In this document: positions 1-64,000 of the stretch, piece by piece | Layout of the letters: each line of letters begins with the position of its first letter | Numbering within the stretch: position 1 is the stretch's first letter | NCBI RefSeq assembly: GCF_018398315.1 | Contig: NZ_JAHBRW010000002.1 | Span: 108,637-172,636 of the forward strand | Origin: Chelatococcus sp. YT9 | GTDB taxonomy: Bacteria; Pseudomonadota; Alphaproteobacteria; Rhizobiales; Beijerinckiaceae | Direction of reading: 5' to 3' | Length of the DNA stretch: 64,000 nucleotides | Translations under genes and position numbers: made by a program | Notes under the pieces: model-generated | Databases searched by the model: none | What the model was told of the DNA's origin: nothing | What the model saw: the letters and a program-made list of their open reading frames with translations, nothing else

Positions 1-696
1 CGGCCGCTCTACCGTCAGGTCCGAGACCGGCTCATCCGCAATCTGGTCGATGGCGTATGGGCTCCCGGCGAGGCGTTGCCCAGTGAGATGCAGCTTGCGG
101 CGGATCTCGGCGTGAGCCAGGGCACCGTGCGCAAGGCGCTCGATGCGATGGCGGCCGAAAATCTCGTGGTACGCCGTCAGGGCCGTGGCACTTTCGTCGC
201 CCGCCACGATGAAGAGCGCATCCTCTTCCAGTTCTTCAAGCTGGTTCCCGACAGCGGCGCGCCGAGCTTTCCCGACAGCCGGGTACTATCTCTGTCTCAG
301 GGACGTGCTGATGCCAACGAACGCTCTCTGCTCGCCCTGGCGCCGGGAAGTCGGGTCATCCGCATCAAACGGGTGCGATCGATAGAGAACAGGCCGGTCA
401 TCGCTGAGGCGATCACGCTTCCCGCTGCACTCTTTCCTGATCTCGCAGGCATGGCCGTGCCGAACAACCTCTATGGTCTCTATGCGATGCACTACGGCAT
501 TACCATCGCCAACACACAGGAAAAGCTCAAAGCGGTCGGCGCGTCAGCCGATGACGCCGCCATTCTCGGCGTCGCGCCTGGGGCACCTGTCCTGCAGATC
601 GACCGACTTGCGCTCGCCCTCGACAAGAACCCTGTCGAAAGGCGGCTCAGTATCTGCGTGACTCAAGATCTGCACTATCTGTCGGATTTGATGTGA
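1..696 (+). CDS. GntR-family regulator with UTRA domain (5' partial)
   Basis: This is a DNA-binding transcription factor of the GntR superfamily, HutC/UTRA branch. The frame is open back to base 1 without a start, so the true N-terminus lies outside the window. The visible part begins inside the winged helix-turn-helix (SEMQLAADLGVSQGTVRKAL, then RRQGRGTFV, the usual wing) and continues into a UTRA ligand-binding domain of about 140 residues with the typical RIKRVR and PVIAEAITLP strands. UTRA regulators normally sense a small metabolite and repress a nearby catabolic operon. It is convergent with pxpC, so its target is more likely upstream, outside the window. Family call is secure; ligand unknown. 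Confidence 0.9.
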   Translation, partial: RPLYRQVRDRLIRNLVDGVWAPGEALPSEMQLAADLGVSQGTVRKALDAMAAENLVVRRQGRGTFVARHDEERILFQFFKLVPDSGAPSFPDSRVLSLSQGRADANERSLLALAPGSRVIRIKRVRSIENRPVIAEAITLPAALFPDLAGMAVPNNLYGLYAMHYGITIANTQEKLKAVGASADDAAILGVAPGAPVLQIDRLALALDKNPVERRLSICVTQDLHYLSDLM

Positions 697-750
697 GGAG
701 ACCGAGGGCTGGGGCAGCATACAGCTCAGATAAAAGTCCATTGAACGAGA

Positions 751-1782
751 CTAGGCGATGTCCCCCTCCTCCACAGGATATCGGCCGTCGACCACACCGC
801 TGATGAGGTTCAGCCCGAGCAGCCGGCGCGCGTCGAGGTCCGGGCGGGCGGGCTTCAGGCGGCCCGCAAGCGATGCGATGGCGGCGCGATGCTGGCGGGC
901 CAGTCGCACCGCCTCTTCCCGTTCGATCGCCCGGAACGTCAGCTCCGTGCCGGGCACGGATTGCGCCAGCCGATCAAGATCGGCGCTGATCACCGTCGCG
1001 ATTTTTGGGTAACCACCCGTCGTCTGTCGGTCGCGCATCAGCACGATCGGCTGGCCATGGCCCGGCACCTGCACATGGCCGCTGACGATGCCGTCGGATA
1101 CAATATTGTGGCCACCCGCGGCGATGAGCTTCGGCCCATCAAGTTGATAGCCCATGCGGTCGATACGCGGGGAAACGCGATATCTCTCCCCGAGAAAGCG
1201 GGCGATTGTCGCCGGCTCGAAATAGTCGTCCTGCGGGCCGAGAACAACACGGACAGGACCTCCCTCGACAGCCGGCCCGTCCGTGAACCGGCTCGGCCGG
1301 GCCTGCTCCGCGACGGGGCAGGGCAGCCGGTCGCCGGCGGCAAGCGGCCGGCCGACAAGGCCGCCCATGCCCGAGCGACGGTGCAAGGAAAGGCTGCCAA
1401 GTTCAGGCGCCGCATCAAAGCCACCCGCAACGGCCAGATAGGCGTAGAGCCCGGCGCGGCAGGCACTCACCGTCAGCACCTCGCCCTCGTGCAGCAGCAC
1501 GGAGGTGAGCGGCGCCAGGGGCGTGCCATCCACGGTAAGTGTCGCGCCGCCACCGGCGAGCGCCACATGAACAGGCCCTCCCTCGCAGATCATTGAGCCC
1601 CCCTGCACCATGAACTCGATGGCGGCAACGTCGGTGGCGTTTCCGACCAGCACATTGGCAACCGCGAGCCCGGACTGGTCCATCGCGCCCGCCGGGGAGA
1701 CGCCGAAGCGCTGGTAGCCAAACCGCCCGCCATCCTGAAGTGATGTCGCCGGCCCGCAATCGCGCAGAATGAGAGCGCTCAC
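751..1782 (-). CDS. pxpC: 5-oxoprolinase subunit C (biotin-dependent carboxyltransferase-like)
   Basis: This is the PxpC/KipA-type subunit of the ATP-dependent 5-oxoprolinase (PxpABC), which opens 5-oxoproline to glutamate in the cytoplasm. The 343-residue protein is a single carboxyltransferase A/B domain with the family signature GYQRFGVSPAGAMD near the N-terminus and SDGIVSGHVQVPGHGQPIVL followed by DRQTTGGYPKIATVI in the second half. I chose the GTG at 1782 because it overlaps the pxpB stop in a GTGA arrangement, indicating translational coupling; a longer frame runs to 1842 but its extra residues are low-complexity Arg-rich shadow sequence. The pair could instead belong to an allophanate or urea amidolyase relative, but size and order fit PxpB-PxpC. 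Confidence 0.85.
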   Translation of the reverse strand: MSALILRDCGPATSLQDGGRFGYQRFGVSPAGAMDQSGLAVANVLVGNATDVAAIEFMVQGGSMICEGGPVHVALAGGGATLTVDGTPLAPLTSVLLHEGEVLTVSACRAGLYAYLAVAGGFDAAPELGSLSLHRRSGMGGLVGRPLAAGDRLPCPVAEQARPSRFTDGPAVEGGPVRVVLGPQDDYFEPATIARFLGERYRVSPRIDRMGYQLDGPKLIAAGGHNIVSDGIVSGHVQVPGHGQPIVLMRDRQTTGGYPKIATVISADLDRLAQSVPGTELTFRAIEREEAVRLARQHRAAIASLAGRLKPARPDLDARRLLGLNLISGVVDGRYPVEEGDIA

Positions 1783-2513
1783 GATGCCACAAGCTCCGCG
1801 ACCGGCTCGCCGGCGTCGGCGGCCTTGTCGAGGGCTGGCCAACGGTCGGCCGCGACCGGCTCGAATACGATCTCATCACCCGCCGCGATTAGGAAAGCGG
1901 GATCACGGCCAGGTTGATAGGGCCGAACGGGCGTGCGCCCCAGGAGATGCCAGCCGCTCGGCCCAGCGATCGAGCTGATCGCCGCCTGCGCGCCCCCGAT
2001 GATGACCGAACTCGGGGGGATGAGCAGGCGCGGCTCCGCCCGACGCGATGTGGCGAGCCTGGGATCGAGGCCGCCCAGATAGGTGAATCCGGGCAGGAAG
2101 CCGATCATGTAGACACGATAGACAGACCCGCAATGCGCCTCGATCAGCTCTGACTGCGAGAGACCGTGCTGGGCCGCAACATCAGAGAGATCTTCCCCGA
2201 ATTCACCGCCGTAGACAACGGGAATGCGCCAGCGCCGCGCGCTAGCCTCACCGGTCGGCGGGTCGGCGGCGAGGGCGAGAAGCGCGTCCGGCAGCGCTTC
2301 AGGGTCCGCGGCGACCGGGTCGAAATGGATGAGCAGTGAACGATAAGTCGGCACCGTCTCGACAACGCCGGCGAGAGGCCGTGCCTTCAGCGCCGCGTCA
2401 AGGGCCAGGACCTTGGCGTTGAGAACGGGATCCACCGCGTCGCCGAATTCAACGGTCAGCGCCGTGTCGCCGCAGGGGCACACGCGCGGATAGTTTGTTG
2501 GGGTGGAAGCCAT
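1779..2513 (-). CDS. pxpB: 5-oxoprolinase subunit B (KipI-like)
   Basis: This is the PxpB/KipI-type subunit, a carboxyltransferase C/D domain of about 244 residues that forms 5-oxoprolinase with PxpC and PxpA. The start MASTPTNYPRV is chosen because family homology begins there (CPCGDTALTVEFGD); another ATG lies 15 bases upstream, and the frame runs open to 2744 without family-like sequence. The hallmark GFLPGFTYLGGLDP motif is present, followed by RAEPRLLIPPSSVIIGGAQA. It is translationally coupled to pxpC. PxpA (LamB/YcsF) is not encoded beside it, which is unusual because the three genes normally cluster. The gene diverges from the tartrate-dehydrogenase-like gene across a 348-base gap. 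Confidence 0.85.
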   Translation of the reverse strand: MASTPTNYPRVCPCGDTALTVEFGDAVDPVLNAKVLALDAALKARPLAGVVETVPTYRSLLIHFDPVAADPEALPDALLALAADPPTGEASARRWRIPVVYGGEFGEDLSDVAAQHGLSQSELIEAHCGSVYRVYMIGFLPGFTYLGGLDPRLATSRRAEPRLLIPPSSVIIGGAQAAISSIAGPSGWHLLGRTPVRPYQPGRDPAFLIAAGDEIVFEPVAADRWPALDKAADAGEPVAELVAS

Positions 2514-2861
2514 GCGACGCACCGCCATGTCAGGAGCCCTGCACGCATGGAATCCGTGCACGCTCCTCCACGTGATGTGGCGCCATCCGGAACCTTGTTC
2601 TCGTGGCCATGACTTCTGGTCGCCTATCGTCTTGGGCCATGCCGATATCAGATCTTTCTCACAAAGCCGCATAGCCCGCGACATGCAAGAGCTTTTACCA
2701 CGCCCCCCATCGATCCGCGCAGGCAGTGGCGCGATGGACCTCATTCGCGCTGCCGATCACTGCGAATTGCGCGTGCGGGCTTCCCCTTGGCACATAACGG
2801 CTGTATCGGAAAACGCGTGTCCGATCGCGGACAGGTTGCGGATCATAGCAGAGGACAGCCG
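2514..2861. other. divergent intergenic region, no gene seen
   Basis: This 348-base gap separates pxpB from the first tartrate-dehydrogenase-like gene and should hold both promoters. Open frames here are short continuations of neighbouring frames. Two overlapping inverted repeats sit close to the right-hand gene: ATCGGA (2806-2811) with TCCGAT 9 bases on, and TGTCCG (2818-2823) with CGGACA (2828-2833). They lie 29-56 bases before the ATG, where a repressor could act. I see no RNA gene or leader peptide that I can support. Confidence 0.5.
2806..2833. promoter_or_regulatory. overlapping inverted repeats, candidate operator
   Basis: ATCGGA-N9-TCCGAT and TGTCCG-ATCG-CGGACA share the central TCCG. 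The pair lies just upstream of the first tartrate-dehydrogenase-like gene. One of the GntR regulators in this section is a plausible binder, but the motif does not occur at the second paralogue, so the link is weak. Confidence 0.35.
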
Positions 2862-3926
2862 ATGAGCTCTTATGGCATTGCCGTCATACCCGGCGACGGA
2901 ATCGGCGTCGAAGTGGTCGCAGCATCAAGGAAAGTGCTCGATGCGGCCGCCGATATCTTCGGCTTTGGCCTGGACTATGAGCATTTCGACTGGTCATGCG
3001 AGCGTTACCTCGCGACGGGCCACATGATGCCGGAGGACGGCATCGAGCAGTTGCGTCCCTTCGATTCCATCCTGCTGGGCGCGGTCGGCTGGCCCGCAAA
3101 GGTGCCCGATTCCGTGTCCCTGCATGGCTTGTTGCTTCCCATCCGCAAACAGTTCGGGCTGTACGTCAACGCACGGCCACATCGCCTGCTGGCTGGCGTG
3201 AAGGGCCCCCTGCGCGCGGAGAATTTCGACATCCTGTGCATCCGGGAGAACACGGAGGGCGAGTATTCTGGTGCCGGCGGGCGGCTCCATGTCGGCACGC
3301 AGGATGAGGTCGCGGTCGAGACCGCGATTTTCACCCGCAAAGCTGTCGAACGGATCCTGCGCTACGGCTTCGAGCAGGCGCGCCGCCGCACCAAGCGCCT
3401 GGCTTCCGTGACGAAGTCCAACGCGCAGAAGCACTCCATGGTGTTCTGGGACGAGGTCACCGACATCGTCGCCAGGGACTATCCCGACGTGGAGGTTAAG
3501 CGTTACCACGTCGACGCCATCGCGGCCCGGTTCATCACGAACCCGGAAACGCTCGATGTCGTTGTCGCCTCTAACCTATTTGGCGATATCCTCACCGATA
3601 TCGGCGCCGCCATCCAGGGCGGCCTCGGCTTCGCGGCCTCTGCCAATATCAATCCGGAGGGCGGCGTGCCGTCGATGTTCGAGCCCGTGCACGGCTCGGC
3701 GCCGGATATCGCCCATCGCGGCATCGCCAACCCACTGGCGACGATCTGGACCGCCGCGCTGATGCTGGAGCATCTCGGCGAGGCCAAGGCCGGTGCCACC
3801 ATCCTGGCGGCCATCGAGGCGACGACGCGCGCTGGCGACGTGTTGACGCCCGACCAGGGCGGACGCGCTTCCACGAACGAAGTCGCCGAGGCGGTGGTGG
3901 CCAACCTCCGCGCCGCCGCCCGGTAA
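2862..3926 (+). CDS. tartrate dehydrogenase-like NAD-dependent decarboxylating dehydrogenase (copy 1)
   Basis: This belongs to the isocitrate/isopropylmalate dehydrogenase family, closest in pattern to tartrate dehydrogenase/D-malate decarboxylase (TtuC/YeaU type). Such enzymes oxidise tartrate, D-malate or related 2-hydroxy acids using NAD and a divalent metal. The 354-residue length fits. Visible motifs are the N-terminal AVIPGDGIG, the substrate-binding RENTEGEYSG, TKSNAQKHSM, the metal-binding NLFGDILTDIGAA and the C-terminal FEPVHGSAPDIA. The start is the ATG preceded by GAGGACAG; the frame is open 75 bases further upstream. A close paralogue lies 950 bases downstream beyond a GntR regulator. 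Isopropylmalate dehydrogenase is less likely because no leuCD genes are near and the gene sits beside regulators. Confidence 0.85.
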   Translation: MSSYGIAVIPGDGIGVEVVAASRKVLDAAADIFGFGLDYEHFDWSCERYLATGHMMPEDGIEQLRPFDSILLGAVGWPAKVPDSVSLHGLLLPIRKQFGLYVNARPHRLLAGVKGPLRAENFDILCIRENTEGEYSGAGGRLHVGTQDEVAVETAIFTRKAVERILRYGFEQARRRTKRLASVTKSNAQKHSMVFWDEVTDIVARDYPDVEVKRYHVDAIAARFITNPETLDVVVASNLFGDILTDIGAAIQGGLGFAASANINPEGGVPSMFEPVHGSAPDIAHRGIANPLATIWTAALMLEHLGEAKAGATILAAIEATTRAGDVLTPDQGGRASTNEVAEAVVANLRAAAR

Positions 3927-3942
3927 CTGGATAGTCACCGGC

Positions 3943-3971
3943 AGACCGCACCCAAGTGCGCGGCGCGGTCT
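3943..3971. terminator. hairpin between convergent genes
   Basis: AGACCGC (3943-3949) pairs perfectly with GCGGTCT (3965-3971) across a 15-base GC-rich loop and is followed by CCTATCTTT. It lies in the 46-base gap between the first dehydrogenase and the convergent GntR gene, so it can serve both. There is only a weak U-tract on the plus strand. Confidence 0.55.
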
Positions 3972-3972
3972 C

Positions 3973-4686
3973 CTATCTTTGTCCTCCGAGCGGCCGCGGG
4001 CGGACGAAACCATGGGCGGCGAGAAGCGGCAGGATGATCGCCCGGGCGGCCTCCCGATGGGCGCCGGCCGCCGCGGCCGCTGCCGCGCCGTCACCAGCGG
4101 CAATAGCGGCGATGATCGCATCATGCTCGGCCGCCGCCTTCTCCGGCAGGGGCCTCAGACGCAGGGTGAGCATTCTCGCCCGATGTGCCTGGTCAGAGAC
4201 CGTCTCAACGATCCGCACTATGCGGGCATTGCCGCAGTTCTCTACCAGTGCGCGATGGAACGCCTCGTCGCCCTGCGCCCAACGATCGAGATCGCCGTCA
4301 GCCAATGCCGCGCGCATCCTGGAGGTCGCATCGCGCAGGTTTCCGAGCGCGTCGTCCCGTTGTTCTCCGGGCAGGCTCGCCAAGCGCCGCGCCGCCACGC
4401 CCTCAAGCCCGACCAGCACATCATAAATTTCGTCGATGTCGCTGTCGGCGATCACCGTGACGAACACCCCGCGCTTAGGGATAAGTCGCAGGAGCCCTTC
4501 CTCCTGCAGGCGGATGACCGCGTCATGCACGGGCGTTCGGCTCATGCCGAACTGGGTGGCCAGTTCCTGCTCCGAGCCGTGGTATCCCGGCGTCAGACGG
4601 TTGTCACGGATCGCGGCCTTGATCGCGCTGTAGGCATCACTGACGAGCGAGGAGCGCGTAGCGGATTCGGGGTGTGGCTTGGACAT
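3973..4686 (-). CDS. GntR-family regulator with FCD domain
   Basis: This is a FadR-subfamily transcription factor of 237 residues. It has an N-terminal winged helix-turn-helix (residues about 15-80, with ELATQFGMSRTPVHDAVIRL as the recognition region and LIPKRGVFVTV as the wing) and a C-terminal all-helical FCD ligand-binding domain of about 130 residues containing the expected metal-site histidines (EAFHRALVENCGN, and AEHDAII). FCD regulators commonly sense carboxylic or hydroxy acids, which agrees with its position between two tartrate-dehydrogenase-like genes. It is divergent from the second copy, and a perfect 16-bp palindrome lies in the shared intergenic region. Repressor of the flanking dehydrogenases is my inference. 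Confidence 0.9.
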   Translation of the reverse strand: MSKPHPESATRSSLVSDAYSAIKAAIRDNRLTPGYHGSEQELATQFGMSRTPVHDAVIRLQEEGLLRLIPKRGVFVTVIADSDIDEIYDVLVGLEGVAARRLASLPGEQRDDALGNLRDATSRMRAALADGDLDRWAQGDEAFHRALVENCGNARIVRIVETVSDQAHRARMLTLRLRPLPEKAAAEHDAIIAAIAAGDGAAAAAAAGAHREAARAIILPLLAAHGFVRPRPLGGQR

Positions 4687-4826
4687 GCTCTCTTCATAAC
4701 CGAGATCTGCTCCATCAGCCCAGCCACCTTGCCCCCCAGCCGCCTCTGCGGCCTTTCGGCAGAACCCGCCGGCGGACTCACCTGCAGCCCTCAGATGCGA
4801 TTGACCCCGGCGGCGAGCCGTGGTTC

Positions 4827-4842
4827 ATCTTCCATGGAAGAT
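4827..4842. promoter_or_regulatory. perfect 16-bp palindrome, candidate GntR/FCD operator
   Basis: ATCTTCCATGGAAGAT is a perfect palindrome in the 186-base divergent region, 30 bases before the downstream ATG. The half site ATGGAAGA is repeated at 4846-4853. Its position between an FCD regulator and a divergent metabolic gene is typical of an autoregulated operator. The palindrome also contains an ATG that should not be taken as a start. Confidence 0.55.
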
Positions 4843-4872
4843 TGCATGGAAGAAGATCGCGAGGAAGCCCCG

Positions 4873-5958
4873 ATGAGAACCTACAGGCTCGCAGTCATTC
4901 CCGGCGATGGCGTCGGCAAGGAGGTCATCGCGGCTGGAATCGAGGTGCTCGAGACGCTCGCCCAGCGCGAAGGCAGCTTCGCCTTCGCTTTCGACCATTT
5001 CGACTGGGGATCGGACTACTACAAGCAGCACGGGCGTATGATGCCGGATGACGCGCTGGCCCAGATCGCCGGCTGCGACGCCATTTACTTCGGCGCCGTC
5101 GGGGCTCCCGACGTGCCGGACCACGTGACCTTGTGGGGACTTAGGCTGGCGATCTGCCAGCCCTTCGATCAATATGCGAATGTACGCCCCACGCGCATTC
5201 TGCCGGGCATCCGCACGCCTTTACGCGACATCGACGACAAGGCGCTCGACTGGGTCATCGTGCGCGAGAACTCGGAGGGCGAATATGCCGGCCAGGGCGG
5301 GCGCTCGCATCGCGGCCTGCCGGAGGAGATCGCCACCGAGGTTTCCATCTTCACCCGCGCCGGCGTCACCCGAATCATGCGCTATGCCTTCGCACTGGCC
5401 CGCTCGCGGCCACGCAAGCTCCTGACAGTGGTGACGAAATCCAACGCCCAGCGGCACGGCATGGTGCTGTGGGACGAGATCGCCGCCGAGGTCGCCCGCG
5501 ACTTTCCCGATGTCACCTGGGACAAGATGCTGGTTGATGCCATGACGATCCGCATGACCTTGAAGCCGGAAAGCCTCGACACGATCGTCGCCACCAATCT
5601 GCACGCCGATATCCTCTCGGACCTCGCCGCGGCGCTGGCCGGCTCGATCGGCATCGCCCCCACCGCCAATCTCAATCCGGAGCGGCGTTTTCCCTCCATG
5701 TTCGAGCCGATCCACGGTTCAGCCTTCGACATCATGGGCAAGGGCATCGCTAATCCCATAGCCACCTTCTGGTCGACGGTGATGATGCTGGAGCATCTCG
5801 GCGAGCCCGCGGCCGCCGCGCGCCTCATGCGCGCGATCGAGCGCGTCACGGCGGATCCGGCACTGCACACGCCGGACCTCGGCGGGAGGGCGACGACCCG
5901 CGATGTCACCCACGCGCTCTGCGAAGTGCTGCGCGGCGACAATACCGTGCCTGGCTAA
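4873..5958 (+). CDS. tartrate dehydrogenase-like NAD-dependent decarboxylating dehydrogenase (copy 2)
   Basis: This is a second member of the tartrate dehydrogenase/D-malate decarboxylase family, 361 residues, paralogous to the copy at 2862 and with the same motif order: AVIPGDGVG, RENSEGEYAGQGGR, TKSNAQRHGM, NLHADILSDLAAA and FEPIHGSAFDI. The start MRTYRLAVIPGDG follows GAGGAAG at normal spacing. The frame remains open for 890 bases further upstream, but that part lies antisense to the GntR gene and is not coding. The two copies differ in active-site surroundings (NLFGDI versus NLHADI), so they may handle different 2-hydroxy acids or stereoisomers. It diverges from the FCD regulator, which probably controls it. 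Confidence 0.87.
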   Translation: MRTYRLAVIPGDGVGKEVIAAGIEVLETLAQREGSFAFAFDHFDWGSDYYKQHGRMMPDDALAQIAGCDAIYFGAVGAPDVPDHVTLWGLRLAICQPFDQYANVRPTRILPGIRTPLRDIDDKALDWVIVRENSEGEYAGQGGRSHRGLPEEIATEVSIFTRAGVTRIMRYAFALARSRPRKLLTVVTKSNAQRHGMVLWDEIAAEVARDFPDVTWDKMLVDAMTIRMTLKPESLDTIVATNLHADILSDLAAALAGSIGIAPTANLNPERRFPSMFEPIHGSAFDIMGKGIANPIATFWSTVMMLEHLGEPAAAARLMRAIERVTADPALHTPDLGGRATTRDVTHALCEVLRGDNTVPG

Positions 5959-6120
5959 AGCATTTCCCACGATTTAGTTTCCCTGCCCCTCAGTCGTATG
6001 GTCGGACTGATGCGGACATCTCGAGAGAGGCTCATGCCCCTCCGATCGTGATCCGCGGCAAAGGGCCGAGGATGACGCCCCGGGAATCAGGCGACCCAAT
6101 CTCGGTTGAAAGGACGCCAA

Positions 6121-7239
6121 TCAGCGAATCGAGCTTGTGACTTCCACGCCATCGAGGAATTCAACGGGGACACCCGGCTGCACCAGCTTGACCAATTCCT
6201 CCACGTCCCAGTTGGTCAGCCTGATGCAGCCATGGCTATTCGTCTTGTCGATCCGGCTGGGTTCCGGAGTGCCGTGAATGCCATATGTCGGTTTGTCCAG
6301 GCCGATCCAGACTGAGCCAACGGGGTTATTCGGCCCAGGGGCGATGCGGAGTGCCTTCGTGTTGTCGCCCTGCTGGAAATTGACCGCGGGGCGGTACCAG
6401 TACTCGGGATTAACCGCGATCGCTCCAATCAGGTGCACACCCGTGGGTGATGGAAGGTCCCGGCTGCCGATCGTCGCGGGATAGGCGACGACGAGTTCGC
6501 CGGTCGCACTGTAACCAAGCAGTTGCTTGGTCGACTTGTCCGCGACGAGTTTCGCGACCTTCGCGCGCGCCTTCTTTTGACGGACGTCAGCGACAACGAT
6601 TGTCTCGCCCGGCGCCTCAAACGTCGCTCCGGGATTGAGGCGCCGCAACAGGTCCTCGTCCATATGGAATTTCTCGGCGAGCAGTTCCACGGGATTACGA
6701 TAGGCGAGCCGATAAAGAGTTGCCAATGCAGCGTAATCCTTGGGCATGTCTGGCACGAATGGCCCGGCGACATCCTCTACCGTGATGGTATAAGCCGTGA
6801 GCGGCGGCTCGGGGTTCTCCCTTTCCAGGCTATCCCAGATCGCTTGGTTGAGGACGCCGTTGACAGGCAGGTTTCGCATGGCCTGAAAAGCAGAAATCGC
6901 TTTTGCGACATTGCTGCCGAGATGCCCGTCAATTACACCGGGAGAGGCATGCACGCGATCGAGCATGATCTGCAGCTTTACGATTGCAGGGCTGACCTTG
7001 GACTGTCTCGGCAGTGCACGCGGAAAGGTCACAGCGCCTGTCACCGCGAGCCATTCCTCGCGCGTGGTGGGAAGCGGATCGCTTATGGCGGCTGCTGTTT
7101 TCGGCTTGTCGGCGGACGGCGTGTCCGCGCCAATGGATTGCGTACGATCCGGGCCGGCCTCAGGCGCCGCAAGTGCCGGAATACTATAGAGCACGGCACC
7201 GCACATCAGAACAAGGGCAGCACTCAAACGCATCGCCAT
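6121..7239 (-). CDS. L,D-transpeptidase (YkuD family) with peptidoglycan-binding domain
   Basis: This is a cell-envelope enzyme that cross-links peptidoglycan stem peptides or attaches them to envelope proteins through an active-site cysteine. The 372-residue precursor starts with a Sec signal peptide (MAMRLSAALVLMCGAVLYS, cleavage near ALAAPE). A PG_binding_1 module follows at about residues 85-140 (VIDGHLGSNVAKAISAFQAM), and a YkuD catalytic domain fills the C-terminal 150 residues, with the HGT triad residue region and the signature SHGCIRL. It stands alone, flanked by convergent genes and unrelated in function to the catabolic operons. A second ATG two codons in is equally possible as start. 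Confidence 0.92.
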   Translation of the reverse strand: MAMRLSAALVLMCGAVLYSIPALAAPEAGPDRTQSIGADTPSADKPKTAAAISDPLPTTREEWLAVTGAVTFPRALPRQSKVSPAIVKLQIMLDRVHASPGVIDGHLGSNVAKAISAFQAMRNLPVNGVLNQAIWDSLERENPEPPLTAYTITVEDVAGPFVPDMPKDYAALATLYRLAYRNPVELLAEKFHMDEDLLRRLNPGATFEAPGETIVVADVRQKKARAKVAKLVADKSTKQLLGYSATGELVVAYPATIGSRDLPSPTGVHLIGAIAVNPEYWYRPAVNFQQGDNTKALRIAPGPNNPVGSVWIGLDKPTYGIHGTPEPSRIDKTNSHGCIRLTNWDVEELVKLVQPGVPVEFLDGVEVTSSIR

Positions 7240-7480
7240 TCATACCCCATCGATACGCGTCGCGCCTTCTGGGCATCCCTAAGCAGGTGAGAACAGACAC
7301 CCCAGGCGATGCGCATCGCGACAACTAAGGGGATAGCAGGATTGGCTTAAAAGGAATTGAACGCGCCGATCTCCGCTCCGGACCTTGATCGCGACCAGCC
7401 TGCCAGTCCCGGTCCGCGGGATGGGTGGCAGCAGGCCGGCCCTCCCGCCGCCGATCCGCCTCGAGGAATGCGACAACGCA

Positions 7481-8062
7481 TCACCCTTTGAACCCACCTG
7501 CATTCAGGAAGGCCACCTCTTCGGGCGTTGTCTCGCGCCCCAGAACCGGGTTGCGATGAGGAAAGCGCCCGAAGCGCCGAATGATATCGCGATGCCCCTC
7601 CGCATGCTCCAGCCATGGCTGCCCGAGTTGCCCGTTCAATGTCACGGCAATGTCCTGGTCCGCTTCATCCTCCGAATGCGAGAACGGCAGGCAGAAGAAA
7701 AGCCGCAACGCCGCCTCCACACGCTTCATATGCCCAAGCGCCAGGGCCTGACGAGCGTAAAAGCGCGCGAGGGGATCGGTGGCATACATATGCCCTGTGC
7801 CGCGAAAGGCGTTTCGCGGAAACTGATCTGTGAGGATAAGGAGGGCAAGAGCGTCCTCTGGTCTCTCCATCCACCGATCATAGCGGCGGGCCGAGACAGC
7901 GAGATGCAGGTCGAGGAAGCGCTCGCGGAAAGCGGCATCAAAGCGCTTGTCCTTGGCAAACCACCTGCCCTCCGAAGCCCGCCAAAACCCGACGACTTCC
8001 GCCGCAAGCTCACCGCTGTCCGTTCGGGTTGTCTGGCCAGCTAGAGCCTTCTTGGGCCGCAT
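7481..8062 (-). CDS. DUF924 family protein
   Basis: This is a 193-residue soluble protein with the recognisable DUF924 pattern: an N-terminal VVGFWRAS, then WFAKDKRFDAAFRERF, ALALLILTDQFPRNAFRGTGHMYATD, and LFFCLPFSHSED. The fold is predicted to be all-helical, resembling a TPR-like repeat. The biochemical role is not established to my knowledge. It stands alone, 240 bases from the L,D-transpeptidase and on the same strand, so it could be upstream in a loose transcription unit. No signal peptide or membrane segment is visible. Confidence 0.85.
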   Translation of the reverse strand: MRPKKALAGQTTRTDSGELAAEVVGFWRASEGRWFAKDKRFDAAFRERFLDLHLAVSARRYDRWMERPEDALALLILTDQFPRNAFRGTGHMYATDPLARFYARQALALGHMKRVEAALRLFFCLPFSHSEDEADQDIAVTLNGQLGQPWLEHAEGHRDIIRRFGRFPHRNPVLGRETTPEEVAFLNAGGFKG

Positions 8063-8305
8063 GACACCTAAATACCCTCAATGTTGCGGAGAGGTGGACT
8101 ATATCCTCGTCTTTGACACATACCGCCACGGTGAGCTGCACGGGAAAATATCGTTCTCACCAGGAGGAGAAGGGGACCCAGAGCATGGGGGCATGAACTC
8201 CGGATCCCCTTCCTGGCCAGCTGCGCTGGCCATCAAGTGGGGGGACAGGAACACAGAGAGTGTCCTCTTCCCCGACGTGAGGAATGATGCGATTGGGAGC
8301 TTGCG

Positions 8306-9079
8306 CTATTTCGTCGTATAGCCACCGTTGACCAGGATGGTCTGCCCCGTCATCCACCAGCCCTCGGAGACCAGAAAGCGGAGATAGGGGACGATATCTT
8401 CGATGTCGGTGAGCCCCGTCTTTGAGAAATTCGACAGCGCCGCAGCGCTCTTGTGATAGGCCACCGCGTCGGCGCCCTCGGCCGGGTAGAAGAACGGCGT
8501 GTCCATGGGGCCAGGGCCAATTGCCGTGACGGAAATGCCTCGCCCGCCAAACTCCTTTGAGGCGGCGCGTGTGAAATGCTCGACCGGTGCCTTGGTGCCT
8601 GCATAGGCGGAATAGAACGGCGTATAAGCCCCCAGCAGCGAAGTCACCAATGTGCAGATCTTGCCGTTGTCATTCAGGTGCTTGCCGGCTTCCTTGAGGA
8701 AAAAGAAAGCCGACTTGGCGTTAACCGCGCTCATTTCGTCGTACTCAGTTTCTGAAACCTCGAGGATCGGCTTTTTCAGCACCTTGCCGACAGTATTGAT
8801 CGCGATGTCAGGACGCCCAATCGCCGCAACCGCGTCGGAGAAGAGCTGCTCTACGGCGGCGGCAGCCGTCAGGTCCGCCTGAAACGCGACAGCTTGAGCA
8901 CCGGCAGCCTTTACAGCCGCCACGGTGGCTTCCGCCTCCGGCTTCGTGGCAGCACTGTTAAAATGGATCGCAATCGCCCTCGCGCCATGCGCGGCCAAGT
9001 CGCGGGCAATGAGCCCACCGAGGTTCTTGGCCCCACCGGCGATGATAACGGTCTTGCCCCTGATGGTATGGTCGGTCAC
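8306..9079 (-). CDS. short-chain dehydrogenase/reductase
   Basis: This is a classical-size SDR of 257 residues, a cytoplasmic NAD(P)-dependent oxidoreductase. The Rossmann motif is slightly unusual (AGGAKNLGG in place of TGxxxGIG). The active-site serine lies in VTSLLGAYTP and the YxxxK pair in YSAYAGTKAPV. The C-terminus has the common WMTGQTILVNGGY. The start is GTG, chosen because GAGGAGG sits at good spacing; the longer frame adds residues without homology. It is divergent from a LysR gene with direct repeats between them, so it is the probable LysR target. The substrate cannot be told from sequence. Confidence 0.85.
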   Translation of the reverse strand: MTDHTIRGKTVIIAGGAKNLGGLIARDLAAHGARAIAIHFNSAATKPEAEATVAAVKAAGAQAVAFQADLTAAAAVEQLFSDAVAAIGRPDIAINTVGKVLKKPILEVSETEYDEMSAVNAKSAFFFLKEAGKHLNDNGKICTLVTSLLGAYTPFYSAYAGTKAPVEHFTRAASKEFGGRGISVTAIGPGPMDTPFFYPAEGADAVAYHKSAAALSNFSKTGLTDIEDIVPYLRFLVSEGWWMTGQTILVNGGYTTK

Positions 9080-9127
9080 GGCCTTGCCTCCTCTACCGGC
9101 ACGCGGCCACATCCCGCGACCGCTTTT

Positions 9128-9164
9128 GCCGATAAAGATTATCGTCTAGGCTCAGCCGATAAAG
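9128..9164. promoter_or_regulatory. direct repeats and inverted repeat, candidate LysR site
   Basis: GCCGATAAAG occurs at 9128-9137 and again at 9155-9164. The first copy is part of CGATAA-AGA-TTATCG, a perfect inverted repeat at 9130-9144. The cluster sits midway between the divergent SDR and LysR genes, where a LysR recognition site and activation site are expected. The 27-base repeat spacing is between two and three helical turns. Confidence 0.55.
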
Positions 9165-9221
9165 TTGCGGATTTTGACATCATCTGTCAGATATGCCGAA
9201 CAATGCGAGGTTGCGCGCCCT

Positions 9222-10145
9222 GTGGACCGTATCGATCTTTTTCGCATCTTCACGCGGGTCGTTGATTGTTCGAGCTTCACGCGGGCGGCGGCTATCCTTG
9301 GCCTGCCACGATCTTCCGTGTCCGCAGCTGTACTGGAGCTCGAAAACCGGGTTGGAGCGCGGCTCCTCCACCGCACCACGCGCAAGGTCTCCCCGACCCA
9401 GGACGGCCTCGACTTCTACAAGCGATGCCTGCGCCTTGTCGCGGATGTTGAAGAAGCAGAAAACCTGTTTCGTCAGACAGACGCCGGCCTGACAGGCAAA
9501 CTCAGGGTTGATGTTCCCGCCCGCATCGGGCGCTTGATCATCGCCCCTGCCCTGCCGGATTTTCTCAATCGTCATCCCGGCGTGGACATTGACCTCGGCG
9601 TCACCGATCGCGCCATCAATCTGATTGAGGACAGTATCGACTGTGTGCTGCGCGTGGGCACCTTGAACGATTCAGGCCTGATCGCCCGGCCTATCGGCAA
9701 GTTGCCGCTCCTCAATGTCGCGAGCCCAGCCTATCTCGATCGCTGCGGGGTCCCCAAGTCGCCGGCAGATCTCGCCAGCCACTGGGCCGTCAATTACGCT
9801 TCCCCCTCCAATGGCCGCGTGGACAATTGGGAGTGGGTCGAGGGCGACACGTTACGCGCCATGCCCATGCGCGGTCGCGTGACCGTGAATAGCGCCGAAG
9901 CCTACATCGCCTGCTGCCTCGCGGGGCTCGGGCTCATCCAGATTCCGGCCTATGACGTCAAGAGACATGTCGAGGCGGGTGAACTCATCGCCGTGATGCC
10001 AGATCATCGCGCCGAGCCGATGCCGATGACGTTGCTCTATCCGCACCGCCAGCATCTATCTCGCCGCCTCCAAGTCTTTGCGGACTGGCTCGAGTCGTTG
10101 CTGCGACGAGAACTTCTCACGTCGGATCCCTGTCCTCCGGTCTGA
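9222..10145 (+). CDS. LysR-family transcriptional regulator
   Basis: This is a LysR-type regulator of 307 residues. The N-terminal winged helix-turn-helix is clear (FTRAAAILGLPRSSVSAAVL, then LLHRTTRKVSPTQDG), followed by a linker helix and a periplasmic-binding-like effector domain (VDIDLGVTDRAINLIEDSIDCVLRVG is split over two strands of it). This pattern belongs to the common DsdC/GcvA-like CrgA branch that controls adjacent oxidoreductases. I chose the GTG giving VDRIDLFRIF because LysR homology begins there; the frame extends 57 bases upstream. It is divergent from an SDR, which it probably controls. The co-inducer is unknown. Confidence 0.9.
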   Translation: MDRIDLFRIFTRVVDCSSFTRAAAILGLPRSSVSAAVLELENRVGARLLHRTTRKVSPTQDGLDFYKRCLRLVADVEEAENLFRQTDAGLTGKLRVDVPARIGRLIIAPALPDFLNRHPGVDIDLGVTDRAINLIEDSIDCVLRVGTLNDSGLIARPIGKLPLLNVASPAYLDRCGVPKSPADLASHWAVNYASPSNGRVDNWEWVEGDTLRAMPMRGRVTVNSAEAYIACCLAGLGLIQIPAYDVKRHVEAGELIAVMPDHRAEPMPMTLLYPHRQHLSRRLQVFADWLESLLRRELLTSDPCPPV

Positions 10146-10176
10146 AGCATTTCTTGACCTATAGCGCCTGCCCACG

Positions 10177-10203
10177 GAGGCTGGGTTGCACCGTCCCAGC
10201 CTC
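10177..10203. terminator. bidirectional hairpin terminator
   Basis: GAGGCTGGG (10177-10185) pairs perfectly with CCCAGCCTC (10195-10203) across a 9-base loop in the 69-base gap between the LysR gene and the convergent SDR. There is no clear U-tract, so it may act as a stabilising 3' hairpin rather than a textbook intrinsic terminator. Confidence 0.65.
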
Positions 10204-10214
10204 GTATAACCACT

Positions 10215-10964
10215 TCAGTAAGTCGCACGTCCGCCAGACACGTCGAACACACCGCCCGTGGTGAAGGAGCATTCATCCGAGGCGAGCCAGCAGATCATCG
10301 CCGAAACTTCCTCGATCTGACCGAAACGTCCCATCGGTATCTTGGACAGCATGAAGTCGATGTGGGTCTGGCTCATCTGATCGAAGATTGCGGTCCGCAC
10401 GGCGGCTGGGGTTACGCAATTGACGGTGATCCCACTCTTGGCAAGCTCCTTCCCGAGAGATTTAGTGAGACCGATCACCGCGGCCTTGGAAGCGCTGTAG
10501 GCAGGGGCGTTGGGATTGCCTTCCTTGCCCGCGATGGAGGCGATGTTGACGATGCGCCCGTAGCTCTTCTCGAGCATGAAGGGCACCACGGCCTTGTCGC
10601 AATAGAAGACGCCGTTGAGGTTGATGTCGATCACCTTCCGCCAGTCCTCGACGGGATAGGTCCATGTTGTTGTATTAGGGCCGGTTATACCCGCACTCGC
10701 CACAAGGATGTCGATTCCGCCGAAAGTATCGGCTGTCTTTTTCGCAGCCGCCTCGACCGCCTCCCAATCCGAAACGTCAAGAGCGATGCCGAGACCGCTG
10801 GCGCCAAGCTTCGCGGTAGCCGCCTCGATCGCTGCCGGATCCCGGTCCCAAAGAGCGACCTTGCCGCCCTCCGCGACGATACGACTGGCGACGGACAAGC
10901 CAATACCCGCCGCCCCGCCGGTAACCACCGCGACGCGGCCCGCAAAACGTGTTGCATCGGTCAT
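10215..10964 (-). CDS. short-chain dehydrogenase/reductase (FabG-like)
   Basis: This is a 249-residue classical SDR using NAD(P). Motifs are the N-terminal TGGAAGIGLS, the structural NAG-type ASAGITG, the active-site serine in VNIASIAGKEG, and the YSASK catalytic pair, followed by GITVNCVTPAAVRT. The start MTDATRF follows GGGAGAAG. It is divergent from an IclR regulator, and a perfect 12-bp inverted repeat lies in the shared promoter region, so it is the probable regulatory target. The pattern resembles sugar or polyol and 3-oxoacyl dehydrogenases of catabolic operons; the substrate is unknown. Confidence 0.88.
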   Translation of the reverse strand: MTDATRFAGRVAVVTGGAAGIGLSVASRIVAEGGKVALWDRDPAAIEAATAKLGASGLGIALDVSDWEAVEAAAKKTADTFGGIDILVASAGITGPNTTTWTYPVEDWRKVIDINLNGVFYCDKAVVPFMLEKSYGRIVNIASIAGKEGNPNAPAYSASKAAVIGLTKSLGKELAKSGITVNCVTPAAVRTAIFDQMSQTHIDFMLSKIPMGRFGQIEEVSAMICWLASDECSFTTGGVFDVSGGRATY

Positions 10965-11053
10965 CACTTCTTCTCCCATGTGACCCCGGCTTGCCGGCGG
11001 CCTTTCAGATGGTTTCGGACGGTTCATTCACTTCCAATGGCGCCGGTCCAAAA

Positions 11054-11088
11054 TCCCATAATATGGTATTGCATTTCATATTATGGGA
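11054..11088. promoter_or_regulatory. 12-bp inverted repeat, candidate IclR operator
   Basis: TCCCATAATATG (11054-11065) and CATATTATGGGA (11077-11088) are perfect inverted repeats separated by 11 bases. This AT-rich island sits between the divergent SDR and IclR genes. The arms also resemble promoter elements, so a bound regulator could block both promoters. Confidence 0.7.
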
Positions 11089-11192
11089 TATAAGAAGAGG
11101 GGCTACCGAAATGTCAAGAAGCATCGCCAGTTGCAATGGCCCAAAGGCCACGCGGCGCATGGAGCGTTCAAATCGAGGAGACTGGAGAATCG

Positions 11193-12056
11193 ATGCGAAA
11201 GGCACTTCCGACCGCTTCCCGGGAGAACGACGTCAGCCTCGAGCGCGCGACAAAGCATCGGCCCAAGGCGCCCGGCACACAGGGCGCTCAGACGCTGATG
11301 CGGGGGCTCGACGTGTTGGAGGCAATCGCCTCCGGCGCGACCGATCTGCCTGCGCTCGCGAAGAAGCTCGGCACCACGCGCACGACAACGCATCGTCTCG
11401 CGTCGGCGCTTGTCGACCGGCGCTATATCAACTTCACCCCCCGCGAGGGTTACAGCCTCGGCCCAAAACTGCTCGAACTTGGCTTTCAGGCGCGGCGGGA
11501 GATGCCCTTGAGCAAGGCCGCCCACAGCCATCTACGGCGTTTGGCGGAACATACCCTCGATACCGTCCAGCTCGGCATCCTTGATGAGGATGTGGTCTTT
11601 TACATCGACAAGGTGCCCGGGCAGCGCAGGTTCGAAATCCGCTCCAGCATCGGTGATCGCCATCCTGTATGGTCCACGGGACTCGGCAAGGCGCTCGTGC
11701 TGGACATGACCGAAGCGCAATGGGCGGCCTTCTTTGACGCACGTCGCCCCGATCTTCCCTCCCCATCTCCAAGCTCGCGGACAGTCTGGTTCGACCAGAT
11801 GCGAAGCTACGCCAAGCGAGGGGTCGCCTTCGACCTTGAGGAATCGGAACCGCAATTACGCTGTGTTGCAGCGCCGATCCGGGATGCGAGCGGCGCCATT
11901 GTCGCCGCAGTCAGCGTGTCGAGCATCGCCCCCTACATGCAACCGGATCGTATGCAGGTGCTTTCACAGGATGTCCTGGAAACCGCGAAAGCGATCAGCG
12001 CTGCGCTGGGCTGGACCGATGACACCGCGGCCTCCGCTGGGGCAAAGGCGCGATAG
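11193..12056 (+). CDS. IclR-family transcriptional regulator
   Basis: This is an IclR-type regulator of 287 residues. The N-terminal winged helix-turn-helix spans about residues 30-90 (LMRGLDVLEAIASGATDLPA, then LGTTRTTTHRLASALVDRRY), and a GAF-like effector domain follows (VFYIDKVPGQRRFEIRSSIG, GVAFDLEESEPQLRCVAAPI). I chose MRKALPT after GAGGAG; a longer frame begins 57 bases upstream. It diverges from an SDR gene and is followed at 60 bases by the convergent end of the liv operon. Its operator is probably the 12-bp inverted repeat in its promoter region, which is unlike the 28-bp sites of the second IclR regulon downstream. Confidence 0.9.
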   Translation: MRKALPTASRENDVSLERATKHRPKAPGTQGAQTLMRGLDVLEAIASGATDLPALAKKLGTTRTTTHRLASALVDRRYINFTPREGYSLGPKLLELGFQARREMPLSKAAHSHLRRLAEHTLDTVQLGILDEDVVFYIDKVPGQRRFEIRSSIGDRHPVWSTGLGKALVLDMTEAQWAAFFDARRPDLPSPSPSSRTVWFDQMRSYAKRGVAFDLEESEPQLRCVAAPIRDASGAIVAAVSVSSIAPYMQPDRMQVLSQDVLETAKAISAALGWTDDTAASAGAKAR

Positions 12057-12116
12057 TGCTCGGAACGTCGAGCGAGTCGATCGCGTAGAACCCCGCAGGC
12101 ATGCTCGTTCATCGCT

Positions 12117-13091
12117 TCAAAGCGGACGCTTCAATAGCTTGGAGATAGAACCGACGATGCCTTCGCGGAAGAGAAGAACACAGACGACGAACACAACACC
12201 CTGGATCGTCGTAACCCAGTCGCCGAAGGAGGCGAAGTAATTCTGCAGGACCACGACCAACGCGGCTCCAACGGCTGGCCCGATAAACGTGTGCACGCCA
12301 CCAATCAAGGTCATCAGCACCACCTCGCCGGACATCGTCCAATAGACGTCCGTCAAACTTGCGAGTTGGAAGGCTATGGCCTTCGTCGCTCCCGCCAAGC
12401 CGGCAAAGAATGCTGACAGGACAAAGGCCAGAAACTTGTACTGATTGACCCGGTAGCCGAGAGACGTCGCACGTGGCTCATTCTCGCGAATGGCCTTCAA
12501 GGTCTGACCAAAAGGCGAGTGGATGATGCGGTGGAGTGCCAGCATCGAAAGCATGAAAAGCGCCAGCACGAACCAATAAAGCGCGCGATCATCCGCCAGC
12601 GATAGTAACCCGAACAGAAATCCGCGCGGCACCTGCTGTATGCCGTCTTCTCCACCTGTAAAAGGAGCCTGCAAGGCGAAGAAATAGACCATCTGCGCGA
12701 AGGCAAGCGTCACCATTGCGAAATAGATTCCTTGGCGACGGACTGCGAGCGCTCCGAAAACCGCACCGAGAAGGGCCGCCACGATCGCTCCAAACAGGAT
12801 AGCGAGCTCGGGCGTGAACCCCCAGATCTTCGCGGCATGGGCCGCCGCATAGCTCGCCATGCCGAAATAAGCGGCATGGCCGAAGGAGAGAAGCCCAACG
12901 TATCCGAGCAGCAGATTGAGCGCGCAAGCGAACAATGCAAAGCATAAAATCTTGATGACCAAAAGTGGATAAACAAGGAATGGCGCCGCCACCAGCAGGA
13001 AGAGCAGACCCAGCATGACTGCTAAATGATCGCGCGACATCCCCAATTTCTCAGGAGGGGCGGCTGTCGGAATGCTGCTATCAATCGCCAT
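12117..13091 (-). CDS. livM: branched-chain amino acid-type ABC transporter permease (LivM)
   Basis: This is an inner-membrane permease of the hydrophobic amino acid uptake family, about 324 residues with roughly nine to ten hydrophobic segments. It carries the LivM pattern LLLGYVGLLSFGHAAYFGMASYAAA (given here as its recognisable core GLLSFGHAAYFG) and the EAA-like loop SLTDVYWTMSGEVVLMTLIG near the C-terminus. It is the last gene of the transporter operon and starts one base after the livH stop. In catabolic clusters such transporters often import aromatic or other organic acids rather than amino acids; its neighbours here suggest that. Confidence 0.92.
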   Translation of the reverse strand: MAIDSSIPTAAPPEKLGMSRDHLAVMLGLLFLLVAAPFLVYPLLVIKILCFALFACALNLLLGYVGLLSFGHAAYFGMASYAAAHAAKIWGFTPELAILFGAIVAALLGAVFGALAVRRQGIYFAMVTLAFAQMVYFFALQAPFTGGEDGIQQVPRGFLFGLLSLADDRALYWFVLALFMLSMLALHRIIHSPFGQTLKAIRENEPRATSLGYRVNQYKFLAFVLSAFFAGLAGATKAIAFQLASLTDVYWTMSGEVVLMTLIGGVHTFIGPAVGAALVVVLQNYFASFGDWVTTIQGVVFVVCVLLFREGIVGSISKLLKRPL

Positions 13092-13092
13092 G

Positions 13093-13980
13093 TCAGGAGC
13101 TTTTTCCAAAGAGGCCGGCAGGTTTTACCATGAGAACGATGGCCATGATCACGAATATGACGGTCGCGGATGCCTCTGGCCAGAAGACCTTGGTGAAACC
13201 TTCAACTACGCCGAGGGAAAATCCCGTGATGATCGAGCCGAGGATCGATCCCATTCCGCCGATAACCACCACCGCGAAAACGACGATGATGAGGTCCGAC
13301 CCCATCGTGGGATTAACCGCATAGATCGGCGCGGCGAGCACACCCGCAAATCCGGCGAGCGCCACCCCGAAGCCATAGGTCATGGTGATCAGAAGCGGCA
13401 CATTGATGCCAAAGGCCTCAGTGAGGGTCGGATTCTCCGTGGCCGCGCGCAAATAGGACCCCAGCCGCGTCTTTTCGATCACGAACCAGGTGGAAAGGCA
13501 GACCACCAGTGATGCGACCACCACGAAAGCGCGGGAGTTAGGCAAATACATGAAGCCTAGATTATGGCCCCCGGTCAAAAGGGGCGGGAGCGCGTAGGGC
13601 AGCCCCGTTGCACCATACTGGTTGCGGAAGATCCCCGTGATGATCAGGGCCAGACCGAAGGTCAGAATCATTCCATAGAGATGATCGAGGGAATAGAGCC
13701 AGCGAAGCAGACAACGCTCGACGACGATCCCGAACAAGCCTACCGCCAGCGGTGAAAGCAGCAGTGCCCACCAGTATCCGATATCGAGATAGTACAAAAG
13801 CGCCCAGGCCCCAAAAGCACCCATCATGTAGAAAGCGCCGTGGGCGAAATTGACGATATTCAATAACCCGAAAATAACTGCGAGCCCCAGGCTGAGCATC
13901 GCGTAGAATGCGCCGTTGATCAACCCGAGCAGGAGCTGACCGAAAAGCACCTGAGGGGCAATGCCGAACAGACCTAACAT
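13093..13980 (-). CDS. livH: branched-chain amino acid-type ABC transporter permease (LivH)
   Basis: This is the second inner-membrane permease of the liv-type transporter, 295 residues. It shows the family start QLLLGLINGAFYAMLSLGLA, the motif GLLNIVNFAHGAFYMMGAF, and the C-terminal DLIIVVFAVVVIGGMGSILG loop that contacts the ATPases. It forms the heterodimeric channel with LivM and is followed almost without gap by it. Upstream comes livF at 12 bases, so the order in the transcript is K-G-F-H-M. Confidence 0.93.
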   Translation of the reverse strand: MLGLFGIAPQVLFGQLLLGLINGAFYAMLSLGLAVIFGLLNIVNFAHGAFYMMGAFGAWALLYYLDIGYWWALLLSPLAVGLFGIVVERCLLRWLYSLDHLYGMILTFGLALIITGIFRNQYGATGLPYALPPLLTGGHNLGFMYLPNSRAFVVVASLVVCLSTWFVIEKTRLGSYLRAATENPTLTEAFGINVPLLITMTYGFGVALAGFAGVLAAPIYAVNPTMGSDLIIVVFAVVVIGGMGSILGSIITGFSLGVVEGFTKVFWPEASATVIFVIMAIVLMVKPAGLFGKSS

Positions 13981-13992
13981 CTTTCCGCTCCC

Positions 13993-14721
13993 CTAGACGC
14001 CGAGATAACGATTGAGTTTGGCGGTATTCGCCGCGATTTCGCCGTTGTGGAGCATGTCGATGACCTGCCCATGCTCCATCACGAAATGCCGATCTGCGAC
14101 CGTCGCGGCAAAATGGAAGTTCTGCTCGACGAGTACGATCGTAAAGCCCCGCTCTTTCAGTTGGCCAATGGTGCGACCGATCTGCTGCACGATGACAGGC
14201 GCGAGTCCCTCTGTGGGTTCATCGAGCAGCAGCAGTCGTGCCCCTGTCCGCAGGATGCGCCCGATAGCCAGCATCTGCTGCTCGCCGCCAGATAGTTTGG
14301 TGCCCTGGCTCTTCAGTCGCTCGCGCAGGTTGGGGAAGAGGACGAAGATCTCGTCGATGCTCAAACCACCATCGGCAACAACAGGCGGTAGACGTAAGTT
14401 CTCATCCACATTCAGGCTCGAGAAAATGCCTCGATCCTCCGGGCAGAAGGCGATGCCGCTCCTTGCGATCGCGCGCGCGCTCAGCCCGATCGTCTCTTCA
14501 CCATTGAAACGGATAGAACCACGCCGCTTGCGGACAATGCCGACAATCGACTTCAAGGTTGTGCTCTTGCCTGCGCCGTTTCGGCCGAGAAGGGTCACAA
14601 CCTCGCCGGGCAGGACATCAAACTTCACCCCATGGAGCACATGGCTCTCGCCATACCATGCCTGCAGCCCGTCAACGGTGAGAAGAGGAACGGTCTTTCC
14701 GTCCGAGACCACCTCAAGCAT
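13993..14721 (-). CDS. livF: branched-chain amino acid-type ABC transporter ATPase (LivF)
   Basis: This is one of the two cytoplasmic ATPases that power the liv-type importer, 242 residues. Walker A is LLGRNGAGKSTT, the signature is LSGGEQQMLAIGR and Walker B is LLLLDEPTEGLAP, all in the LivF form. The start MLEVVSDGK overlaps the livG stop by eight bases, which suggests translational coupling; the longer frame is antisense to nothing but lacks homology. Confidence 0.93.
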   Translation of the reverse strand: MLEVVSDGKTVPLLTVDGLQAWYGESHVLHGVKFDVLPGEVVTLLGRNGAGKSTTLKSIVGIVRKRRGSIRFNGEETIGLSARAIARSGIAFCPEDRGIFSSLNVDENLRLPPVVADGGLSIDEIFVLFPNLRERLKSQGTKLSGGEQQMLAIGRILRTGARLLLLDEPTEGLAPVIVQQIGRTIGQLKERGFTIVLVEQNFHFAATVADRHFVMEHGQVIDMLHNGEIAANTAKLNRYLGV

Positions 14722-15472
14722 TGGGAACCCCGATATAAGCTTCGACAACACGAGGGTCCTTCGAGACTGTCTGATAATCTCCCTCGGCCAAAATCTTGCC
14801 CCGGGTCAGCACCGTGATGCAGTGCGACAGCGATGCCACGACTGAGAGATTATGCTCGACCATCAGAATGGTCCTGTCCTTGGAAATCCGCAGGATCAAC
14901 GCCGAGATCCGGTCGACATCCTCCTGCGTCATACCGGCCATCGGCTCGTCGAGAAGGAGCATTTCCGGGTCAAGCGCGAGTGTCGTGGCAATCTCGAGTG
15001 CCCGTTTACGCCCGTAGGGCAACTCTCCGGCCGCAGTAGTAGCGAATTCGGAAAGGCCAACAGCATCAACAAGCCTCCAAGCCTCATCGTGCAAAGAGGA
15101 GAGCACCCGTTCGGAACGCCAGAAGTCGAAGCAATCGCCGTGCAACCGACGCTGCAAGGCAACGCGCACGTTTTCCAGCACGCTCATTTGGCCAAACACA
15201 GCCGAAATCTGGAATGACCGCACGAGCCCAAGTCGTGCGATATCCGCCGGGCGCATCTTGGTGATGTCCCGACCCTTGTAGACAATGCGCCCGCGCGTCG
15301 GGGTCAAGACCTTTGTCAGAAGGTTGAAGCATGTCGTCTTGCCGGCACCGTTCGGGCCGATCAGCGCATGGATCGTGCCGCGTCGGACGGCGAGCGCGAC
15401 ATCGTCGACCGCGACAAAGCCCTTGAACTCCTTGGTGAGCCCTGAGGCACTCAGAATGATCTCGTCAGACAT
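14714..15472 (-). CDS. livG: branched-chain amino acid-type ABC transporter ATPase (LivG)
   Basis: This is the LivG-type ATPase, 252 residues. Walker A is IGPNGAGKTTCFNLL, with the LivG-specific RTFQ-like loop VRSFQISAVFGQMSVLENV. The signature segment is degenerate for this family (ELPYGRKRALEIATTLA), which is normal for LivG, and Walker B is LLLDEPMAGMTQED. The start MSDEIIL fits homology; the frame is open 228 bases further upstream without support. It follows the binding-protein gene after a 175-base gap, the largest within the operon. Confidence 0.92.
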   Translation of the reverse strand: MSDEIILSASGLTKEFKGFVAVDDVALAVRRGTIHALIGPNGAGKTTCFNLLTKVLTPTRGRIVYKGRDITKMRPADIARLGLVRSFQISAVFGQMSVLENVRVALQRRLHGDCFDFWRSERVLSSLHDEAWRLVDAVGLSEFATTAAGELPYGRKRALEIATTLALDPEMLLLDEPMAGMTQEDVDRISALILRISKDRTILMVEHNLSVVASLSHCITVLTRGKILAEGDYQTVSKDPRVVEAYIGVPNA

Positions 15473-15647
15473 GGGTCCATGCGTGGTCTGGGGCGTGACT
15501 GCCCGGGAGAATTCCGGCGCAAGCGCCCAGTGCGAAAAAGTGCGAGACCAGGGGAGAGGGCCGGCCTCGCTCAGGACGCGACGCACCATTAACGTGCGCG
15601 CGATGGCGCTCCATTGACGATCGGAGGCCGTTGATCCCTCGTGTCTC

Positions 15648-16847
15648 CTATTTGGCGACGAGAGGACATTCGCTCTGAGAAAGCGGACGAAATGCCTCAT
15701 CTCCCGGGACTGTGCGCAGGATCTTGTAATAGTCCCATGGGCCCTTGGATTCGCTCGGGCTCTTCACCTGCGCGAGATACATATCGTGGACCATGCGGCC
15801 GTCGTCGCGGATCTTGCCATTCTTCGCAAAGAAATCATTCACGGGAGTAGCCTTCATCTGCGCGACGACCTTGTCAGCCGCATCCGTGCCAGCCGCCTCG
15901 ATCGCCTTCAGATAATGCATGATTGCCGAATACACGCCCGCCTGGGACATCGTCGGCATCGCTCCATGGCGCTTGAAGAACCGTTGAGACCATGCGCGGG
16001 TCTCATCATTCTGGTCCCAATAAAACCCCGTGGTGAGATACAGCCCTTGCGCGGACGGCAGGCCGATCGCGTGAATATCCGTCAAGAAAATAGCCAGCCC
16101 CGCGATCTTCGCCTTCTGCGTCAGGCCGAATTCCTGCGCCTGCTTGAGAGAATTGATCGTATCACTGCCCCCGTTGGCGAGCGCGATCACATCAGCGCCG
16201 CTGCTGGGCGCCTGGAGCAGGAAGGACGAGAAATCGGCGGTGTTGAGCGGATGCTGCACGCCTCCGACGACCTTGCCGCCGCTTTCTTCGACGACACGCG
16301 CCACATCAGCCTTCATCGTATGGCCGAAGGCATAGTCGGCCGTCAGGAAGAACCAAGACTTGCCGCCTTCCTGCACGATCGCCTTCGCAGTGCTGACGGC
16401 GGCCGCATAGGTATCCCAGGTCCAATGGATCCCGTTCGGGGAGCAGGCCTTGTTGGTCAGATCCGCCGTGCCGGCGCCTGAGACGATCAGCACTCGGTTC
16501 TTCTCTCGGGCAAGCTGCTGCACTGCAAGCACGACTGACGAATTCGGGACGTCGATGATCATGTCGACCCCCTCGGTATCGTACCAGCGGCGCGCCGTCT
16601 GGGCACCAATATCCGCCTTGTTCTGGTGGTCAGCGCTCACGAGCTCTACCGGCTTACCACCGATGCGGTTGCCGAAATCCTCGATCGCCATCTGAGCGGC
16701 AACGACCGAGCCCTTCCCTGCGAGGGACGAGAACACCCCGGTCTGGTCGGTCAGAACGCCGATCTTGACGGAGTTATCAGACATCTGGGCCATCGCTGCC
16801 GAAGCCGAGCAGGCTGCGGCGAACAGGCCAAGGCACACTTTCTTCAT
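15648..16847 (-). CDS. liv-type ABC transporter substrate-binding protein
   Basis: This is a periplasmic solute-binding protein of the leucine/isoleucine/valine-binding (Peripla_BP_6) family, 399 residues with a Sec signal peptide (MKKVCLGLFAAACSASAAMA, cleavage before QMSDNS). The mature part begins with the family strand VKIGVLTDQTGVFSSLAGKG. The DQTG form is typical of transporters found with aromatic and organic acid catabolism rather than true amino acid uptake. It heads the K-G-F-H-M operon. One of the three 28-bp operator-like sites lies 85 bases upstream, which ties the transporter to the acyl-CoA ligase and paa-like genes. Confidence 0.9.
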   Translation of the reverse strand: MKKVCLGLFAAACSASAAMAQMSDNSVKIGVLTDQTGVFSSLAGKGSVVAAQMAIEDFGNRIGGKPVELVSADHQNKADIGAQTARRWYDTEGVDMIIDVPNSSVVLAVQQLAREKNRVLIVSGAGTADLTNKACSPNGIHWTWDTYAAAVSTAKAIVQEGGKSWFFLTADYAFGHTMKADVARVVEESGGKVVGGVQHPLNTADFSSFLLQAPSSGADVIALANGGSDTINSLKQAQEFGLTQKAKIAGLAIFLTDIHAIGLPSAQGLYLTTGFYWDQNDETRAWSQRFFKRHGAMPTMSQAGVYSAIMHYLKAIEAAGTDAADKVVAQMKATPVNDFFAKNGKIRDDGRMVHDMYLAQVKSPSESKGPWDYYKILRTVPGDEAFRPLSQSECPLVAK

Positions 16848-16931
16848 GAATTCCTCTCCCCGTCGTTCCTCACGGCAAGCGCGAGTTGGTTTTCATTATT
16901 GGCCGCAGAGTGCCAGAAACTGGCTGCCGTT

Positions 16932-16959
16932 TTGCAAAAAGCTTTTCCGCAGTGCAGAA
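16932..16959. promoter_or_regulatory. 28-bp bipartite operator-like site, copy 3
   Basis: The left part is TTGCAAAAAG and the right part is the near-palindrome TTCCGCAGTGCAGAA (16945-16959). It has the same length and spacing as copies 1 and 2 and lies upstream of the liv transporter operon. It sits in the 139-base gap between the SDR gene and the binding-protein gene. Confidence 0.75.
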
Positions 16960-16986
16960 GGATGCTCCGCGACGTGGACGTTGGGC

Positions 16987-17766
16987 TCACAGGAGACTGC
17001 GCACCAAGCCGCCGTCCACCGCGATATTCTGCGCGGTGATGTAATCGGCATGTCGCGAGCACAGAAATGCGCAGAGCGGTCCGAAATCTTCGGCAGTGCC
17101 GAGCCTCCCGGCTGGCACTGAAGCGGCCATCTGCGCGGACGCCTCCGCTTCTGAAATCTGATCGCGCGAGGCGCGGGCTCTTATGACGCGGTCGAGGGCG
17201 CCGGTCGCCATGAGACCTGGCAGAATGTTGTTCACGGTCACGCCCTTGCCGATGACTTCGCGGGCAAGCGTAGCCATCGCCCCGGTGAGACCGGCACGAA
17301 CGCCATTAGCCAGCGCCATGTTGGGATAGGGCTCCTTCACGGCAAAGGAAGTGATGTTGACGATCCGGCCGAAACCGGTCTCGATCATGCCGGGCAACAG
17401 CAGCCGCGCGGCTTCGATCGCGGCCAGCATGTTCACCTCGAGCGCCTTGCGCCAGGTCTCGAGCTGGTGGTCGGTGAACTGCCCGGTCGGCGGGCCGCCG
17501 GCATTGGTGACGAGAATGCGAATGGGACCGATCTGTTCCTGCGCCTCCGCGATCAGGCGCCCAGGCTGATCCGCATCCGACACATCTCCCTGTACGAAGA
17601 CCGCGCCGTTTCCGATCCGGGCGACCGCCGCCTTCCCCTCTTCGGCGTTGCGACCATTGATCGCGAGCCTTACACCCGCATCGCTGAGATGATGCGCGCA
17701 GGCAAAGCCGAGGCCTTTCGTTCCGCCCAGGACAAGAGCAGTTTGACCTGCAATTCCGAGATCCAT
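16987..17766 (-). CDS. atypical short-chain dehydrogenase-like protein (BKR-like)
   Basis: This is an SDR-fold protein of 259 residues with a good dinucleotide-binding motif (LVLGGTKGLGFA, residues about 11-22) and VTNAGG at about 86-91. The catalytic serine is at about residue 140 (VNITSFAVKEP), but the usual tyrosine 13 residues later is alanine and the lysine is arginine (ALANGVRAGL). This matches a known atypical 3-oxoacyl-reductase-like SDR subgroup lacking the catalytic tetrad. It may still be active by another mechanism or be structural. It lies on the same strand after the paaF-like gene and before the liv operon, within the same regulon. Confidence 0.85.
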   Translation of the reverse strand: MDLGIAGQTALVLGGTKGLGFACAHHLSDAGVRLAINGRNAEEGKAAVARIGNGAVFVQGDVSDADQPGRLIAEAQEQIGPIRILVTNAGGPPTGQFTDHQLETWRKALEVNMLAAIEAARLLLPGMIETGFGRIVNITSFAVKEPYPNMALANGVRAGLTGAMATLAREVIGKGVTVNNILPGLMATGALDRVIRARASRDQISEAEASAQMAASVPAGRLGTAEDFGPLCAFLCSRHADYITAQNIAVDGGLVRSLL

Positions 17767-17843
17767 GGCGTTGTCTCCAAACTATCCGTGTGACGATGGT
17801 ACCGCGCAGTCGTTGAACCCAACGACAACACTAGGCGGTCCGC

Positions 17844-18653
17844 TCAGGCGCCGGTGTAATGGGGCGGGCGCTTTTCGAGAAACGCGCGCATGCCCTCGTT
17901 CTTGTCACTGGTGGCGAAGAGGACCTGTAGGGCCTTGCGCTCCAACGCCAGCGCCGCACCAAGTGACGCGTCCTGCCCCTGCAGGATAACCTCCTTGATT
18001 TGGGCGAGCGCGATCGGCGGCAACTTTGTCATCTGCTCTGCCATCTTCATGGCTGTCGCAAAAACCTCTTCATCGGCAACGAGCTTGCTGACGAGGCCCA
18101 TCGCATAAGCTTCCTGCGCGTCGATGATCTCACCTGTCAGGCAAAGGCGCATCGCCTGGAACTTGCCAACGGCGCGCGTCAGGCGCTGGGTACCACCCGC
18201 GCCGGGCATTATCCCGACCCGGACCTCCGGCTGACCGAGTTTGGCGCTGCGCCCGGCGATGATGATGTCCGCATGCATGGCAAGTTCGAGTCCCCCGCCC
18301 AGCGCAAAGCCGTTCACCGCCGCGATGACCGGTTGCGGGCAACGACCAATCGCCTCCCACAGCCGTTCGTTGTGGCGAAGATACATATCGACGGCGCCGA
18401 TTTCAGCCATGTCTTGGATATCGGCTCCGGCTGCGAAGCTTGTTTCGTCGCCGGTTAGGACAACACATCGCAGGAGGCTGTCGTCGGCGAACTCCTCAAA
18501 GATTTCAGCGAGCTTCCGACGCACTGACATATTGAGAGCATTGCGCACTTGCGGCCGATTGATACGGACCACCGCGACGGCATCGCTCACGCGCTCAAGG
18601 ATCACTTCCGAATTCATGGGAAGACCCACGGATGGATTCGCGGATTTGTCCAT
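17844..18653 (-). CDS. paaF: enoyl-CoA hydratase (PaaF-like)
   Basis: This is a crotonase-family enzyme of 269 residues, expected to hydrate 2,3-dehydroadipyl-CoA or a similar enoyl-CoA. Both catalytic glutamates are present, Glu123 (GGGLELAMHAD) and Glu143 (GQPEVRVGIMPGAGGTQRL), and the CoA-binding oxyanion loop is SFAAGADIQDM. The overall pattern is that of E. coli PaaF. Its ATG overlaps the upstream thiolase stop by one base (TGATG), so the two are coupled. The frame continues far upstream inside the thiolase gene but that is a shadow. The symbol is by resemblance; the physiological enoyl-CoA is not proven. Confidence 0.88.
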   Translation of the reverse strand: MDKSANPSVGLPMNSEVILERVSDAVAVVRINRPQVRNALNMSVRRKLAEIFEEFADDSLLRCVVLTGDETSFAAGADIQDMAEIGAVDMYLRHNERLWEAIGRCPQPVIAAVNGFALGGGLELAMHADIIIAGRSAKLGQPEVRVGIMPGAGGTQRLTRAVGKFQAMRLCLTGEIIDAQEAYAMGLVSKLVADEEVFATAMKMAEQMTKLPPIALAQIKEVILQGQDASLGAALALERKALQVLFATSDKNEGMRAFLEKRPPHYTGA

Positions 18654-19855
18654 CACGCCTTCTCCATCACGAGGGCGATCCCTTGACCGACGCCGATGCA
18701 CATGCTGCACAGGGCACGCTTGGCCCCGCGCTCCTGCAGTTCCACCGCGGCGGTCAACGCGAGCCGGGCGCCGGACATCCCCAGTGGGTGCCCGAGCGCA
18801 ATCGCGCCTCCGTTCGGATTGACGTGCTCGGCGTCGTCCGGCAGGCCGAGTTCGCGTAGACACGCGAGTGCCTGCGCGGCAAATGCCTCGTTGAGCTCGA
18901 CCACATCCATGTCCGAAATTTGAAGCCCCAGACGCTCCATAAGCTTGCGGCTTGCCGGCACGGGCCCCATTCCCATGATCCGTGCCTCGACGCCCGCCGT
19001 CGCCAGCCCCACCACCCTGACAAGGGGCGTCAGACCATAGCGAGCCACCGCAGCGCCGGATGCAACTATCAACGCGGCGGCTCCGTCATTGACACCCGAC
19101 GCATTGCCCGCTGTGACACTCCCTCCTTTACGAAAAGGTGTCGGAAGCTGTGCGAGCTTTTCGACCGTCGTCTCGCGGGGATGCTCGTCCGTGTCGACGA
19201 CGATCGGCTCACCTTTTCGCTGCGGAATCGCAACGGGCACGATCTCTCGCCCGAAGCGTCCGGATTTCTGAGCCCGCGCGGCACGTTGCTGGCTGCGTGC
19301 GGCGAAGGCATCCTGATCCTCGCGTAAGATCGCGAACTGCTCGGCCACGTTCTCAGCGGTCTCCGGCATGGAATCGATGCCACAACGCTCTCTTAGTGCC
19401 GGATTGACGAAACGCCACCCGATCGTTGTGTCGAAGACCTCGGCGGAGCGGGAGAAGGGGGAGCTGGCCTTGCCCATCACGAAAGGAGCTCGCGTCATGG
19501 ATTCGACGCCACCAGCGATGATCACCTCCGCCTCGCCCGCCCGGATCGCCCGGGCCGCTTGCCCCACGGCGTCTAGACCGGAGCCGCACAGCCTGTTGAT
19601 GGTTGTGGCTGGCACGGTGTCGGGCAGTCCGGAAAGGAGCACACCCATGCGAGCCACGTTGCGGTTGTCTTCACCCGCCTGATTGGCGCAGCCCATGATG
19701 ACATCATCGATCGCCCCGGCCGGCAGTCCGGGCGCGCGCGTCATCAATTCGCGCAGAACAAGCCCCGCCATGTCGTCGGGCCGCACGGCCGCCAACGCAC
19801 CACCATAACGACCAATGGGGGTCCGCACGCCCGTGCAGATGAACGCATCCGTCAT
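18653..19855 (-). CDS. paaJ: 3-oxoadipyl-CoA thiolase (PaaJ/PcaF type)
   Basis: This is an acetyl-CoA C-acyltransferase of 400 residues. The sequence follows PaaJ/PcaF closely: [17 protein letters not shown] at the start, [15 protein letters not shown], the nucleophile Cys90 in [15 protein letters not shown], the [16 protein letters not shown] segment, His in [17 protein letters not shown] and the second cysteine in [10 protein letters not shown]. This branch cleaves 3-oxoadipyl-CoA to succinyl-CoA and acetyl-CoA, and in phenylacetate degradation also 3-oxo-5,6-dehydrosuberyl-CoA. The start MTDAFICTG is set by homology. It lies between the atypical crotonase and paaF in the minus-strand operon. 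The catalytic function is well supported; the upstream pathway is open. Confidence 0.92.
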
Positions 19856-19929
19856 GTAGCGATCTCCTTGGGGCATTCTCGAGCGAGCCGGGCACGGTTC
19901 GGCCTCGAGGATATGCCGTCAGCCTTGAA

Positions 19930-20739
19930 TTAGAGTGGGCAATCCTTGGTGAAGTTGGGTCTACGCTTCTCGCGCAGCGACGCCAGCCCTTCACGCACAT
20001 CCGGCCCTTTAAAGCCCATGAACTCAAGGGCGAGTGACGTATCGAAAGTAGGCCCTGCCATCCGCAGCCAGTTGTTCAGTGCATATTTCGTCCAACGGAT
20101 CGCAGTCGGTGAGCCGGACGCCAGTTTCTTTGCGACCTGGAGCGCTTTCTCATGCAGTTCCGCGTCGTCGACGCACAAGGAGACAAGACCGATTCGCTCC
20201 GCTTCTTCGCCGCTCACCGGCTCACAAAGCAACAGATAGTATTTCGACTTGGCGAGCCCGCAGAGGAGAGGCCAGACGATCGCGGCATGATCACCGGCAG
20301 CAACGCCGAGCCGCGTATGTCCATCGATAATGCGCGCGGAACGTGCGGCGATCGAGATGTCTGCCAGCAACCCTGCGACAAGGCCCGCTCCAACTGCCGG
20401 CCCCTGCATCGCGGAGACAATGGGTTTGGAGCAATTCACGAGATTGTAGACGAGATCGCGCGCTTCCTTCCATACACGGGTCAACGTGTGGAAATCCTCA
20501 GTCATCTCCTTGACGAGATCGAGATCGCCGCCTGACGAGAAGGCCTCACCCGCGCCGCGGATAATGACAGCCGAGACTTCAGGATCTGCATCGATGTCCC
20601 GCCATATGCGTACCAACTCTCCATGCATGATCTCATCGGCCGAGTTCAGGCGTCCGGGATTGTCCATCGTAATGCGCAGGATACGCTCTTCGGGCCAATC
20701 GAATTTCAGACGGCTATAGCTGGCGTAGGGGCTCGTCAT
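19930..20739 (-). CDS. crotonase-family protein lacking both hydratase glutamates
   Basis: This is an enoyl-CoA hydratase/isomerase superfamily protein of 269 residues. The CoA-binding region is conserved ([12 protein letters not shown]), as is the turn GPAVGAGL. However, alignment by eye with the PaaF-like neighbour places Val121 and His141 at the positions of the two catalytic glutamates, and an aspartate appears nearby in GVAAGDHAA. It is therefore unlikely to be a simple hydratase; isomerase, hydrolase or C-C lyase chemistry is possible. Its ATG overlaps the stop of the acyl-CoA ligase (ATGA), so it is translationally coupled and probably acts early on the CoA ester made by that ligase. 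Confidence 0.85.
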
Positions 20740-22268
20740 ATCTTCTTCTCCCGGTCCTTCCAGTAGGGCTCACGCAGGAAGTTCTTCTGAATCTTGCCGA
20801 TGGGTGTCTTGGGAAATTCCTGCACGAACTTCACGACCCTGGGTCGCTTGAACCGGGCGAGACGCTCTGCGCAGTGGGCGACGAGATCATCCTCCGTCAC
20901 CGACCCACCCGTTCTGATCTGGATATAAGCGGCCGGCACCTCACCCCACTTCTCGTCGGGAATTCCAAAGACGGCGCATTCCGCCACCGATGGATGCTCA
21001 TAGAGCACGTTCTCGATCTCCTTCGGATAGACGTTCTCTCCCCCCGAGATGATCATGTCCTTCGACCTGTCGACGAGAGTAACGAACCCGTCCTCATCCA
21101 CAGTCGCCAGATCGCCTGTCCATCCCCAGCCATTCCGGAAGAAATTCGCCGTTTGTTCAGGTTCGTTATAGTATTCGATCATGACGTTCTCGCCTCGGGA
21201 GACCAGTTCGCCAATTTCGCCTGCCTTAACTGGGTTGCCTTCTCGATCCACCACAGCAAGGTCGATGTTATAGGCCTGGCGCCCGACCGAGCCGAGCTTG
21301 GCAGGTAGGTTCCAATGCCGCAGCACAGTGAGAACGCCAACCTCCGACTGCCCGTAGATCTGCGTCAGCTTCAACGCCGGCAATTTGGCGAGCAGATCCC
21401 GCTGCACCCAGTCCGGCATCGGCGCTCCCGCGAACGAGAGCTTCGTCCAGGTCTTGAAATTGTCAGCGTCGAAGGCCGGATCGCTGATCACCATGCTTGC
21501 CTGGGTCGGCACCATGAATGCCGCTGTCATGCCGGTTGCGCGCGCCATGGCCGCGAAATCCGCGACATTCCATTTTGAAAGGAAGGTGCTTGTCGCACCT
21601 GCCAAGACAGCCGGCTGGAACATGATATTGAGCGCGGCCACGTGGAACAAGGGCGTGACGATTCCAACCACATCGCGCTCGTCAATCGCCTCCTCCACCA
21701 TCACCGTATGAGCCGTGATCATGCGGTTGCGATGGCTTGTCAGAACGCCTTTCGGGCGGCCGGTGGTGCCTCCGGTATAGGTCATGCTGAAAGGTTCGTC
21801 CTCGTGGATTTCCACCTTCGGACAATCGGGGGCGCCGCTGGCGAGGACTTTCTCGAAGTCCACCGCCCCTTCAGTGCGGCCGCCGACGCAGATGTAGGTC
21901 CGGATCTTCGGCAACGATGCTCGCACAGCCGCAATCTTTTCAGCAAAGACATGCTCGAAGATCAGGATTTCGACATCTGCCTTGTCGAGCACGTACTGCA
22001 GCTCTTCCGGCGCGTAGAGCACGGAGATATTGACAAGCACACCGCCCGAGCGGGCGGCACCGAAGAATGTGATGCCGTATTCGGTGCGGTTCCGACTGAT
22101 GATCCCGACCTTTCGCCCCTTCGCCAGGCCAAGGCCGATCAGGGCGTTGGCCAGCCTGTTGGCGGCGAGATCAAGGTCCTGATAGCTCAGTGAGGTCCCC
22201 TGCCAGAGGATGGCAGGCTTCCTGGGAAAACGTTCGGCTGAGCGACGTAGCATGTCACCGGTCAGCAT
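20736..22268 (-). CDS. acyl-CoA synthetase (AMP-forming)
   Basis: This is an adenylate-forming acid:CoA ligase of 510 residues that activates a carboxylic acid with ATP and CoA. The phosphate-binding loop is [14 protein letters not shown] (residues about 162-175), the adenine region reads QIYGQSEVG, the hinge region [15 protein letters not shown] and [17 protein letters not shown], and the C-terminal catalytic lysine lies in [14 protein letters not shown]. It is not PaaK-like. The start [10 protein letters not shown] follows GGGAGG; the upstream frame extension overlaps the divergent IclR gene. It is the first gene of the minus-strand operon and has a 28-bp operator-like site about 95 bases upstream. 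Substrate is probably an aromatic, alicyclic or medium-chain acid imported by the liv transporter. Confidence 0.9.
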
Positions 22269-22362
22269 CCATTTCCTCCCTTTGCGAATGGAGCGGCGTG
22301 TCGCCTGCGTTACGAAGGTTGCGTGGACTCTCTCCGAGAGAGGTGATATTCGCAATGTATAA

Positions 22363-22390
22363 TTGCGAAAAGCCTTTCCGCACAGCGGAA
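22363..22390. promoter_or_regulatory. 28-bp bipartite operator-like site, copy 1
   Basis: The left part is TTGCGAAAAG and the right part is the near-palindrome TTCCGCACAGCGGAA (22376-22390). It lies between the divergent acyl-CoA ligase and IclR genes and ends 13 bases before the IclR ATG, so IclR binding here would also control its own gene. Of 28 positions, 19 are identical in all three copies. Confidence 0.8.
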
Positions 22391-22403
22391 TAGTCGAGGA
22401 GCG

Positions 22404-23216
22404 ATGATGCAGCGCGAGGACCGACAATTCGTCGACGCATTCGCGAGGGGACTGGCTATACTTGAAGCCCTTTCGCGCGAACAACGACCGCTCAATAACG
22501 GCGAGCTTTCACGCGCAACAGGCCTGCCGCCTTCCACCGTCAGCCGCCTCACTCACACCGCGATGGCGCTTGGTTATCTGCGCTTCAGCCAGTCGAAGCG
22601 TGCCTATGAACTAACCCCGAAGAACCTCACCCTCGGCTACCCGGTCTTGGCCGGGATGACATTGCTTGACCGAGCGCGGCCCCTGCTCAAACAACTGTCG
22701 GAGGAGACCGGCGAAACGGTGGGTCTTGTCATTCGCGATGGCTTACATGTGACCTTCGTCGAGGTGGTGCAGGGCTCCGAGCTCGTCGCGGTTCGTCTTG
22801 CGACGGGCGGACGCTTGCCCATTGCCGTCTCAGCAGCCGGCATTGCTATCCTCGCCGCCATGCCGGATCGCGATAGGCGCATTCTCGCCACACGCGTGCG
22901 GGCCCATCTCGCCAAGCGCGGCGGGAACGTGGAGACGTTCAACGCCAAGCTCGTAGAGGCCACGGAACTCGGCATCTGCTTTATTCGTGACGCCTGGCGG
23001 CGCGGGATCGGCGGTATCGCCATGGGGCTTGAGAACAATGGAGAAATGGCTGCGATCACCATTCCCATCGCAACGGGCAGCGTCAGCGAGATGGACATGC
23101 ACGGCCGCCTCGCCGACGCCCTGAGGGCAACGATTGACCTCTTGCGCGGAACGGCCGGCGGCGCTCACTCCGTCCAGACCGGAACGCCCAGCGAGGCCCG
23201 GCGGCGCAGCCACTGA
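22404..23216 (+). CDS. IclR-family regulator of the paa-like regulon
   Basis: This is an IclR/PcaR-type transcription factor of 270 residues. The N-terminal winged helix-turn-helix is FARGLAILEALSREQRPLNN followed by LSRATGLPPSTVSRLTHTAM, and the effector domain is recognisable in VTFVEVVQGSELVAVRLATG and GIGGIAMGLENNGEMAAI. It is divergent from the acyl-CoA ligase, with a 28-bp operator-like site directly before its start. The last 52 bases overlap the convergent end of the paaH-like gene, so both C-termini share DNA. The ATG is doubled (MM), so the start may be three bases later. I infer that it controls all three 28-bp sites. Confidence 0.9.
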   Translation: MMQREDRQFVDAFARGLAILEALSREQRPLNNGELSRATGLPPSTVSRLTHTAMALGYLRFSQSKRAYELTPKNLTLGYPVLAGMTLLDRARPLLKQLSEETGETVGLVIRDGLHVTFVEVVQGSELVAVRLATGGRLPIAVSAAGIAILAAMPDRDRRILATRVRAHLAKRGGNVETFNAKLVEATELGICFIRDAWRRGIGGIAMGLENNGEMAAITIPIATGSVSEMDMHGRLADALRATIDLLRGTAGGAHSVQTGTPSEARRRSH

Positions 23217-24664
23217 CTGGGACGGTAACGGTCATCCCCGGTGAGGGCCTGCAGCGTTGTGAGAATCGCTAGGATGTTGCGAGCGCCGCAGGATTCCACG
23301 AATTCAAGCGGACCTTGCGGGTAATTGAGCCCAAGTCGCATCGCCTTGTCGATATCGCGCGGAGCCGCCAGTCCGGCCTGGGCCATTTCGCACCCCAGAT
23401 TGGCAACCATCGCGACGATCCGCTGGGCGATGAAGCCCGGCGAGTCAGCAATCGCCGTGACTGACCGACCACGCGCGATGAGTGTATCGATTATGGCCTG
23501 CCGCATCGCCAGATCGCTGCCCGGCGCAGTCATCACGGTGACCCGCTTTGACGTGTCGAAGCTCAAATCAAGCGCAATCAGCCGGCGGGCGTCGACGCCG
23601 TGGCGTGTCGCAAACGCGGTCGCATCCTCACCGAGCGGCGCACAAAGCAACGGCGAAGTGCCATCGTCGCTTGCCAAGCACCTCAAGCCAAGCTCGTCAG
23701 CGAACTTCACGAGGCGATCGCAACGCTCCACCAGGACAACTTGCGCCGGCGCTCCGCCGGCGCTGGTCGCGTCCGCGGACGGCTTCCCCGCATGTGATCC
23801 ATAAGCATAAAACCCCCGCCCCGTCTTTCGGCCAAGCTGGCCCGTTTCCATGAGATAGCGATGATAAGGCGTCGAGCGCAGGCGCGGATCGCCGAAGAAG
23901 CTCTCATGAACAAAGCGCGTGACAGGAAAGTTCACGTCGATGCCGGTCAGGTCCATCAGCTCGAATGGCCCCATTCGGAACCCGCAGCAGTCGCGCATCA
24001 CTGCGTCGATTTCAGCGGGAGAAGCGATGTTCTCATGAAGAATGGCGAGCGCCTCCGTTGCGTAAGCGCGCCCCCCTAAGTTGACGAGAAAGCCGGGCGT
24101 ATCGCGCACCAGAACAGGCTCACGCCCAAGACGCCTTCCAAGGTCGGTTAGGGCTGCGACGACGACGTCCGTCGTCTCCGGCCCGGGAATGACCTCCACC
24201 AGCCGCATCAAAGGAACCGGATTGAAGAAATGCAACCCGCCGACGCGCCCGCGGTGTCGAAGCCCCGCCGCGATAGCACCGATAGGCAGCGAGGACGTAT
24301 TCGAGGCGAGGATCGTATCCTGACCAACAATATCCTCGAGGGCCTTGAACAAGGAACGCTTCGCTTCGAGATTCTCGACAATGGCCTCGATAACCACGTT
24401 GCAGTCTGCGAGCGCAGCGAGGACATCCACGGCGACGACGCAGCTGATGCTGGCCTCGGCCTCTTCCGTCTTCAGCTTGCCTTCATCGACGCGCTTGCGC
24501 AGACGCCTTGCAATATCGCCCCGCGCTGCCTCGGCGGCACCCGCTCGGGTATCGAAGAGGCGCACCTCAACCCCCGCTGCCGAAGCGACCTGGGCGATCC
24601 CTGAGCCCATAGCGCCCGCCCCGACAATGCCCAGTATCAGTCGCGATTCCATTATAGTCGCCAT
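23165..24664 (-). CDS. paaH: 3-hydroxyacyl-CoA dehydrogenase (PaaH-like)
   Basis: This is an NAD-dependent 3-hydroxyacyl-CoA dehydrogenase of 499 residues, the size of PaaH/PaaC proteins. The Rossmann motif is GIVGAGAMGSGIAQV near the N-terminus, the catalytic histidine lies in VGGLHFFNPVPLMRLVEV, and the first C-terminal domain shows DTPGFLVNLGGRAYATEA. A second 3HCDH C-terminal domain follows (ADSPGFIAQRIVAMVANLG and LGLNYPQGPLEFVES), as in PaaH. The start MATIMES follows GGAGAGG. It stands divergent to the paaG-like gene with a 28-bp operator-like site between. It probably oxidises 3-hydroxyadipyl-CoA before the PaaJ-like thiolase. Confidence 0.9.
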   Translation of the reverse strand: MATIMESRLILGIVGAGAMGSGIAQVASAAGVEVRLFDTRAGAAEAARGDIARRLRKRVDEGKLKTEEAEASISCVVAVDVLAALADCNVVIEAIVENLEAKRSLFKALEDIVGQDTILASNTSSLPIGAIAAGLRHRGRVGGLHFFNPVPLMRLVEVIPGPETTDVVVAALTDLGRRLGREPVLVRDTPGFLVNLGGRAYATEALAILHENIASPAEIDAVMRDCCGFRMGPFELMDLTGIDVNFPVTRFVHESFFGDPRLRSTPYHRYLMETGQLGRKTGRGFYAYGSHAGKPSADATSAGGAPAQVVLVERCDRLVKFADELGLRCLASDDGTSPLLCAPLGEDATAFATRHGVDARRLIALDLSFDTSKRVTVMTAPGSDLAMRQAIIDTLIARGRSVTAIADSPGFIAQRIVAMVANLGCEMAQAGLAAPRDIDKAMRLGLNYPQGPLEFVESCGARNILAILTTLQALTGDDRYRPSQWLRRRASLGVPVWTE

Positions 24665-24802
24665 CGGCGTTGTCCTCTCCTGGCAGCAGCAACGACCTCC
24701 GCCAGTGACCATCGCGTGGCGAGCGATGGCGGAAGTCTTCGCGGATGATCGTTTGTGAATGATGCTGAAATGACCGCGGCCGAGATCGAGGGTCAAGCAG
24801 TT

Positions 24803-24830
24803 TTGCGGAAAACTCTTTCGCACTGCGGAA
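24803..24830. promoter_or_regulatory. 28-bp bipartite operator-like site, copy 2
   Basis: The left part is TTGCGGAAAA and the right part is TTTCGCACTGCGGAA (24816-24830). It lies between the divergent paaH-like and paaG-like genes, so one site may serve both. On the minus strand a TTGACC that could be a -35 element lies just beyond it (24792-24797). Confidence 0.8.
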
Positions 24831-24918
24831 CAATTAGTCTGCCTGGCGGCCACGTGTTCGCTAGGATGATGCATGCGGGCCGGACCTGGCCTCCGTTCAT
24901 CATTAGTCGGGATCGACC

Positions 24919-25716
24919 ATGCCCCCTCACGAGACTGGGCTGAGCCAGAGTGAAAGTGCACCCGTTCTCATGGGCAAGGGCGAGGGCTATCGTATCCTCA
25001 CGCTGAACAGGCCATCGCGCCTCAATGCCTTCAATGTCGCGATGCACGAGGCGCTGCGTACAGCTCTCGACGAGGCGGAAGCGGACGACGAATGCAAGGC
25101 GCTGATCCTGACGGGGGCCGGCCGGGGCTTTTGCACGGGTCAGGATCTCGCGGACCGTATTCCCCCCGACGGTACGGTGCCGGATCTCGGCGACAGCCTC
25201 GAGCGCTACTACAATCCGCTCGTGCGACGATTACGCGCGTTCCGCTGCCCTGTGATCGCCGCCGTCAATGGCGTGGCGGCCGGGGCCGGTGCGAATATCG
25301 CGCTGGCCTGCGACATCGTCATCGCCGCGCGCTCGGCGCGCTTCCTCGAACTCTTTACCAATCTCGGCCTCGTCCCCGATTGTGGCGGCACCTGGATTCT
25401 TCCGCGTCTGATCGGTCCGGCCAGAGCGACAGCGACCATGCTTCTTGCCACGCCGGTGTCCGCCGAACAGGCTGCAGCATGGGGTCTTGTCTGGAAAATC
25501 TGCGAGGATGAAGACCTTGCGACCGAAGCCCGAGCCATCGCAGCTCTTCTCGCAAGAAAACCATCTCTTGGAATAACGCTCACCAAGCAGGCACTTGGGG
25601 CAGCTGGCACAAACAGCTTGTCCGCCCAGCTCGATCTGGAACGCGATCTGCAGCGGCAGGCTGGGTTGGAGCCAGGCTATGTCGAGCGGGTCAAGGCATT
25701 CCTGGCGAAACGCTGA
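24919..25716 (+). CDS. paaG: enoyl-CoA hydratase/isomerase (PaaG-like)
   Basis: This is a crotonase-family protein of 265 residues with the PaaG pattern: GRGFCTGQDLADR, LERYYNPLVRRLRAF, NGVAAGAGANIALACD and the catalytic aspartate Asp154 in NLGLVPDCGGTWILPRLIG. In phenylacetate degradation PaaG isomerises the ring-1,2-epoxide CoA ester to the oxepin and also shifts a double bond later in the pathway. Here there is no PaaABCDE epoxidase nearby, so the double-bond isomerase role is more likely, or another ring CoA ester is used. It is transcribed alone, divergent from paaH, under a 28-bp operator-like site, and is convergent with the LacI gene. Confidence 0.87.
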   Translation: MPPHETGLSQSESAPVLMGKGEGYRILTLNRPSRLNAFNVAMHEALRTALDEAEADDECKALILTGAGRGFCTGQDLADRIPPDGTVPDLGDSLERYYNPLVRRLRAFRCPVIAAVNGVAAGAGANIALACDIVIAARSARFLELFTNLGLVPDCGGTWILPRLIGPARATATMLLATPVSAEQAAAWGLVWKICEDEDLATEARAIAALLARKPSLGITLTKQALGAAGTNSLSAQLDLERDLQRQAGLEPGYVERVKAFLAKR

Positions 25717-25892
25717 AGTTCACTCGGAGCGATGGGCGATATCCGGCTTGTGATCAGACCCCCGAGAGTTCCCCACGGACACGACTACCGATCCCAACGA
25801 CCCGGCCATTATGCTCCAAGACCAGGCGAGCCGAGGCCGGGCCCCGGCGACCGCATTCTTGCCCGTCTGTAAGTTCCGCACCATCATCCCAA

Positions 25893-26897
25893 TCAGGTAC
25901 TCTCCCGGATCACGATCGAAAAGCCGAGGTCGAGTTGCACCGCACCCTTCTCCGCGGAACTCAGCCGCGCGAGAACCCGCTCCGCCGCCCGTTGTCCGAT
26001 CTCGCGCGCTCGCACCTGCACCGTGGTCAGGGCCGGCACGAGCACTTGCGCAACGGGCAAATCGGAAAAGCCCATGACCGCGATCCGAGTGGGGACCGCA
26101 ATCCCGCGACGCTGGCACTCAAGGAGCACCCCCATGGCGATCATGTCGTTGCTGCAGAACACGGCATCGACATCGGGCGCGATGGCGAGCAGTCGCCCGA
26201 GCGCTTCGCAGCCAGCGAGAACCGAGGATGGCGACGGCGAGGGGATCCGGACGACGGATGGTGGACCGAGCCCGGCCGCTGACACCTCTGCGGAAAAGCC
26301 CTTCAAGCGGGCGCCTGAGCGTAGGTCCATACCGCCGATGAAGGCGAGACGCTTCCGATCCCGGTCGATGAGATGGCGCGCGGCCGCTCCGGCCGCGTCT
26401 TCATTCGAAAAGCCAACCAACATGTCAATCGGACGGGGGCCGAGCTCCCAGGTTTCAACGACCGGAATACGGGCCGCTTTAATGCGCTTCCGCAGAGCGG
26501 CATTCCGGGTAAGGCCCGTGAGTACGAGCCCATCGACCCGACGGCCGATGAATGTCTCCACCAACTCGGCCAGACGTTTTTCATCATACCACGTCTGCCC
26601 GAGCAGCAACTGATACCTGTTCTCCGTAAGAACTGTGGATAAGCCGTCTATAGTCTCGGAAAATATTGAGTTCGTAATCGTTGGAACCACCGCCGCGATA
26701 ATCTTCGAACGATTTCCCGCCAAGCTGCCCGCGGTCAGGTTGGGCGTATAGCCAAGGCGGCCGGCAACGCGTCGCACGCGCTCGACGGTATCGGCGCTGA
26801 CAATGCCTGGCTGGTTAAAAACGCGCGAAACGGTGGCGAGCGATACGCCAGCCTCCCGTGCAATGTCTTCCATTCTTAGAACCGGTGAGTCGTGCAT
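25893..26897 (-). CDS. LacI-family transcriptional regulator
   Basis: This is a LacI/GalR-type repressor of 334 residues. The helix-turn-helix is at the extreme N-terminus (MEDIAREAGVSLATVSRVFN) with the hinge-helix region GYTPNLTAGSLAGNRS, and a periplasmic-binding-like effector domain follows, containing FCSNDMIAMGVLLECQRRGI and VMGFSDLP. It diverges from the operon of an unknown protein, a CUT1 ABC transporter and oxidoreductases. A perfect 16-bp LacI-type palindrome overlaps the predicted start of transcription of that operon. The effector is probably a sugar or sugar acid. Confidence 0.93.
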   Translation of the reverse strand: MHDSPVLRMEDIAREAGVSLATVSRVFNQPGIVSADTVERVRRVAGRLGYTPNLTAGSLAGNRSKIIAAVVPTITNSIFSETIDGLSTVLTENRYQLLLGQTWYDEKRLAELVETFIGRRVDGLVLTGLTRNAALRKRIKAARIPVVETWELGPRPIDMLVGFSNEDAAGAAARHLIDRDRKRLAFIGGMDLRSGARLKGFSAEVSAAGLGPPSVVRIPSPSPSSVLAGCEALGRLLAIAPDVDAVFCSNDMIAMGVLLECQRRGIAVPTRIAVMGFSDLPVAQVLVPALTTVQVRAREIGQRAAERVLARLSSAEKGAVQLDLGFSIVIREST

Positions 26898-26961
26898 GCG
26901 CGAATTTTGACCTTCAACTGTTGGACCGACTGTAGCCCATCCCCGACACCTCTGCCACGGC

Positions 26962-27005
26962 TTGACAAATGGTACGGCTTTTCATAGCAATGAAAGCGCT
27001 TTCAT
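26962..27005 (+). promoter_or_regulatory. promoter overlapped by a LacI-type operator
   Basis: TTGACA (26962-26967) and a weak -10 TAGCAA (26985-26990) are 17 bases apart. They are followed at once by ATGAAAGCGCTTTCAT (26990-27005), a perfect palindrome of the LacI/GalR class with the central CG. Bound repressor would cover the transcription start, 22 bases before the first ATG of the operon. The same regulator gene diverges from here. Confidence 0.8.
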
Positions 27006-27026
27006 ACCCATGCCGCGTGAGATACG

Positions 27027-27983
27027 ATGCTAGACGGGCACCAACTAACTGATAAGACGCTTGAATTGGCGTTGAGCCGTGCAATTCGCCGTAGCGATCC
27101 GCTGCTGAGCCGGTTCAATCCTCTGCCGCGCATCCTCTTCGTCAACGACTTCGATGACGGCAGCCATGGCTGGTGCGAACTTAGCGGCAACCACGACAAC
27201 AATCTCGACAGCCTGCGTCGCATGGCGCGCGATTTGCGCCCTCCCCAGCTCAGCAGCCTTACGTTCTTCGACACCGGCACGCACGGCTCGATCGACGGAA
27301 CCTACGCATTGAAGCTCGCGACGCGGCCGCGTGCCAACCACATGAGTCAGGCAATCAAACGCTTTACCTATGTGAAACGCGGACTTGTACAGTTCGAGAT
27401 GTACTTCACGTTCAAAGCCGAAACCATCTTTAATCAACCGAAAGTCGGCGAAAGAGCTTGGGATGGCAACTTCCATCCTTCCGCGTCTCAGTTCGGCGAC
27501 TTCACAATCAGCAATGACGTCGGCGAGGGTGAAAATGGCGAGCGTTATCATTGCGCGCTACGTTACCAGAATACTGATCATGCCGGAAAGCTTATCCAGC
27601 GATGGCAGTACAAGACCTCCGTCCAGCCGACGACCATGATGGAAAAGCAGGGCCTGGCGCAATCGCCGGAAGACTATCACGTCTGCCATCCCGACGATTG
27701 GGAGCCGATACCAGGCGGTCATCAGCCGCTTTGCTACAATGAGATTCCTACAAAAACGAACTGGCACTACCTGCGATGGGTCTTCGATACGGAGAAGCGC
27801 GCCAATACTGAATTGCAAGTCAATGATCTGACGATGGACCTCCGTGATTTGCCGGTCCCGCGTTACGACCATCCCTATTGGGGCTGCGAGCGGTTGCTGA
27901 ACTTCTGTCTCGATGTACGAACACACTGCAACGTGCGGAATTTTCTCTGGGTCGATTCCGTCGTGGCGTCGGTGGATTGGTGA
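27027..27983 (+). CDS. protein of unrecognised family, first gene of LacI-controlled operon
   Basis: I do not recognise this 318-residue protein. It has no signal peptide or membrane segment and is rich in aromatic residues and histidine. The segments FVNDFDDGSHGWCELSGNHD, YALKLATRP, FEMYFTFKAE and NWHYLRWVFDTEK give the alternating hydrophobic pattern of a beta-sandwich (jelly-roll or concanavalin-like) fold, of the type seen in lectins and polysaccharide-active enzymes. This fold is inference only. It is the first gene after the LacI-type operator, is followed at 11 bases by another unknown protein, and precedes a sugar-type ABC transporter, so a role in binding or processing the transported compound is plausible. 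Confidence 0.8.
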   Translation: MLDGHQLTDKTLELALSRAIRRSDPLLSRFNPLPRILFVNDFDDGSHGWCELSGNHDNNLDSLRRMARDLRPPQLSSLTFFDTGTHGSIDGTYALKLATRPRANHMSQAIKRFTYVKRGLVQFEMYFTFKAETIFNQPKVGERAWDGNFHPSASQFGDFTISNDVGEGENGERYHCALRYQNTDHAGKLIQRWQYKTSVQPTTMMEKQGLAQSPEDYHVCHPDDWEPIPGGHQPLCYNEIPTKTNWHYLRWVFDTEKRANTELQVNDLTMDLRDLPVPRYDHPYWGCERLLNFCLDVRTHCNVRNFLWVDSVVASVDW

Positions 27984-27994
27984 GGAGCGCCGCG

Positions 27995-28339
27995 ATGAAG
28001 CGATCATTCACTGCTGTTATCGAACAGGGCAACACCTACGGCTCGCACTTCGAGACCGAGCCCTACGAGGCCGGCTGGGCGACCGAGGCTCGCTGGTTCC
28101 TGCGTATTCAGGATGCCCCAGAGGACGCTGGCTCCGTTCTGATCCGTCCAGAAATATCCCCAGACGGACTTCTGTGGCTCGCCGATGAAGGCCCTACCCA
28201 GCGGATCGATGCGAGGGCGGGTGAAGCCATCACCTTTGTGCAACGTGAGTTTGGAAACTGGCTGCGACTCAAGATCGGATTCGAGGAGAAGGGCGAACGC
28301 TCCGCCAAGTTTCTGATTTATCTGGTGCTCAAGGAATAG
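27995..28339 (+). CDS. small protein of unrecognised family
   Basis: This is a 114-residue protein starting MKRSFTAVIE after a GAGGAG ribosome-binding site, 11 bases behind the previous gene. The frame extends upstream to 27878 but that part overlaps the previous gene and is a shadow. It contains beta-like segments (ARWFLRIQDAPEDAGSVLIR, GLLWLADEG, FGNWLRLKIGFEE) and no signal peptide. The neighbour upstream also looks beta-rich, so the two may act as partners. I cannot assign a family or function. Its conserved operon position before the solute-binding protein suggests involvement with the same substrate. Confidence 0.75.
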   Translation: MKRSFTAVIEQGNTYGSHFETEPYEAGWATEARWFLRIQDAPEDAGSVLIRPEISPDGLLWLADEGPTQRIDARAGEAITFVQREFGNWLRLKIGFEEKGERSAKFLIYLVLKE

Positions 28340-28388
28340 AGCACCGTCGGGCTGATCGTGTATACCGCTATCCAAGGGGAGGAGATCT

Positions 28389-29681
28389 ATGAAATTCCGT
28401 CTCGGTTCTATGCTCGTCGCTTGCGCAGTATTGCTCGGCGCAACGGGAGCGCCATTCGCTCAGGAAAAGAAACCTGAGGTTACCCTAACGATCTTGTCGC
28501 ACAAGGTGCACGAGAACGTGGCGCGCGGCCTCGTACCGGGCACAACCGGAGGCGATATCGCCGGCGAGTGGGCCGCGCGCAACAATGTCAAGCTCAACTG
28601 GATCACGGCCGACATTGACCCGATGCATGACCGGTTGCTGCGCGAGCTTTCGTTGCGCTCGACGTCGATTGATCTGGTCCTTATCATCAATAAATACGCC
28701 ACCCCCAAGATGAGCCGGCTGCTCGAGCCGCTCGATCCCTGGAACGAGAAAGCGCCCATCGAGGATTTTGCCGGCATCCCATCCAATCTCCGTGCTGCGT
28801 TGACCTATGATGGGAAGATGTTCGCCATTCCTTTCCGGCACGCGACCACCGGCCTTCACTATAATGAAAGCCTCTTCAAGGAACGGGGACTCACCCATCC
28901 TCCGCGCACACCAGCCGAAGTTCTCGAGTTCGCACGCAAGCTGACCTTCACGCGCGACGATGGCACCAAGGTGAACGGCCTTGCGGTACCGGCCGGAGCG
29001 GGCCCGTTCGCTGTTCTGTCTATCCTTAACATGTTCGGCGCCGAACTGATTGATCAAGATCGGAATGTCAAAGCGGGCAGCCCGGAGATGGTCAACGCCC
29101 TGCGCACAATGAATCAGCTATACAAGGAAGGTGTTCTCCCTTCAAACTATGCGACCCTTGGTATTGATGAAGTCATCACCGGTGTTCAGAACGGCCAAGT
29201 CGGCATCGATTTCGATCCATTCGCGCGGTATACGACCTATAACGATCCAAAGAAGTCGAAATTCGCGGGGCATATAAAGGTCATTCCCATTCCGGCCGAT
29301 CCCGCGTCAGGGAAGGATGTAGTCGCAATGACGGAGATCTGGTCCTTTGCGATCCCCAAGAATTCGACCCATAAGGAACTCGCATGGAGCCTCGTCCAGG
29401 AGTTGTCGAGCCCAGCCAATACGATCCGCGCAGCTTTGAACGGCAACGGGCCGGTTCGGCCCGCGGCGTATCAAGACAAGCGGCTGAAGGAGCTTCTGCC
29501 ATATACGCAGGAGGAAGCACTTGCGATTTCCGAGGCCGTGACCATTCCCTCCTCCTATGACGCCTCTACGCAGGTCAACTTGATCTTCATGGAGGAATCC
29601 CAAGCAGCGGTTCTCGGCTTGAAAACGCCTGAAGAAGCGGCCGCTTCCATGCAGAAGCGGATCACTCCGCTTGTGAAATAG
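28389..29681 (+). CDS. CUT1-type ABC transporter solute-binding protein
   Basis: This is a periplasmic extracellular solute-binding protein family 1 member, 430 residues, with a Sec signal peptide (MKFRLGSMLVACAVLLGATG, cleavage near PFAQEKK). The mature protein shows the family features VTLTILSHK, the RLLEPLDPWN segment and MFAIPFRHATTGLHYNESLF, which mark carbohydrate or carbohydrate-derivative binders. A strong AGGGGAGGAG lies before the start. It precedes two MalF/MalG-like permeases, but no ATPase gene is in the operon. Confidence 0.92.
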   Translation: MKFRLGSMLVACAVLLGATGAPFAQEKKPEVTLTILSHKVHENVARGLVPGTTGGDIAGEWAARNNVKLNWITADIDPMHDRLLRELSLRSTSIDLVLIINKYATPKMSRLLEPLDPWNEKAPIEDFAGIPSNLRAALTYDGKMFAIPFRHATTGLHYNESLFKERGLTHPPRTPAEVLEFARKLTFTRDDGTKVNGLAVPAGAGPFAVLSILNMFGAELIDQDRNVKAGSPEMVNALRTMNQLYKEGVLPSNYATLGIDEVITGVQNGQVGIDFDPFARYTTYNDPKKSKFAGHIKVIPIPADPASGKDVVAMTEIWSFAIPKNSTHKELAWSLVQELSSPANTIRAALNGNGPVRPAAYQDKRLKELLPYTQEEALAISEAVTIPSSYDASTQVNLIFMEESQAAVLGLKTPEEAAASMQKRITPLVK

Positions 29682-29719
29682 GACCAAGGCATCATACCGG
29701 TCGGCGGAAGAGGCGCACC

Positions 29720-30637
29720 TTGACGCTTCTTTCGCCCGCTGCCCCTGCTGCTTCCGGATCTTTTCTGATGAAGGCACTCAACCTGTCTGCACTTGGACTG
29801 CTCGCGCCGGTGCATCTACTTCTTCTCGCTGTCATCGCGGTGCCCTCCCTCGCTGTCTTCTGGCTGAGCCTCAACGCTTCAACCTACGGCGTCTCCCCTG
29901 AGTTCGTTGGGTTCGCCAACTATTGGACAGTGCTGACGGACGGTTATTTCTGGCGCTCTGCACTCAATACATTCGTTGTTGTCAATGTCGTCGTCTACGC
30001 CGAAATTCTCCTCGGGCTTGGACTTGCGCTACTATTTGTCGGGAAGGTGCCCTGTCGGAATCTCCTCTTCGCGATCATCCTCATGCCCTACGCTGTCTCT
30101 GAGGTGGTTGGAGTCCTCGCCTGGAAAATTCTGATGAACCCGAGTTACGGCGCGATCAGCCGTACGCTCGCGGAAATCGGGCTCAGCCTCAACTGGAGCG
30201 CGTCCCCAACCCAAGGCTTGGCGCTCGTCTCCATCATAAGCATCTGGCATCATCTCCCATTCACCTTCTTGCTGCTCTATGCCGCGTTGCTTGCCATTCC
30301 CCGCTCCCTCTATGAAGCCGCGAGTATCGATGGGGCGGGCACTCTGCAGACTTTCGTCCGCATAACACTTCCGTTGCTCGTACCGGCCTTGCTCATCACC
30401 GTTATTTTCCGGCTCGTCTTTGCGTTCCGCATGTTTTCCGAAGTGTGGCTCCTGACGAAGGGCGGACCAGCGCGGTTAACCGAGGTGCTTGCGGTGTATC
30501 TCTACCAGGGCGCGTTCCGCAACGGCGACTTCGGGACGGCATCTGCCACCGGCTGGCTCATGGTGCTGAGCTCTCTCGGCGTTGCGTCGTTCTATCTCTA
30601 TCAAATGCATCGGCGGATCGCGGGTGGCCATGCGTAA
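29720..30637 (+). CDS. CUT1-type ABC transporter permease (MalF-like)
   Basis: This is an inner-membrane permease with about six hydrophobic segments (the first is LNLSALGLLAPVHLLLLAVI) and the ATPase-contact EAA loop YEAASIDGAGTLQTFVRITL. The long form uses a TTG start and gives 305 residues; an ATG 48 bases later (MKALNLSALG) is an equally good start. It pairs with the following MalG-like permease, whose ATG overlaps its stop region by eight bases. Confidence 0.9.
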   Translation: MTLLSPAAPAASGSFLMKALNLSALGLLAPVHLLLLAVIAVPSLAVFWLSLNASTYGVSPEFVGFANYWTVLTDGYFWRSALNTFVVVNVVVYAEILLGLGLALLFVGKVPCRNLLFAIILMPYAVSEVVGVLAWKILMNPSYGAISRTLAEIGLSLNWSASPTQGLALVSIISIWHHLPFTFLLLYAALLAIPRSLYEAASIDGAGTLQTFVRITLPLLVPALLITVIFRLVFAFRMFSEVWLLTKGGPARLTEVLAVYLYQGAFRNGDFGTASATGWLMVLSSLGVASFYLYQMHRRIAGGHA

Positions 30638-31457
30638 ATTTGCTTTATCGACAGCGCGATACTTCGCCATACTGATGTTTCTGGTCTGGTCCGCCGGGCC
30701 CATCCTGTTCATTATCATCTCCTCACTCAAACCGCAGACGGAGATGTTCGCTTATCCTCCCTCCCTGATCTTCCAGCCGACATTCGAGCACTATGTGACG
30801 CTCTGGAACGAGTGGGACGCATTCTTCGCGACGATGCGCAACAGCCTGATCGTCGCCGTGGGGGCCACGCTGCTTGCTGTCTTCGTGAGCTTCCTTGGTG
30901 GCTATGTCTATTCCCGCTACTCCGGACGGCTCCTTGGTGCCAGCGCGATCTACATGATCGCGATCCGCTTGCTTCCCCCTATCGTCGTCACCCTGCCTCT
31001 CTTTCCCATCGTCGACGCGCTCGGTCTCAGCGACACCCACATCATCCTCATTCTGCTCTATGCCGCCTTCTGGGTTTCGCTGTGCACAATGATCATCAAG
31101 ACATTCATCGATGAGGTCCCGCGCGAACTCGACGAGGCGGCATTCGTCGATGGCGCCTCGCAGCTGCAAACAATCGCGCGGGTCATCTTCCCGCTCGCGC
31201 GTCAGGGAATCATGGCGAGTGCGATATTCGTCTTCGTTTTTTCCTGGAATGAATATCTGTTCGCGCTGATCTTCACCACACAGCATGCCAAGACAGCACC
31301 GCTCGTCATCAGCGAGGTCATGGATGCGATCTATGGAACAGATTGGGGCGTTCTCTTCGCGGGCGTGACCGTTCAACTTCTCCCGGTCGTTCTTTTGGTG
31401 ATGCTGGCGCAACGTTTGCTTGTCGCGGGATTGACCGCCGGCTCCGTGAAAGGCTGA
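30630..31457 (+). CDS. CUT1-type ABC transporter permease (MalG-like)
   Basis: This is the second inner-membrane permease, 275 residues with six predicted segments and the EAA loop LDEAAFVDGASQLQTIARVI. The start MRKFALSTARY overlaps the end of the upstream permease (ATGCGTAA), a coupled arrangement. The C-terminus is hydrophobic and ends in the cytoplasm. Transport would need an ATPase encoded elsewhere, such as a shared MsmK/UgpC-type protein; a candidate of that class is at 61897-63105 but belongs to another block. Confidence 0.9.
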   Translation: MRKFALSTARYFAILMFLVWSAGPILFIIISSLKPQTEMFAYPPSLIFQPTFEHYVTLWNEWDAFFATMRNSLIVAVGATLLAVFVSFLGGYVYSRYSGRLLGASAIYMIAIRLLPPIVVTLPLFPIVDALGLSDTHIILILLYAAFWVSLCTMIIKTFIDEVPRELDEAAFVDGASQLQTIARVIFPLARQGIMASAIFVFVFSWNEYLFALIFTTQHAKTAPLVISEVMDAIYGTDWGVLFAGVTVQLLPVVLLVMLAQRLLVAGLTAGSVKG

Positions 31458-31463
31458 GATCTG

Positions 31464-32273
31464 ATGCCCACCACCCTGCCCTCAATCGAGAACGATATTC
31501 CCTCAACGCCTGCCGCCGCGATCTACCCCAGGCTGCGTGACAGGACAGCCATCGTCACCGGCGGAGCGACCGGAATTGGGGCGGCGATCGTCCTGCGGCT
31601 CGCCGAGCAAGGTGTCCGAACCGGCTTTCTCGACATCGACGCTGACAAGGGCGCGCGCACTGCCGCCGTGATCGGCGAGCGCACCGGCATCCAGGTTCGG
31701 TTCCGGCATTGCGACATCACAGACATCGCTGCGCTGCGCAGCGCAATCACCTGGCTTCAGAACGATCTCGGCGACATCAGCATTCTGGTCAATAACGCAG
31801 CGAACGACGAGCGCCGTGGCGTCGCAGATATCGAACCCGATGATTTCGACACGAGCCTCGCCGTGAACCTGCGACACCAGTTCTTCGCGGCGCAAGCGGT
31901 GCGCGTGGGTATGGCGCGTCTCGGCCATGGCGCTATCATCAATATCGGCTCCCATGCCTGGTACCTGGGAGCGCCTTCCATGAGCCTGTATCTGATGGCC
32001 AAGGCCGGGGTCGCCGGCCTCACGAAGGCGCTCGCGCGTGAACTTGGGCCGGAGGGCATCCGTGTCAACCACGTCGTGCCCGGCTGGGTCCTGACCGAGC
32101 GGCAGCGGCGCTTGTGGTGGAGCGAGGAAGCCGACGCCCGCCGGCGGCAGAACCAGTGCATCCCGACGGAGATCGAAGCAAGCGATGTCGCGGAGATGGT
32201 GGTGTATCTCGCCTCCGACGCCGCTCGCGCGTGCACCAACCAGAGCTATTTCGTGGACGGCGGGAGAAACTGA
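31464..32273 (+). CDS. short-chain dehydrogenase/reductase in sugar-type operon
   Basis: This is a 269-residue classical SDR. Motifs are TGGATGIGAAI near residue 30, NNAANDERRG, the serine in INIGSHAWYLG and the catalytic YLMAK, followed by GIRVNHVVPGWVLTERQ. The C-terminal CTNQSYFVDGGRN is typical of sugar and sugar-acid dehydrogenases of the glucose dehydrogenase/L-arabinose type. It follows the permeases at six bases and its stop overlaps the next start (TGATG). It probably oxidises the imported sugar or polyol. Confidence 0.88.
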   Translation: MPTTLPSIENDIPSTPAAAIYPRLRDRTAIVTGGATGIGAAIVLRLAEQGVRTGFLDIDADKGARTAAVIGERTGIQVRFRHCDITDIAALRSAITWLQNDLGDISILVNNAANDERRGVADIEPDDFDTSLAVNLRHQFFAAQAVRVGMARLGHGAIINIGSHAWYLGAPSMSLYLMAKAGVAGLTKALARELGPEGIRVNHVVPGWVLTERQRRLWWSEEADARRRQNQCIPTEIEASDVAEMVVYLASDAARACTNQSYFVDGGRN

Positions 32274-32806
32274 TGGCCGCCTACCGCCGCATCGTGACCG
32301 GCAACAACGCAGCAGGGCGCTCGGAAATCCAGCATGATGGGACCCCGCCAGCCGTTCTGGCGACGCCGGGGGGCGGACAGATCATCGAGCTGTGGCGAAC
32401 GCGCTCTCCCTGCGAGCCGGGGGCCAGCATCGCCGCGACGGATGCAGAGCCGGTCGCCTTCGCGCCTGCCCCGGAAGCGACATCCTGCCGGGTGGTGCGC
32501 ATTCCCCCCGACAGCAAACGCTGGGGTGGCGGGCTCGCGTCCGCAGATCTCTTCGCGGCCATGGGCGCGAGCGGCGCCCGAAGCGGCGATCCGGCCCGTC
32601 ATCCCGGCATGCATGTGACGCCAACAATCGACTACGTCTGCGTCCTCCGTGGGGAAATCATCGCCGTCATGGAGGACAGCGAGACCCGTCTCATGCCCGG
32701 CGACATCCTGGTGCAACGCGCAACCGTCCATGCCTGGAAGAACGAGACCGACGACTATGCCGAGATGTTCGTGGTGATGATCGGCATCCCCCCCGAGACG
32801 CGTTAG
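32273..32806 (+). CDS. cupin-domain protein
   Basis: This is a 177-residue protein with a C-terminal cupin fold. The first cupin motif region is GMHVTPTIDYVCVLRGE and the second is LMPGDILVQRATVHAWKNE, retaining histidines suitable for a metal site. The N-terminal 90 residues form the second half of a bicupin-like sandwich or a variable extension. Such HxTxTIDY cupins accompany catabolic operons and may be isomerases, dioxygenases or binding proteins. The start overlaps the SDR stop. The substrate and reaction are unknown. Confidence 0.82.
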   Translation: MAAYRRIVTGNNAAGRSEIQHDGTPPAVLATPGGGQIIELWRTRSPCEPGASIAATDAEPVAFAPAPEATSCRVVRIPPDSKRWGGGLASADLFAAMGASGARSGDPARHPGMHVTPTIDYVCVLRGEIIAVMEDSETRLMPGDILVQRATVHAWKNETDDYAEMFVVMIGIPPETR

Positions 32807-32818
32807 GCGCAGGCTCCG

Positions 32819-34453
32819 ATGCAAATACCTGATGAAGTCGACTATATCGTCGTCGGCGCGGGCGCGGCGGGCTGCATCGTGGCCAGCCGGCTTGCGGAAG
32901 ACGGGCGCGCTTCTGTCTGCCTCATCGAAGCAGGTGGGCGGGACAGCAACCCATGGGTCAAAGTACCAATCGGCTATGCCCGGCTGATGAATAATCCAAA
33001 GGTCAACTGGGGCTATAGCACCCAACCTGAGGCAGGTCTGAACGGGCGGGAGATCCGCTGGCCGCGTGGGAAGCTGCTCGGTGGGTCGGCAAGCATCAAC
33101 GGCCTCGTATTCCTGCGCGGATCCCCCGGCGATTTCGATCTCTGGGAGAACGCCGGCGCCCGCGGCTGGTCCTATGCGGATGTGCTGCCTGCCTTCGAAA
33201 AGCTTGAGCGCTGCCTTTATCCGGGGGCGGAGGAAGGGCGGCACGGCTTCAACGGGCCGATACCCGTTGCGATAGCCAAGCGCCCCTCCGCGGTGGCGCA
33301 AGCCTTCGTGAAGGCCGCGCTCGAACTCGGCTATTCCTATAATCCCGATTTCAATGGCCAGTCACTCGCGGGAGCGGGCTTCCTGCCGTTCAATGTCGAG
33401 CGGGGCAGGCGTCACACCTCCGCCGCGACGTATCTTCGACCCGCCATGCGCCACGGCGCCAAAATACATCTGCAACTGAATACGCTCGTCCACCGCGTCA
33501 TTTTCGAGGACCGCCGTGCAACCGGCGTGGTGATCGCGCCGCAGGGAGCCGGCGCAGGCCGCATCCTGCGCGCTCGGCGCGAGGTCATTCTCTGCGGCGG
33601 CGCTGTTAATTCACCCCAACTGCTGATGCTTTCGGGAATTGGCGACGCGCAGGCGTTGTCGGCGCTCGGCATCGCGCCGGTCATCCATTCACCGCAGGTC
33701 GGCCGCGGGCTGCAGGACCATCTCATGGCGCGCTTCGCCTTTCGCTGCACGCGCGCGGTCACCTTGAACGACATCATGCGCAATCCCTTCCGTATCGCCG
33801 GGATGGGTGCGCGCTATGCGCTGAGCGGGACGGGCCCCATGGCCATTTCGGCCGCGGAGGCGAGCCTGTTCGTGCCGACGCAGGCTCAACCGAAACACAT
33901 CCCGCCTTCCGGAGATCCCGCCCTCCAGTTCCAAGTCGCCAATTTCAGCCTCGATAGCTACGAGACGGGTCTGCACCCCTTCCCCGGCTTTGTCTACAGC
34001 GCCTGCGTCTGCAGGCCGGACAGCAGGGGCGAGGTCACGTTGGCGTCGTCTGACCCGCATGAAAAGCCGCTTATAGCGGCCAACTATCTTTCCGAAACGT
34101 ATGACCAAAAAGCGATGATCGAGGGTTTTCGCATCGGTCGGAAACTGGCCGGGACGCGGGCGCTCTCGCCATGGATCGCGGAGGAACTGAAGCCCGGACG
34201 CCAAGTGCGCACCGACGAGAGCCTCATCGCCTACATCAGGGAAACCGCCTCGACGACCTTCCATCCCTGCGGCACCGTCGCCATGGGGGGCGAACAGGCT
34301 CCACTCGATCCCAGCCTGAGGGTCCGCGGGGTCGAGGGCCTTCGCGTGATTGATGCCGCCGTCATGCCGATCATCCCGTCCACCAATATTCATGCGGCAA
34401 CATTGATGGTGGCCGAAAGGGGTAGCGCGATCGTCCGCAGCAACGGGCCGTGA
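32819..34453 (+). CDS. GMC-family FAD-dependent oxidoreductase
   Basis: This is a glucose-methanol-choline family flavoprotein of 544 residues. The ADP-binding motif is IVVGAGAAGCIVASRL at the N-terminus, followed by the GMC signature region RWPRGKLLGGSASINGL, and the C-terminal domain contains the catalytic histidine in STTFHPCGTVAMG and PSTNIHAATLMVAERGS. It resembles choline, alkyl alcohol and sugar dehydrogenases; no signal peptide is visible, so it is probably cytoplasmic and passes electrons to quinone or oxygen. It is the last gene of the LacI-controlled operon and converges with the MOSC gene at an eight-base gap. Confidence 0.9.
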   Translation: MQIPDEVDYIVVGAGAAGCIVASRLAEDGRASVCLIEAGGRDSNPWVKVPIGYARLMNNPKVNWGYSTQPEAGLNGREIRWPRGKLLGGSASINGLVFLRGSPGDFDLWENAGARGWSYADVLPAFEKLERCLYPGAEEGRHGFNGPIPVAIAKRPSAVAQAFVKAALELGYSYNPDFNGQSLAGAGFLPFNVERGRRHTSAATYLRPAMRHGAKIHLQLNTLVHRVIFEDRRATGVVIAPQGAGAGRILRARREVILCGGAVNSPQLLMLSGIGDAQALSALGIAPVIHSPQVGRGLQDHLMARFAFRCTRAVTLNDIMRNPFRIAGMGARYALSGTGPMAISAAEASLFVPTQAQPKHIPPSGDPALQFQVANFSLDSYETGLHPFPGFVYSACVCRPDSRGEVTLASSDPHEKPLIAANYLSETYDQKAMIEGFRIGRKLAGTRALSPWIAEELKPGRQVRTDESLIAYIRETASTTFHPCGTVAMGGEQAPLDPSLRVRGVEGLRVIDAAVMPIIPSTNIHAATLMVAERGSAIVRSNGP

Positions 34454-34460
34454 TCATGCT

Positions 34461-35162
34461 TTATTCCGTTCGGGCAGGCGCCGCGCCAAAGAGGCGCGAT
34501 GTCCAGTCCTCCACCGCGCGCGTCGAGAGGCGGCGCTCGGCAAGCCGCCGCCAGCTGTCCGGCAGGCCCGGCAGATCGGCCATCGCGGTCAACTCCTCTT
34601 CATCGAGCGGCGTGACATACAACAGCCGCCACAGCCGCCTTATCGTCCATTCTGGCAAGTGGCGGTCGAGTAGGACGAGGCTGTCGCCCGGTTTGACAAC
34701 GCCAGTCTCGATGACGCGATAATACCAGCCCGTCCTGCCGCTCGTCTGCACGCGCAACGCCATGTCGTCGACGCCGAAGCGGACATTGAGCTTCCAGCAG
34801 GGCTGGCGTCCCTGCGACACCTCCACCACGGCGCTGCCCAGCCGAAACACGTCGCCAATGGCCACCGTCGCCTCATCAAGGCCCGTGATCGAGAGGTTCT
34901 CGCCGAAGGCACCGGGCCGGGCGAGAAGGGCACCGTTCCCGATCTCCGCGCGCCAGGCCGCGTAATGCTCGAAGGGATAGTGGTGAACGGCCTTGTCCGG
35001 CCCGCCATGATGCCGGCGATCCCCCTGCGCGTCACCTTCAAAGCCTTCGAAGCCCAGCCGCAGCGGGCCGTCCACCGGGCGCTTGTCGATGCCGCTCGAC
35101 GTCCCGGTCTGCCCGAGTGGGTGGACGGAGCCAACGAGCAAGTTTTCGAGACGCAACATCAT
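34461..35162 (-). CDS. MOSC-domain protein (YiiM-like)
   Basis: This is a MOSC-domain protein of about 233 residues with a C-terminal three-alpha-helix extension, the layout of YiiM. YiiM-type proteins bind molybdenum cofactor and reduce N-hydroxylated compounds. The invariant cysteine lies in GRQPCWKLNVRFG; supporting motifs are GDAQGDRRHHGGPDKAVHHY and PGAFGENLSITG. The start is uncertain: ATGs occur at 35159, 35162 and 35189. It stands beside the molybdenum hydroxylase operon but is transcribed away from it, so a cofactor link is suggestive only. Confidence 0.85.
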   Translation of the reverse strand: MMLRLENLLVGSVHPLGQTGTSSGIDKRPVDGPLRLGFEGFEGDAQGDRRHHGGPDKAVHHYPFEHYAAWRAEIGNGALLARPGAFGENLSITGLDEATVAIGDVFRLGSAVVEVSQGRQPCWKLNVRFGVDDMALRVQTSGRTGWYYRVIETGVVKPGDSLVLLDRHLPEWTIRRLWRLLYVTPLDEEELTAMADLPGLPDSWRRLAERRLSTRAVEDWTSRLFGAAPARTE

Positions 35163-35547
35163 GGTCGGAACCCATCCATTCACCGCCACACGATAGCCGC
35201 GCCATCCGTAGCGGTCACCTGCGGCTTAGCCTTTGGACATTTTCAACGCACTCGAACCCGCGAGAATAGCAGGCAAAGGGCCTGGAAACTATTTGATCGC
35301 AATACCTTCAGCCGAAAAGGCACACACGCAGGCTTGCCGAGCTATGGCTTGGAATTTTATTATTTTTCAATTCATCTTGCTAATATTCAAAAATCTCCTA
35401 GGATCGATGCCGCAATATGAAGGCGCGAAAGGGCGCTGCCAAGACAGAGGGTTGCGCGCAGAGCGCAAGGAACGAAATAGGCGGCCCGGCAAGGGCTGAA
35501 GGTAGCTGGATGCTCCCTGCGCCATCATTCGGGACCGAACACGACTC
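35163..35547. other. intergenic region before the molybdenum hydroxylase operon
   Basis: This 385-base gap separates the divergent MOSC gene and the hydroxylase operon. An AT-rich island at 35350-35395 stands out against the surrounding GC-rich DNA and contains a TAATATTCAAA motif (35381-35391) that recurs before the cupin operon downstream. Within it TTTTTCAAT (35363-35371) and ATTCAAAAA (35384-35392) form an imperfect inverted repeat. This is the likely control region of the hydroxylase operon. I see no supported gene in it. Confidence 0.5.
35381..35391. promoter_or_regulatory. TAATATTCAAA motif, candidate XRE-cupin operator (site A)
   Basis: The 11-mer TAATATTCAAA is found in an AT-rich island 157 bases before the hydroxylase operon and again at 42251-42261 between the XRE-cupin regulator and its divergent cupin gene. 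A common regulator for both operons would explain this. Confidence 0.5.
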
Positions 35548-36402
35548 ATGAAGCCTGCGTCATTCGACTACATCAGACCGGGATCGCGCGCCGAAATCGT
35601 CGCCGCCCTTGCCGAGCACGGCGATGACGGGAAGATCCTGGCAGGCGGCCAGAGCCTGGTCGCCGCGATGAACTTCCGTCTGGCACGGCCCGAGGTGCTC
35701 ATCGACATCAATGGGACAAAAGAACTCGACTATCTCACGCCGTCGGGCGACACCCTCGCCATCGGCGCGCTGACACGCCACGCCGCCTTCCACAAGCCGA
35801 CCGTGCCCGGCCCGCTCGGTGAGCTCTTGACCAAGGTCGTCCGGCATATCGCGCATTATCCCATTCGCCAGCGCGGCACGTTCACCGGCAGCCTCGCCCA
35901 TGCCGATCCGGCGTCCGAATGGTGCCTGGTGGCGACGACGCTCGATGCCGAAATGCTCATCGAGAATGCGGGCGGCGAACGGCGCTGCCGCGCCGGCGAC
36001 TTCTTCAAGGGCACCTTCACCACCGCCGTCGGTCCGCAGGATCTTCTGGCCGAGGCGCGGCTGCCGCTGCTGGGCGACGGCTGGCGCAGCGGCTTCTATG
36101 AATTTGCGCGGCGGGCCGGCGATTTCGCGTTGGCAATGTCGCTCGTCGCGCTGAAGCTGGAGAATGGGCGCATCGCTGCGGCGCGCCTAGGCGTCGGCGG
36201 TGTCGCGGACCGGGCGATCCGCCTGCATGCCCTCGAGAACGAACTCGTCGGCAGAGAACCCTCGCGCCCACTGTTCGAGGACGTGGCGGCCGCCGCCCGG
36301 GCGGCGATCAAGCCGAGCGAGGATATCCACGCCTCCGCGGACTATCGCAGCGATCTCATCAGAACCGTCGTCCTCAGGGCCTTGACGGAGGCTGCGGCAT
36401 GA
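35548..36402 (+). CDS. molybdenum hydroxylase, FAD-binding medium subunit
   Basis: This is the FAD subunit of a xanthine dehydrogenase-family (CoxM-like) hydroxylase, 284 residues. The two FAD-binding motifs are AGGQSLVAAMNFRLARP near residue 32 and QRGTFTGSLAHADPASEW near residue 110. A CO dehydrogenase C-terminal domain follows, with the pattern YEFARRAGDFALAMSLVALKL. It receives electrons from the iron-sulfur subunit. Its stop overlaps the start of the large subunit (ATGA). The operon order is medium, large, small, large. Confidence 0.92.
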   Translation: MKPASFDYIRPGSRAEIVAALAEHGDDGKILAGGQSLVAAMNFRLARPEVLIDINGTKELDYLTPSGDTLAIGALTRHAAFHKPTVPGPLGELLTKVVRHIAHYPIRQRGTFTGSLAHADPASEWCLVATTLDAEMLIENAGGERRCRAGDFFKGTFTTAVGPQDLLAEARLPLLGDGWRSGFYEFARRAGDFALAMSLVALKLENGRIAAARLGVGGVADRAIRLHALENELVGREPSRPLFEDVAAAARAAIKPSEDIHASADYRSDLIRTVVLRALTEAAA

Positions 36403-38714
36403 GCTGGATCGGCCGATCCCTGCCGCGTCTCGAAGATCCCTCGCTCCTGATGGGGCGTGGACGCTATGTCGCGGATCTGGCGCGCGGGGCCGCCTCCGTG
36501 AAATTCGTGCGCAGCCCGGTTGCCGCCGGGCGCATCCTCAGCATCGACGTGCCGGACGGGGAGCTCGTTTTCACGGCAGCGGACCTTGCCGGGGTAAAGC
36601 CGATTTGCCCCATCCTGCACCGGCCGGACTATATCGCGGTCGAACAGCCCATCCTAGCCAGGGACAGGGTGATGTTCTGCGGCCAGGCGCTTGCCGTCGT
36701 GGTCGCGGAAGACCAAAGCCTGGCGGAAGATCTCGCCGAGCAGGTCTTTGCCGACATCGACGCCGAAGATGCCATCGTCGATATGGACACGGCGCTCGCG
36801 GAGGGCGCGACCGCTGTCCACGCCCACGCGCCCGGCAATGTCCTCGTCGAGGGTGTGCTGCGCAGCCCCGGCCTCGATGCCGCCTTCACCGATGCCGCCG
36901 AGATCGTGTCCCTCGACTTGCGGTCAGGCCGGCAATCGGCGATGCCGCTCGAAGGGCGCGGCGGCGTGGCGCAATACGATCGTATATCCGGGCGCGTGAC
37001 CCTCTACGCCTCGGTGCAGATGCCGCATATGCTGCGCACGGGCCTCGCCGACGTGCTGCAGATGCCGGAAGCCGATCTGAGGGTCGTGGCGCCGGATGTC
37101 GGCGGTGGCTTCGGCCAGAAGATGTCGCTGTTCCCCGAATATGTGGTGCTCGTCTGGCTGGCGCGGAAGCTCGAACGCGACGTCGCCTGGATCGAGGACC
37201 GCCGGGAAAACTTCCTGGCCTCGTCCCACAGCCGCGACCAGTCCTTCCGCGTCCGCGGCGCCTTCGCCAAGGATGGCACCTTGCTCGGGATCGACGCCGA
37301 CCTGAAAAGCAACGTCGGCGCCTTCTCCTGCTATCCCGTGACCTGCGGCGTGGAACCACTGATGGCGCTGGCCGAGTTGCCGGGGCCCTACAAGGTCGCG
37401 GAATATGGCGTCCGCTCACGCGGCGTGACCACCAATACCGGCATGATGGCGCCCTATCGCGGCGTCTCGAGGCCGATGCTGACGCTCACCATGGAGCGAA
37501 TGATGGACGTCGCGGCCAAACGGCTCGGCATCGATCCCATCGAGATCCGCCGCCGCAACCTCATCGACACTTTCCCGCACCGCTCGCCGACCGGCCTCGT
37601 CTACGATGAGGGCAGCTACAAGGAAGCCATGGACCGCGCCGTCGAGGCCATCGATCTCACCGGCTTCCGTGCCCGTCAGCGGGAGGCGCGCGCCGCGGGA
37701 CGATATCTCGGCATCGGCTTTTCCGTGTTCAGCGAGCGCACCGGTTATGGCACGCCCGCCTATGCCGCGCGCGGCATGAACATCGTCCCCGGCTATGAAA
37801 TCGTCTCCTGCGCAATGGATCCCTCCGGCTTCGTCGAGGCACGGATCGGCTCCTCGCCGCACGGGCAGGGGTTGAAGACGGCGCTTGCGCAGCTCATCGC
37901 CGACGAGCTCGGCGTGGAACCCGGCAAGGTCAAGGTCATCTCCGGCGATACCGACGCGACCCCCTATGGCTGGGGCACCTTCGCCAGCCGCTCGATGGTG
38001 ATCGCCGGCGGAGCCTGCAAGCTCGCCGCCGGCAAGGTGGCGACACGGCTGCGCTCCGTCGCCGCGGTGATGATGCAGGCTGACGAGGATCAGGTCGTGC
38101 TGGAGGACGGGCTGGCGCGTGTCACGGGCACCAACCAGTCCCTGCCCATCCCCGAGGTAGCACGGGCCTCCTATCACCAGAGCCATCGCTTCGGCCAAGC
38201 TGGCCCCGGCCTCATCGAGAATGCCACCTACGATCCCGGCGGCACGTTCTCCAACGCCTGCCACGCCTGCATCGTCGAGGTCGATATCGAGACGGGCGGC
38301 GTGAAGATCGAGCGCTTCGTCGTCGCCGAGGATGCCGGCGTCCTGATCAATCCGATGATCGTCGACGGGCAGATCCATGGGGGCGTCGCCCAAGGCATCG
38401 CCAACGCGTTGTTCGAGGAGCTGGTCTACGATGAGACCGGCAATCTCCTCACCGTCTCGCTCGCCGATTACCTGCCGCCGACCATCGCCGAGGTGCCGAA
38501 GATCGAGATCGAGCATCTCGTGACGCTCTCTGACGCGACGATCACCAAGGCCAAGGGCGTCGGCGAAGGCGGCGCGATCGGCGCGCCTGCCGCGATCATC
38601 AACGCCACGGTCGATGCGCTGTCGCCCTTTGGGGTCGAGATCTTCCAGATCCCCGCCACTCCGCAACATATCCGCAAGCTGATCCGCGAGGCCGAACGGA
38701 ACGCCCATGGCTAA
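36399..38714 (+). CDS. molybdenum hydroxylase, molybdopterin-binding large subunit (copy 1)
   Basis: This is a xanthine dehydrogenase-family catalytic subunit of 771 residues that should carry the molybdenum cofactor and hydroxylate a carbon next to a heteroatom. It begins with the family start IGRSLPRLEDPSLLMGRGRY, contains VGGGFGQKMSLFPEY and the active-site loop APYRGVSRP, and has the catalytic glutamate in GVGEGGAIGAPAAI near the C-terminus. The loop is not the AYxCSFR of true CO dehydrogenase, so carbon monoxide is unlikely. A second large subunit of a different sequence follows the small subunit, and both may share the same FAD and iron-sulfur partners. Confidence 0.92.
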   Translation: MSWIGRSLPRLEDPSLLMGRGRYVADLARGAASVKFVRSPVAAGRILSIDVPDGELVFTAADLAGVKPICPILHRPDYIAVEQPILARDRVMFCGQALAVVVAEDQSLAEDLAEQVFADIDAEDAIVDMDTALAEGATAVHAHAPGNVLVEGVLRSPGLDAAFTDAAEIVSLDLRSGRQSAMPLEGRGGVAQYDRISGRVTLYASVQMPHMLRTGLADVLQMPEADLRVVAPDVGGGFGQKMSLFPEYVVLVWLARKLERDVAWIEDRRENFLASSHSRDQSFRVRGAFAKDGTLLGIDADLKSNVGAFSCYPVTCGVEPLMALAELPGPYKVAEYGVRSRGVTTNTGMMAPYRGVSRPMLTLTMERMMDVAAKRLGIDPIEIRRRNLIDTFPHRSPTGLVYDEGSYKEAMDRAVEAIDLTGFRARQREARAAGRYLGIGFSVFSERTGYGTPAYAARGMNIVPGYEIVSCAMDPSGFVEARIGSSPHGQGLKTALAQLIADELGVEPGKVKVISGDTDATPYGWGTFASRSMVIAGGACKLAAGKVATRLRSVAAVMMQADEDQVVLEDGLARVTGTNQSLPIPEVARASYHQSHRFGQAGPGLIENATYDPGGTFSNACHACIVEVDIETGGVKIERFVVAEDAGVLINPMIVDGQIHGGVAQGIANALFEELVYDETGNLLTVSLADYLPPTIAEVPKIEIEHLVTLSDATITKAKGVGEGGAIGAPAAIINATVDALSPFGVEIFQIPATPQHIRKLIREAERNAHG

Positions 38715-39204
38715 CAAGCATGACATCACGCTCACGGTGAACGGCAAGGACTACAGCCTTACCGTCGAGCCGCGGCGCACGCTCGCCGATGCGTTGCGCG
38801 ACGATTGCGGGCTCACGGGGACGCATCTTGGCTGCGAGCACGGGGTCTGCGGCGCCTGCACGGTTCTGGTCGATGACAAGCCCGTGCGCTCCTGCCTGAT
38901 GTTCGCGGTGCAGGCGGAAGGCCGTGCTGTGCGGACCGTCGAAGGCCTCGCGAAGGGCGATGTGCTACATCCGCTGCAAAAGGCGTTCTGGGAGAACCAC
39001 GGGCTGCAATGCGGCTTCTGCACGCCGGGCTTCCTGATGCTGGCCGCGGGCGCGCTGGAGGCGGATCCCGATCTCAGCGAGGAGGAGATCCGCGATATCC
39101 TGTCGTCGAACCTCTGCCGCTGCACCGGCTATCAGAACATCATCAAGTCGGTCTGTCTTGCTGCAAACGAGATGCGTGCATGTCCGCCATCGGCCGATCG
39201 CTGA
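38707..39204 (+). CDS. molybdenum hydroxylase, 2Fe-2S small subunit
   Basis: This is the small subunit, 165 residues, with two [2Fe-2S] clusters. The plant-type ferredoxin cysteines are in GCEHGVCGACTVLV and the following SC, and the second cluster in CGFCTPGF and LCRCTGYQNI. It has no Tat signal, so the enzyme is cytoplasmic. Its start overlaps the end of the first large subunit by eight bases, and its last 25 bases overlap the start of the second large subunit, implying translational coupling with both. Confidence 0.93.
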   Translation: MANKHDITLTVNGKDYSLTVEPRRTLADALRDDCGLTGTHLGCEHGVCGACTVLVDDKPVRSCLMFAVQAEGRAVRTVEGLAKGDVLHPLQKAFWENHGLQCGFCTPGFLMLAAGALEADPDLSEEEIRDILSSNLCRCTGYQNIIKSVCLAANEMRACPPSADR

Positions 39205-41444
39205 AGCGGCTGGAGGATCGCCCGCTCCTCACCGGGGAAGGGCGTTTCGCCGCCGACAACCGCGCCGACGGTCAGGTGCATATGCGCATCGTGCGCTCGC
39301 CGATCGCCTTCGGCCGTATCCTTGCTATCGAGACGGAGGACGCGAAGTCGCTGCCGGGCGTCATCGCCGTCTGGACCGCAGCGGACATTGCCGATCTCCC
39401 GCCGATCGACTTCCGCATGACCCGGATCGCCGGGCTCGAACCCTATCGGCAGCATGTCCTGGCGCGCGACTACGTGCGTTATGTCGGCGATCCCGTCGTC
39501 GCGGTCTTCGCCGAGGATCCCTATACGGCCGAGGACGCGGCCGAGCTCGTCTTCTGCGATATCGAGGAGGAAACGCCCTGCCTCGATGCAACCGCCGACC
39601 CGGTCGGCTTCATGCCCGAGCGTGATCCCGCGCTCCTCAGCGAGCCCGCGGTCATCACCAAATCCTACGGCGACATGGAGGCGGCCTTCGCGGGCGCCGC
39701 CGCCGTCATCGAGATGGAGCTGAAGGTCGGGCGCCATACGGGCGTGCCGCTGGAGGCGCGCGGCGCGCTCGCCGTGCACGACCCGGAGACGGGCGTGCTC
39801 ACCATGTATGGCGCGGCCAAGGTGCCGCACTATAACCGCGACAGCATCGCCCGCATGCTGGGCCTGAAGCCGGAGCAGGTGCGGCTCAGCGAGGGCCATG
39901 TCGGCGGCGGCTTCGGCATTCGCGGCGAGCTCTATCCGGAAGACGTGCTGGTCTGCGCCGCCGCCCACCGGCTCGGCGTCCCCGTCAAATGGGTGGAGGA
40001 CCGGCGCGAGCATCTGATGGCGGCGAACCATTCGCGCGACCAGGTGCACCGCCTCAAGGCAGCCGTCGATGCGAACGGCTTCGTACGCGGGCTCGTGGAC
40101 ACCTTCTACACCGACCAGGGGGGCTATGTCCGCACCCACGGCGGCACGGTGTCGGACCTCGCCGCGGCTCTCCTGCCCGGCCCCTATCTTATTCCGGCCT
40201 ATCATGTGGAAGGCCATATCCGGCTGACCAACAAGACGCCCTCCGGCACCTATCGCGCACCCGGCCGCTACGAGACGACCTTCGTTCGGGAGCGGTTGAT
40301 GGACGCGATCGCCGCCAGGCTCGGGCTCGACCCGATGGAGGTACGCCGGGTCAACCTCATCCCCGAGGATCGGATGCCGTTCGACCGCGGCATCGAGGCG
40401 CTCGGCACGCATGTGCTCTATGATTCGGGCAAGTATCACGATCTGCTTGATCGCACCCTTGCCCGCATCGGCTACCCCGACCTCAAGGCGGATTTCGCCC
40501 GCAGGCGCGCGACCGGCGAGGCGGTCGGCCTCGGCATTGCCTTCTTCGTCGAGAAGAGCGGCCTCGGCCCCCATGACCTCGTGACGATGTCGGTCCAGTC
40601 CGATGATACGATCGAGATCATCACCGGCGCAGCCTCCGTGGGCCAGGGCATCGAAACCGTGATGGCCCAGATCTGCTCTGACGTGCTCGGCGTGCCCATC
40701 GAGCGGATCCGGGTGATCCACGGCCAGACCGATCGCATCTCGATCGGCTTCGGCGCCTTCGCCTCCCGCGTCACGGTGATGACGGGCTCGGCCGTGAAGA
40801 TGGCCTCCGAAGCCCTCAAGGAAAAGGCGATCGCGCTCGCCGCGCCCCTGCTGCAGGCCGACATCGGCGCGCTCACGCTCGAGATGGGACGCGTGGTGTC
40901 GCGCGATTCGGGCGCGACGATCGGCCTTGCCGAAATCGCCGCGCAATCCGGCGAAGACCTCGACGCCGAGGGCCTCTTCCGCGCCGATCACATGAACTAC
41001 CCCTACGGCATCCATGTCGCGCAGGTGCGGGTGGATGAAGCGCTCTGCGGCATCCATGTGGAGCGTTATCTCGTTGCCTATGACGTCGGACGCGCGATCA
41101 ACCCCATGCTCATCGAGGGGCAGATCGTCGGCGCCGCAGCGCAGGGCATCGGCGGCGCGCTTCTGGAGGAGTTCGTCTATAGCGAGGAAGGCCAGCCGCT
41201 CGCCACCAGCTTTGCCGATTATCTCATGCCGACCTGCCATGAGATGCCGCCGGTGGAGGTGCTGCTGCGCGAGGATGCGCCGAGCCCCCAGAACCCGCTC
41301 GGCGTCAAGGGCGCCGGCGAAGGCGGGATTACCGCGGTCGGCGCAGCCATCGCGGCCGCCGTCGATGACGCGCTTGGCCGACCGGGACTGATCACCAGCC
41401 TGCCGATCGCACCAAGCCGGCTCCATACCCTGCTGCGACGCTGA
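39180..41444 (+). CDS. molybdenum hydroxylase, molybdopterin-binding large subunit (copy 2)
   Basis: This is a second catalytic subunit of the same family, 754 residues. It begins IGRSLKRLEDRPLLTGEGRF and includes VGGGFGIRGELYPED, the loop GTYRAPGRYE and the catalytic glutamate in KGAGEGGITAVGAAI. The sequence is clearly different from copy 1 over its length, so this is an old duplication or recruitment rather than a recent tandem repeat. I chose the ATG that overlaps the small-subunit gene; the frame is open 171 bases further upstream within it. It may use a different substrate or position, with shared electron-transfer subunits, and it ends the operon. Confidence 0.9.
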   Translation: MSAIGRSLKRLEDRPLLTGEGRFAADNRADGQVHMRIVRSPIAFGRILAIETEDAKSLPGVIAVWTAADIADLPPIDFRMTRIAGLEPYRQHVLARDYVRYVGDPVVAVFAEDPYTAEDAAELVFCDIEEETPCLDATADPVGFMPERDPALLSEPAVITKSYGDMEAAFAGAAAVIEMELKVGRHTGVPLEARGALAVHDPETGVLTMYGAAKVPHYNRDSIARMLGLKPEQVRLSEGHVGGGFGIRGELYPEDVLVCAAAHRLGVPVKWVEDRREHLMAANHSRDQVHRLKAAVDANGFVRGLVDTFYTDQGGYVRTHGGTVSDLAAALLPGPYLIPAYHVEGHIRLTNKTPSGTYRAPGRYETTFVRERLMDAIAARLGLDPMEVRRVNLIPEDRMPFDRGIEALGTHVLYDSGKYHDLLDRTLARIGYPDLKADFARRRATGEAVGLGIAFFVEKSGLGPHDLVTMSVQSDDTIEIITGAASVGQGIETVMAQICSDVLGVPIERIRVIHGQTDRISIGFGAFASRVTVMTGSAVKMASEALKEKAIALAAPLLQADIGALTLEMGRVVSRDSGATIGLAEIAAQSGEDLDAEGLFRADHMNYPYGIHVAQVRVDEALCGIHVERYLVAYDVGRAINPMLIEGQIVGAAAQGIGGALLEEFVYSEEGQPLATSFADYLMPTCHEMPPVEVLLREDAPSPQNPLGVKGAGEGGITAVGAAIAAAVDDALGRPGLITSLPIAPSRLHTLLRR

Positions 41445-41469
41445 AGCGGCAGTATTCCGGAGCCCGGGC

Positions 41470-41484
41470 AACGGCTTCGCCGTT
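41470..41484. terminator. hairpin between convergent genes
   Basis: AACGGC-TTC-GCCGTT is a perfect short stem with a stable UUC-type loop, followed by TCTGG. It lies in the 101-base gap after the second large subunit and before the convergent XRE-cupin gene, and outer bases ATTCC and GGAAT extend the pairing. It could stop transcription from both sides. Confidence 0.6.
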
Positions 41485-41545
41485 TCTGGAATCAGACCGA
41501 GTTTCTCGCTCCAATCCCGTGGGGACTACTGGATATCGATTGACC

Positions 41546-42145
41546 TTAATCGCGCTGCAAATTGATCCAGAGGGTGCGAACTTGTTCCTTGCCGTGGTTC
41601 CAGATGCGATGGGGACGGCGCGAACTGTAGGAAATAAGGTCGCCGCGCTCAACCACATGCAAGGTTCCATCGACCTCGACGGTGAGCTTCCCTTCGAGAA
41701 CGAAACCATATTCAAAGCCATCGTGAGTGATGGGCTTTTCCGTCGCGCCGGTATGAGGTGCGTATTCATTCAGTGCGATCGAGACGCCGCGTGCGCGGTC
41801 TTCCTTGATCAACCTTCGGATCACATGGGCCGCAGTCTCGATAACTCTTTGATCGGCACTGCTGACCACCAGCTTTTCGTCATCGAGAGCCTGATCAACG
41901 ATAAAGTCCGACATCTGCACGCCCAAGGCGTTAGCGATGACGATCAACGATCCGATCGACGGAGACGCCCGGCCACGCTCGACCAGGCTGAGCATCGAAG
42001 CACTCAAACCGCAGGCATCGGCGAGGGCCTGCAATGTCATGTTGCGCGCGAGTCGCACTTCACGAATGCGAAGTCCGATGGCCGCGAGCGTGCTCGCAGT
42101 CGTCCCGGCGGGATCATCCTGGGGGTTCAGCAAGGGCTCACTCAC
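41546..42145 (-). CDS. XRE-family regulator with C-terminal cupin domain
   Basis: This is a 199-residue transcription factor with a helix-turn-helix of the XRE type (residues about 22-78: IREVRLARNMTLQALADACG, then LSASMLSLVERGRASPSIGS) and a C-terminal cupin sensor domain (FEYGFVLEGKLTVEVDG, DLISYSSRRPHRIWNHG). Regulators of this PuuR/SutR layout control amine, sulfur or nitrogen-compound catabolism. It is convergent with the molybdenum hydroxylase operon and divergent from a cupin-hydrolase operon. The motif TAATATTCAAA occurs before both operons, making this the likely common regulator. This regulon is an inference. Confidence 0.9.
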   Translation of the reverse strand: MSEPLLNPQDDPAGTTASTLAAIGLRIREVRLARNMTLQALADACGLSASMLSLVERGRASPSIGSLIVIANALGVQMSDFIVDQALDDEKLVVSSADQRVIETAAHVIRRLIKEDRARGVSIALNEYAPHTGATEKPITHDGFEYGFVLEGKLTVEVDGTLHVVERGDLISYSSRRPHRIWNHGKEQVRTLWINLQRD

Positions 42146-42221
42146 GATGGCCGTATCCTCGATCTTCTAACGGGCGTTTCACCAAGCGCGCCTCGAAAGA
42201 CGAATAGCGCTTGCACAGCGT

Positions 42222-42686
42222 TTGATTTTGATCATACTAAAATACGTGAATAATATTCAAACGGAAATTGAAGCCGTGGCTTGCCTCCAATCCCATAACA
42301 CAGTCCGCGTCGTGAATAGCGCGATCGACTGTCCCGATCTCCCGATCATCATTGGTTCAGGCCGCGCCAAAGCCGTGATGTGGCCCGGGAACGGTGCGCT
42401 CTATCGCACTTTTCAGGTACTCGAACTTGAGCCGAATGATCAGACCGTTGCACTCGTTCATCCCTCCGACAGCGCCTATTACGTGGCCGCAGGCTCCGGG
42501 ATTATCGCAGATCTGCGTTCCGGCGAGCGAATGCCCCTCGTTGAGGGCGCTATGGTTCATATCGACAAGGGAGACCGCTATCGGTTCGAGGCCACTCAAA
42601 CAGCGGGTCTGAAGCTGATAGGAGGCCCGTGCCCCGCCGATCCGCAACTCTACGCTCATCTCACCCAAGCCGGGGAGGCGGTTTGA
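42222..42686 (+). CDS. cupin-like protein, ligand-poor paralogue
   Basis: This is a small cupin-fold protein of up to 154 residues. The ATG at 42222 would place the candidate operator inside the coding region; in-frame GTG codons at 42246 and 42276 are alternative starts. The sequence parallels the following cupin (AVMWPGNGALYRTFQVLELE versus FVIWPGTGAWHANLNYVRLE), but most metal-binding histidines of cupin motif 1 are missing (LVHPSDSAYYVAAGSG), so it may not bind metal. Its stop overlaps the start of the next cupin (TGATG), suggesting a paired function such as a heterodimer. Confidence 0.75.
   Translation: MILIILKYVNNIQTEIEAVACLQSHNTVRVVNSAIDCPDLPIIIGSGRAKAVMWPGNGALYRTFQVLELEPNDQTVALVHPSDSAYYVAAGSGIIADLRSGERMPLVEGAMVHIDKGDRYRFEATQTAGLKLIGGPCPADPQLYAHLTQAGEAV
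42251..42261. promoter_or_regulatory. TAATATTCAAA motif, candidate XRE-cupin operator (site B)
   Basis: The 11-mer overlaps TGAATA-A-TATTCA (42247-42259), arms that pair perfectly. It lies in or just after the gap between the XRE-cupin gene and the first cupin gene. If the cupin gene starts at the later GTG (42276), the motif is upstream of translation. Confidence 0.55.
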
Positions 42687-43084
42687 TGGCCATCCGGATT
42701 TTTCACCGTGACAATCCTTCTTTACGTCTCCCGCTCATTTCCAAGGACGCCCGGTTTGTGATCTGGCCGGGGACCGGCGCCTGGCATGCGAACCTGAATT
42801 ATGTACGGCTGGAAGCCGGCGAAGCAAACACGCCGCATGTCCACACGCTCTCGGAGGACACGATCTTTATCCTCGAGGGCGAGGGGACCGCTTACGACTA
42901 CACGAATGACATCAAGCTCCCGTTCCACGCGGGTTGCGTCGTCCACGTGCCCGTTGGCGTCAAGCACGCCGTCGCCGCAGATCGCGGTGTCGAGATCGTC
43001 AGCGTCGGCGGCCCGAGCCCGGCGGATGTCCCCCTGCTCAAGGCGGTCGGCGCCCTGCCGGCGGACGCGGAACAGCCGGCATGA
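42686..43084 (+). CDS. cupin-domain protein with intact metal motif
   Basis: This is a 132-residue single-domain cupin. Motif 1 has histidines and the acidic residue in TPHVHTLSEDTIFILEGEG and motif 2 ends in HVPVGVKHAV, so a metal can be bound. Small cupins of this kind act as isomerases, dioxygenases or binding proteins. It is coupled on both sides: its start overlaps the ligand-poor cupin, and its stop overlaps the start of the carbon-nitrogen hydrolase (ATGA). The reaction is unknown. Confidence 0.85.
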   Translation: MAIRIFHRDNPSLRLPLISKDARFVIWPGTGAWHANLNYVRLEAGEANTPHVHTLSEDTIFILEGEGTAYDYTNDIKLPFHAGCVVHVPVGVKHAVAADRGVEIVSVGGPSPADVPLLKAVGALPADAEQPA

Positions 43085-43929
43085 CGTCATCCGTCGCAGC
43101 CGTCCAGTTCACCGCCTTGGCCGGCCAAGCCCGGGAGAACCGGGAGCGCAGCCTGCGGCTGATCGAGAACGCGGCCGCTGACGGCGCCCGTGTCATCGTC
43201 CTGCCCGAGCTCGCGATCTCCGGTTACACCCTGAACCAGGATGATCTGTCGGCCGCGGCCGAGCCTTGCGACGGACCGACGCTGTCGGCCTGGACCGAGG
43301 CGGCCCGGCGTCTCGGCGTGGTGATCGCAGGCGGCTTCTGCGAAAGCCACGATGGGCGTCTTTACAATTCCGCCCTCCTCGTCGGGCCGGATGGCCTCCT
43401 GCTGCATTACCGGAAGCTTCATCTCTTCGATGCTGAGAAGCTCGTCTTCACGCCGGGAGACCGCGGCCTTGGCGTGGCGTCGACGCCCTTCGGACGGATC
43501 GGCCTGTGCGTCTGCTATGACCTGCGCTTCGTGGAGGTCATGCGCGTTCTGGCGCTGCAGGGCGCTGAGCTCATCGCTGTCCCGACGGCCTGGGTGCGAG
43601 GCTTCGACAAGGTCGACCGCGATGGCGACGGCCTGATCGGCCAAGCGCGCGGCGCGATCGTGCAGGCCAATCTCAATCAGGTCTATATCGCTTGCGCCTC
43701 GCAGGGTGGGGCGGCGGGCGACATCGCCTTTCTCGGCTCCTCACTTGTCGCCGATCCCTATGGACGAATTCTGGCGGGGCCATTGCCCGAAGACACCGAG
43801 GCGACGGTTGTCGCCCCCATGGATCCTGCAATCGCTCAGGCCGCCCTGGTGCGGACGGAGCGAGTGAAGCCACGGGAGGACAGACGAACAGACGTTTACG
43901 GCATCACCACCGGGGGACGAACACTCTAA
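43081..43929 (+). CDS. carbon-nitrogen hydrolase (nitrilase superfamily)
   Basis: This is a nitrilase-superfamily amidohydrolase of 282 residues, cytoplasmic, cleaving an amide, carbamoyl or nitrile C-N bond. The Glu-Lys-Cys triad is visible: Glu43 in VLPELAISGY, Lys112 in YRKLHLFD and Cys145 in GLCVCYDLRF. The start MTSSVAAVQF follows directly on the cupin stop; the frame upstream is a shadow. The HLFD motif is typical of aliphatic amidase/omega-amidase and N-carbamoyl hydrolase branches. With the molybdenum hydroxylase nearby, it may remove nitrogen from a ring-opened product. Confidence 0.9.
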   Translation: MTSSVAAVQFTALAGQARENRERSLRLIENAAADGARVIVLPELAISGYTLNQDDLSAAAEPCDGPTLSAWTEAARRLGVVIAGGFCESHDGRLYNSALLVGPDGLLLHYRKLHLFDAEKLVFTPGDRGLGVASTPFGRIGLCVCYDLRFVEVMRVLALQGAELIAVPTAWVRGFDKVDRDGDGLIGQARGAIVQANLNQVYIACASQGGAAGDIAFLGSSLVADPYGRILAGPLPEDTEATVVAPMDPAIAQAALVRTERVKPREDRRTDVYGITTGGRTL

Positions 43930-44223
43930 GTGATGCGGTTATTCTGATCAGAATTGCAACGCGGCAGTTGAAACGAACCAGACGCATCATCGGATCTTCA
44001 GGATTCCTGACGCTCTGCGTTATTCGTTGATCTGTTGGTGCGTACCGTCATCGAAACCTTGGAGGTATATTCCAAGGGACAGAGGAATTGTTGCCGGAGG
44101 ATAGCCAGATTTTGTGTGACGGCAGCCCGGTGCTGGGCAAGGCGTCCCCCTCAGTCGAGGTGGCCCTTCCGTGCGCCCTGAAAGCCCGCCGTTCACAGGT
44201 CGGTCTCAGAGAAGGTATCAGCC
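43930..44223. other. intergenic region before coxG-like gene
   Basis: This 294-base gap has no gene I can support. CCTTGGA (44057-44063) and TCCAAGG (44071-44077) form a perfect inverted repeat with a seven-base spacer and may be an operator or a short hairpin. A ribosome-binding site (GAGAAGG) precedes the next gene. Confidence 0.45.
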
Positions 44224-44850
44224 ATGAAGATCGCGCAGGAATTCACCGTGGCTCGTCCGATGCCCGCCGTATGGAGTTTTTTCCAGGATGTCCCCGGCGT
44301 CGCGCGCTGCCTGCCGGGCGCGGAATACCTCGGCCCGAAAGAAGACGGGAAACATACCGGCAAGGTTTCATCAAAGATCGGCCCCTTTCAGGCCAGCTTC
44401 GAGGGTGAAGCAGATGTCGTTTATGACGATATCGCCAAGTCTGTCCATGTCGAAGGCAAAGGTGTCGACAAAAAAGGCGCAAGCCGTGGCAAGATGATCA
44501 TGGATTGCCGTCTCTTCGCGGAAGGAGACAAGACCAAGGTCGTCGTCGACGCTGATGTGCAACTCTCAGGCGCCATCGCGCAGTTCGGCCGCACGGGCAT
44601 CATTAATGAGGTTGCCAACGTGCTGGTCGCTGATTTCGTGCGCAACGCCGAGGCGGAACTCGCGGAGGGTGCCGCACCCGGCGAAGCAGTCCACACGACG
44701 CGGGAGGCGCCCTTAGCGCGAGCGACGGGCGCCACATCGGGCGCCGCCGCCACGGCACCGGCAGCCGCCAAGCCGATCAGCGGTTTTGGCCTCATCCTCT
44801 CCGTCCTGAAATCCTGGCTCGCATCTCTATTCGTGCGACGCGCTCACTAG
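44224..44850 (+). CDS. CoxG-like SRPBCC protein
   Basis: This is a 208-residue CoxG-family protein with the SRPBCC fold (residues about 1-145): FTVARPMPAVWSFFQDVPGV, the PG-A-pattern CLPGAEYLGP and YKGK-like VSSKIGPFQASFEGEADV. CoxG proteins accompany molybdenum hydroxylases and are thought to aid cofactor maturation or membrane attachment. A low-complexity Ala/Thr linker leads to a hydrophobic/amphipathic tail (FGLILSVLKSWLASLFVRR) that could attach it to the membrane. It is isolated between two regulatory regions but fits the hydroxylase operon functionally. Confidence 0.88.
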   Translation: MKIAQEFTVARPMPAVWSFFQDVPGVARCLPGAEYLGPKEDGKHTGKVSSKIGPFQASFEGEADVVYDDIAKSVHVEGKGVDKKGASRGKMIMDCRLFAEGDKTKVVVDADVQLSGAIAQFGRTGIINEVANVLVADFVRNAEAELAEGAAPGEAVHTTREAPLARATGATSGAAATAPAAAKPISGFGLILSVLKSWLASLFVRRAH

Positions 44851-44944
44851 AGCATTGCCGGTGAGGCAGTATTCACCGGCAATTCTCTAGATTTCTATTC
44901 CATGCATTTTCTTCGCGGACCGGTTTCGCTTCGCACGAAAATGC
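44847..44944. repeat. nested palindromic intergenic element (RIME-like)
   Basis: CTAGAG-C-ATTGCCGGTGA (44847-44864) pairs with TCACCGGCAAT-T-CTCTAG (44873-44890), an 18-base stem with one mismatch. A second stem of GCATTTTC (44904-44911) and GAAAATGC (44937-44944) encloses CGCGGACCGGTTTCGCTTCG. Sequences of the form GCATTTTC...ACCGGTTT...GAAAATGC with CTAGAG ends are a common small intergenic repeat in Rhizobiales. It fills the gap between coxG and the cyclase gene, and the first stem starts inside the coxG stop codon. Confidence 0.7.
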
Positions 44945-44973
44945 TCTGATCCATCCAAATCTGGAGCCGACTG

Positions 44974-45864
44974 ATGAAGATCATCGACCTTTCCCATCTC
45001 ATGAATGTCCATACGCCGGGCTGGGTGGGATATGCGGGCAACAAGATGTACTATGCCCAGAACCTCCAGACGATCCACATCGTCGCGCAGCGCATCGACT
45101 CGGCGCTCCATGTCGGGACGCATATCGACGGCGCCATGCACGGCACCGACGGCATGGGCGACATGGCTTCCTATCCGCTCGACTTCCTGGTCGGCCCCGG
45201 AGCGGTCGTGGACGTGTCCGCGCATATGGACGACTGGGCCGTCATCACGCCCGAGATGATCGAGAGCGCGCCCGTCGATGTGAAGGAAGGCGACATCCTC
45301 ATCATCCACACCGGCTGGCATCGCTACTGGGAAGGCAAGCCGCAGCAGGATCTCGTGAAGTATTTCTGCATGCATCCGGGCGGCAAGCAGGAGCTTCTCG
45401 ACTGGATGCTCGCCAAGAAGATCAAATGGTTCGGTATCGACTGCGGGTCAGGCGACCACGCCATGAACACGACGATCCGCCGCATGCGTCCTGATCTCGC
45501 TAAGCAGTTCGAAGCCCAGGTCGGCATGAGCTGCGACGAATTCTTCGGCAAGAACAGCTATGTGCACAAGCGTTCCGGCCGCAAGGTGGTGGAGGACTAT
45601 TTCCCCTTCCATTCGCAGGCCTTCCAGGAAGGCTTGATCCATGCCGAGAATGTGGGCGGCGATATCGAGCTCATGCTCAACCAGCGCGCCGTAATCGGGG
45701 CTTTTCCCTGGCGCTACGAAGGCCTTGAAGCCTGCCCCTGCCGGATCGTCTGCTTCCAGGGCATCCCGGAAGATGTCGAAGCGGTCGGTGACGTCGCCAA
45801 GGCCATTTTCGGTCCGCGGCAGATTGCTTCAGGGATGATGTCCGGCGGGCCGGACGGGCGCTGA
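44974..45864 (+). CDS. cyclase-family metal-dependent hydrolase
   Basis: This is a 296-residue member of the cyclase/kynurenine formamidase family, which hydrolyses amide, lactam or ester bonds with a metal ion. It starts DLSHLMNVHTPGWVGYAG, and the metal-binding motif HVGTHIDGAMHG is intact (His46, His50, Asp52, His56). Further expected segments are DILIIHTGWHRYW and IDCGSGDHAMN. It is longer than kynurenine formamidase (about 210 residues), like the ring-opening enzymes of N-heterocycle pathways. It is followed at 14 bases by the CMD-family gene. A role in lactam or cyclic imide opening is inferred. Confidence 0.87.
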   Translation: MKIIDLSHLMNVHTPGWVGYAGNKMYYAQNLQTIHIVAQRIDSALHVGTHIDGAMHGTDGMGDMASYPLDFLVGPGAVVDVSAHMDDWAVITPEMIESAPVDVKEGDILIIHTGWHRYWEGKPQQDLVKYFCMHPGGKQELLDWMLAKKIKWFGIDCGSGDHAMNTTIRRMRPDLAKQFEAQVGMSCDEFFGKNSYVHKRSGRKVVEDYFPFHSQAFQEGLIHAENVGGDIELMLNQRAVIGAFPWRYEGLEACPCRIVCFQGIPEDVEAVGDVAKAIFGPRQIASGMMSGGPDGR

Positions 45865-45878
45865 GGAGGAGAACGGAG

Positions 45879-46412
45879 ATGCTGATCGGGGTCCGCGACG
45901 TCGCGGAGATGACGCCCAGGCAGCGCGAAGTCCATGATGCCATCGCATCCGGGCCGCGCGCAGGCGTGCCGCTGCCGTTTCTCGCCATGCTCGATGTGCC
46001 GGAGCTCGCGCATGCCATCCAGTCGGTCGGCGCGGCGATACGCTTCTCGGGAGCGCTTGCCCCTGCCCTGCGTGAGATAGCAATCCTCGCGACAGCCGCG
46101 GCCTTCGGCTCGGGCTATGAATGGGACTACCACCTCCCAATCGCGCGTGACCTTGGCGTGCCGGAGGCGACGATCGCAGCGGCCGCATCGGGCCGGCCCG
46201 CCGATGCCGCCACGCCCGAGTATCAGGTCATCATAGCGCTCTGCCGGGACGCCGTCCTGAATTGCAAGGTCAATCAGGACAGCTTGAGGGACCTGGTCGG
46301 GCTCGTCGGCTCCCCGGCCGCGAGCGAAGTCGTGGCGATCGCCGGCTACTACAAGCTGCTCGCCCTGTTCCTGGCGGCGGGCGCGCTGGATCACGGCATC
46401 GCCGATCCATAG
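45879..46412 (+). CDS. carboxymuconolactone decarboxylase-family protein
   Basis: This is a 177-residue protein of the CMD/AhpD-like all-helical family. It has the segment LAPALREIAILATAAAFGSGYEWDYHLPIARDLGVPE, quoted here only by its key residues: Glu in REIAIL and Glu-Trp and His in EWDYH. The redox CxxC of AhpD is absent, so it is of the decarboxylase-like or unknown type. A GGAGGAG ribosome-binding site precedes the ATG. It follows the cyclase-family hydrolase closely, so they likely act in the same pathway. Confidence 0.85.
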   Translation: MLIGVRDVAEMTPRQREVHDAIASGPRAGVPLPFLAMLDVPELAHAIQSVGAAIRFSGALAPALREIAILATAAAFGSGYEWDYHLPIARDLGVPEATIAAAASGRPADAATPEYQVIIALCRDAVLNCKVNQDSLRDLVGLVGSPAASEVVAIAGYYKLLALFLAAGALDHGIADP

Positions 46413-46540
46413 GGCATCGTTCGCAAGATGATTGACCGATGCCCACAAAAGGCACTTGCGCTGCCGGCGAGTTGAGGCGTAATCATATTGAAATTTTCTA
46501 AAGAAATTTGAAAAATACAAAAACGAGGTGGAGCAAGGCT
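46413..46540. promoter_or_regulatory. AT-rich promoter region of the BMP transporter operon
   Basis: This 128-base gap contains an AT-rich island (46480-46530). AAATTT occurs at both ends of a stretch with the centre TCTAAAGA (46492-46511), forming an inverted repeat next to GAAATTTTC. The island has CATATTGAAA, related to but not identical with the TTTGAATATTA motif of sites A and B. It probably carries the transporter promoter. Confidence 0.45.
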
Positions 46541-47626
46541 ATGATCACACAACGATCCAGGAGCAATGTCGTCGCCGCAATTCTCTCCGGCGTCATAGGA
46601 TTGGCCGCCGTAAGCCCGGCAGCCGCGGCCGATATCAAGGCGGCTTTCCTCTATGTCGGCCCGCGCGCCGACAATGGCTGGACCTTCCGCCATGACGAAG
46701 CCCGTCTTTGCCTTGAGAACGCTGGCATTCCGACCTCATTCGTGGAGTCGGTCGCCGAAGGCCCCGATGTCGTGCGTATTGAACGCGATTTCATCTCGCA
46801 GGGCTATAACGTCATCTTCGGAACAGCTTTCGGCTACCAGCCCTTTACGCAGCAGGTCGCCAAGCAGAATCCTGATAAGTTCTTCTTCAATATTGGTCCG
46901 GGGATAGCGCCGAACGCCAATATCCAGACCTACTACGGCAAGTTGTGGGATGGCCGCTATCTCACCGGCATCGTCGCCGGCAAGATGACGAAATCCAACA
47001 AGATCGGCTTCGTCGCCGCCCATCCCAAGCCCTCCGTACTGGCCGGCATCAACGCCTTCACGCTCGGCGTGCGGTCGGTCAACCCCAAGGCTGAGGTCAA
47101 TGTCGTCTGGACCCTTTCGTGGTTTGATCCGCCGGCGGAAAAGCAGGCCGCGGTCGCGCTGGCCGAGGCGGGCAACGACGTCATCGCGCAGCATCAGGAC
47201 ACCGGCTCGGCCGCCCAGGGCGCAGCCGAGAAAGGCGCATGGGCGATCGGCTCCGAAGCCGACCTGTCGAAGATCGCCGGCGACCGAGTCCTGACCGGGA
47301 CGATGTGGGACTGGTGCCAGTATTACAAAAAGGCCATCACCAGCGTGAAGGACGGCACCTTCAAGCCCGGAGATTACTTCGGCGGTCTCGATGACGATGT
47401 GATCAGCCTCGCGCCGTTCAACAAGGCCATTCCGGAGGATGTCGTCGCCCTCGTCAATGAAAAGAAGCAGGCCATCATCGACGGCAAGCTGGATTACTGG
47501 AAGGGTCCGCTGAAATCCAACGACGGTAAGGTGATGGTCCCGGAGGGCGGGACGCTTTCCCTCACCGATGTCCAGAAGGTTCTCTGGCTCGTCGAAGGCG
47601 TCAACGGCACGGTAGGAAAGAAGTGA
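46541..47626 (+). CDS. BMP-family ABC transporter substrate-binding protein
   Basis: This is a periplasmic basic membrane protein (BMP/Med/PnrA) family protein of 361 residues, with a Sec signal (AAILSGVIGLAAVSPAAAAD). The mature protein shows the family strands KAAFLYVGPRADNGWTFRHD and GTAFGYQPFTQQVAKQNPD. BMP proteins bind nucleosides, purines and related heterocycles. The start MITQRSRSN has a GAGGTGGAG ribosome-binding site; the frame extends 33 bases upstream to a TTG. It heads an operon of ATPase and two permeases, and its stop overlaps the ATPase start. Confidence 0.9.
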   Translation: MITQRSRSNVVAAILSGVIGLAAVSPAAAADIKAAFLYVGPRADNGWTFRHDEARLCLENAGIPTSFVESVAEGPDVVRIERDFISQGYNVIFGTAFGYQPFTQQVAKQNPDKFFFNIGPGIAPNANIQTYYGKLWDGRYLTGIVAGKMTKSNKIGFVAAHPKPSVLAGINAFTLGVRSVNPKAEVNVVWTLSWFDPPAEKQAAVALAEAGNDVIAQHQDTGSAAQGAAEKGAWAIGSEADLSKIAGDRVLTGTMWDWCQYYKKAITSVKDGTFKPGDYFGGLDDDVISLAPFNKAIPEDVVALVNEKKQAIIDGKLDYWKGPLKSNDGKVMVPEGGTLSLTDVQKVLWLVEGVNGTVGKK

Positions 47627-49140
47627 TTGTCGCCGCCGCCCTCAGCCGTGAGCATGCGGGCAAGCCAGCGGGCTTGCCCGTCCTCAAGGTCGAGCATGTC
47701 ACCAAGTCCTTCGGCGACGTGCTGGCCAACAGCGACGTCTCGTTCGCAGTGCCGGCGGGCAGTGTCGTCGCTCTGCTGGGCGAGAACGGGGCCGGAAAAT
47801 CCACCATCATGAATGCGGTCTGCGGCCTCTATCTGCCCGAGGCAGGCCGCATACTGATCGACGGACAACCCATGGAACTCGGTTCGCCCGCGGCAGCCGT
47901 CACTGCGGGGGTCGGGATGGTCCATCAGCAGTTCAAGCTCGTGGATACTTTGACCGGCTATGAGAACATTTCGCTGGCGACCGATCGCGGCCGTTTCCTG
48001 CAAAGGCACGTGGTCCCGGCCGCACTCACTGATCTGATGCGCGAGGTCGGCTTTGAGCTCGATCTCGCGGCGCCGGTCTGGACGATGCCGCTCGCCGCGC
48101 GCCAGCAGCTGGAGATCCTGCGTGTCCTGGCGCAGGGCGCGCGGCTCCTCATTCTCGACGAGCCGACATCCGTCCTGTCGCCCAGGGAAACCGAGCAGCT
48201 CTTCGCCATCGTCAAACGCATCGCGGCGTCCGGCCGCTCCATCATCCTGATTTCGCACAAGCTGGCCGAGATCGAGGATGTCGCCGACCATCTCGTGGTC
48301 ATGCGCGGCGGCTGCGTGGTCTTCGAGGGCCCCAACCAGACCCTCACGAGGGATGATATCGCCGAGCTCATCATCGGCAAGCGGGTGGTGCGCGCGGGGC
48401 AAAGACCGCACGCGGCACCCGGCGAGCGGCAGCTGTCACTGCGGAACGTATCGATCGCCGCCCGCAACGGAGTAACCGTGGTTTCCGACGTAAGCTTCGA
48501 CGTGCATGGCGGGGAACTCGTCGCAGTGCTCGGCGTGACCGGCAACGGTCAATCTGAACTGTTCGACGCGATTGGAGGCCTGCTGCGCCACACATCCGGG
48601 CGGATCAACGCGCCGAGACGAGCCGGCAGACGCGCCTTTGCCTTCATCCCTGCCCGCCATCTCGGGATTGCGTTGGCGCCGGGACTGAGCCTCGAAGATA
48701 ACGCGCTTCTTGGCGCGCAACGCAGGCCCCCGTTCGGGCCCTGGCTGGCGCCTTCCCAGGTCAGGCTCCACGCGCGCGCGGTGCTGGACAGTTTCGACGT
48801 CAGAGCTGATCCGAGTTCAGCGACCAGACGTCTCTCGGGCGGCAATCTCCAGCGCGTGGTGCTTGGCCGGGAACTAGCGAGCCAGCCATCTCTGATCGTC
48901 GCAAGCTATCCCACACGCGGGCTCGATATCGCATCCGCCACGCAGATCCGCGCGGCGCTTGCGCAGCGCGCGGCGGCAGGAACCGCCGTTCTCATGGCGA
49001 GCGAGGAACTGGACGAGTCTCTGGAGATAGCGACCCGCGTCCTCGTCATGAGCTCGGGGCGCGTTGTCGCCGATCTCGCACCGCATCAGTTCGAAAGGGA
49101 CGCCATCGGGCGGTTGATGACCGCGGCACGGACCCACTAG
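47623..49140 (+). CDS. BMP-type ABC transporter ATPase, two fused domains
   Basis: This is a 505-residue ATPase with two nucleotide-binding domains, as in RbsA/YufO. Domain 1 has a good Walker A (LGENGAGKSTIMNAV), the Walker B LLILDEPTSVLSP and a signature reduced to LAARQQLEILRVLA. Domain 2 has a degenerate Walker A (GVTGNGQSELFDA) but a full signature (LSGGNLQRVVLGREL), which is normal for this family. The start is GTG overlapping the binding-protein stop (GTGA). It powers the two permeases that follow. Confidence 0.9.
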   Translation: MIVAAALSREHAGKPAGLPVLKVEHVTKSFGDVLANSDVSFAVPAGSVVALLGENGAGKSTIMNAVCGLYLPEAGRILIDGQPMELGSPAAAVTAGVGMVHQQFKLVDTLTGYENISLATDRGRFLQRHVVPAALTDLMREVGFELDLAAPVWTMPLAARQQLEILRVLAQGARLLILDEPTSVLSPRETEQLFAIVKRIAASGRSIILISHKLAEIEDVADHLVVMRGGCVVFEGPNQTLTRDDIAELIIGKRVVRAGQRPHAAPGERQLSLRNVSIAARNGVTVVSDVSFDVHGGELVAVLGVTGNGQSELFDAIGGLLRHTSGRINAPRRAGRRAFAFIPARHLGIALAPGLSLEDNALLGAQRRPPFGPWLAPSQVRLHARAVLDSFDVRADPSSATRRLSGGNLQRVVLGRELASQPSLIVASYPTRGLDIASATQIRAALAQRAAAGTAVLMASEELDESLEIATRVLVMSSGRVVADLAPHQFERDAIGRLMTAARTH

Positions 49141-49147
49141 GATCCCC

Positions 49148-50221
49148 ATGCGCATGCGCCTTCGCCTAGAGCCTCGGCTTGAGACCGTCAAACCGCTTGA
49201 AGTGATGGCTCGCGTCGCCATCGGCGCAATGCTTGCGCTTGTGTTGGGCGGCCTCGTCATCGCCTTGAGCGGCCATGATCCGCTCACCTCTTATGCTGCC
49301 CTCATCCGCGGCGGCTTCGGGTCGCGAGCCGCATTCGAGGGCACCTTGAACAAGGCTGTGCCGATCGGCCTATGCGCACTGGGCATCGCGATTGCTGCGC
49401 GCGCCAGACTTGTGAACATTGGCGCAGAGGGACAACTCTTCTTCGGTGCCTTTGCCGCGACAGCCGTCGGCCTTGCGTTACCGGAGAACACGCCGAGTCT
49501 GATCGCACTTCCCTGCGTCATTGGCGCAGGGATCCTGGCTGGCGCCTTCTGGGCAGCGCTCGCCGCAATCCTGAAGGTGGCATTCGGCGTTAACGAAATT
49601 CTGTCGACGCTGATGCTTAATTATATCTGCTTGTTGTGGGTCGGCTATCTCGTCCGTGGCCCATGGGCCGATCCGTTGGCTTACTCTTTTCCTTACTCTC
49701 CGCCCATTCTCGACAATGCCCAGATGGGCCCGCTTCTCGGCAGTCTGAACGGCGGCCTGCTGATCCTGGCAGCAGCTGCCTTGTTTGTCTGGATCGTCGA
49801 CTATGGCACACGCTGGGGGTACGAGCTCAGGGTGTCCGGCGATGCGCCACTGGCAGCACGATACGGCGGCATCAGCGCTGCGGCCGTCACCTTATCCGTC
49901 CTGTGCGTCTCCGGTGCCCTGGCTGGGCTGGCGGGCGCGGTCGAACTCTCGACCTCGACCGGGCGGCTGCAGCTCGGCCTGTCGCCGGGTTATGGCTTCA
50001 TGGCGATCCTGGTCGCCTGGCTTGGCGGTGGCCGGGCCCTGCCCATCGTCCTTGTATCAATTCTTTATGCCGGTCTCCTCAACGGCGGGTTCAGCCTGCA
50101 GGTGTCGCGCATTCCCTCGTCGATCAGCACGATTCTCCAAGCCTTGCTCCTGATCATGGTGCTCGCCGGCGTGACCCTTGGGCGCTACAGAATCCGCCTG
50201 GTCCGTGGAGCGCCCGCATGA
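49148..50221 (+). CDS. BMP-type ABC transporter permease 1
   Basis: This is an inner-membrane permease of the YufP/BPD_transp_2 family, 357 residues with about nine hydrophobic segments. The family motif RARLVNIGAEGQLFFGAFAA is recognisable, as is FGVNEILSTLMLNYICLLWV. It pairs with the permease that follows (ATGA overlap) to form a channel for the BMP protein's ligand. Confidence 0.9.
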   Translation: MRMRLRLEPRLETVKPLEVMARVAIGAMLALVLGGLVIALSGHDPLTSYAALIRGGFGSRAAFEGTLNKAVPIGLCALGIAIAARARLVNIGAEGQLFFGAFAATAVGLALPENTPSLIALPCVIGAGILAGAFWAALAAILKVAFGVNEILSTLMLNYICLLWVGYLVRGPWADPLAYSFPYSPPILDNAQMGPLLGSLNGGLLILAAAALFVWIVDYGTRWGYELRVSGDAPLAARYGGISAAAVTLSVLCVSGALAGLAGAVELSTSTGRLQLGLSPGYGFMAILVAWLGGGRALPIVLVSILYAGLLNGGFSLQVSRIPSSISTILQALLLIMVLAGVTLGRYRIRLVRGAPA

Positions 50222-51144
50222 ACATCGAACTACTCTTCGCGGCGGCCATCGTCTCGGCGACGCCGATCCTCTTCGCAGCCCTGGGACAGCTTCTGACCGA
50301 GCGCGCCGGGGTCCTCAATCTCGGCATAGAAGGAACCATGCTCGTCGGCGCGGTCTGCGGTTTCGTGATGACCTTCGCGCTCGGCTCAACCGCAATGGGG
50401 CTCGTGGGCGCGGCCATCTGCGGTGGCCTTTTCAGCGCTGCCTTCGCCTTTTGCGTCGTTACACTTCGCTTGGACCAGGTGGTGACCGGCCTCGCCTTCT
50501 CCATCCTTGGAAGCGGACTGTCCGCTTTCGTCGGGCAGGCCTATGTCGGCAAGGCCCTGCCGATGCGGGGCCCAGCCGACGCGCCTTCTACCATTGCCGG
50601 AATTCCGGGGCTTGGCGTCATCATTTTCAACCAGGATGCAATGGTGTTCCTGGCTTTTGCAATCGCCGGACTCATCACATTCTACCTTTACAAGACTAGG
50701 CCCGGCCTCATCCTCAGGACGCTCGGCGAGAGCCCGGAAACATTGGACTCTCTCGGCATCACCGTCGTTGGGTTGCGCTATGCCTACATCATCGCCGGCG
50801 GCGCGCTGATCGCCCTTGGCGGCGCCTATCTCTCGGTCATCAACACGCCGACCTGGGTCGAGAACATGACAGCCGGGCGCGGCTGGATCGCGCTTGCCAT
50901 CGTCATCTTCGCCAGCTGGCGTCCAGGCTGGGTGGTCTTCGGCGCGCTTCTGTTCGGTCTCGTCGATGCCTACCGGTTTCGTGCGCAGGCAAGCGGGCAA
51001 GCCTTCATCGACCCGCACTTTCTCAACATGTTGCCCTATTTGACGACACTGATCGTTCTGATCGTGATGTCGCGCCCGGGGCTGCGCGCGCGGCTGCGGG
51101 CACCGGCCGCACTCGGTATCCCCTATGATCGCGAAAAGCGCTGA
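50218..51144 (+). CDS. BMP-type ABC transporter permease 2
   Basis: This is the second permease, YufQ-like, 308 residues, starting MNIELLFAAAIVSATPILFA with the motif ERAGVLNLGIEGTMLVGAV and RLDQVVTGLAFSILGSGLSA. It is translationally coupled to permease 1. The frame extends far upstream but overlaps the first permease gene and is a shadow. The isochorismatase-family gene begins 10 bases after its stop, which makes it part of the same operon. Confidence 0.9.
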   Translation: MNIELLFAAAIVSATPILFAALGQLLTERAGVLNLGIEGTMLVGAVCGFVMTFALGSTAMGLVGAAICGGLFSAAFAFCVVTLRLDQVVTGLAFSILGSGLSAFVGQAYVGKALPMRGPADAPSTIAGIPGLGVIIFNQDAMVFLAFAIAGLITFYLYKTRPGLILRTLGESPETLDSLGITVVGLRYAYIIAGGALIALGGAYLSVINTPTWVENMTAGRGWIALAIVIFASWRPGWVVFGALLFGLVDAYRFRAQASGQAFIDPHFLNMLPYLTTLIVLIVMSRPGLRARLRAPAALGIPYDREKR

Positions 51145-51154
51145 GGAGACAGGG

Positions 51155-51862
51155 ATGAAAGCCTATATCGAGGGCAAGGCCCAACAGCTCGGGCCCGAAT
51201 TTGCGCCATGGTTCGATGCCCGCAATACGGCGATCGTTTCGATCGACCTGCATCGCGGGCATCTCGAGGATTCGCTCGATTGCCCCTGCCCGGCCCCGCG
51301 GGCCCGCGCGATCGTCAGCGCGGTCGATGCCTTTCATGCCGCGGCCCGCGAGCTCGGGGTACCCGTCATCCATGTCCGCAGCGTCCTGCGCAAGGGCGGC
51401 GTCGATGATGTCAACGGCCTGAAGGCCGCTTGGCGGCTGGTGTTTCCTCTCCATGTGGGTGAGATCCGCAATATGGATGAGCACGCGATCGAGGGGACCC
51501 GCTGGACGGAATTCGTCACCCACGTCGATGAGAAAGACCTGATCGTCCAGACCAAAAAGCGGCTTTCAGCCTTCTTTCCGACCGACCTCGACTTTCTCCT
51601 GCGCAATCTCGGCACGAAAAGCGTGGTGCTCGACGGTTGCCTCGCCGACTGCTGCGTGCTGAACACCGCATTCGATGCCTCCAACCTCGGCTATAACGTG
51701 ACCGTGCCGCAGGACCTGGTGCGGGGAACCAACGAGGCGATGGAGAAGGGCGCGCTCGCGATCATCGCGGCGCATCTCGGCATCGTCACCGATTCCGCGA
51801 GCATTCTTGACGCCTGGTCGTCCCGGAACGCGCCCGCGATTGCGCAAGCCGCCTCCGCATGA
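51155..51862 (+). CDS. isochorismatase-family cysteine hydrolase
   Basis: This is a cysteine amidohydrolase of 235 residues, with the expected triad: Asp31 in SIDLHRGHL, Lys134 or 135 in QTKKRLSAF, and Cys167 in GCLADCCVLNTAFDA. The family includes nicotinamidase, N-carbamoylsarcosine amidase and maleamate amidohydrolase, all cleaving C-N bonds. It closes the BMP transporter operon, so it likely acts on the imported heterocycle or a ring-opened amide. An AGGAGAC site lies before its ATG. The next gene is convergent at 28 bases. Confidence 0.88.
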   Translation: MKAYIEGKAQQLGPEFAPWFDARNTAIVSIDLHRGHLEDSLDCPCPAPRARAIVSAVDAFHAAARELGVPVIHVRSVLRKGGVDDVNGLKAAWRLVFPLHVGEIRNMDEHAIEGTRWTEFVTHVDEKDLIVQTKKRLSAFFPTDLDFLLRNLGTKSVVLDGCLADCCVLNTAFDASNLGYNVTVPQDLVRGTNEAMEKGALAIIAAHLGIVTDSASILDAWSSRNAPAIAQAASA

Positions 51863-51890
51863 GGCGGCGCGCGAGCGCCGCCGCGGCTCG

Positions 51891-53189
51891 TCAGGCGAAG
51901 ATGTCCATCACCCGATAGAGCTGCGTCACCGTGACGATGCCGAGGTCGCTAATGGGTGCCGGCGGCATCCGCGGCGCCGGCGTATTGGGGACCGGGAGGG
52001 TCGCCGGCGAGCGATCCTGCAAGATGGTCTCGCCCAGCAGCTTGCCATAGGCGCTCGCCATGGCGACGCCGCGACCGCAATAGCCATGCGAGGTCCACAG
52101 CCCGGGCTCGGGTTGGTCGATATGCGGCAAGAAATCGCGTGTGAGCCCGACCTTCCCTGACCAGCGGAATTCGATCTCGGCGCCGCGAAGCTGCGGATAG
52201 ATCTTGCCAAGCGCCGTCTCGACATGGGCGAAGTCTTCCGGCTGCCGGGGACCGGACAAGGTGCCGCGCGTGCCGAACAGCACCCGCCCGTAAGGATCCT
52301 TGTGCCAATAATAGAGAATGCGACGGCTATCCGAAACGGCCTGTTCACCGGGCAGGATGTCTGCCGCAAGCGCGGCCGGCAGCGGCTTTGTGGCGACTAT
52401 ATTGGTGTGGATGGTCGCCATCGTGCGTTCGACGCTCGCATTCAGCCCATTGGAATACGCATCCGCCGCAATGATGACTGTCGGCGCCGTTACGCGGCCG
52501 CGGGATGTCTCGACGATCCACCCGCGCGGCGCGCGTAAGACCATCTTCGCCGGTGTCTCACGATAGACCGCCGCGCCTTCCGCCATGGCAGCCCGCGCCA
52601 GCCCGCGTGCGTAGCCCAGAGGGTTCAGGGAAGCGCCCTCGTGATCGATCATGCCGCCGATATAGGCCGAGGAGCCGAGCATGCGGGCAAGCTCATCGCG
52701 CGAGAGCATGTCCAGACCGCCGATGCCATCGGCTGTCCAGGTGCGCTGGCGCTCCTCCACTCGCCGCAGCCCCGCCGTGTTATGCGCCGGCAGGATCCAG
52801 CCGGTGCGCTTCAGATCACATTGAATGTCATAGGTTTTGATGAAATCATAGACGACGTCGGTGGTGGTCGCACCGAAATCTGCCATGGCGCGACCGCGCT
52901 GCGGGCCGAACTCCTTGATCAGGCCGGAACGGCTGCTCTTGAAGCCGCGGATGACCGCACCGCTGTTGCGTCCCGAACCACCCCAACCGGGATAGCCGCC
53001 CTCGATCACGCGGACACTGGCGCCGCCTCTGGCGAGAACGAGGGCCGCGGAAAGGCCGGTATAGCCCGCGCCGATGATCGCCACATCGCAGGTCGTGTCG
53101 CCATCCAGCGGGCGCGAGGGGTCGTCTTCCCTGACAGTCGCCGACCATAGTGTCGGAAATGTATTGATGCAGTCGTTTGCGTAATTCAT
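51891..53189 (-). CDS. FAD-dependent amine/amino acid oxidoreductase (DAO family)
   Basis: This is a D-amino acid oxidase-family (DadA/OrdL/PuuB-like) flavoprotein of 432 residues. The N-terminal FAD motif is DVAIIGAGYTGLSAALVLA, followed by GWGGSGRNSGAVIRG, and the C-terminal FAD contact is GYCGRGVAMASAYGKLL. Such enzymes oxidise C-N bonds of secondary amines, for example gamma-glutamylputrescine, sarcosine or iminodiacetate. I chose MNYANDCIN, whose ATG overlaps the regulator stop (ATGA); the upstream extension is a shadow. It is cotranscribed with a GntR regulator and lies next to an FMN monooxygenase and a Dpp-type transporter. Confidence 0.87.
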   Translation of the reverse strand: MNYANDCINTFPTLWSATVREDDPSRPLDGDTTCDVAIIGAGYTGLSAALVLARGGASVRVIEGGYPGWGGSGRNSGAVIRGFKSSRSGLIKEFGPQRGRAMADFGATTTDVVYDFIKTYDIQCDLKRTGWILPAHNTAGLRRVEERQRTWTADGIGGLDMLSRDELARMLGSSAYIGGMIDHEGASLNPLGYARGLARAAMAEGAAVYRETPAKMVLRAPRGWIVETSRGRVTAPTVIIAADAYSNGLNASVERTMATIHTNIVATKPLPAALAADILPGEQAVSDSRRILYYWHKDPYGRVLFGTRGTLSGPRQPEDFAHVETALGKIYPQLRGAEIEFRWSGKVGLTRDFLPHIDQPEPGLWTSHGYCGRGVAMASAYGKLLGETILQDRSPATLPVPNTPAPRMPPAPISDLGIVTVTQLYRVMDIFA

Positions 53190-53872
53190 CTGGTAGAATC
53201 CCGGGTAGCGCTTGACGCGGCAGACATCGCGTGCAGACGAACCGTTGTGGCAAAGTGGTAGTCGAGCTCGGCCTTTGCAGTGCCGGCATCTCCGCGCTGC
53301 AAAGCGGCAAAAATCCTGCAATGATCGCGATATGCGCCTTCCGGACCGGCATCGATCGCCAGTTCGTTGGTGCGGATCAGGCGGGCACGATTGAGAATGA
53401 GTGACAACTCACGCTGCAGCATATCTTGTTCGCTCATCTCCGCGATCGACAGGTGAAAGGCCGTATCGAGATCGCTGAACTCGCCGCGACTGATGTTTTG
53501 CAGGGACACGCGCTGCAGCTCGAGGATTTGCGCTACACGGTCGAGCCCGTCAGCACTGCGACGGGCGACAGCGAGCTCCACGGCGAGATGTTCCAGTGCT
53601 GCCCTGAGGCGATAAGTCACCAGAATTTCGGGGTAAGAGTAGGTTCGAACGGCATAACGGCGTCCGACACGCTCCACAAGCCCCTCCTGTTCCAGCCGCC
53701 GCAGGGCATCGCGCGCCGGAATGCGGCTTCCCCCGAACCAAGACGCGACCTCGTCTTCCTTGAGCACCGCGCCCATCTGGAACTCGTGCCGCAAAATCCT
53801 GGTTTTCAGTCCCTCGTAGGCTTGGTCCCCGCGCGAGGCGTTAGCCGTATCGTTCCCATTGAGATCGTGCAT
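53186..53872 (-). CDS. GntR-family regulator with FCD domain
   Basis: This is a FadR-subfamily regulator of 228 residues. The winged helix-turn-helix is at about residues 15-75 (EVASWFGGSRIPARDALRRL, wing VERVGRRYAVRTY), and the FCD domain follows with its metal-binding pattern (LDTAFHLSIAEM, YRDHCRIFAALQRGD, LDYHFATTVRLH). It is divergent from the FMN monooxygenase gene and coupled to the amine oxidase gene, so it likely controls both transcripts. Three AGTAT-type repeats and a hairpin lie in the shared 382-base region. Confidence 0.9.
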   Translation of the reverse strand: MHDLNGNDTANASRGDQAYEGLKTRILRHEFQMGAVLKEDEVASWFGGSRIPARDALRRLEQEGLVERVGRRYAVRTYSYPEILVTYRLRAALEHLAVELAVARRSADGLDRVAQILELQRVSLQNISRGEFSDLDTAFHLSIAEMSEQDMLQRELSLILNRARLIRTNELAIDAGPEGAYRDHCRIFAALQRGDAGTAKAELDYHFATTVRLHAMSAASSATRDSTR

Positions 53873-54254
53873 CGTTGTCTTTCGCTGGCGTCGCGGAGCC
53901 CCTGCTCCTGAACAACCGTTGTCGCGCTATTTTAGTATACTCAATGATGGGAAAGGCTCAATCCGGAAAGCGCGCTCAGGCCACTTTTCGTCAGCTTCAG
54001 CGAATTCACTGGCCTCAGCGTTCTGGCATTTATGTCGTTTTATTAGTATGTTATTGGTTTAAAGCCGCCACGAAAGACGCAGCGAAGAGTCTGCTTCGTA
54101 AAAAATGCATTTGCGCTATCGCGAGAGCGCGATAGGATATCAGTATACGGAATGCCTGGCAGAGACCGTGACGACGCGCCATCCCAGGCTTGAACTACGC
54201 GCCGGCCACGCCTTCTCACTGAGAGACATGGGCGGCCTATGAAGGGGAACGACG
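53873..54254. promoter_or_regulatory. divergent control region with AGTAT repeats and hairpin
   Basis: This 382-base gap between the GntR gene and the FMN monooxygenase has no supported gene. AGTATACT (53934-53941) is a perfect palindrome fitting the GT-N-AC core of FadR-type operators. Partial copies are AGTATGTT (54044-54051) and AGTATACG (54142-54149). CTATCGCG-AGAG-CGCGATAG (54116-54135) is a perfect eight-base stem. The AT-rich piece at 54030-54060 may be a promoter. Confidence 0.55.
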
Positions 54255-55565
54255 ATGAATGCATCCCGGCAGATGCGGCTCGGGTTGTCGATGCGCTACC
54301 TCGGCTACCATATCGCCGCGTGGCGTCATCCCGATTTCCATCCCGCGAGCCTTGTGGAGTTCGAGACCTACCGCGATATCGCGCGCAAGGCCGAGGCCGC
54401 CAAGCTCGACATGATCTTTTTCGCGGACGGCGTTGCTGTGCGGGGTTCCGACAATCCACCCGGCGCCTTGTCCCGCGACATGAAGAATGCGGAGCTGGAG
54501 CCGCTGACCCTGCTCTCGGCTATTGCGGCCTGTACAAGCCGGATTGGCCTAGTCGCCACGGCGTCGACGACCTACAACGAGCCATTCCACGTCGCGCGAA
54601 AATACGCGTCGCTCGATCACATCAGCAAAGGCCGCGCCGGATGGAACGTCGTCACCTCGTGGTCCGACCAGGAGGCGCAGAACTTCAATCGCGTCGCCAA
54701 TCTCGAGAAGGATGAGCGCTACGCCCGCGCCGCTGAATTTGTGCAGGTTGTCAAAGGGCTCTGGAGCAGCTGGGACGAGGATGCCTTCGTTCACGACAAG
54801 GCGTCGGGGCAGTTTTACGACCCTGACAAGCTCCATGTTCTCAATCATAAAGGCAAATTCTTCGCGGTCCGGGGGCCCTTGAATTCGTGCCGGACGCCAC
54901 AGGGGGAGCCCATCATCGTGCAGGCCGGCGCGTCATCGCAGGGCCGCGACATTGCAGCCGAGCACGCGCATGTCGTTTATACGAATTCGCTGGACATCGG
55001 CGAGGCGCGAACCTTCTACGGCGATCTCAAGGACCGCGCCGCCTCATTCGGTCGCCGGGGCGATGCGCCGCTGATCATGCCGGGCGTCACCCTCTATGTC
55101 GCGGCGACGAGGGCCGAAGCGCAGGCCAAGTTCGACGAGTTGCAACGGCTGATCGATCCTGTCGCGGGTCTTGCGCTCCTCTACAATTTCTGCGGCGATC
55201 TCTCCGCCTATGATCTCGACAAGCCACTGCCGTCTGATTTCTTCGCGGACGGCATCAGCATAGGCGGCAATCTGCTGGCAAAAGCTCGCCGGGAAAACCT
55301 CACGATCCGACAACTCTACGAGGACGTTGCTGCCGGCTACACCGGCCGCTATCTCATCGGAACGGCCGAGGATATCGTCGACGATCTCCAGGACTGGTTC
55401 GAGACGGGCGCAGCCGATGGCTTCAACATCTGCCCCCCCATCCTGCCACAGGGCATGGACGATCTCGCGACATTCGTCATACCGGAGCTGCGCAAGCGAG
55501 GACTTTTCCGGTCCGATTACGAGGCAACGACACTTCGAGGCAATCTCGGGCTCGCTCAGGCGTGA
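54255..55565 (+). CDS. FMN-dependent monooxygenase (NtaA/SnaA/DszA type)
   Basis: This is a bacterial luciferase-like flavin monooxygenase of 436 residues in the NtaA/SnaA/DszA subgroup, which uses reduced FMN from a separate reductase. Typical segments are RYLGYHIAAWRHPDFHPAS, KLDMIFFADGVAV, RIGLVATASTTYNEPFHVAR and GRAGWNVVTSWSDQEAQNF. This group includes nitrilotriacetate and EDTA monooxygenases as well as desulfurisation enzymes, and its size fits. No flavin reductase gene lies beside it. It is divergent from the GntR regulator and precedes the peptide-type ABC transporter operon. Confidence 0.88.
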   Translation: MNASRQMRLGLSMRYLGYHIAAWRHPDFHPASLVEFETYRDIARKAEAAKLDMIFFADGVAVRGSDNPPGALSRDMKNAELEPLTLLSAIAACTSRIGLVATASTTYNEPFHVARKYASLDHISKGRAGWNVVTSWSDQEAQNFNRVANLEKDERYARAAEFVQVVKGLWSSWDEDAFVHDKASGQFYDPDKLHVLNHKGKFFAVRGPLNSCRTPQGEPIIVQAGASSQGRDIAAEHAHVVYTNSLDIGEARTFYGDLKDRAASFGRRGDAPLIMPGVTLYVAATRAEAQAKFDELQRLIDPVAGLALLYNFCGDLSAYDLDKPLPSDFFADGISIGGNLLAKARRENLTIRQLYEDVAAGYTGRYLIGTAEDIVDDLQDWFETGAADGFNICPPILPQGMDDLATFVIPELRKRGLFRSDYEATTLRGNLGLAQA

Positions 55566-55653
55566 GGACCGCCGGTGAGCCGGACTGGAGCCAAGCCTGC
55601 GATGGGACGTTCAATAGAATAATCCGGAAGTCTAAATAACAAGGAGCCAGAGG

Positions 55654-57216
55654 ATGAATTCGAGCATATCCGTACCGCGCCGCACCCTGTTCAAAGGTAT
55701 TGGCGCAATGGCCGCGGCAGGCGTTCTGGGCGGGAACGCGCGGGTTGCTTTTGCCGCCGCCCCGCATTTGAGGGCCGCCATCACCGGTTACAGTGTGATC
55801 AATACGCTTGATCCGGGCAAGGCGACGCTCATCCCTGAGTTTTACGTCATCTGGTCGTTGTACAACGGGCTGCTGACCTTCGACGACAAGATGAATATCG
55901 TCCCGGACCTCGCGGAATCTTACAAGACCCTGGAGGACGGCTCTCTCGAGTTCAAGCTGCGCAAGGGCGTCAAGTTCCACGACGGGTCCGAGATGACCGC
56001 GGACGACGTCAAGTTCTCGATCGAGCGGATCCTCAACGAATCCTTCGCATCGCCGAACCGGGCGAAAGTCGCGGCCGTTGATCGCGTGGAAGCCGTCGAT
56101 CCGCTGACCGTCCGGATCTACACGAAACGCCCCTTTGCGCCACTCCTGACGTTCCTCACGAATTCGCGCACCGGCACGCAGATCGTGCCCCGCAAGGCCG
56201 TCGAGGCCATGGGCGCGGAAGCCTTCGCGCGCAAACCTATCGGTACGGGTCCCTATAAGCTCGAATCCTGGTCGGCCGGCACCGGGCTGAAGCTCGCCGC
56301 CCACAAGGACTACTTTGGCGGCGCGCCGGCGATCGATACCGTTGAGGTGCCGCTGATTGCCGAGGAATCGAGCGGCGTTACGGCACTGCTCGGCAACCAG
56401 ATCGATCTGACGAGCACGGTGCCTGCTGCCGACGTCCCGCAGTTGTCGACAAATCCCAACGCGAAGATCCTGAAGCAGCCAGGGCTGAATATGCGCTTCA
56501 TCTCGATCAACTTGAGAAAGGCGCCTTTCGACGATCCCCATTTCCGGCGCGCCGTATCCATGGCCTTCCAGCGCGAAGCGATGGTCAATGCAGTGATCTT
56601 TGGCGAAGGCGCCACATCGCACGGGATCTTCCCACCGCTGCTCGGTGATTACTATTCGAATATTCGTCCACCGCAGACGCTATTCGACGCTACTGCAGCG
56701 AAGGCTGAGATGGCAAAGTCGCGCTACAAGCCCGGCGAACATGCGGTGGCGGTGGTCACCTGGGGTGGAAGCTGGTGGAAGCGGTTTGCCGAGATCTTCG
56801 TCGCGCAGGTCAACCAAACCCTCGGCACCAAGTTCACGGTCGAAGTCACGGACGCCAACGCCGCTTACGCACGTCAGCAATCCGGTGACTTTGTCTGCTC
56901 GGTCTGGGGCTGGCTCGGCCTGGTGGATCCCGATGAATACATCAACGACATTTTTCACTCGAAGGGATGGCGAAACTTCGGCGGCTATTCCAACCCGGAA
57001 GCCGACACATTGATCGAGGCGGCCGCTCGCGAGATGGACCAGGCTAAGCGTGTGGAGCTTTACCATAAGGCCGAGAAGGTCGTGATGGAGGATCTGCCGT
57101 TCATCCCGTGCTTCACATCCAATATCCATAACCTGATGCGCAAGGGCGTAAGCGGCTTTGTTCAGAAGCCCTATTCGAACTTCGGCGACCAGTTCATCAA
57201 CATCAAGACGACCTGA
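55654..57216 (+). CDS. peptide/nickel-type ABC transporter substrate-binding protein
   Basis: This is a periplasmic solute-binding protein family 5 member (DppA/OppA type), 520 residues. The N-terminus has a twin-arginine pattern (SVPRRTLFKGIGAMAAAGVL, cleavage near AFAAAP). The mature protein contains YNGLLTFDDKMNIVPDLAES and FKLRKGVKFHDGSEMTADDV, which are family hallmarks. Homologues of this class serve peptides, nickel chelates, opines and EDTA. An AAGGAG precedes the ATG. It heads the transporter operon after an 88-base gap. Confidence 0.92.
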   Translation: MNSSISVPRRTLFKGIGAMAAAGVLGGNARVAFAAAPHLRAAITGYSVINTLDPGKATLIPEFYVIWSLYNGLLTFDDKMNIVPDLAESYKTLEDGSLEFKLRKGVKFHDGSEMTADDVKFSIERILNESFASPNRAKVAAVDRVEAVDPLTVRIYTKRPFAPLLTFLTNSRTGTQIVPRKAVEAMGAEAFARKPIGTGPYKLESWSAGTGLKLAAHKDYFGGAPAIDTVEVPLIAEESSGVTALLGNQIDLTSTVPAADVPQLSTNPNAKILKQPGLNMRFISINLRKAPFDDPHFRRAVSMAFQREAMVNAVIFGEGATSHGIFPPLLGDYYSNIRPPQTLFDATAAKAEMAKSRYKPGEHAVAVVTWGGSWWKRFAEIFVAQVNQTLGTKFTVEVTDANAAYARQQSGDFVCSVWGWLGLVDPDEYINDIFHSKGWRNFGGYSNPEADTLIEAAAREMDQAKRVELYHKAEKVVMEDLPFIPCFTSNIHNLMRKGVSGFVQKPYSNFGDQFINIKTT

Positions 57217-57227
57217 GGCAAGCCTTC

Positions 57228-58235
57228 ATGTCCGACGTTGCCCTGCAATCCGGGCTGCACCGAGAGCGCATGGCGCGCCTGAAAGCCCTTTTCATCTATA
57301 TCGCCAAAAGGGTTCTCGGGAGCGCCGGCGTATTGCTCGTCGGCACGCTCGTGGTGTTCTTCACCATGAAAGCCGCGCCCGGTGACCCTGCCCTGGCGGC
57401 CCTCGGCGAGCAGGCATCGCCCGATGCCATCGCGGCTTTCAGGGCCGCGCATGGTCTCGATGCGCCCATCCACGTGCAGTATCTCGCGTGGCTCACGCAA
57501 ATGCTGCAGGGCAATTTCGGCCAATCGCTGGCACTCGCCAGCGGTGTTCCCGTCGCGACGCTCCTTCTGACAAAACTACCCGCTACGGTCTTCATTGGAC
57601 TTTATGCTCTCGTGATAGCAGTCGTCATATCACTCGTACTCGGCACGATCGCCGCGCTGCAGCGCGGGCGCGCAGCTGATACGGTGGCGACGTCAATCGC
57701 GGTCTTCGGCATCTCCATGCCGGATTTCTGGCTGAGCTATGTCCTCATCTTCGGACTGGCGCTCAATCTCGGATTATTTCCCACGTTCGGCTATGTTTCG
57801 CCGGCCGATGACTTTCTGCGGGCACTTCATTTCGGTTTTCTGCCTGCCTTTGCGATCGCGGCTCCCATGGCCGCGGTCTTTGCGCGCACCCTGCGTGCCG
57901 TGCTCATCGACGTCATGAACAAGCCCTATGTCACCACGGCCAAGTCGTTTGGCCTCCGTGGCCAGTTCATTTTCGTGCACTTCGTGCTTCGCAATGCACT
58001 CGTGCCGTATCTGACAGTGATCGGACTGCAGATCCGCTACATTCTGGGAGGTGTGGTCGTCGTCGAGCGCATCTTCGGAATACCCGGCATCGGATCACTG
58101 ATGGTCGATGGGGCGTTTGCCCGTGACTTTCCAGTATTGCAGGCCTGCACCGTGACATTCCTGTTCATCGTGCTCGTCGTCAACATGATGACTGATCTCA
58201 TCTGCGCGGCCCTGGATCCGCGCCGGTCAAGCTAG
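57228..58235 (+). CDS. peptide-type ABC transporter permease (DppB-like)
   Basis: This is an inner-membrane permease of 335 residues, with the DppB-like first segment VLGSAGVLLVGTLVVFFTMK, GDPALAALGEQASPDAI and the ATPase contact loop TTAKSFGLRGQFIFVHFVLR. An EAA-type loop and about six hydrophobic segments are visible. It pairs with the DppC-like permease 11 bases on. A later ATG at residue 11 (MARLKALF) is an alternative start. Confidence 0.92.
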   Translation: MSDVALQSGLHRERMARLKALFIYIAKRVLGSAGVLLVGTLVVFFTMKAAPGDPALAALGEQASPDAIAAFRAAHGLDAPIHVQYLAWLTQMLQGNFGQSLALASGVPVATLLLTKLPATVFIGLYALVIAVVISLVLGTIAALQRGRAADTVATSIAVFGISMPDFWLSYVLIFGLALNLGLFPTFGYVSPADDFLRALHFGFLPAFAIAAPMAAVFARTLRAVLIDVMNKPYVTTAKSFGLRGQFIFVHFVLRNALVPYLTVIGLQIRYILGGVVVVERIFGIPGIGSLMVDGAFARDFPVLQACTVTFLFIVLVVNMMTDLICAALDPRRSS

Positions 58236-58246
58236 GGGTCAGCCGC

Positions 58247-59089
58247 ATGCAACTCACCACGACCCTTCGCCGGTTCTTCCGCAACAGAACGGCGGCAGCG
58301 GGCCTGCTCATCACGTTCTTCGTCGTCTTCTCGGTCGTGGCGGGGCCTTACCTCCTGCCGCATACGCCCGAAAGCATGGACTTCATGGCCATCCTTTCTC
58401 CGCCGAGCTGGAGCCATCCGTTCGGCACCGATTCCTTCGGCCGCGACGTGCTCGCACGCGTGCTGGCCGGAGGCCAGATATCCCTGCTCATAAGCTTCGC
58501 CGCGATCGCCATCGCGGCTCTCGCCGGCTGTCTCATGGGGATCATGTCCGGCTATCACGGCGGCATGATCGATACCGTCTTCATGAGGGTCGCCGATCTC
58601 CTTTTCGCATTTCCAAGCTTCATTCTTGCGATGTTGCTGATGGTGCTCTTCGGCTTCTCTTCAATTAACATCATCGGGGCCATTGCGCTGGTCTACCTGC
58701 CGATCTTCACGCGTATCGCACGCAATACGACCTTGCTGGTGAAAGAGGAATCCTATGTCCAGGCGGCGCGTCTCATGGGCCGGCGGCCGATCACGGTCAT
58801 GGTGACTGAGATTTTCCCGAATATCTCCGCGGCCATTCTTGTGCAGGCGAGCGTCGGCGTGGCCTTTGCCATCATCCTGGAAGCCGGCCTCAGCTTCATC
58901 GGGCTCGGCGTGCAGCCGCCCACGCCTTCCCTCGGCGGGGTGATGGCGGATGGGCGCGAGTACTTCAGCCGCGCGCCCTGGGTGCTGACCATGAGCGGCA
59001 TCGCCATCTCGATCGCGCTGCTCGGCCTTAATCTGCTGGGCGACGGCATCCGCGACATGACCGACCCTCACCTGCGGGAGCGCGCATAA
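58247..59089 (+). CDS. peptide-type ABC transporter permease (DppC-like)
   Basis: This is the second permease, 280 residues. It has the DppC pattern HPFGTDSFGRDVLARVLAGG and the EAA-type loop EESYVQAARLMGRRPITVMV, then EAGLSFIGLGVQPPTPSLGG. The ATPase gene starts two bases after its stop. The membrane topology, about six segments, is normal for the family. Confidence 0.92.
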   Translation: MQLTTTLRRFFRNRTAAAGLLITFFVVFSVVAGPYLLPHTPESMDFMAILSPPSWSHPFGTDSFGRDVLARVLAGGQISLLISFAAIAIAALAGCLMGIMSGYHGGMIDTVFMRVADLLFAFPSFILAMLLMVLFGFSSINIIGAIALVYLPIFTRIARNTTLLVKEESYVQAARLMGRRPITVMVTEIFPNISAAILVQASVGVAFAIILEAGLSFIGLGVQPPTPSLGGVMADGREYFSRAPWVLTMSGIAISIALLGLNLLGDGIRDMTDPHLRERA

Positions 59090-59091
59090 TC

Positions 59092-60810
59092 ATGGCGGCA
59101 CCGCTCGTCAACATCAGCGACCTGAATGTGTCCTTCCATAATCATGGCAAGGAAACAAAGATCATCCATGGCATCGACCTGACCGTCGGCCGTAACGAGA
59201 TCCTCGGCATTATCGGTGAATCCGGCTCCGGCAAGACGATCACGGGCCTCTCGCTGCTGCGTCTTCTGCCGCGTAATGCCCGTGTGGAGGCGAAAGAACT
59301 AAGCTTTGACGGCATCGCCCTGCCGGGCTTGACGGAGTATCAGTTCGGCGTCCTGCGCGGCATCCGCATGGCGATGATCTTCCAAGACCCTGTCGCCTCC
59401 TTCAATCCGTCCAAGCGGATCGGCTGGCACTTCCATCACATCATCGCGCGCGCCGCCGCCCACGGGCCGGATCGGCCGCACGCGGGTCTGGCGGTCGGGA
59501 ATACCCGCGAGAAGGCGATCGCACTGATGCACAGCGTCGGCATCAAACGCGCGGAAGCGGCGATCGAACTCTATCCCTTCCAGCTCAGCGGCGGCATGCT
59601 GCAGCGCGCCCTGATCGCCCTCGTGCTCGCACTCGAGCCCGATCTCATCATCGCCGACGAGCCCACCACTAATCTCGACAAGATCGTCGAGCAGCAAATT
59701 CTTGAACTCTTCCGCGACATTCGCCAGCGGCTGTCGGCCGGCATGATCTTCGTGACCCATGATCTCGCCGTCGCGGCCACGCTCTGCGACCGCATCGCCG
59801 TGATGCGCTTCGGGGAGCTTGTCGAGATCGGGCCGACGCGGCAGATCTTCGAGGCGCCGCAGCATGAATACACGCGGCTCCTGATCGACACCGCGCAGGA
59901 ACTGGCGCGCGGCGGCGACAACGGCCGGCTGACGACACGCATCGGCACGGACAAGAGTGCCGCCGTGGTGACGCGGCGGGACGATGCGCGACATAGCGGC
60001 TCGCCCCTCATCAGCGTGCGCCATCTTGCCGTTACCTTCCCCGGCCGGGGCTCGCACCCGGCTTTCAAGGCTCTCGACGACATATCCTTCGACGTGGCGC
60101 CGGGCGAAATCCTCGGCCTCGTCGGGGAATCCGGTTCCGGCAAGACCACTTTGGGCCGTACGATACTGCGTCTCTACACGCCGTCCGCCGGCCAGATCAT
60201 CTATCGCGGCCGGGATATCACCCGGCTCTCGGAAACGCAGCTGCGCCCCATGCGGCGCGACCTGCAGATGATATTCCAGGACCCCGCCGGCTCGTTCAAC
60301 CCGCGCAAGACCATGCGCGCCTCGCTGATCGATGCGCTCACCGTCGCCAAGGCCTGCCCGCGGCCGCAGATGCCGGCGCGTGTCGATGCCCTCCTTCATC
60401 GCGTTGGATTGACGGAGGCGCACGCGGAGCGCTATCCGCATGAGCTCTCCGGGGGACAACTGCAGCGCGTGGCGATCGCGCGGGCGATCTGCCTGTCGCC
60501 GACCTTGATCGTCGCGGACGAAGCGGTGTCGAAGCTCGACGTTTCCGTGCGCGCCGGGGTGCTCAATCTGTTCAAGGATATCCAGGCGGAAACGGGCATG
60601 GCCATGATCTTCATCACCCATGACCTCGAGGTCGCGCGCTATATGTGCGACCGCATCGCCGTGCTCTACCACGGGCGCATGCTCGAATACGGCACGACGG
60701 ACGAGATCTTCGGCAATCCGCGTCACGATTACACGCGATCGCTGCTGGCGACCATGGACCATGGCGTGTTCGGAAAGCCCGAAATCCGGCAGGCGAGCCA
60801 GGCCTCATGA
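59092..60810 (+). CDS. peptide-type ABC transporter ATPase, fused DppD-DppF
   Basis: This is a 572-residue protein with two complete ATPase domains, corresponding to DppD and DppF in one chain. Domain 1 has Walker A GESGSGKTITGLS, signature LSGGMLQRALIAL and Walker B IADEPTTNLD. Domain 2 has Walker A GESGSGKTTLGRTI, signature LSGGQLQRVAIARA and Walker B IVADEAVSKLDVS. The two domains have separate family C-terminal segments (HEYTRLLIDTAQ and HDYTRSLLATM). The stop overlaps the start of the 2-hydroxyacid dehydrogenase (ATGA), so that enzyme belongs to the operon. Confidence 0.92.
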   Translation: MAAPLVNISDLNVSFHNHGKETKIIHGIDLTVGRNEILGIIGESGSGKTITGLSLLRLLPRNARVEAKELSFDGIALPGLTEYQFGVLRGIRMAMIFQDPVASFNPSKRIGWHFHHIIARAAAHGPDRPHAGLAVGNTREKAIALMHSVGIKRAEAAIELYPFQLSGGMLQRALIALVLALEPDLIIADEPTTNLDKIVEQQILELFRDIRQRLSAGMIFVTHDLAVAATLCDRIAVMRFGELVEIGPTRQIFEAPQHEYTRLLIDTAQELARGGDNGRLTTRIGTDKSAAVVTRRDDARHSGSPLISVRHLAVTFPGRGSHPAFKALDDISFDVAPGEILGLVGESGSGKTTLGRTILRLYTPSAGQIIYRGRDITRLSETQLRPMRRDLQMIFQDPAGSFNPRKTMRASLIDALTVAKACPRPQMPARVDALLHRVGLTEAHAERYPHELSGGQLQRVAIARAICLSPTLIVADEAVSKLDVSVRAGVLNLFKDIQAETGMAMIFITHDLEVARYMCDRIAVLYHGRMLEYGTTDEIFGNPRHDYTRSLLATMDHGVFGKPEIRQASQAS

Positions 60811-61727
60811 GTATCTGCTATATCGACTGCTCGCCGTTCATGCGCGAGCTCATGGACGAAGTCGCGGACGTCCACGCCGGCGCCATTGCCGTGAATGTCG
60901 GCGATCCCGGCGCCGACGAGATCGTCGAACTGGCTCGTGGGCATGACGTGCTCATGAACGGACACAGCTTCATGAACGACGACGTGCTTCGACGCCTTCC
61001 TGATCTGCGCCGGATCGTGTTTCTCGGCAGCGGCGCGACGAGCTATATCGACGTCGAGGCGGCCGGCAGGCGCGACATCGAGGTGCTGACGGTCACTGGC
61101 TACGGCGACCGTTCTGTCGCGGAACATGCGACGGCGCTGATGTTCGCCGCCGCTCGCCAAGTCGCCCGAATGGACCGCACCCTGCGAGACGGGGACTGGG
61201 ATCCTCTAGAGGGAATCGAGCTTGCCGGGCGCACGATCGGCATAATCGGCTTCGGCGGCATCGGCCGGGAAATGGCGCGCATCGCGCAAGCTCTCGGCAT
61301 GGTCCCGCTGATCTGGAACCGCCGGCCGCTCGATGCGGAATGGAGCGCCTTTCAGGCTTGTTCGCTGGAGGAGCTACTGCGGGAAAGTGACGTGATCTCG
61401 CTACACCTCGCACTCACTAATGAGACCCGCAGACTACTCGGCCGGGCGGAATTCGGCCTTATGAAGCGAGGCGTTTTGCTTATCAACACAGCGCGCGCAG
61501 GCCTCATCGACCAGACAGCTTTGCTGGGTGCCTTGCGCGAGGAACGACTGGGCCATGCCGCGCTCGATGTCTTCGACGAGGAACCATTGCCCCCGGAAAA
61601 TCCTTATGTGGCGATGGACAACGTCACCTTGACCGCCCATGCGGGCTTCAAGACACGGGCAGCGTCGCGGCGCCTGCTACGGGATGCGTTGGCGAAGGCG
61701 CTTGCACCGATTTCCCACCGCGGATGA
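60807..61727 (+). CDS. D-2-hydroxyacid dehydrogenase (glyoxylate/hydroxypyruvate reductase-like)
   Basis: This is an NAD(P)-dependent 2-hydroxyacid dehydrogenase of 306 residues. The dinucleotide motif is IGIIGFGGIGREMARIAQ. Catalytic residues are Arg in NTARAGLIDQ, Glu in DVFDEEPLPPE and His in LTAHAGF. Members reduce glyoxylate, hydroxypyruvate or other 2-oxoacids. The ATG overlaps the ATPase stop, so it is cotranscribed with the Dpp-type transporter. If the block degrades aminopolycarboxylates, which release glyoxylate, this enzyme could remove that product. The frame extends upstream inside the ATPase gene, a shadow. Confidence 0.87.
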   Translation: MSICYIDCSPFMRELMDEVADVHAGAIAVNVGDPGADEIVELARGHDVLMNGHSFMNDDVLRRLPDLRRIVFLGSGATSYIDVEAAGRRDIEVLTVTGYGDRSVAEHATALMFAAARQVARMDRTLRDGDWDPLEGIELAGRTIGIIGFGGIGREMARIAQALGMVPLIWNRRPLDAEWSAFQACSLEELLRESDVISLHLALTNETRRLLGRAEFGLMKRGVLLINTARAGLIDQTALLGALREERLGHAALDVFDEEPLPPENPYVAMDNVTLTAHAGFKTRAASRRLLRDALAKALAPISHRG

Positions 61728-61896
61728 CCTCGCGTGAAGCAGCAGCTTGCATTGCTTCACTTCTTCCCATGCCTAGCGAAGCCTGCCGTGTCGGGACGCG
61801 TGAGCCTCCCGTTCGCGTTCTCTGATCTCTCCGGCGTATCGTCTGGCGCTGCATCGTCATCAGCTCGTTAAGAAAGGTTTCTATGTCTCTCGCCGC

Positions 61897-63105
61897 GTGA
61901 GGGAGCATTTGGCTCCTGATTGCACAGCTGTGCAAAAGGGCGAGACCTTGGACGAACAGATCTTCCTTCGCATCTCCGACCTTTCGGCGGGCTACGGCTC
62001 AACCCAGGTGCTGAAGGGGTTGAACCTCGCTATCCACAAGGGTGAGTTCGTAGCCCTCCTCGGCTCATCAGGCTGCGGCAAGACCACGCTTCTGCGCGCC
62101 ATCGCCGGTTTTGCGCAACCCTCCGCCGGTTCAATCAGCGTCGCAGGCCGGGATGTCACCCGTCTGCCGCCGGACCGGCGCGGCATGGCACTGGTATTTC
62201 AATCCTATGCGCTCTGGCCGCATATGACGGTGGCGCAGAACATCGGCTACGGGTTGAAGCTGAAGAGGCTGCCCCGCGATGAGATCGCGCGCCGTGTCAC
62301 CGCGCTGGAGGATCTGCTCGGCCTCTCGCATCTGGGACAGCGCAAGCCGGCGGCATTATCCGGCGGCCAGCGCCAACGCGTGGCGCTCGGCCGGGCGCTG
62401 GCCATCGATCCGCAGATCCTGCTGCTCGATGAGCCGCTTTCCAATCTCGACGCACGCATCCGGCTGAAGGTGCGCCACGACATCAGTGCGCTGCAGAAGC
62501 GCCTCGGCATCACCGCTGTCCACGTCACCCACGATCGCGAAGAGGCCATGGTGATGGCGGACCGCATCGTCATCATGGATGGCGGCCGTATCGCCCAACA
62601 GGGCACGCCGGAAGACGTCTATAACCGTCCCGCCTCACCCTTCGTCGCTGCCTTCATGGGCGCGGAGAACGTGCTCGAGCTCAGCGGGCGGGTCAGCGGC
62701 GACCGGATCGACATCGAGGCCGGCCCGGGAAACGCTCACAGCACGCTGCCGCGCGACGGCCGCGCGATAGGCGACGGCCCACTCGAGGCGCGCTTCCGCG
62801 CCGAGGCGGCCGAGCTCCTGCCGGCCGGTCCGGCCACGCCCACCTCGGATCACAACCTGGAACTCACCGGCCAAGTGGAGGCGACGAGCTATCCCGGGGG
62901 CCTCTGGCGGCATGCCGTGCGCGTCGGACGGAACGAACTGCTCATTGACGCCGCCTGCCGGCACGCACCCGGCACCGCCGTCCGCATTCGCATCCCGGCG
63001 GACAAGCTCTTCCTCTTCAACGCACGGAGCGCCGCAAGGCCCTCCTCCACCCGTTCCCCGCACGATGCCCGGACAGGCCGCGTGCTGGAAGCATCTGAGG
63101 CATGA
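61897..63105 (+). CDS. ABC transporter ATPase (PotA/UgpC/FbpC type)
   Basis: This is an importer ATPase of 402 residues with Walker A LGSSGCGKTTLLRAIAG, signature LSGGQRQRVALGRAL, Walker B ILLLDEPLSNLDARIRLKVR and a C-terminal OB-like TOBE domain (about residues 285-380). This layout is shared by polyamine, glycerol-3-phosphate and ferric-iron importers. Starts are unclear: GTG at 61897, GTG at 61930 or TTG at 61948 are all in frame, and homology begins after the TTG (IFLRISDLSAGYGS). It is followed at 25 bases by a solute-binding protein gene. Confidence 0.88.
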   Translation: MREHLAPDCTAVQKGETLDEQIFLRISDLSAGYGSTQVLKGLNLAIHKGEFVALLGSSGCGKTTLLRAIAGFAQPSAGSISVAGRDVTRLPPDRRGMALVFQSYALWPHMTVAQNIGYGLKLKRLPRDEIARRVTALEDLLGLSHLGQRKPAALSGGQRQRVALGRALAIDPQILLLDEPLSNLDARIRLKVRHDISALQKRLGITAVHVTHDREEAMVMADRIVIMDGGRIAQQGTPEDVYNRPASPFVAAFMGAENVLELSGRVSGDRIDIEAGPGNAHSTLPRDGRAIGDGPLEARFRAEAAELLPAGPATPTSDHNLELTGQVEATSYPGGLWRHAVRVGRNELLIDAACRHAPGTAVRIRIPADKLFLFNARSAARPSSTRSPHDARTGRVLEASEA

Positions 63106-63130
63106 TTTTCACCGAACGGAGAGACCACCC

Positions 63131-64000
63131 ATGAAGAGACTTCTCCAGGCGACGCTTGTTCTCGGTTTCGCAGCCTCGCCAGCCGCGGCGGCCGAACTCA
63201 CCGTCCTTACCGCCGGCGACCAGAACATGGTCGACTACATCAACGAGTATCTCGGACCACTGTTCGAGAAGGAAAATCCGGGCAACACCGTACGTGTCGT
63301 TGGCACCGGCCCCGGCGATGCGGGATCACAGAAGATCGTCGAGCGCTTCGACGCGCAGAAGAAGGCCGATGCCGCCAAGTGGGACGCGGATGTCGCCGTC
63401 GTCCACGAGAAGTTCGTTGCCCCGATGATCACCGGCGGCTATCTCGAGGCTTATCGCGACAAGATCGCGACCGGCAAGATGGTGACGCGCGCCAACGCCG
63501 ACATGGCGCTCGGCACCAAGGTCACCGGCTATGTCATGCCGATGTTCAATAGCCAGACCGCGATCGCCTACAATCCGGCGCTTGTTCCGAACCCGCCGAA
63601 GAGCTACGCCGAAGTTGCCGAATGGGCCAAGGCCCATCCCAAGCAGTTCGGCTACAACGGCATCAAGGGCGGCGCCTCGGGCGTCAGTTTCGTCATGGGC
63701 TGGATCTATGCCTTCGGCGACGGCGATGCCAACAAGCTCATGAACGGCCCGTTCGAGGAGGGCGAAACCAAGAAGTGGGACAAGGCCTTCACGAGCCTGC
63801 GGGACTTCACCAAGACCGCGACACTCACCCCCGGCAATGCCGGCACCCTCGACCTCCTGTCGCGCGGCGAGATCGCCATGGGGCCGGTGTGGGTCGACAT
63901 GTTCTATTCCTGGCAGGCGAGCGGCCAGCTGCCTCCGGACTTCAAGCTGATGCTGCCGGCTCCGGGCATGCCCGGCCAGCCCATGCACTACGTGATCCCG
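63131..64000 (+). CDS. ABC transporter solute-binding protein (3' partial)
   Basis: This is an extracellular solute-binding protein, visible for its first 290 residues; the frame remains open to the last base and has no stop inside the window. The N-terminal signal peptide is MKRLLQATLVLGFAASPAAA, then AELTVLTAGDQNMVDYINEY begins the mature protein. Later segments WDADVAVVHEKFVAPMITGG and KGGASGVSFVMGWIYAFGDG fit iron-, polyamine- or sugar-type family 1 binding proteins. It follows the ATPase gene by 25 bases and is probably continued by permease genes outside the window. The ligand is unknown. Confidence 0.88.
   Translation, partial: MKRLLQATLVLGFAASPAAAAELTVLTAGDQNMVDYINEYLGPLFEKENPGNTVRVVGTGPGDAGSQKIVERFDAQKKADAAKWDADVAVVHEKFVAPMITGGYLEAYRDKIATGKMVTRANADMALGTKVTGYVMPMFNSQTAIAYNPALVPNPPKSYAEVAEWAKAHPKQFGYNGIKGGASGVSFVMGWIYAFGDGDANKLMNGPFEEGETKKWDKAFTSLRDFTKTATLTPGNAGTLDLLSRGEIAMGPVWVDMFYSWQASGQLPPDFKLMLPAPGMPGQPMHYVIP

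Follow-up and report, generated by a model that had tools for sequence, protein, structure and literature searches.

In a stretch of 64,000 nucleotides from Chelatococcus sp. YT9 (hereafter the window), genes resembling those of phenylacetate degradation lie beside a liv-type transporter and an IclR-family gene, and three similar short sites stand before them. The locus raises the question of whether these sites place enzymes and transporter under one regulator, as a preliminary description had proposed, and which regulator that would be. Our analysis suggests that the neighbouring IclR-type regulator most likely controls the transporter and the acid-degrading enzyme set jointly.

Table 1. Predicted operators, candidate promoter elements and genes of the locus (window coordinates).
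Feature	Position	Strand	Evidence
Three-box operator, liv transporter operon	16932..16961	+	predicted; orthologous sites in M. alba, G003, G049; also upstream of G370 TRAP-like operons
Its boxes	16933-16941 (+), 16943-16951 (-), 16953-16961 (+)		
Three-box operator, ligase operon/iclR gap	22363..22392	+	predicted; kept in 6/6 aligned clusters, own included
Its boxes	22364-22372 (+), 22374-22382 (-), 22384-22392 (+)		
Three-box operator, paaH/paaG gap	24803..24832	+	predicted; kept in M. alba, G003, G049
Its boxes	24804-24812 (+), 24814-24822 (-), 24824-24832 (+)		
Candidate ligase promoter, TTGCGA-N17-GAGAGT	22327..22355	-	inferred; 8 bp from box 1
Possible iclR -10, TATAAT	22358..22363	+	shares first base of site; poorly conserved in relatives
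iclR, presumed regulator	22404..23216	+	HTH_IclR PF09339 56.4 bits (cut-off 22); IclR_C PF01614 70.6 bits (cut-off 24)
Acyl-CoA ligase, ligase operon gene 1	20736..22268	-	Pfam AMP-binding 259.5 bits
Enoyl-CoA hydratase family protein (NF005595 type)	19930..20739	-	473 bits, cut-off 292
3-oxoadipyl-CoA thiolase (PcaF type)	18653..19855	-	TIGR02430 672 bits, cut-off 597
Enoyl-CoA hydratase (PaaF-like)	17844..18653	-	NF006007 405.5 bits, cut-off 355; PaaF model 273.8, below cut-off 371
Short-chain dehydrogenase (SDR), final ligase operon gene	16987..17766	-	adh_short_C2 162 bits
liv-type periplasmic binding protein, transporter operon gene 1	15648..16847	-	Peripla_BP_6 392 bits
liv transporter, two ABC ATPases and two permeases	12117..15472	-	reading frames, translations; family by inspection
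3-hydroxyacyl-CoA dehydrogenase, PaaH-like	23165..24664	-	NF006124 596 bits, cut-off 508; PaaH model 466, below cut-off 669
PaaG family isomerase	24919..25716	+	TIGR02280 347.7 bits, cut-off 345.15

Anatomy and specificity of the three sites

The sites had been described as 28 bases long, starting at 16932, 22363 and 24803, and on rechecking their coordinates, equal length and equal spacing proved exact. Direct comparison bore out that the three share the same base at 19 of 28 positions, and the site ending at 22390 does leave 13 bases before the iclR ATG at 22404. The positions stood, whereas the anatomy of two blocks did not: we found instead that each site consists of three boxes with the core NGCRRAA, in alternating direction and at 10-bp steps, a reading that extends the sites two bases further, to 16961, 22392 and 24832. 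Each operator would comprise three 9-bp boxes of roughly TGCGGAAAR, the outer two forward and the middle one reversed. Boxes 2 and 3 would pair as TTCCGCANTGCGGAA, the published group 1 motif, and box 2 could alternatively pair with box 1 in a group 2-like manner, with the two dyad centres 10 bp, or one helical turn, apart. Compared by eye, the box 2-3 pair agrees with WTTYCRYW3RYGRAAW at most positions.

Three-box operators are described for PcaU, PobR and HmgR, all of the IclR family; 32 three-box groups are marked in the supplementary tables of the same source, which also cites that PcaU requires the third box for binding (PMC8222616). The sites in the window have this make-up, with three alternating boxes and one pair of each published type. 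The motif fits the IclR subgroup WTT-11-AAW of that work, to which the box TGCGGAAAR belongs, whereas the PcaU box is of the TTCGATW type (PMC8222616). That the operators fall within a published type of bacterial gene control, ordinary in kind, is well supported.

A degenerate 28-mer, allowed up to three mismatches, matched the window at three places against 0.01 expected, a count reached in 0 of 100 shuffles. Across the genome (6.74 Mb) it occurred at four places and its reversed control at none. The fourth match (C2:1455275, three mismatches) falls within a thiolase reading frame and was rejected as a regulon member. When 150 of 4837 first-look genome candidates were scored with a profile built from 12 sites, the three sites had E values of 1.0e-6 to 1.3e-6 and the remaining six of nine rows 0.09 to 4.2. 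One of these six is the iclR site read on the other strand, and four are within reading frames. Among the rejected matches, L025, L027 and L028 are within frames, and L029 (C3:138450, E 4.2) lies in the gap between two converging frames, on the border of a 140-aa frame. The 15-bp near-palindrome taken alone was also discarded as unspecific (56 places with up to two mismatches, versus 31 for the control). The only strong matches found in window and genome were the three sites, each of which is situated in a control region.

Conservation of the sites and of iclR

Loci of about 20 kb were scanned in Microvirga alba, G003 (the nearest relative) and G049. With a matrix from the window only, the three best positions per locus were the three orthologous gaps in each. 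In G370, a member of another family, an apparent TRAP transporter stands in place of liv, and the operons have a different arrangement. Each of its cluster copies has two strong sites, one in each control region; these were the two top positions per copy for a matrix made without G370, and the new transporter is still preceded by a site. Across the 16 sites of this comparison the core NGCRRAA is intact in 47 of 48 boxes (box 1, 16/16; box 2, 16/16; box 3, 15/16). Against G049, identity is 0.67-0.73 over the 33-bp sites and 0.17-0.27 over their right flanks. Left flanks are also conserved at the iclR site (0.93 in G003, 0.80 in M. alba and 0.70 in G049; site 0.91, 0.91 and 0.73) and at liv (0.90 in G003 and 0.70 in M. 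alba; site 0.94 and 0.76).

Three genomes with no iclR orthologue (G001, G002 and G008) had no strong site, their best E values being 0.745, 0.105 and 0.248. A scan of the genome collection returned M. alba and one distant partial match (L006), where no position scored highly with the matrix; in plasmid records no relative of the 22404 protein was found at E 1e-30. Weak matches within reading frames were set aside in G002 (L034), G003 (L050), M. alba (G852; L057) and G049 (L048, E 0.0077, within a hydratase frame). G008 contributed three other weak rows, and G001, G049:C87 and G852:C5 one each. Separately, G003 has an additional two-box site ahead of a second liv operon, kept as a lead only.

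Both domain models place the 22404 protein in the IclR family (Table 1). It falls outside the PcaR/PcaU/PobR subfamily model TIGR02431 (123.9 bits against a cut-off of 284.75), which is still the best of the eight NCBIfam models listed for it. Regulator orthologues were sought by tblastn, with the M. alba, G003 and G049 loci extended by 11-12 kb, and this was the only one of four tested window regulators with an orthologue in each of the five related clusters. In the preliminary description, one IclR regulon comprised the transporter operon together with the ligase/iclR and paaH/paaG pairs. Conservation strongly supports that proposal, as do the co-occurrence of sites and iclR and the way the sites follow their control regions through rearrangement and transporter replacement. 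We infer from these sequence comparisons that the 22404 protein binds the three sites, which are very probably its operators; paaG is the least certain target.

Proposed mode of control and competing explanations

In all 16 sites, which belong to ligase, transporter and paaH operons, box 1 is turned towards the start of the operon. Beyond box 1 at the ligase operon lies the candidate promoter, whose pattern TTGCGR-N17-GA(A/G)AGT, composed after viewing the alignment, is present in 6 of 6 clusters. No promoter passed a generic sigma-70 scan; the candidate is confined to the ligase, and the liv and paaH -35 regions are weak by eye. A sigma-54 promoter at liv was weighed by eye and dropped. When bound, the regulator would act from a position immediately upstream of the -35 regions to activate the ligase, transporter and paaH operons, and it would repress iclR, because the same site sits 13 bp before its ATG. 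The inducer would be the acid or its CoA thioester. Judged by site position, autoregulation of iclR, as earlier predicted, is likely, and from the sequence we lean towards activation rather than repression of the catabolic operons. We regard the reading as a whole, with IclR three-box operators, ligase, liv and paaH activation and iclR repression, as probable.

A parallel is found in Agrobacterium tumefaciens, where PobR activates the divergent pobA and represses itself (PMC12285266). There too an IclR-family regulator lies beside a divergent catabolic gene with a single intergenic control region; however, PobR-pobA has one target gene, whereas here there are three control regions including that of a transporter, the binding sequence named for PobR differs from our sites, and negative autoregulation, shown for PobR, is predicted here (PMC12285266). 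Because the TIGR02431 score is far below its cut-off, it is the form and position of the operator that carry the activator analogy. By this analogy, and from position and orientation, the regulator may have a PobR-type role as divergent activator and autorepressor.

The IclR protein might instead bind the operators as a simple repressor of all operons, freed by ligand. The IclR-family protein PheR acts as repressor of an aromatic operon, where it covers +23 to -21 (PMC13273656), and the iclR side here itself appears, by position, repressed. At the ligase operon, however, the candidate promoter puts the site upstream of the -35 rather than over the start, and the uniform orientation of box 1 suits a polar contact with RNA polymerase, so repression throughout seems less likely than activation. 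Far less probable is that the sites belong to another regulator, the LacI-type (25893), the second IclR (11136) or the LysR-type (9165) protein. All three genes are close by in the window, and G003 has orthologues of each (93%, 84% and 88%), but the M. alba, G049 and G370 loci (the first two extended by about 12 kb) have none and still carry the sites. The second IclR found there just 29-30% matches, which fall on the G370 iclR genes, and the form of the boxes is that of IclR proteins. Least credible of all is a transcription terminator or mobile short repeat. A scan for terminators picks out 16959-16945 (minus strand), located downstream of the SDR gene, but not the other two sites, which lie between divergent genes; the genome searches brought up no additional strong copy, and the three relatives without iclR have no strong site.

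Pathway and significance of the proposed regulon

The lower phenylacetate pathway consists of PaaG, PaaF, PaaH and PaaJ/PcaF. The regulon resembles it in uniting a PaaG-family isomerase, a PaaF-like hydratase, a PaaH-like dehydrogenase and a 3-oxoadipyl-CoA thiolase, but differs in an additional hydratase and an SDR and in a genome without detected PaaA. The earlier label "paa-like" thus fits in part, the resemblance being limited to the lower half of phenylacetate degradation: of the epoxidase (paaABCDE) we searched for the PaaA subunit, and its model TIGR02156 had no match in the own genome, while the same search was positive in 4 of 14 control genomes. The substrate is probably an acid other than phenylacetate. 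Solved structures matching the binding protein, the ligase and the hydratase carry general names only, so we claim no substrate.

Catabolism is coupled with transport here, as in the PcaU, PobR and HmgR systems, and both LivKHMGF and DctPQM are present in IclR regulogs (PMC8222616). Unlike in those systems, the enzymes are others and the regulator is only distantly similar. More speculatively, the regulon could be an undescribed route from an organic acid to 3-oxoadipyl-CoA without phenylacetyl-CoA epoxidase, in which the central promoter's -35 would double as a fourth box, a proposal we consider doubtful. Uptake of the acid would be through an ABC transporter in some hosts and through a TRAP transporter in others, and the -35 TTGCGA would mirror box 1 in TTCGCAA-N7-TTGCGAA, such that regulator and polymerase would share or compete for this element.

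Collectively, these data describe a candidate regulon that is small and clean, comprising a single regulator and three sites, no further strong site having been found in the genome. It indicates genes that probably share one uncharacterised acid pathway. The relatives offer a natural experiment, in which the operator stayed with the control regions despite transporter replacement and a changed operon layout, and, owing to this retention, the two-way dimerisation proposed for the three boxes can readily be tested.

Three predicted operator sites of one kind

We found that the window holds three matching 28-bp sites, the predicted operators of the liv transporter operon, of the gap between the ligase operon and iclR and of the gap between paaH and paaG. 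Direct reading and comparison confirmed that 19 of the 28 positions are identical in all three. The preliminary description had divided each site into a left block and a near-palindrome; the sites stand, and the two-block layout does not. Extended at its end by two bases, each site consists of three 9-bp boxes of one kind (about TGCGGAAAR), running forward, reverse and forward with starts 10 bp apart. The left block is one box and the near-palindrome two; three boxes describe the operator better than two blocks do.

Operator sites and other features of the window and of a related locus
Feature	Position	Length or setting	Sequence or remark
liv transporter operon site	16932	28 bp	TTGCAAAAAGCTTTTCCGCAGTGCAGAA
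Ligase/iclR site	22363	28 bp	TTGCGAAAAGCCTTTCCGCACAGCGGAA
paaH/paaG site	24803	28 bp	TTGCGGAAAACTCTTTCGCACTGCGGAA
Second IclR-type reading frame	window 11136-12056	beyond liv operon	orthologue by G003 cluster, 84%
LysR-type reading frame	window 9165-10145	beyond liv operon	orthologue by G003 cluster, 88%
Relative G049, locus L015	2153-3966 and L061		liv binding protein present, then other genes

A degenerate 28-mer with up to three mismatches matched three times in the window against 0.01 expected, and none of 100 shuffles reached three matches. The motif had been described as confined to these control regions, and the scan of the 6.74-Mb genome revealed no scatter: the same pattern gave four matches and its reversed control none. 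The fourth match sits within a thiolase reading frame and was rejected as a regulon member. A profile built from 12 sites, applied to 150 of 4837 first-look candidates, scored the three window sites between E 1.0e-6 and 1.3e-6, values that are favoured because pattern and profile both derive from the window sites; specificity is judged more fairly from the shuffles and the reversed control. The remaining six of nine rows had E 0.09 to 4.2. One is the iclR site read on its other strand. Four hits inside reading frames were rejected, as was the weakest (E 4.2), which borders a 140-aa frame and falls between the ends of two convergent frames.

Conservation of the sites and of the regulator

Gene order from the liv binding protein to paaG is identical in four genomes, namely our own, Microvirga alba (its cluster taken from a genome collection) and the relatives G003 and G049. 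With a matrix built solely from the window sites, we found that the top three three-box scores in each of the three other loci (L005, L014 and L015, about 20 kb each) were the three orthologous gaps. Identity to G049 over the 33-bp site was 0.70 (liv), 0.73 (iclR/ligase) and 0.67 (paaHG), with 0.23, 0.70 and 0.40 in the left flanks and 0.17, 0.27 and 0.27 in the right; comparisons with G003 and M. alba are less informative because several flanks there roughly equal the sites in conservation. In G049, neither L015 nor the 12 kb beyond it yielded the other four liv genes. In G003, the gap preceding a second liv operon beside the cluster contains a two-box site that lacks a good box 1 (TTCCGCTCTGCGGAA, L014 2737-2765); its profile E for the genome is 0.9, so we treat it as no more than a possible further member of the regulon.

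When four regulators of the window were compared, the IclR of gene 22404..23216 alone had orthologues in each of the five related clusters. The second IclR, LacI and LysR types have orthologues in G003; searches of the loci from M. alba, G049 and G370 found none. An SDR gene lies between the second IclR-type and LysR-type frames. The segment PST(V/I)SRLTHT in the HTH region is kept in six of six aligned IclR sequences. A search at E 1e-40 recovered the protein from three genomes among 149 near relatives, ours being one of the three; an order-wide search at E 1e-50 gave 2 of 397 genomes, and a class-wide search of 385 genomes gave ours alone. These sets overlap, and at most 17 or 6 candidates were scored per genome, so misses are possible. 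Profile searches of G001, G002 and G008, where no IclR orthologue was found at E 1e-40, gave no site with E < 0.1. Co-occurrence links this IclR to the sites as their predicted binder, which is not proof.

Rearranged clusters in another family

The genome G370, from another family of the same order, carries two cluster copies (L019 and L020) whose IclR proteins are 64-65% identical to that of the window. No liv gene was found in either copy; from translations inspected by eye, the binding protein and large membrane subunit look like a TRAP transporter. The gene run headed by these TRAP-like genes also includes an SDR gene and paaH in both copies, and a PaaG-like gene (41-42% identical to window PaaG) comes after the ligase, hydratase and thiolase genes. 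In L020, the NF005595-type hydratase match is broken in two around 9496-9500, as a frameshift would do. When the G370 sites were left out of the matrix, each copy showed two strong sites, one ahead of the TRAP-like genes and the other in the iclR/ligase gap. Strong sites at both control regions despite the rearrangement indicate that the operators followed control regions, not particular genes. The core NGCRRAA is kept in 47 of 48 boxes of 16 sites (12 from the first four genomes and four from G370, every one chosen as best-scoring). Collectively, the orthologous gaps, the G370 sites and the co-occurrence with this IclR support well the earlier proposal of one regulon joining the three control regions.

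Candidate promoter, mechanism and pathway

The conserved left flank at the ligase holds a minus-strand element, TTGCGR-N17-GA(A/G)AGT, in six of six clusters, beginning 8 bp past box 1, a pattern written after viewing the alignment and without a chance control. We read this element as the ligase promoter; a generic sigma-70 scan of the region found no promoter. If correctly read, it would place the transcript start near 22320 and the operator at about -44 to -72, a position that suits an activator. Its candidate -35 element forms with box 1 an inverted repeat, TTCGCAA-N7-TTGCGAA (window 22349-22369), perfect here and in M. alba and G003 and imperfect in G049 and G370, and the partner of box 1 could be a fourth box. 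In all 16 sites, box 1 is on the side of the ligase, transporter or paaH start. The ligase/iclR site ends 11 to 13 bp ahead of the iclR ATG, and therefore a bound protein should block iclR. IclR would then activate the ligase, transporter and paaH operons and repress its own gene; the sign of its action and the inducer, presumably the acid or its CoA thioester, are both inferred. The paaH/paaG site may also control paaG, which lies on its box 3 side; this is the least supported part.

The proposed ligase activation and iclR repression match the arrangement of PobR in Agrobacterium tumefaciens, which acts as activator of pobA and as autorepressor (PMC12285266). Suvorova and Gelfand (PMC8222616) defined two IclR motif types and predicted three boxes of alternating direction for 32 orthologous IclR groups, in agreement with PcaU, PobR and HmgR; the box 2-3 pair of the window sites agrees with their WTT-11-AAW subgroup at most positions. 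Co-occurring sets in their IclR regulogs include the LivKHMGF and DctPQM transporters. Given these three-box groups and transporter-bearing regulogs, the kind of operator and the kind of regulon were already known.

Among the pathway enzymes, family scores exceeded the cut-off for 3-oxoadipyl-CoA thiolase and just exceeded it for PaaG; the PaaH and PaaF models fell below theirs, and broader models pass. A family-model search did not find PaaA in the own genome. 3-Oxoadipyl-CoA thiolase gives succinyl-CoA and acetyl-CoA, and on the basis of this role these are most likely the products of the pathway, from an acid entering as its CoA thioester.
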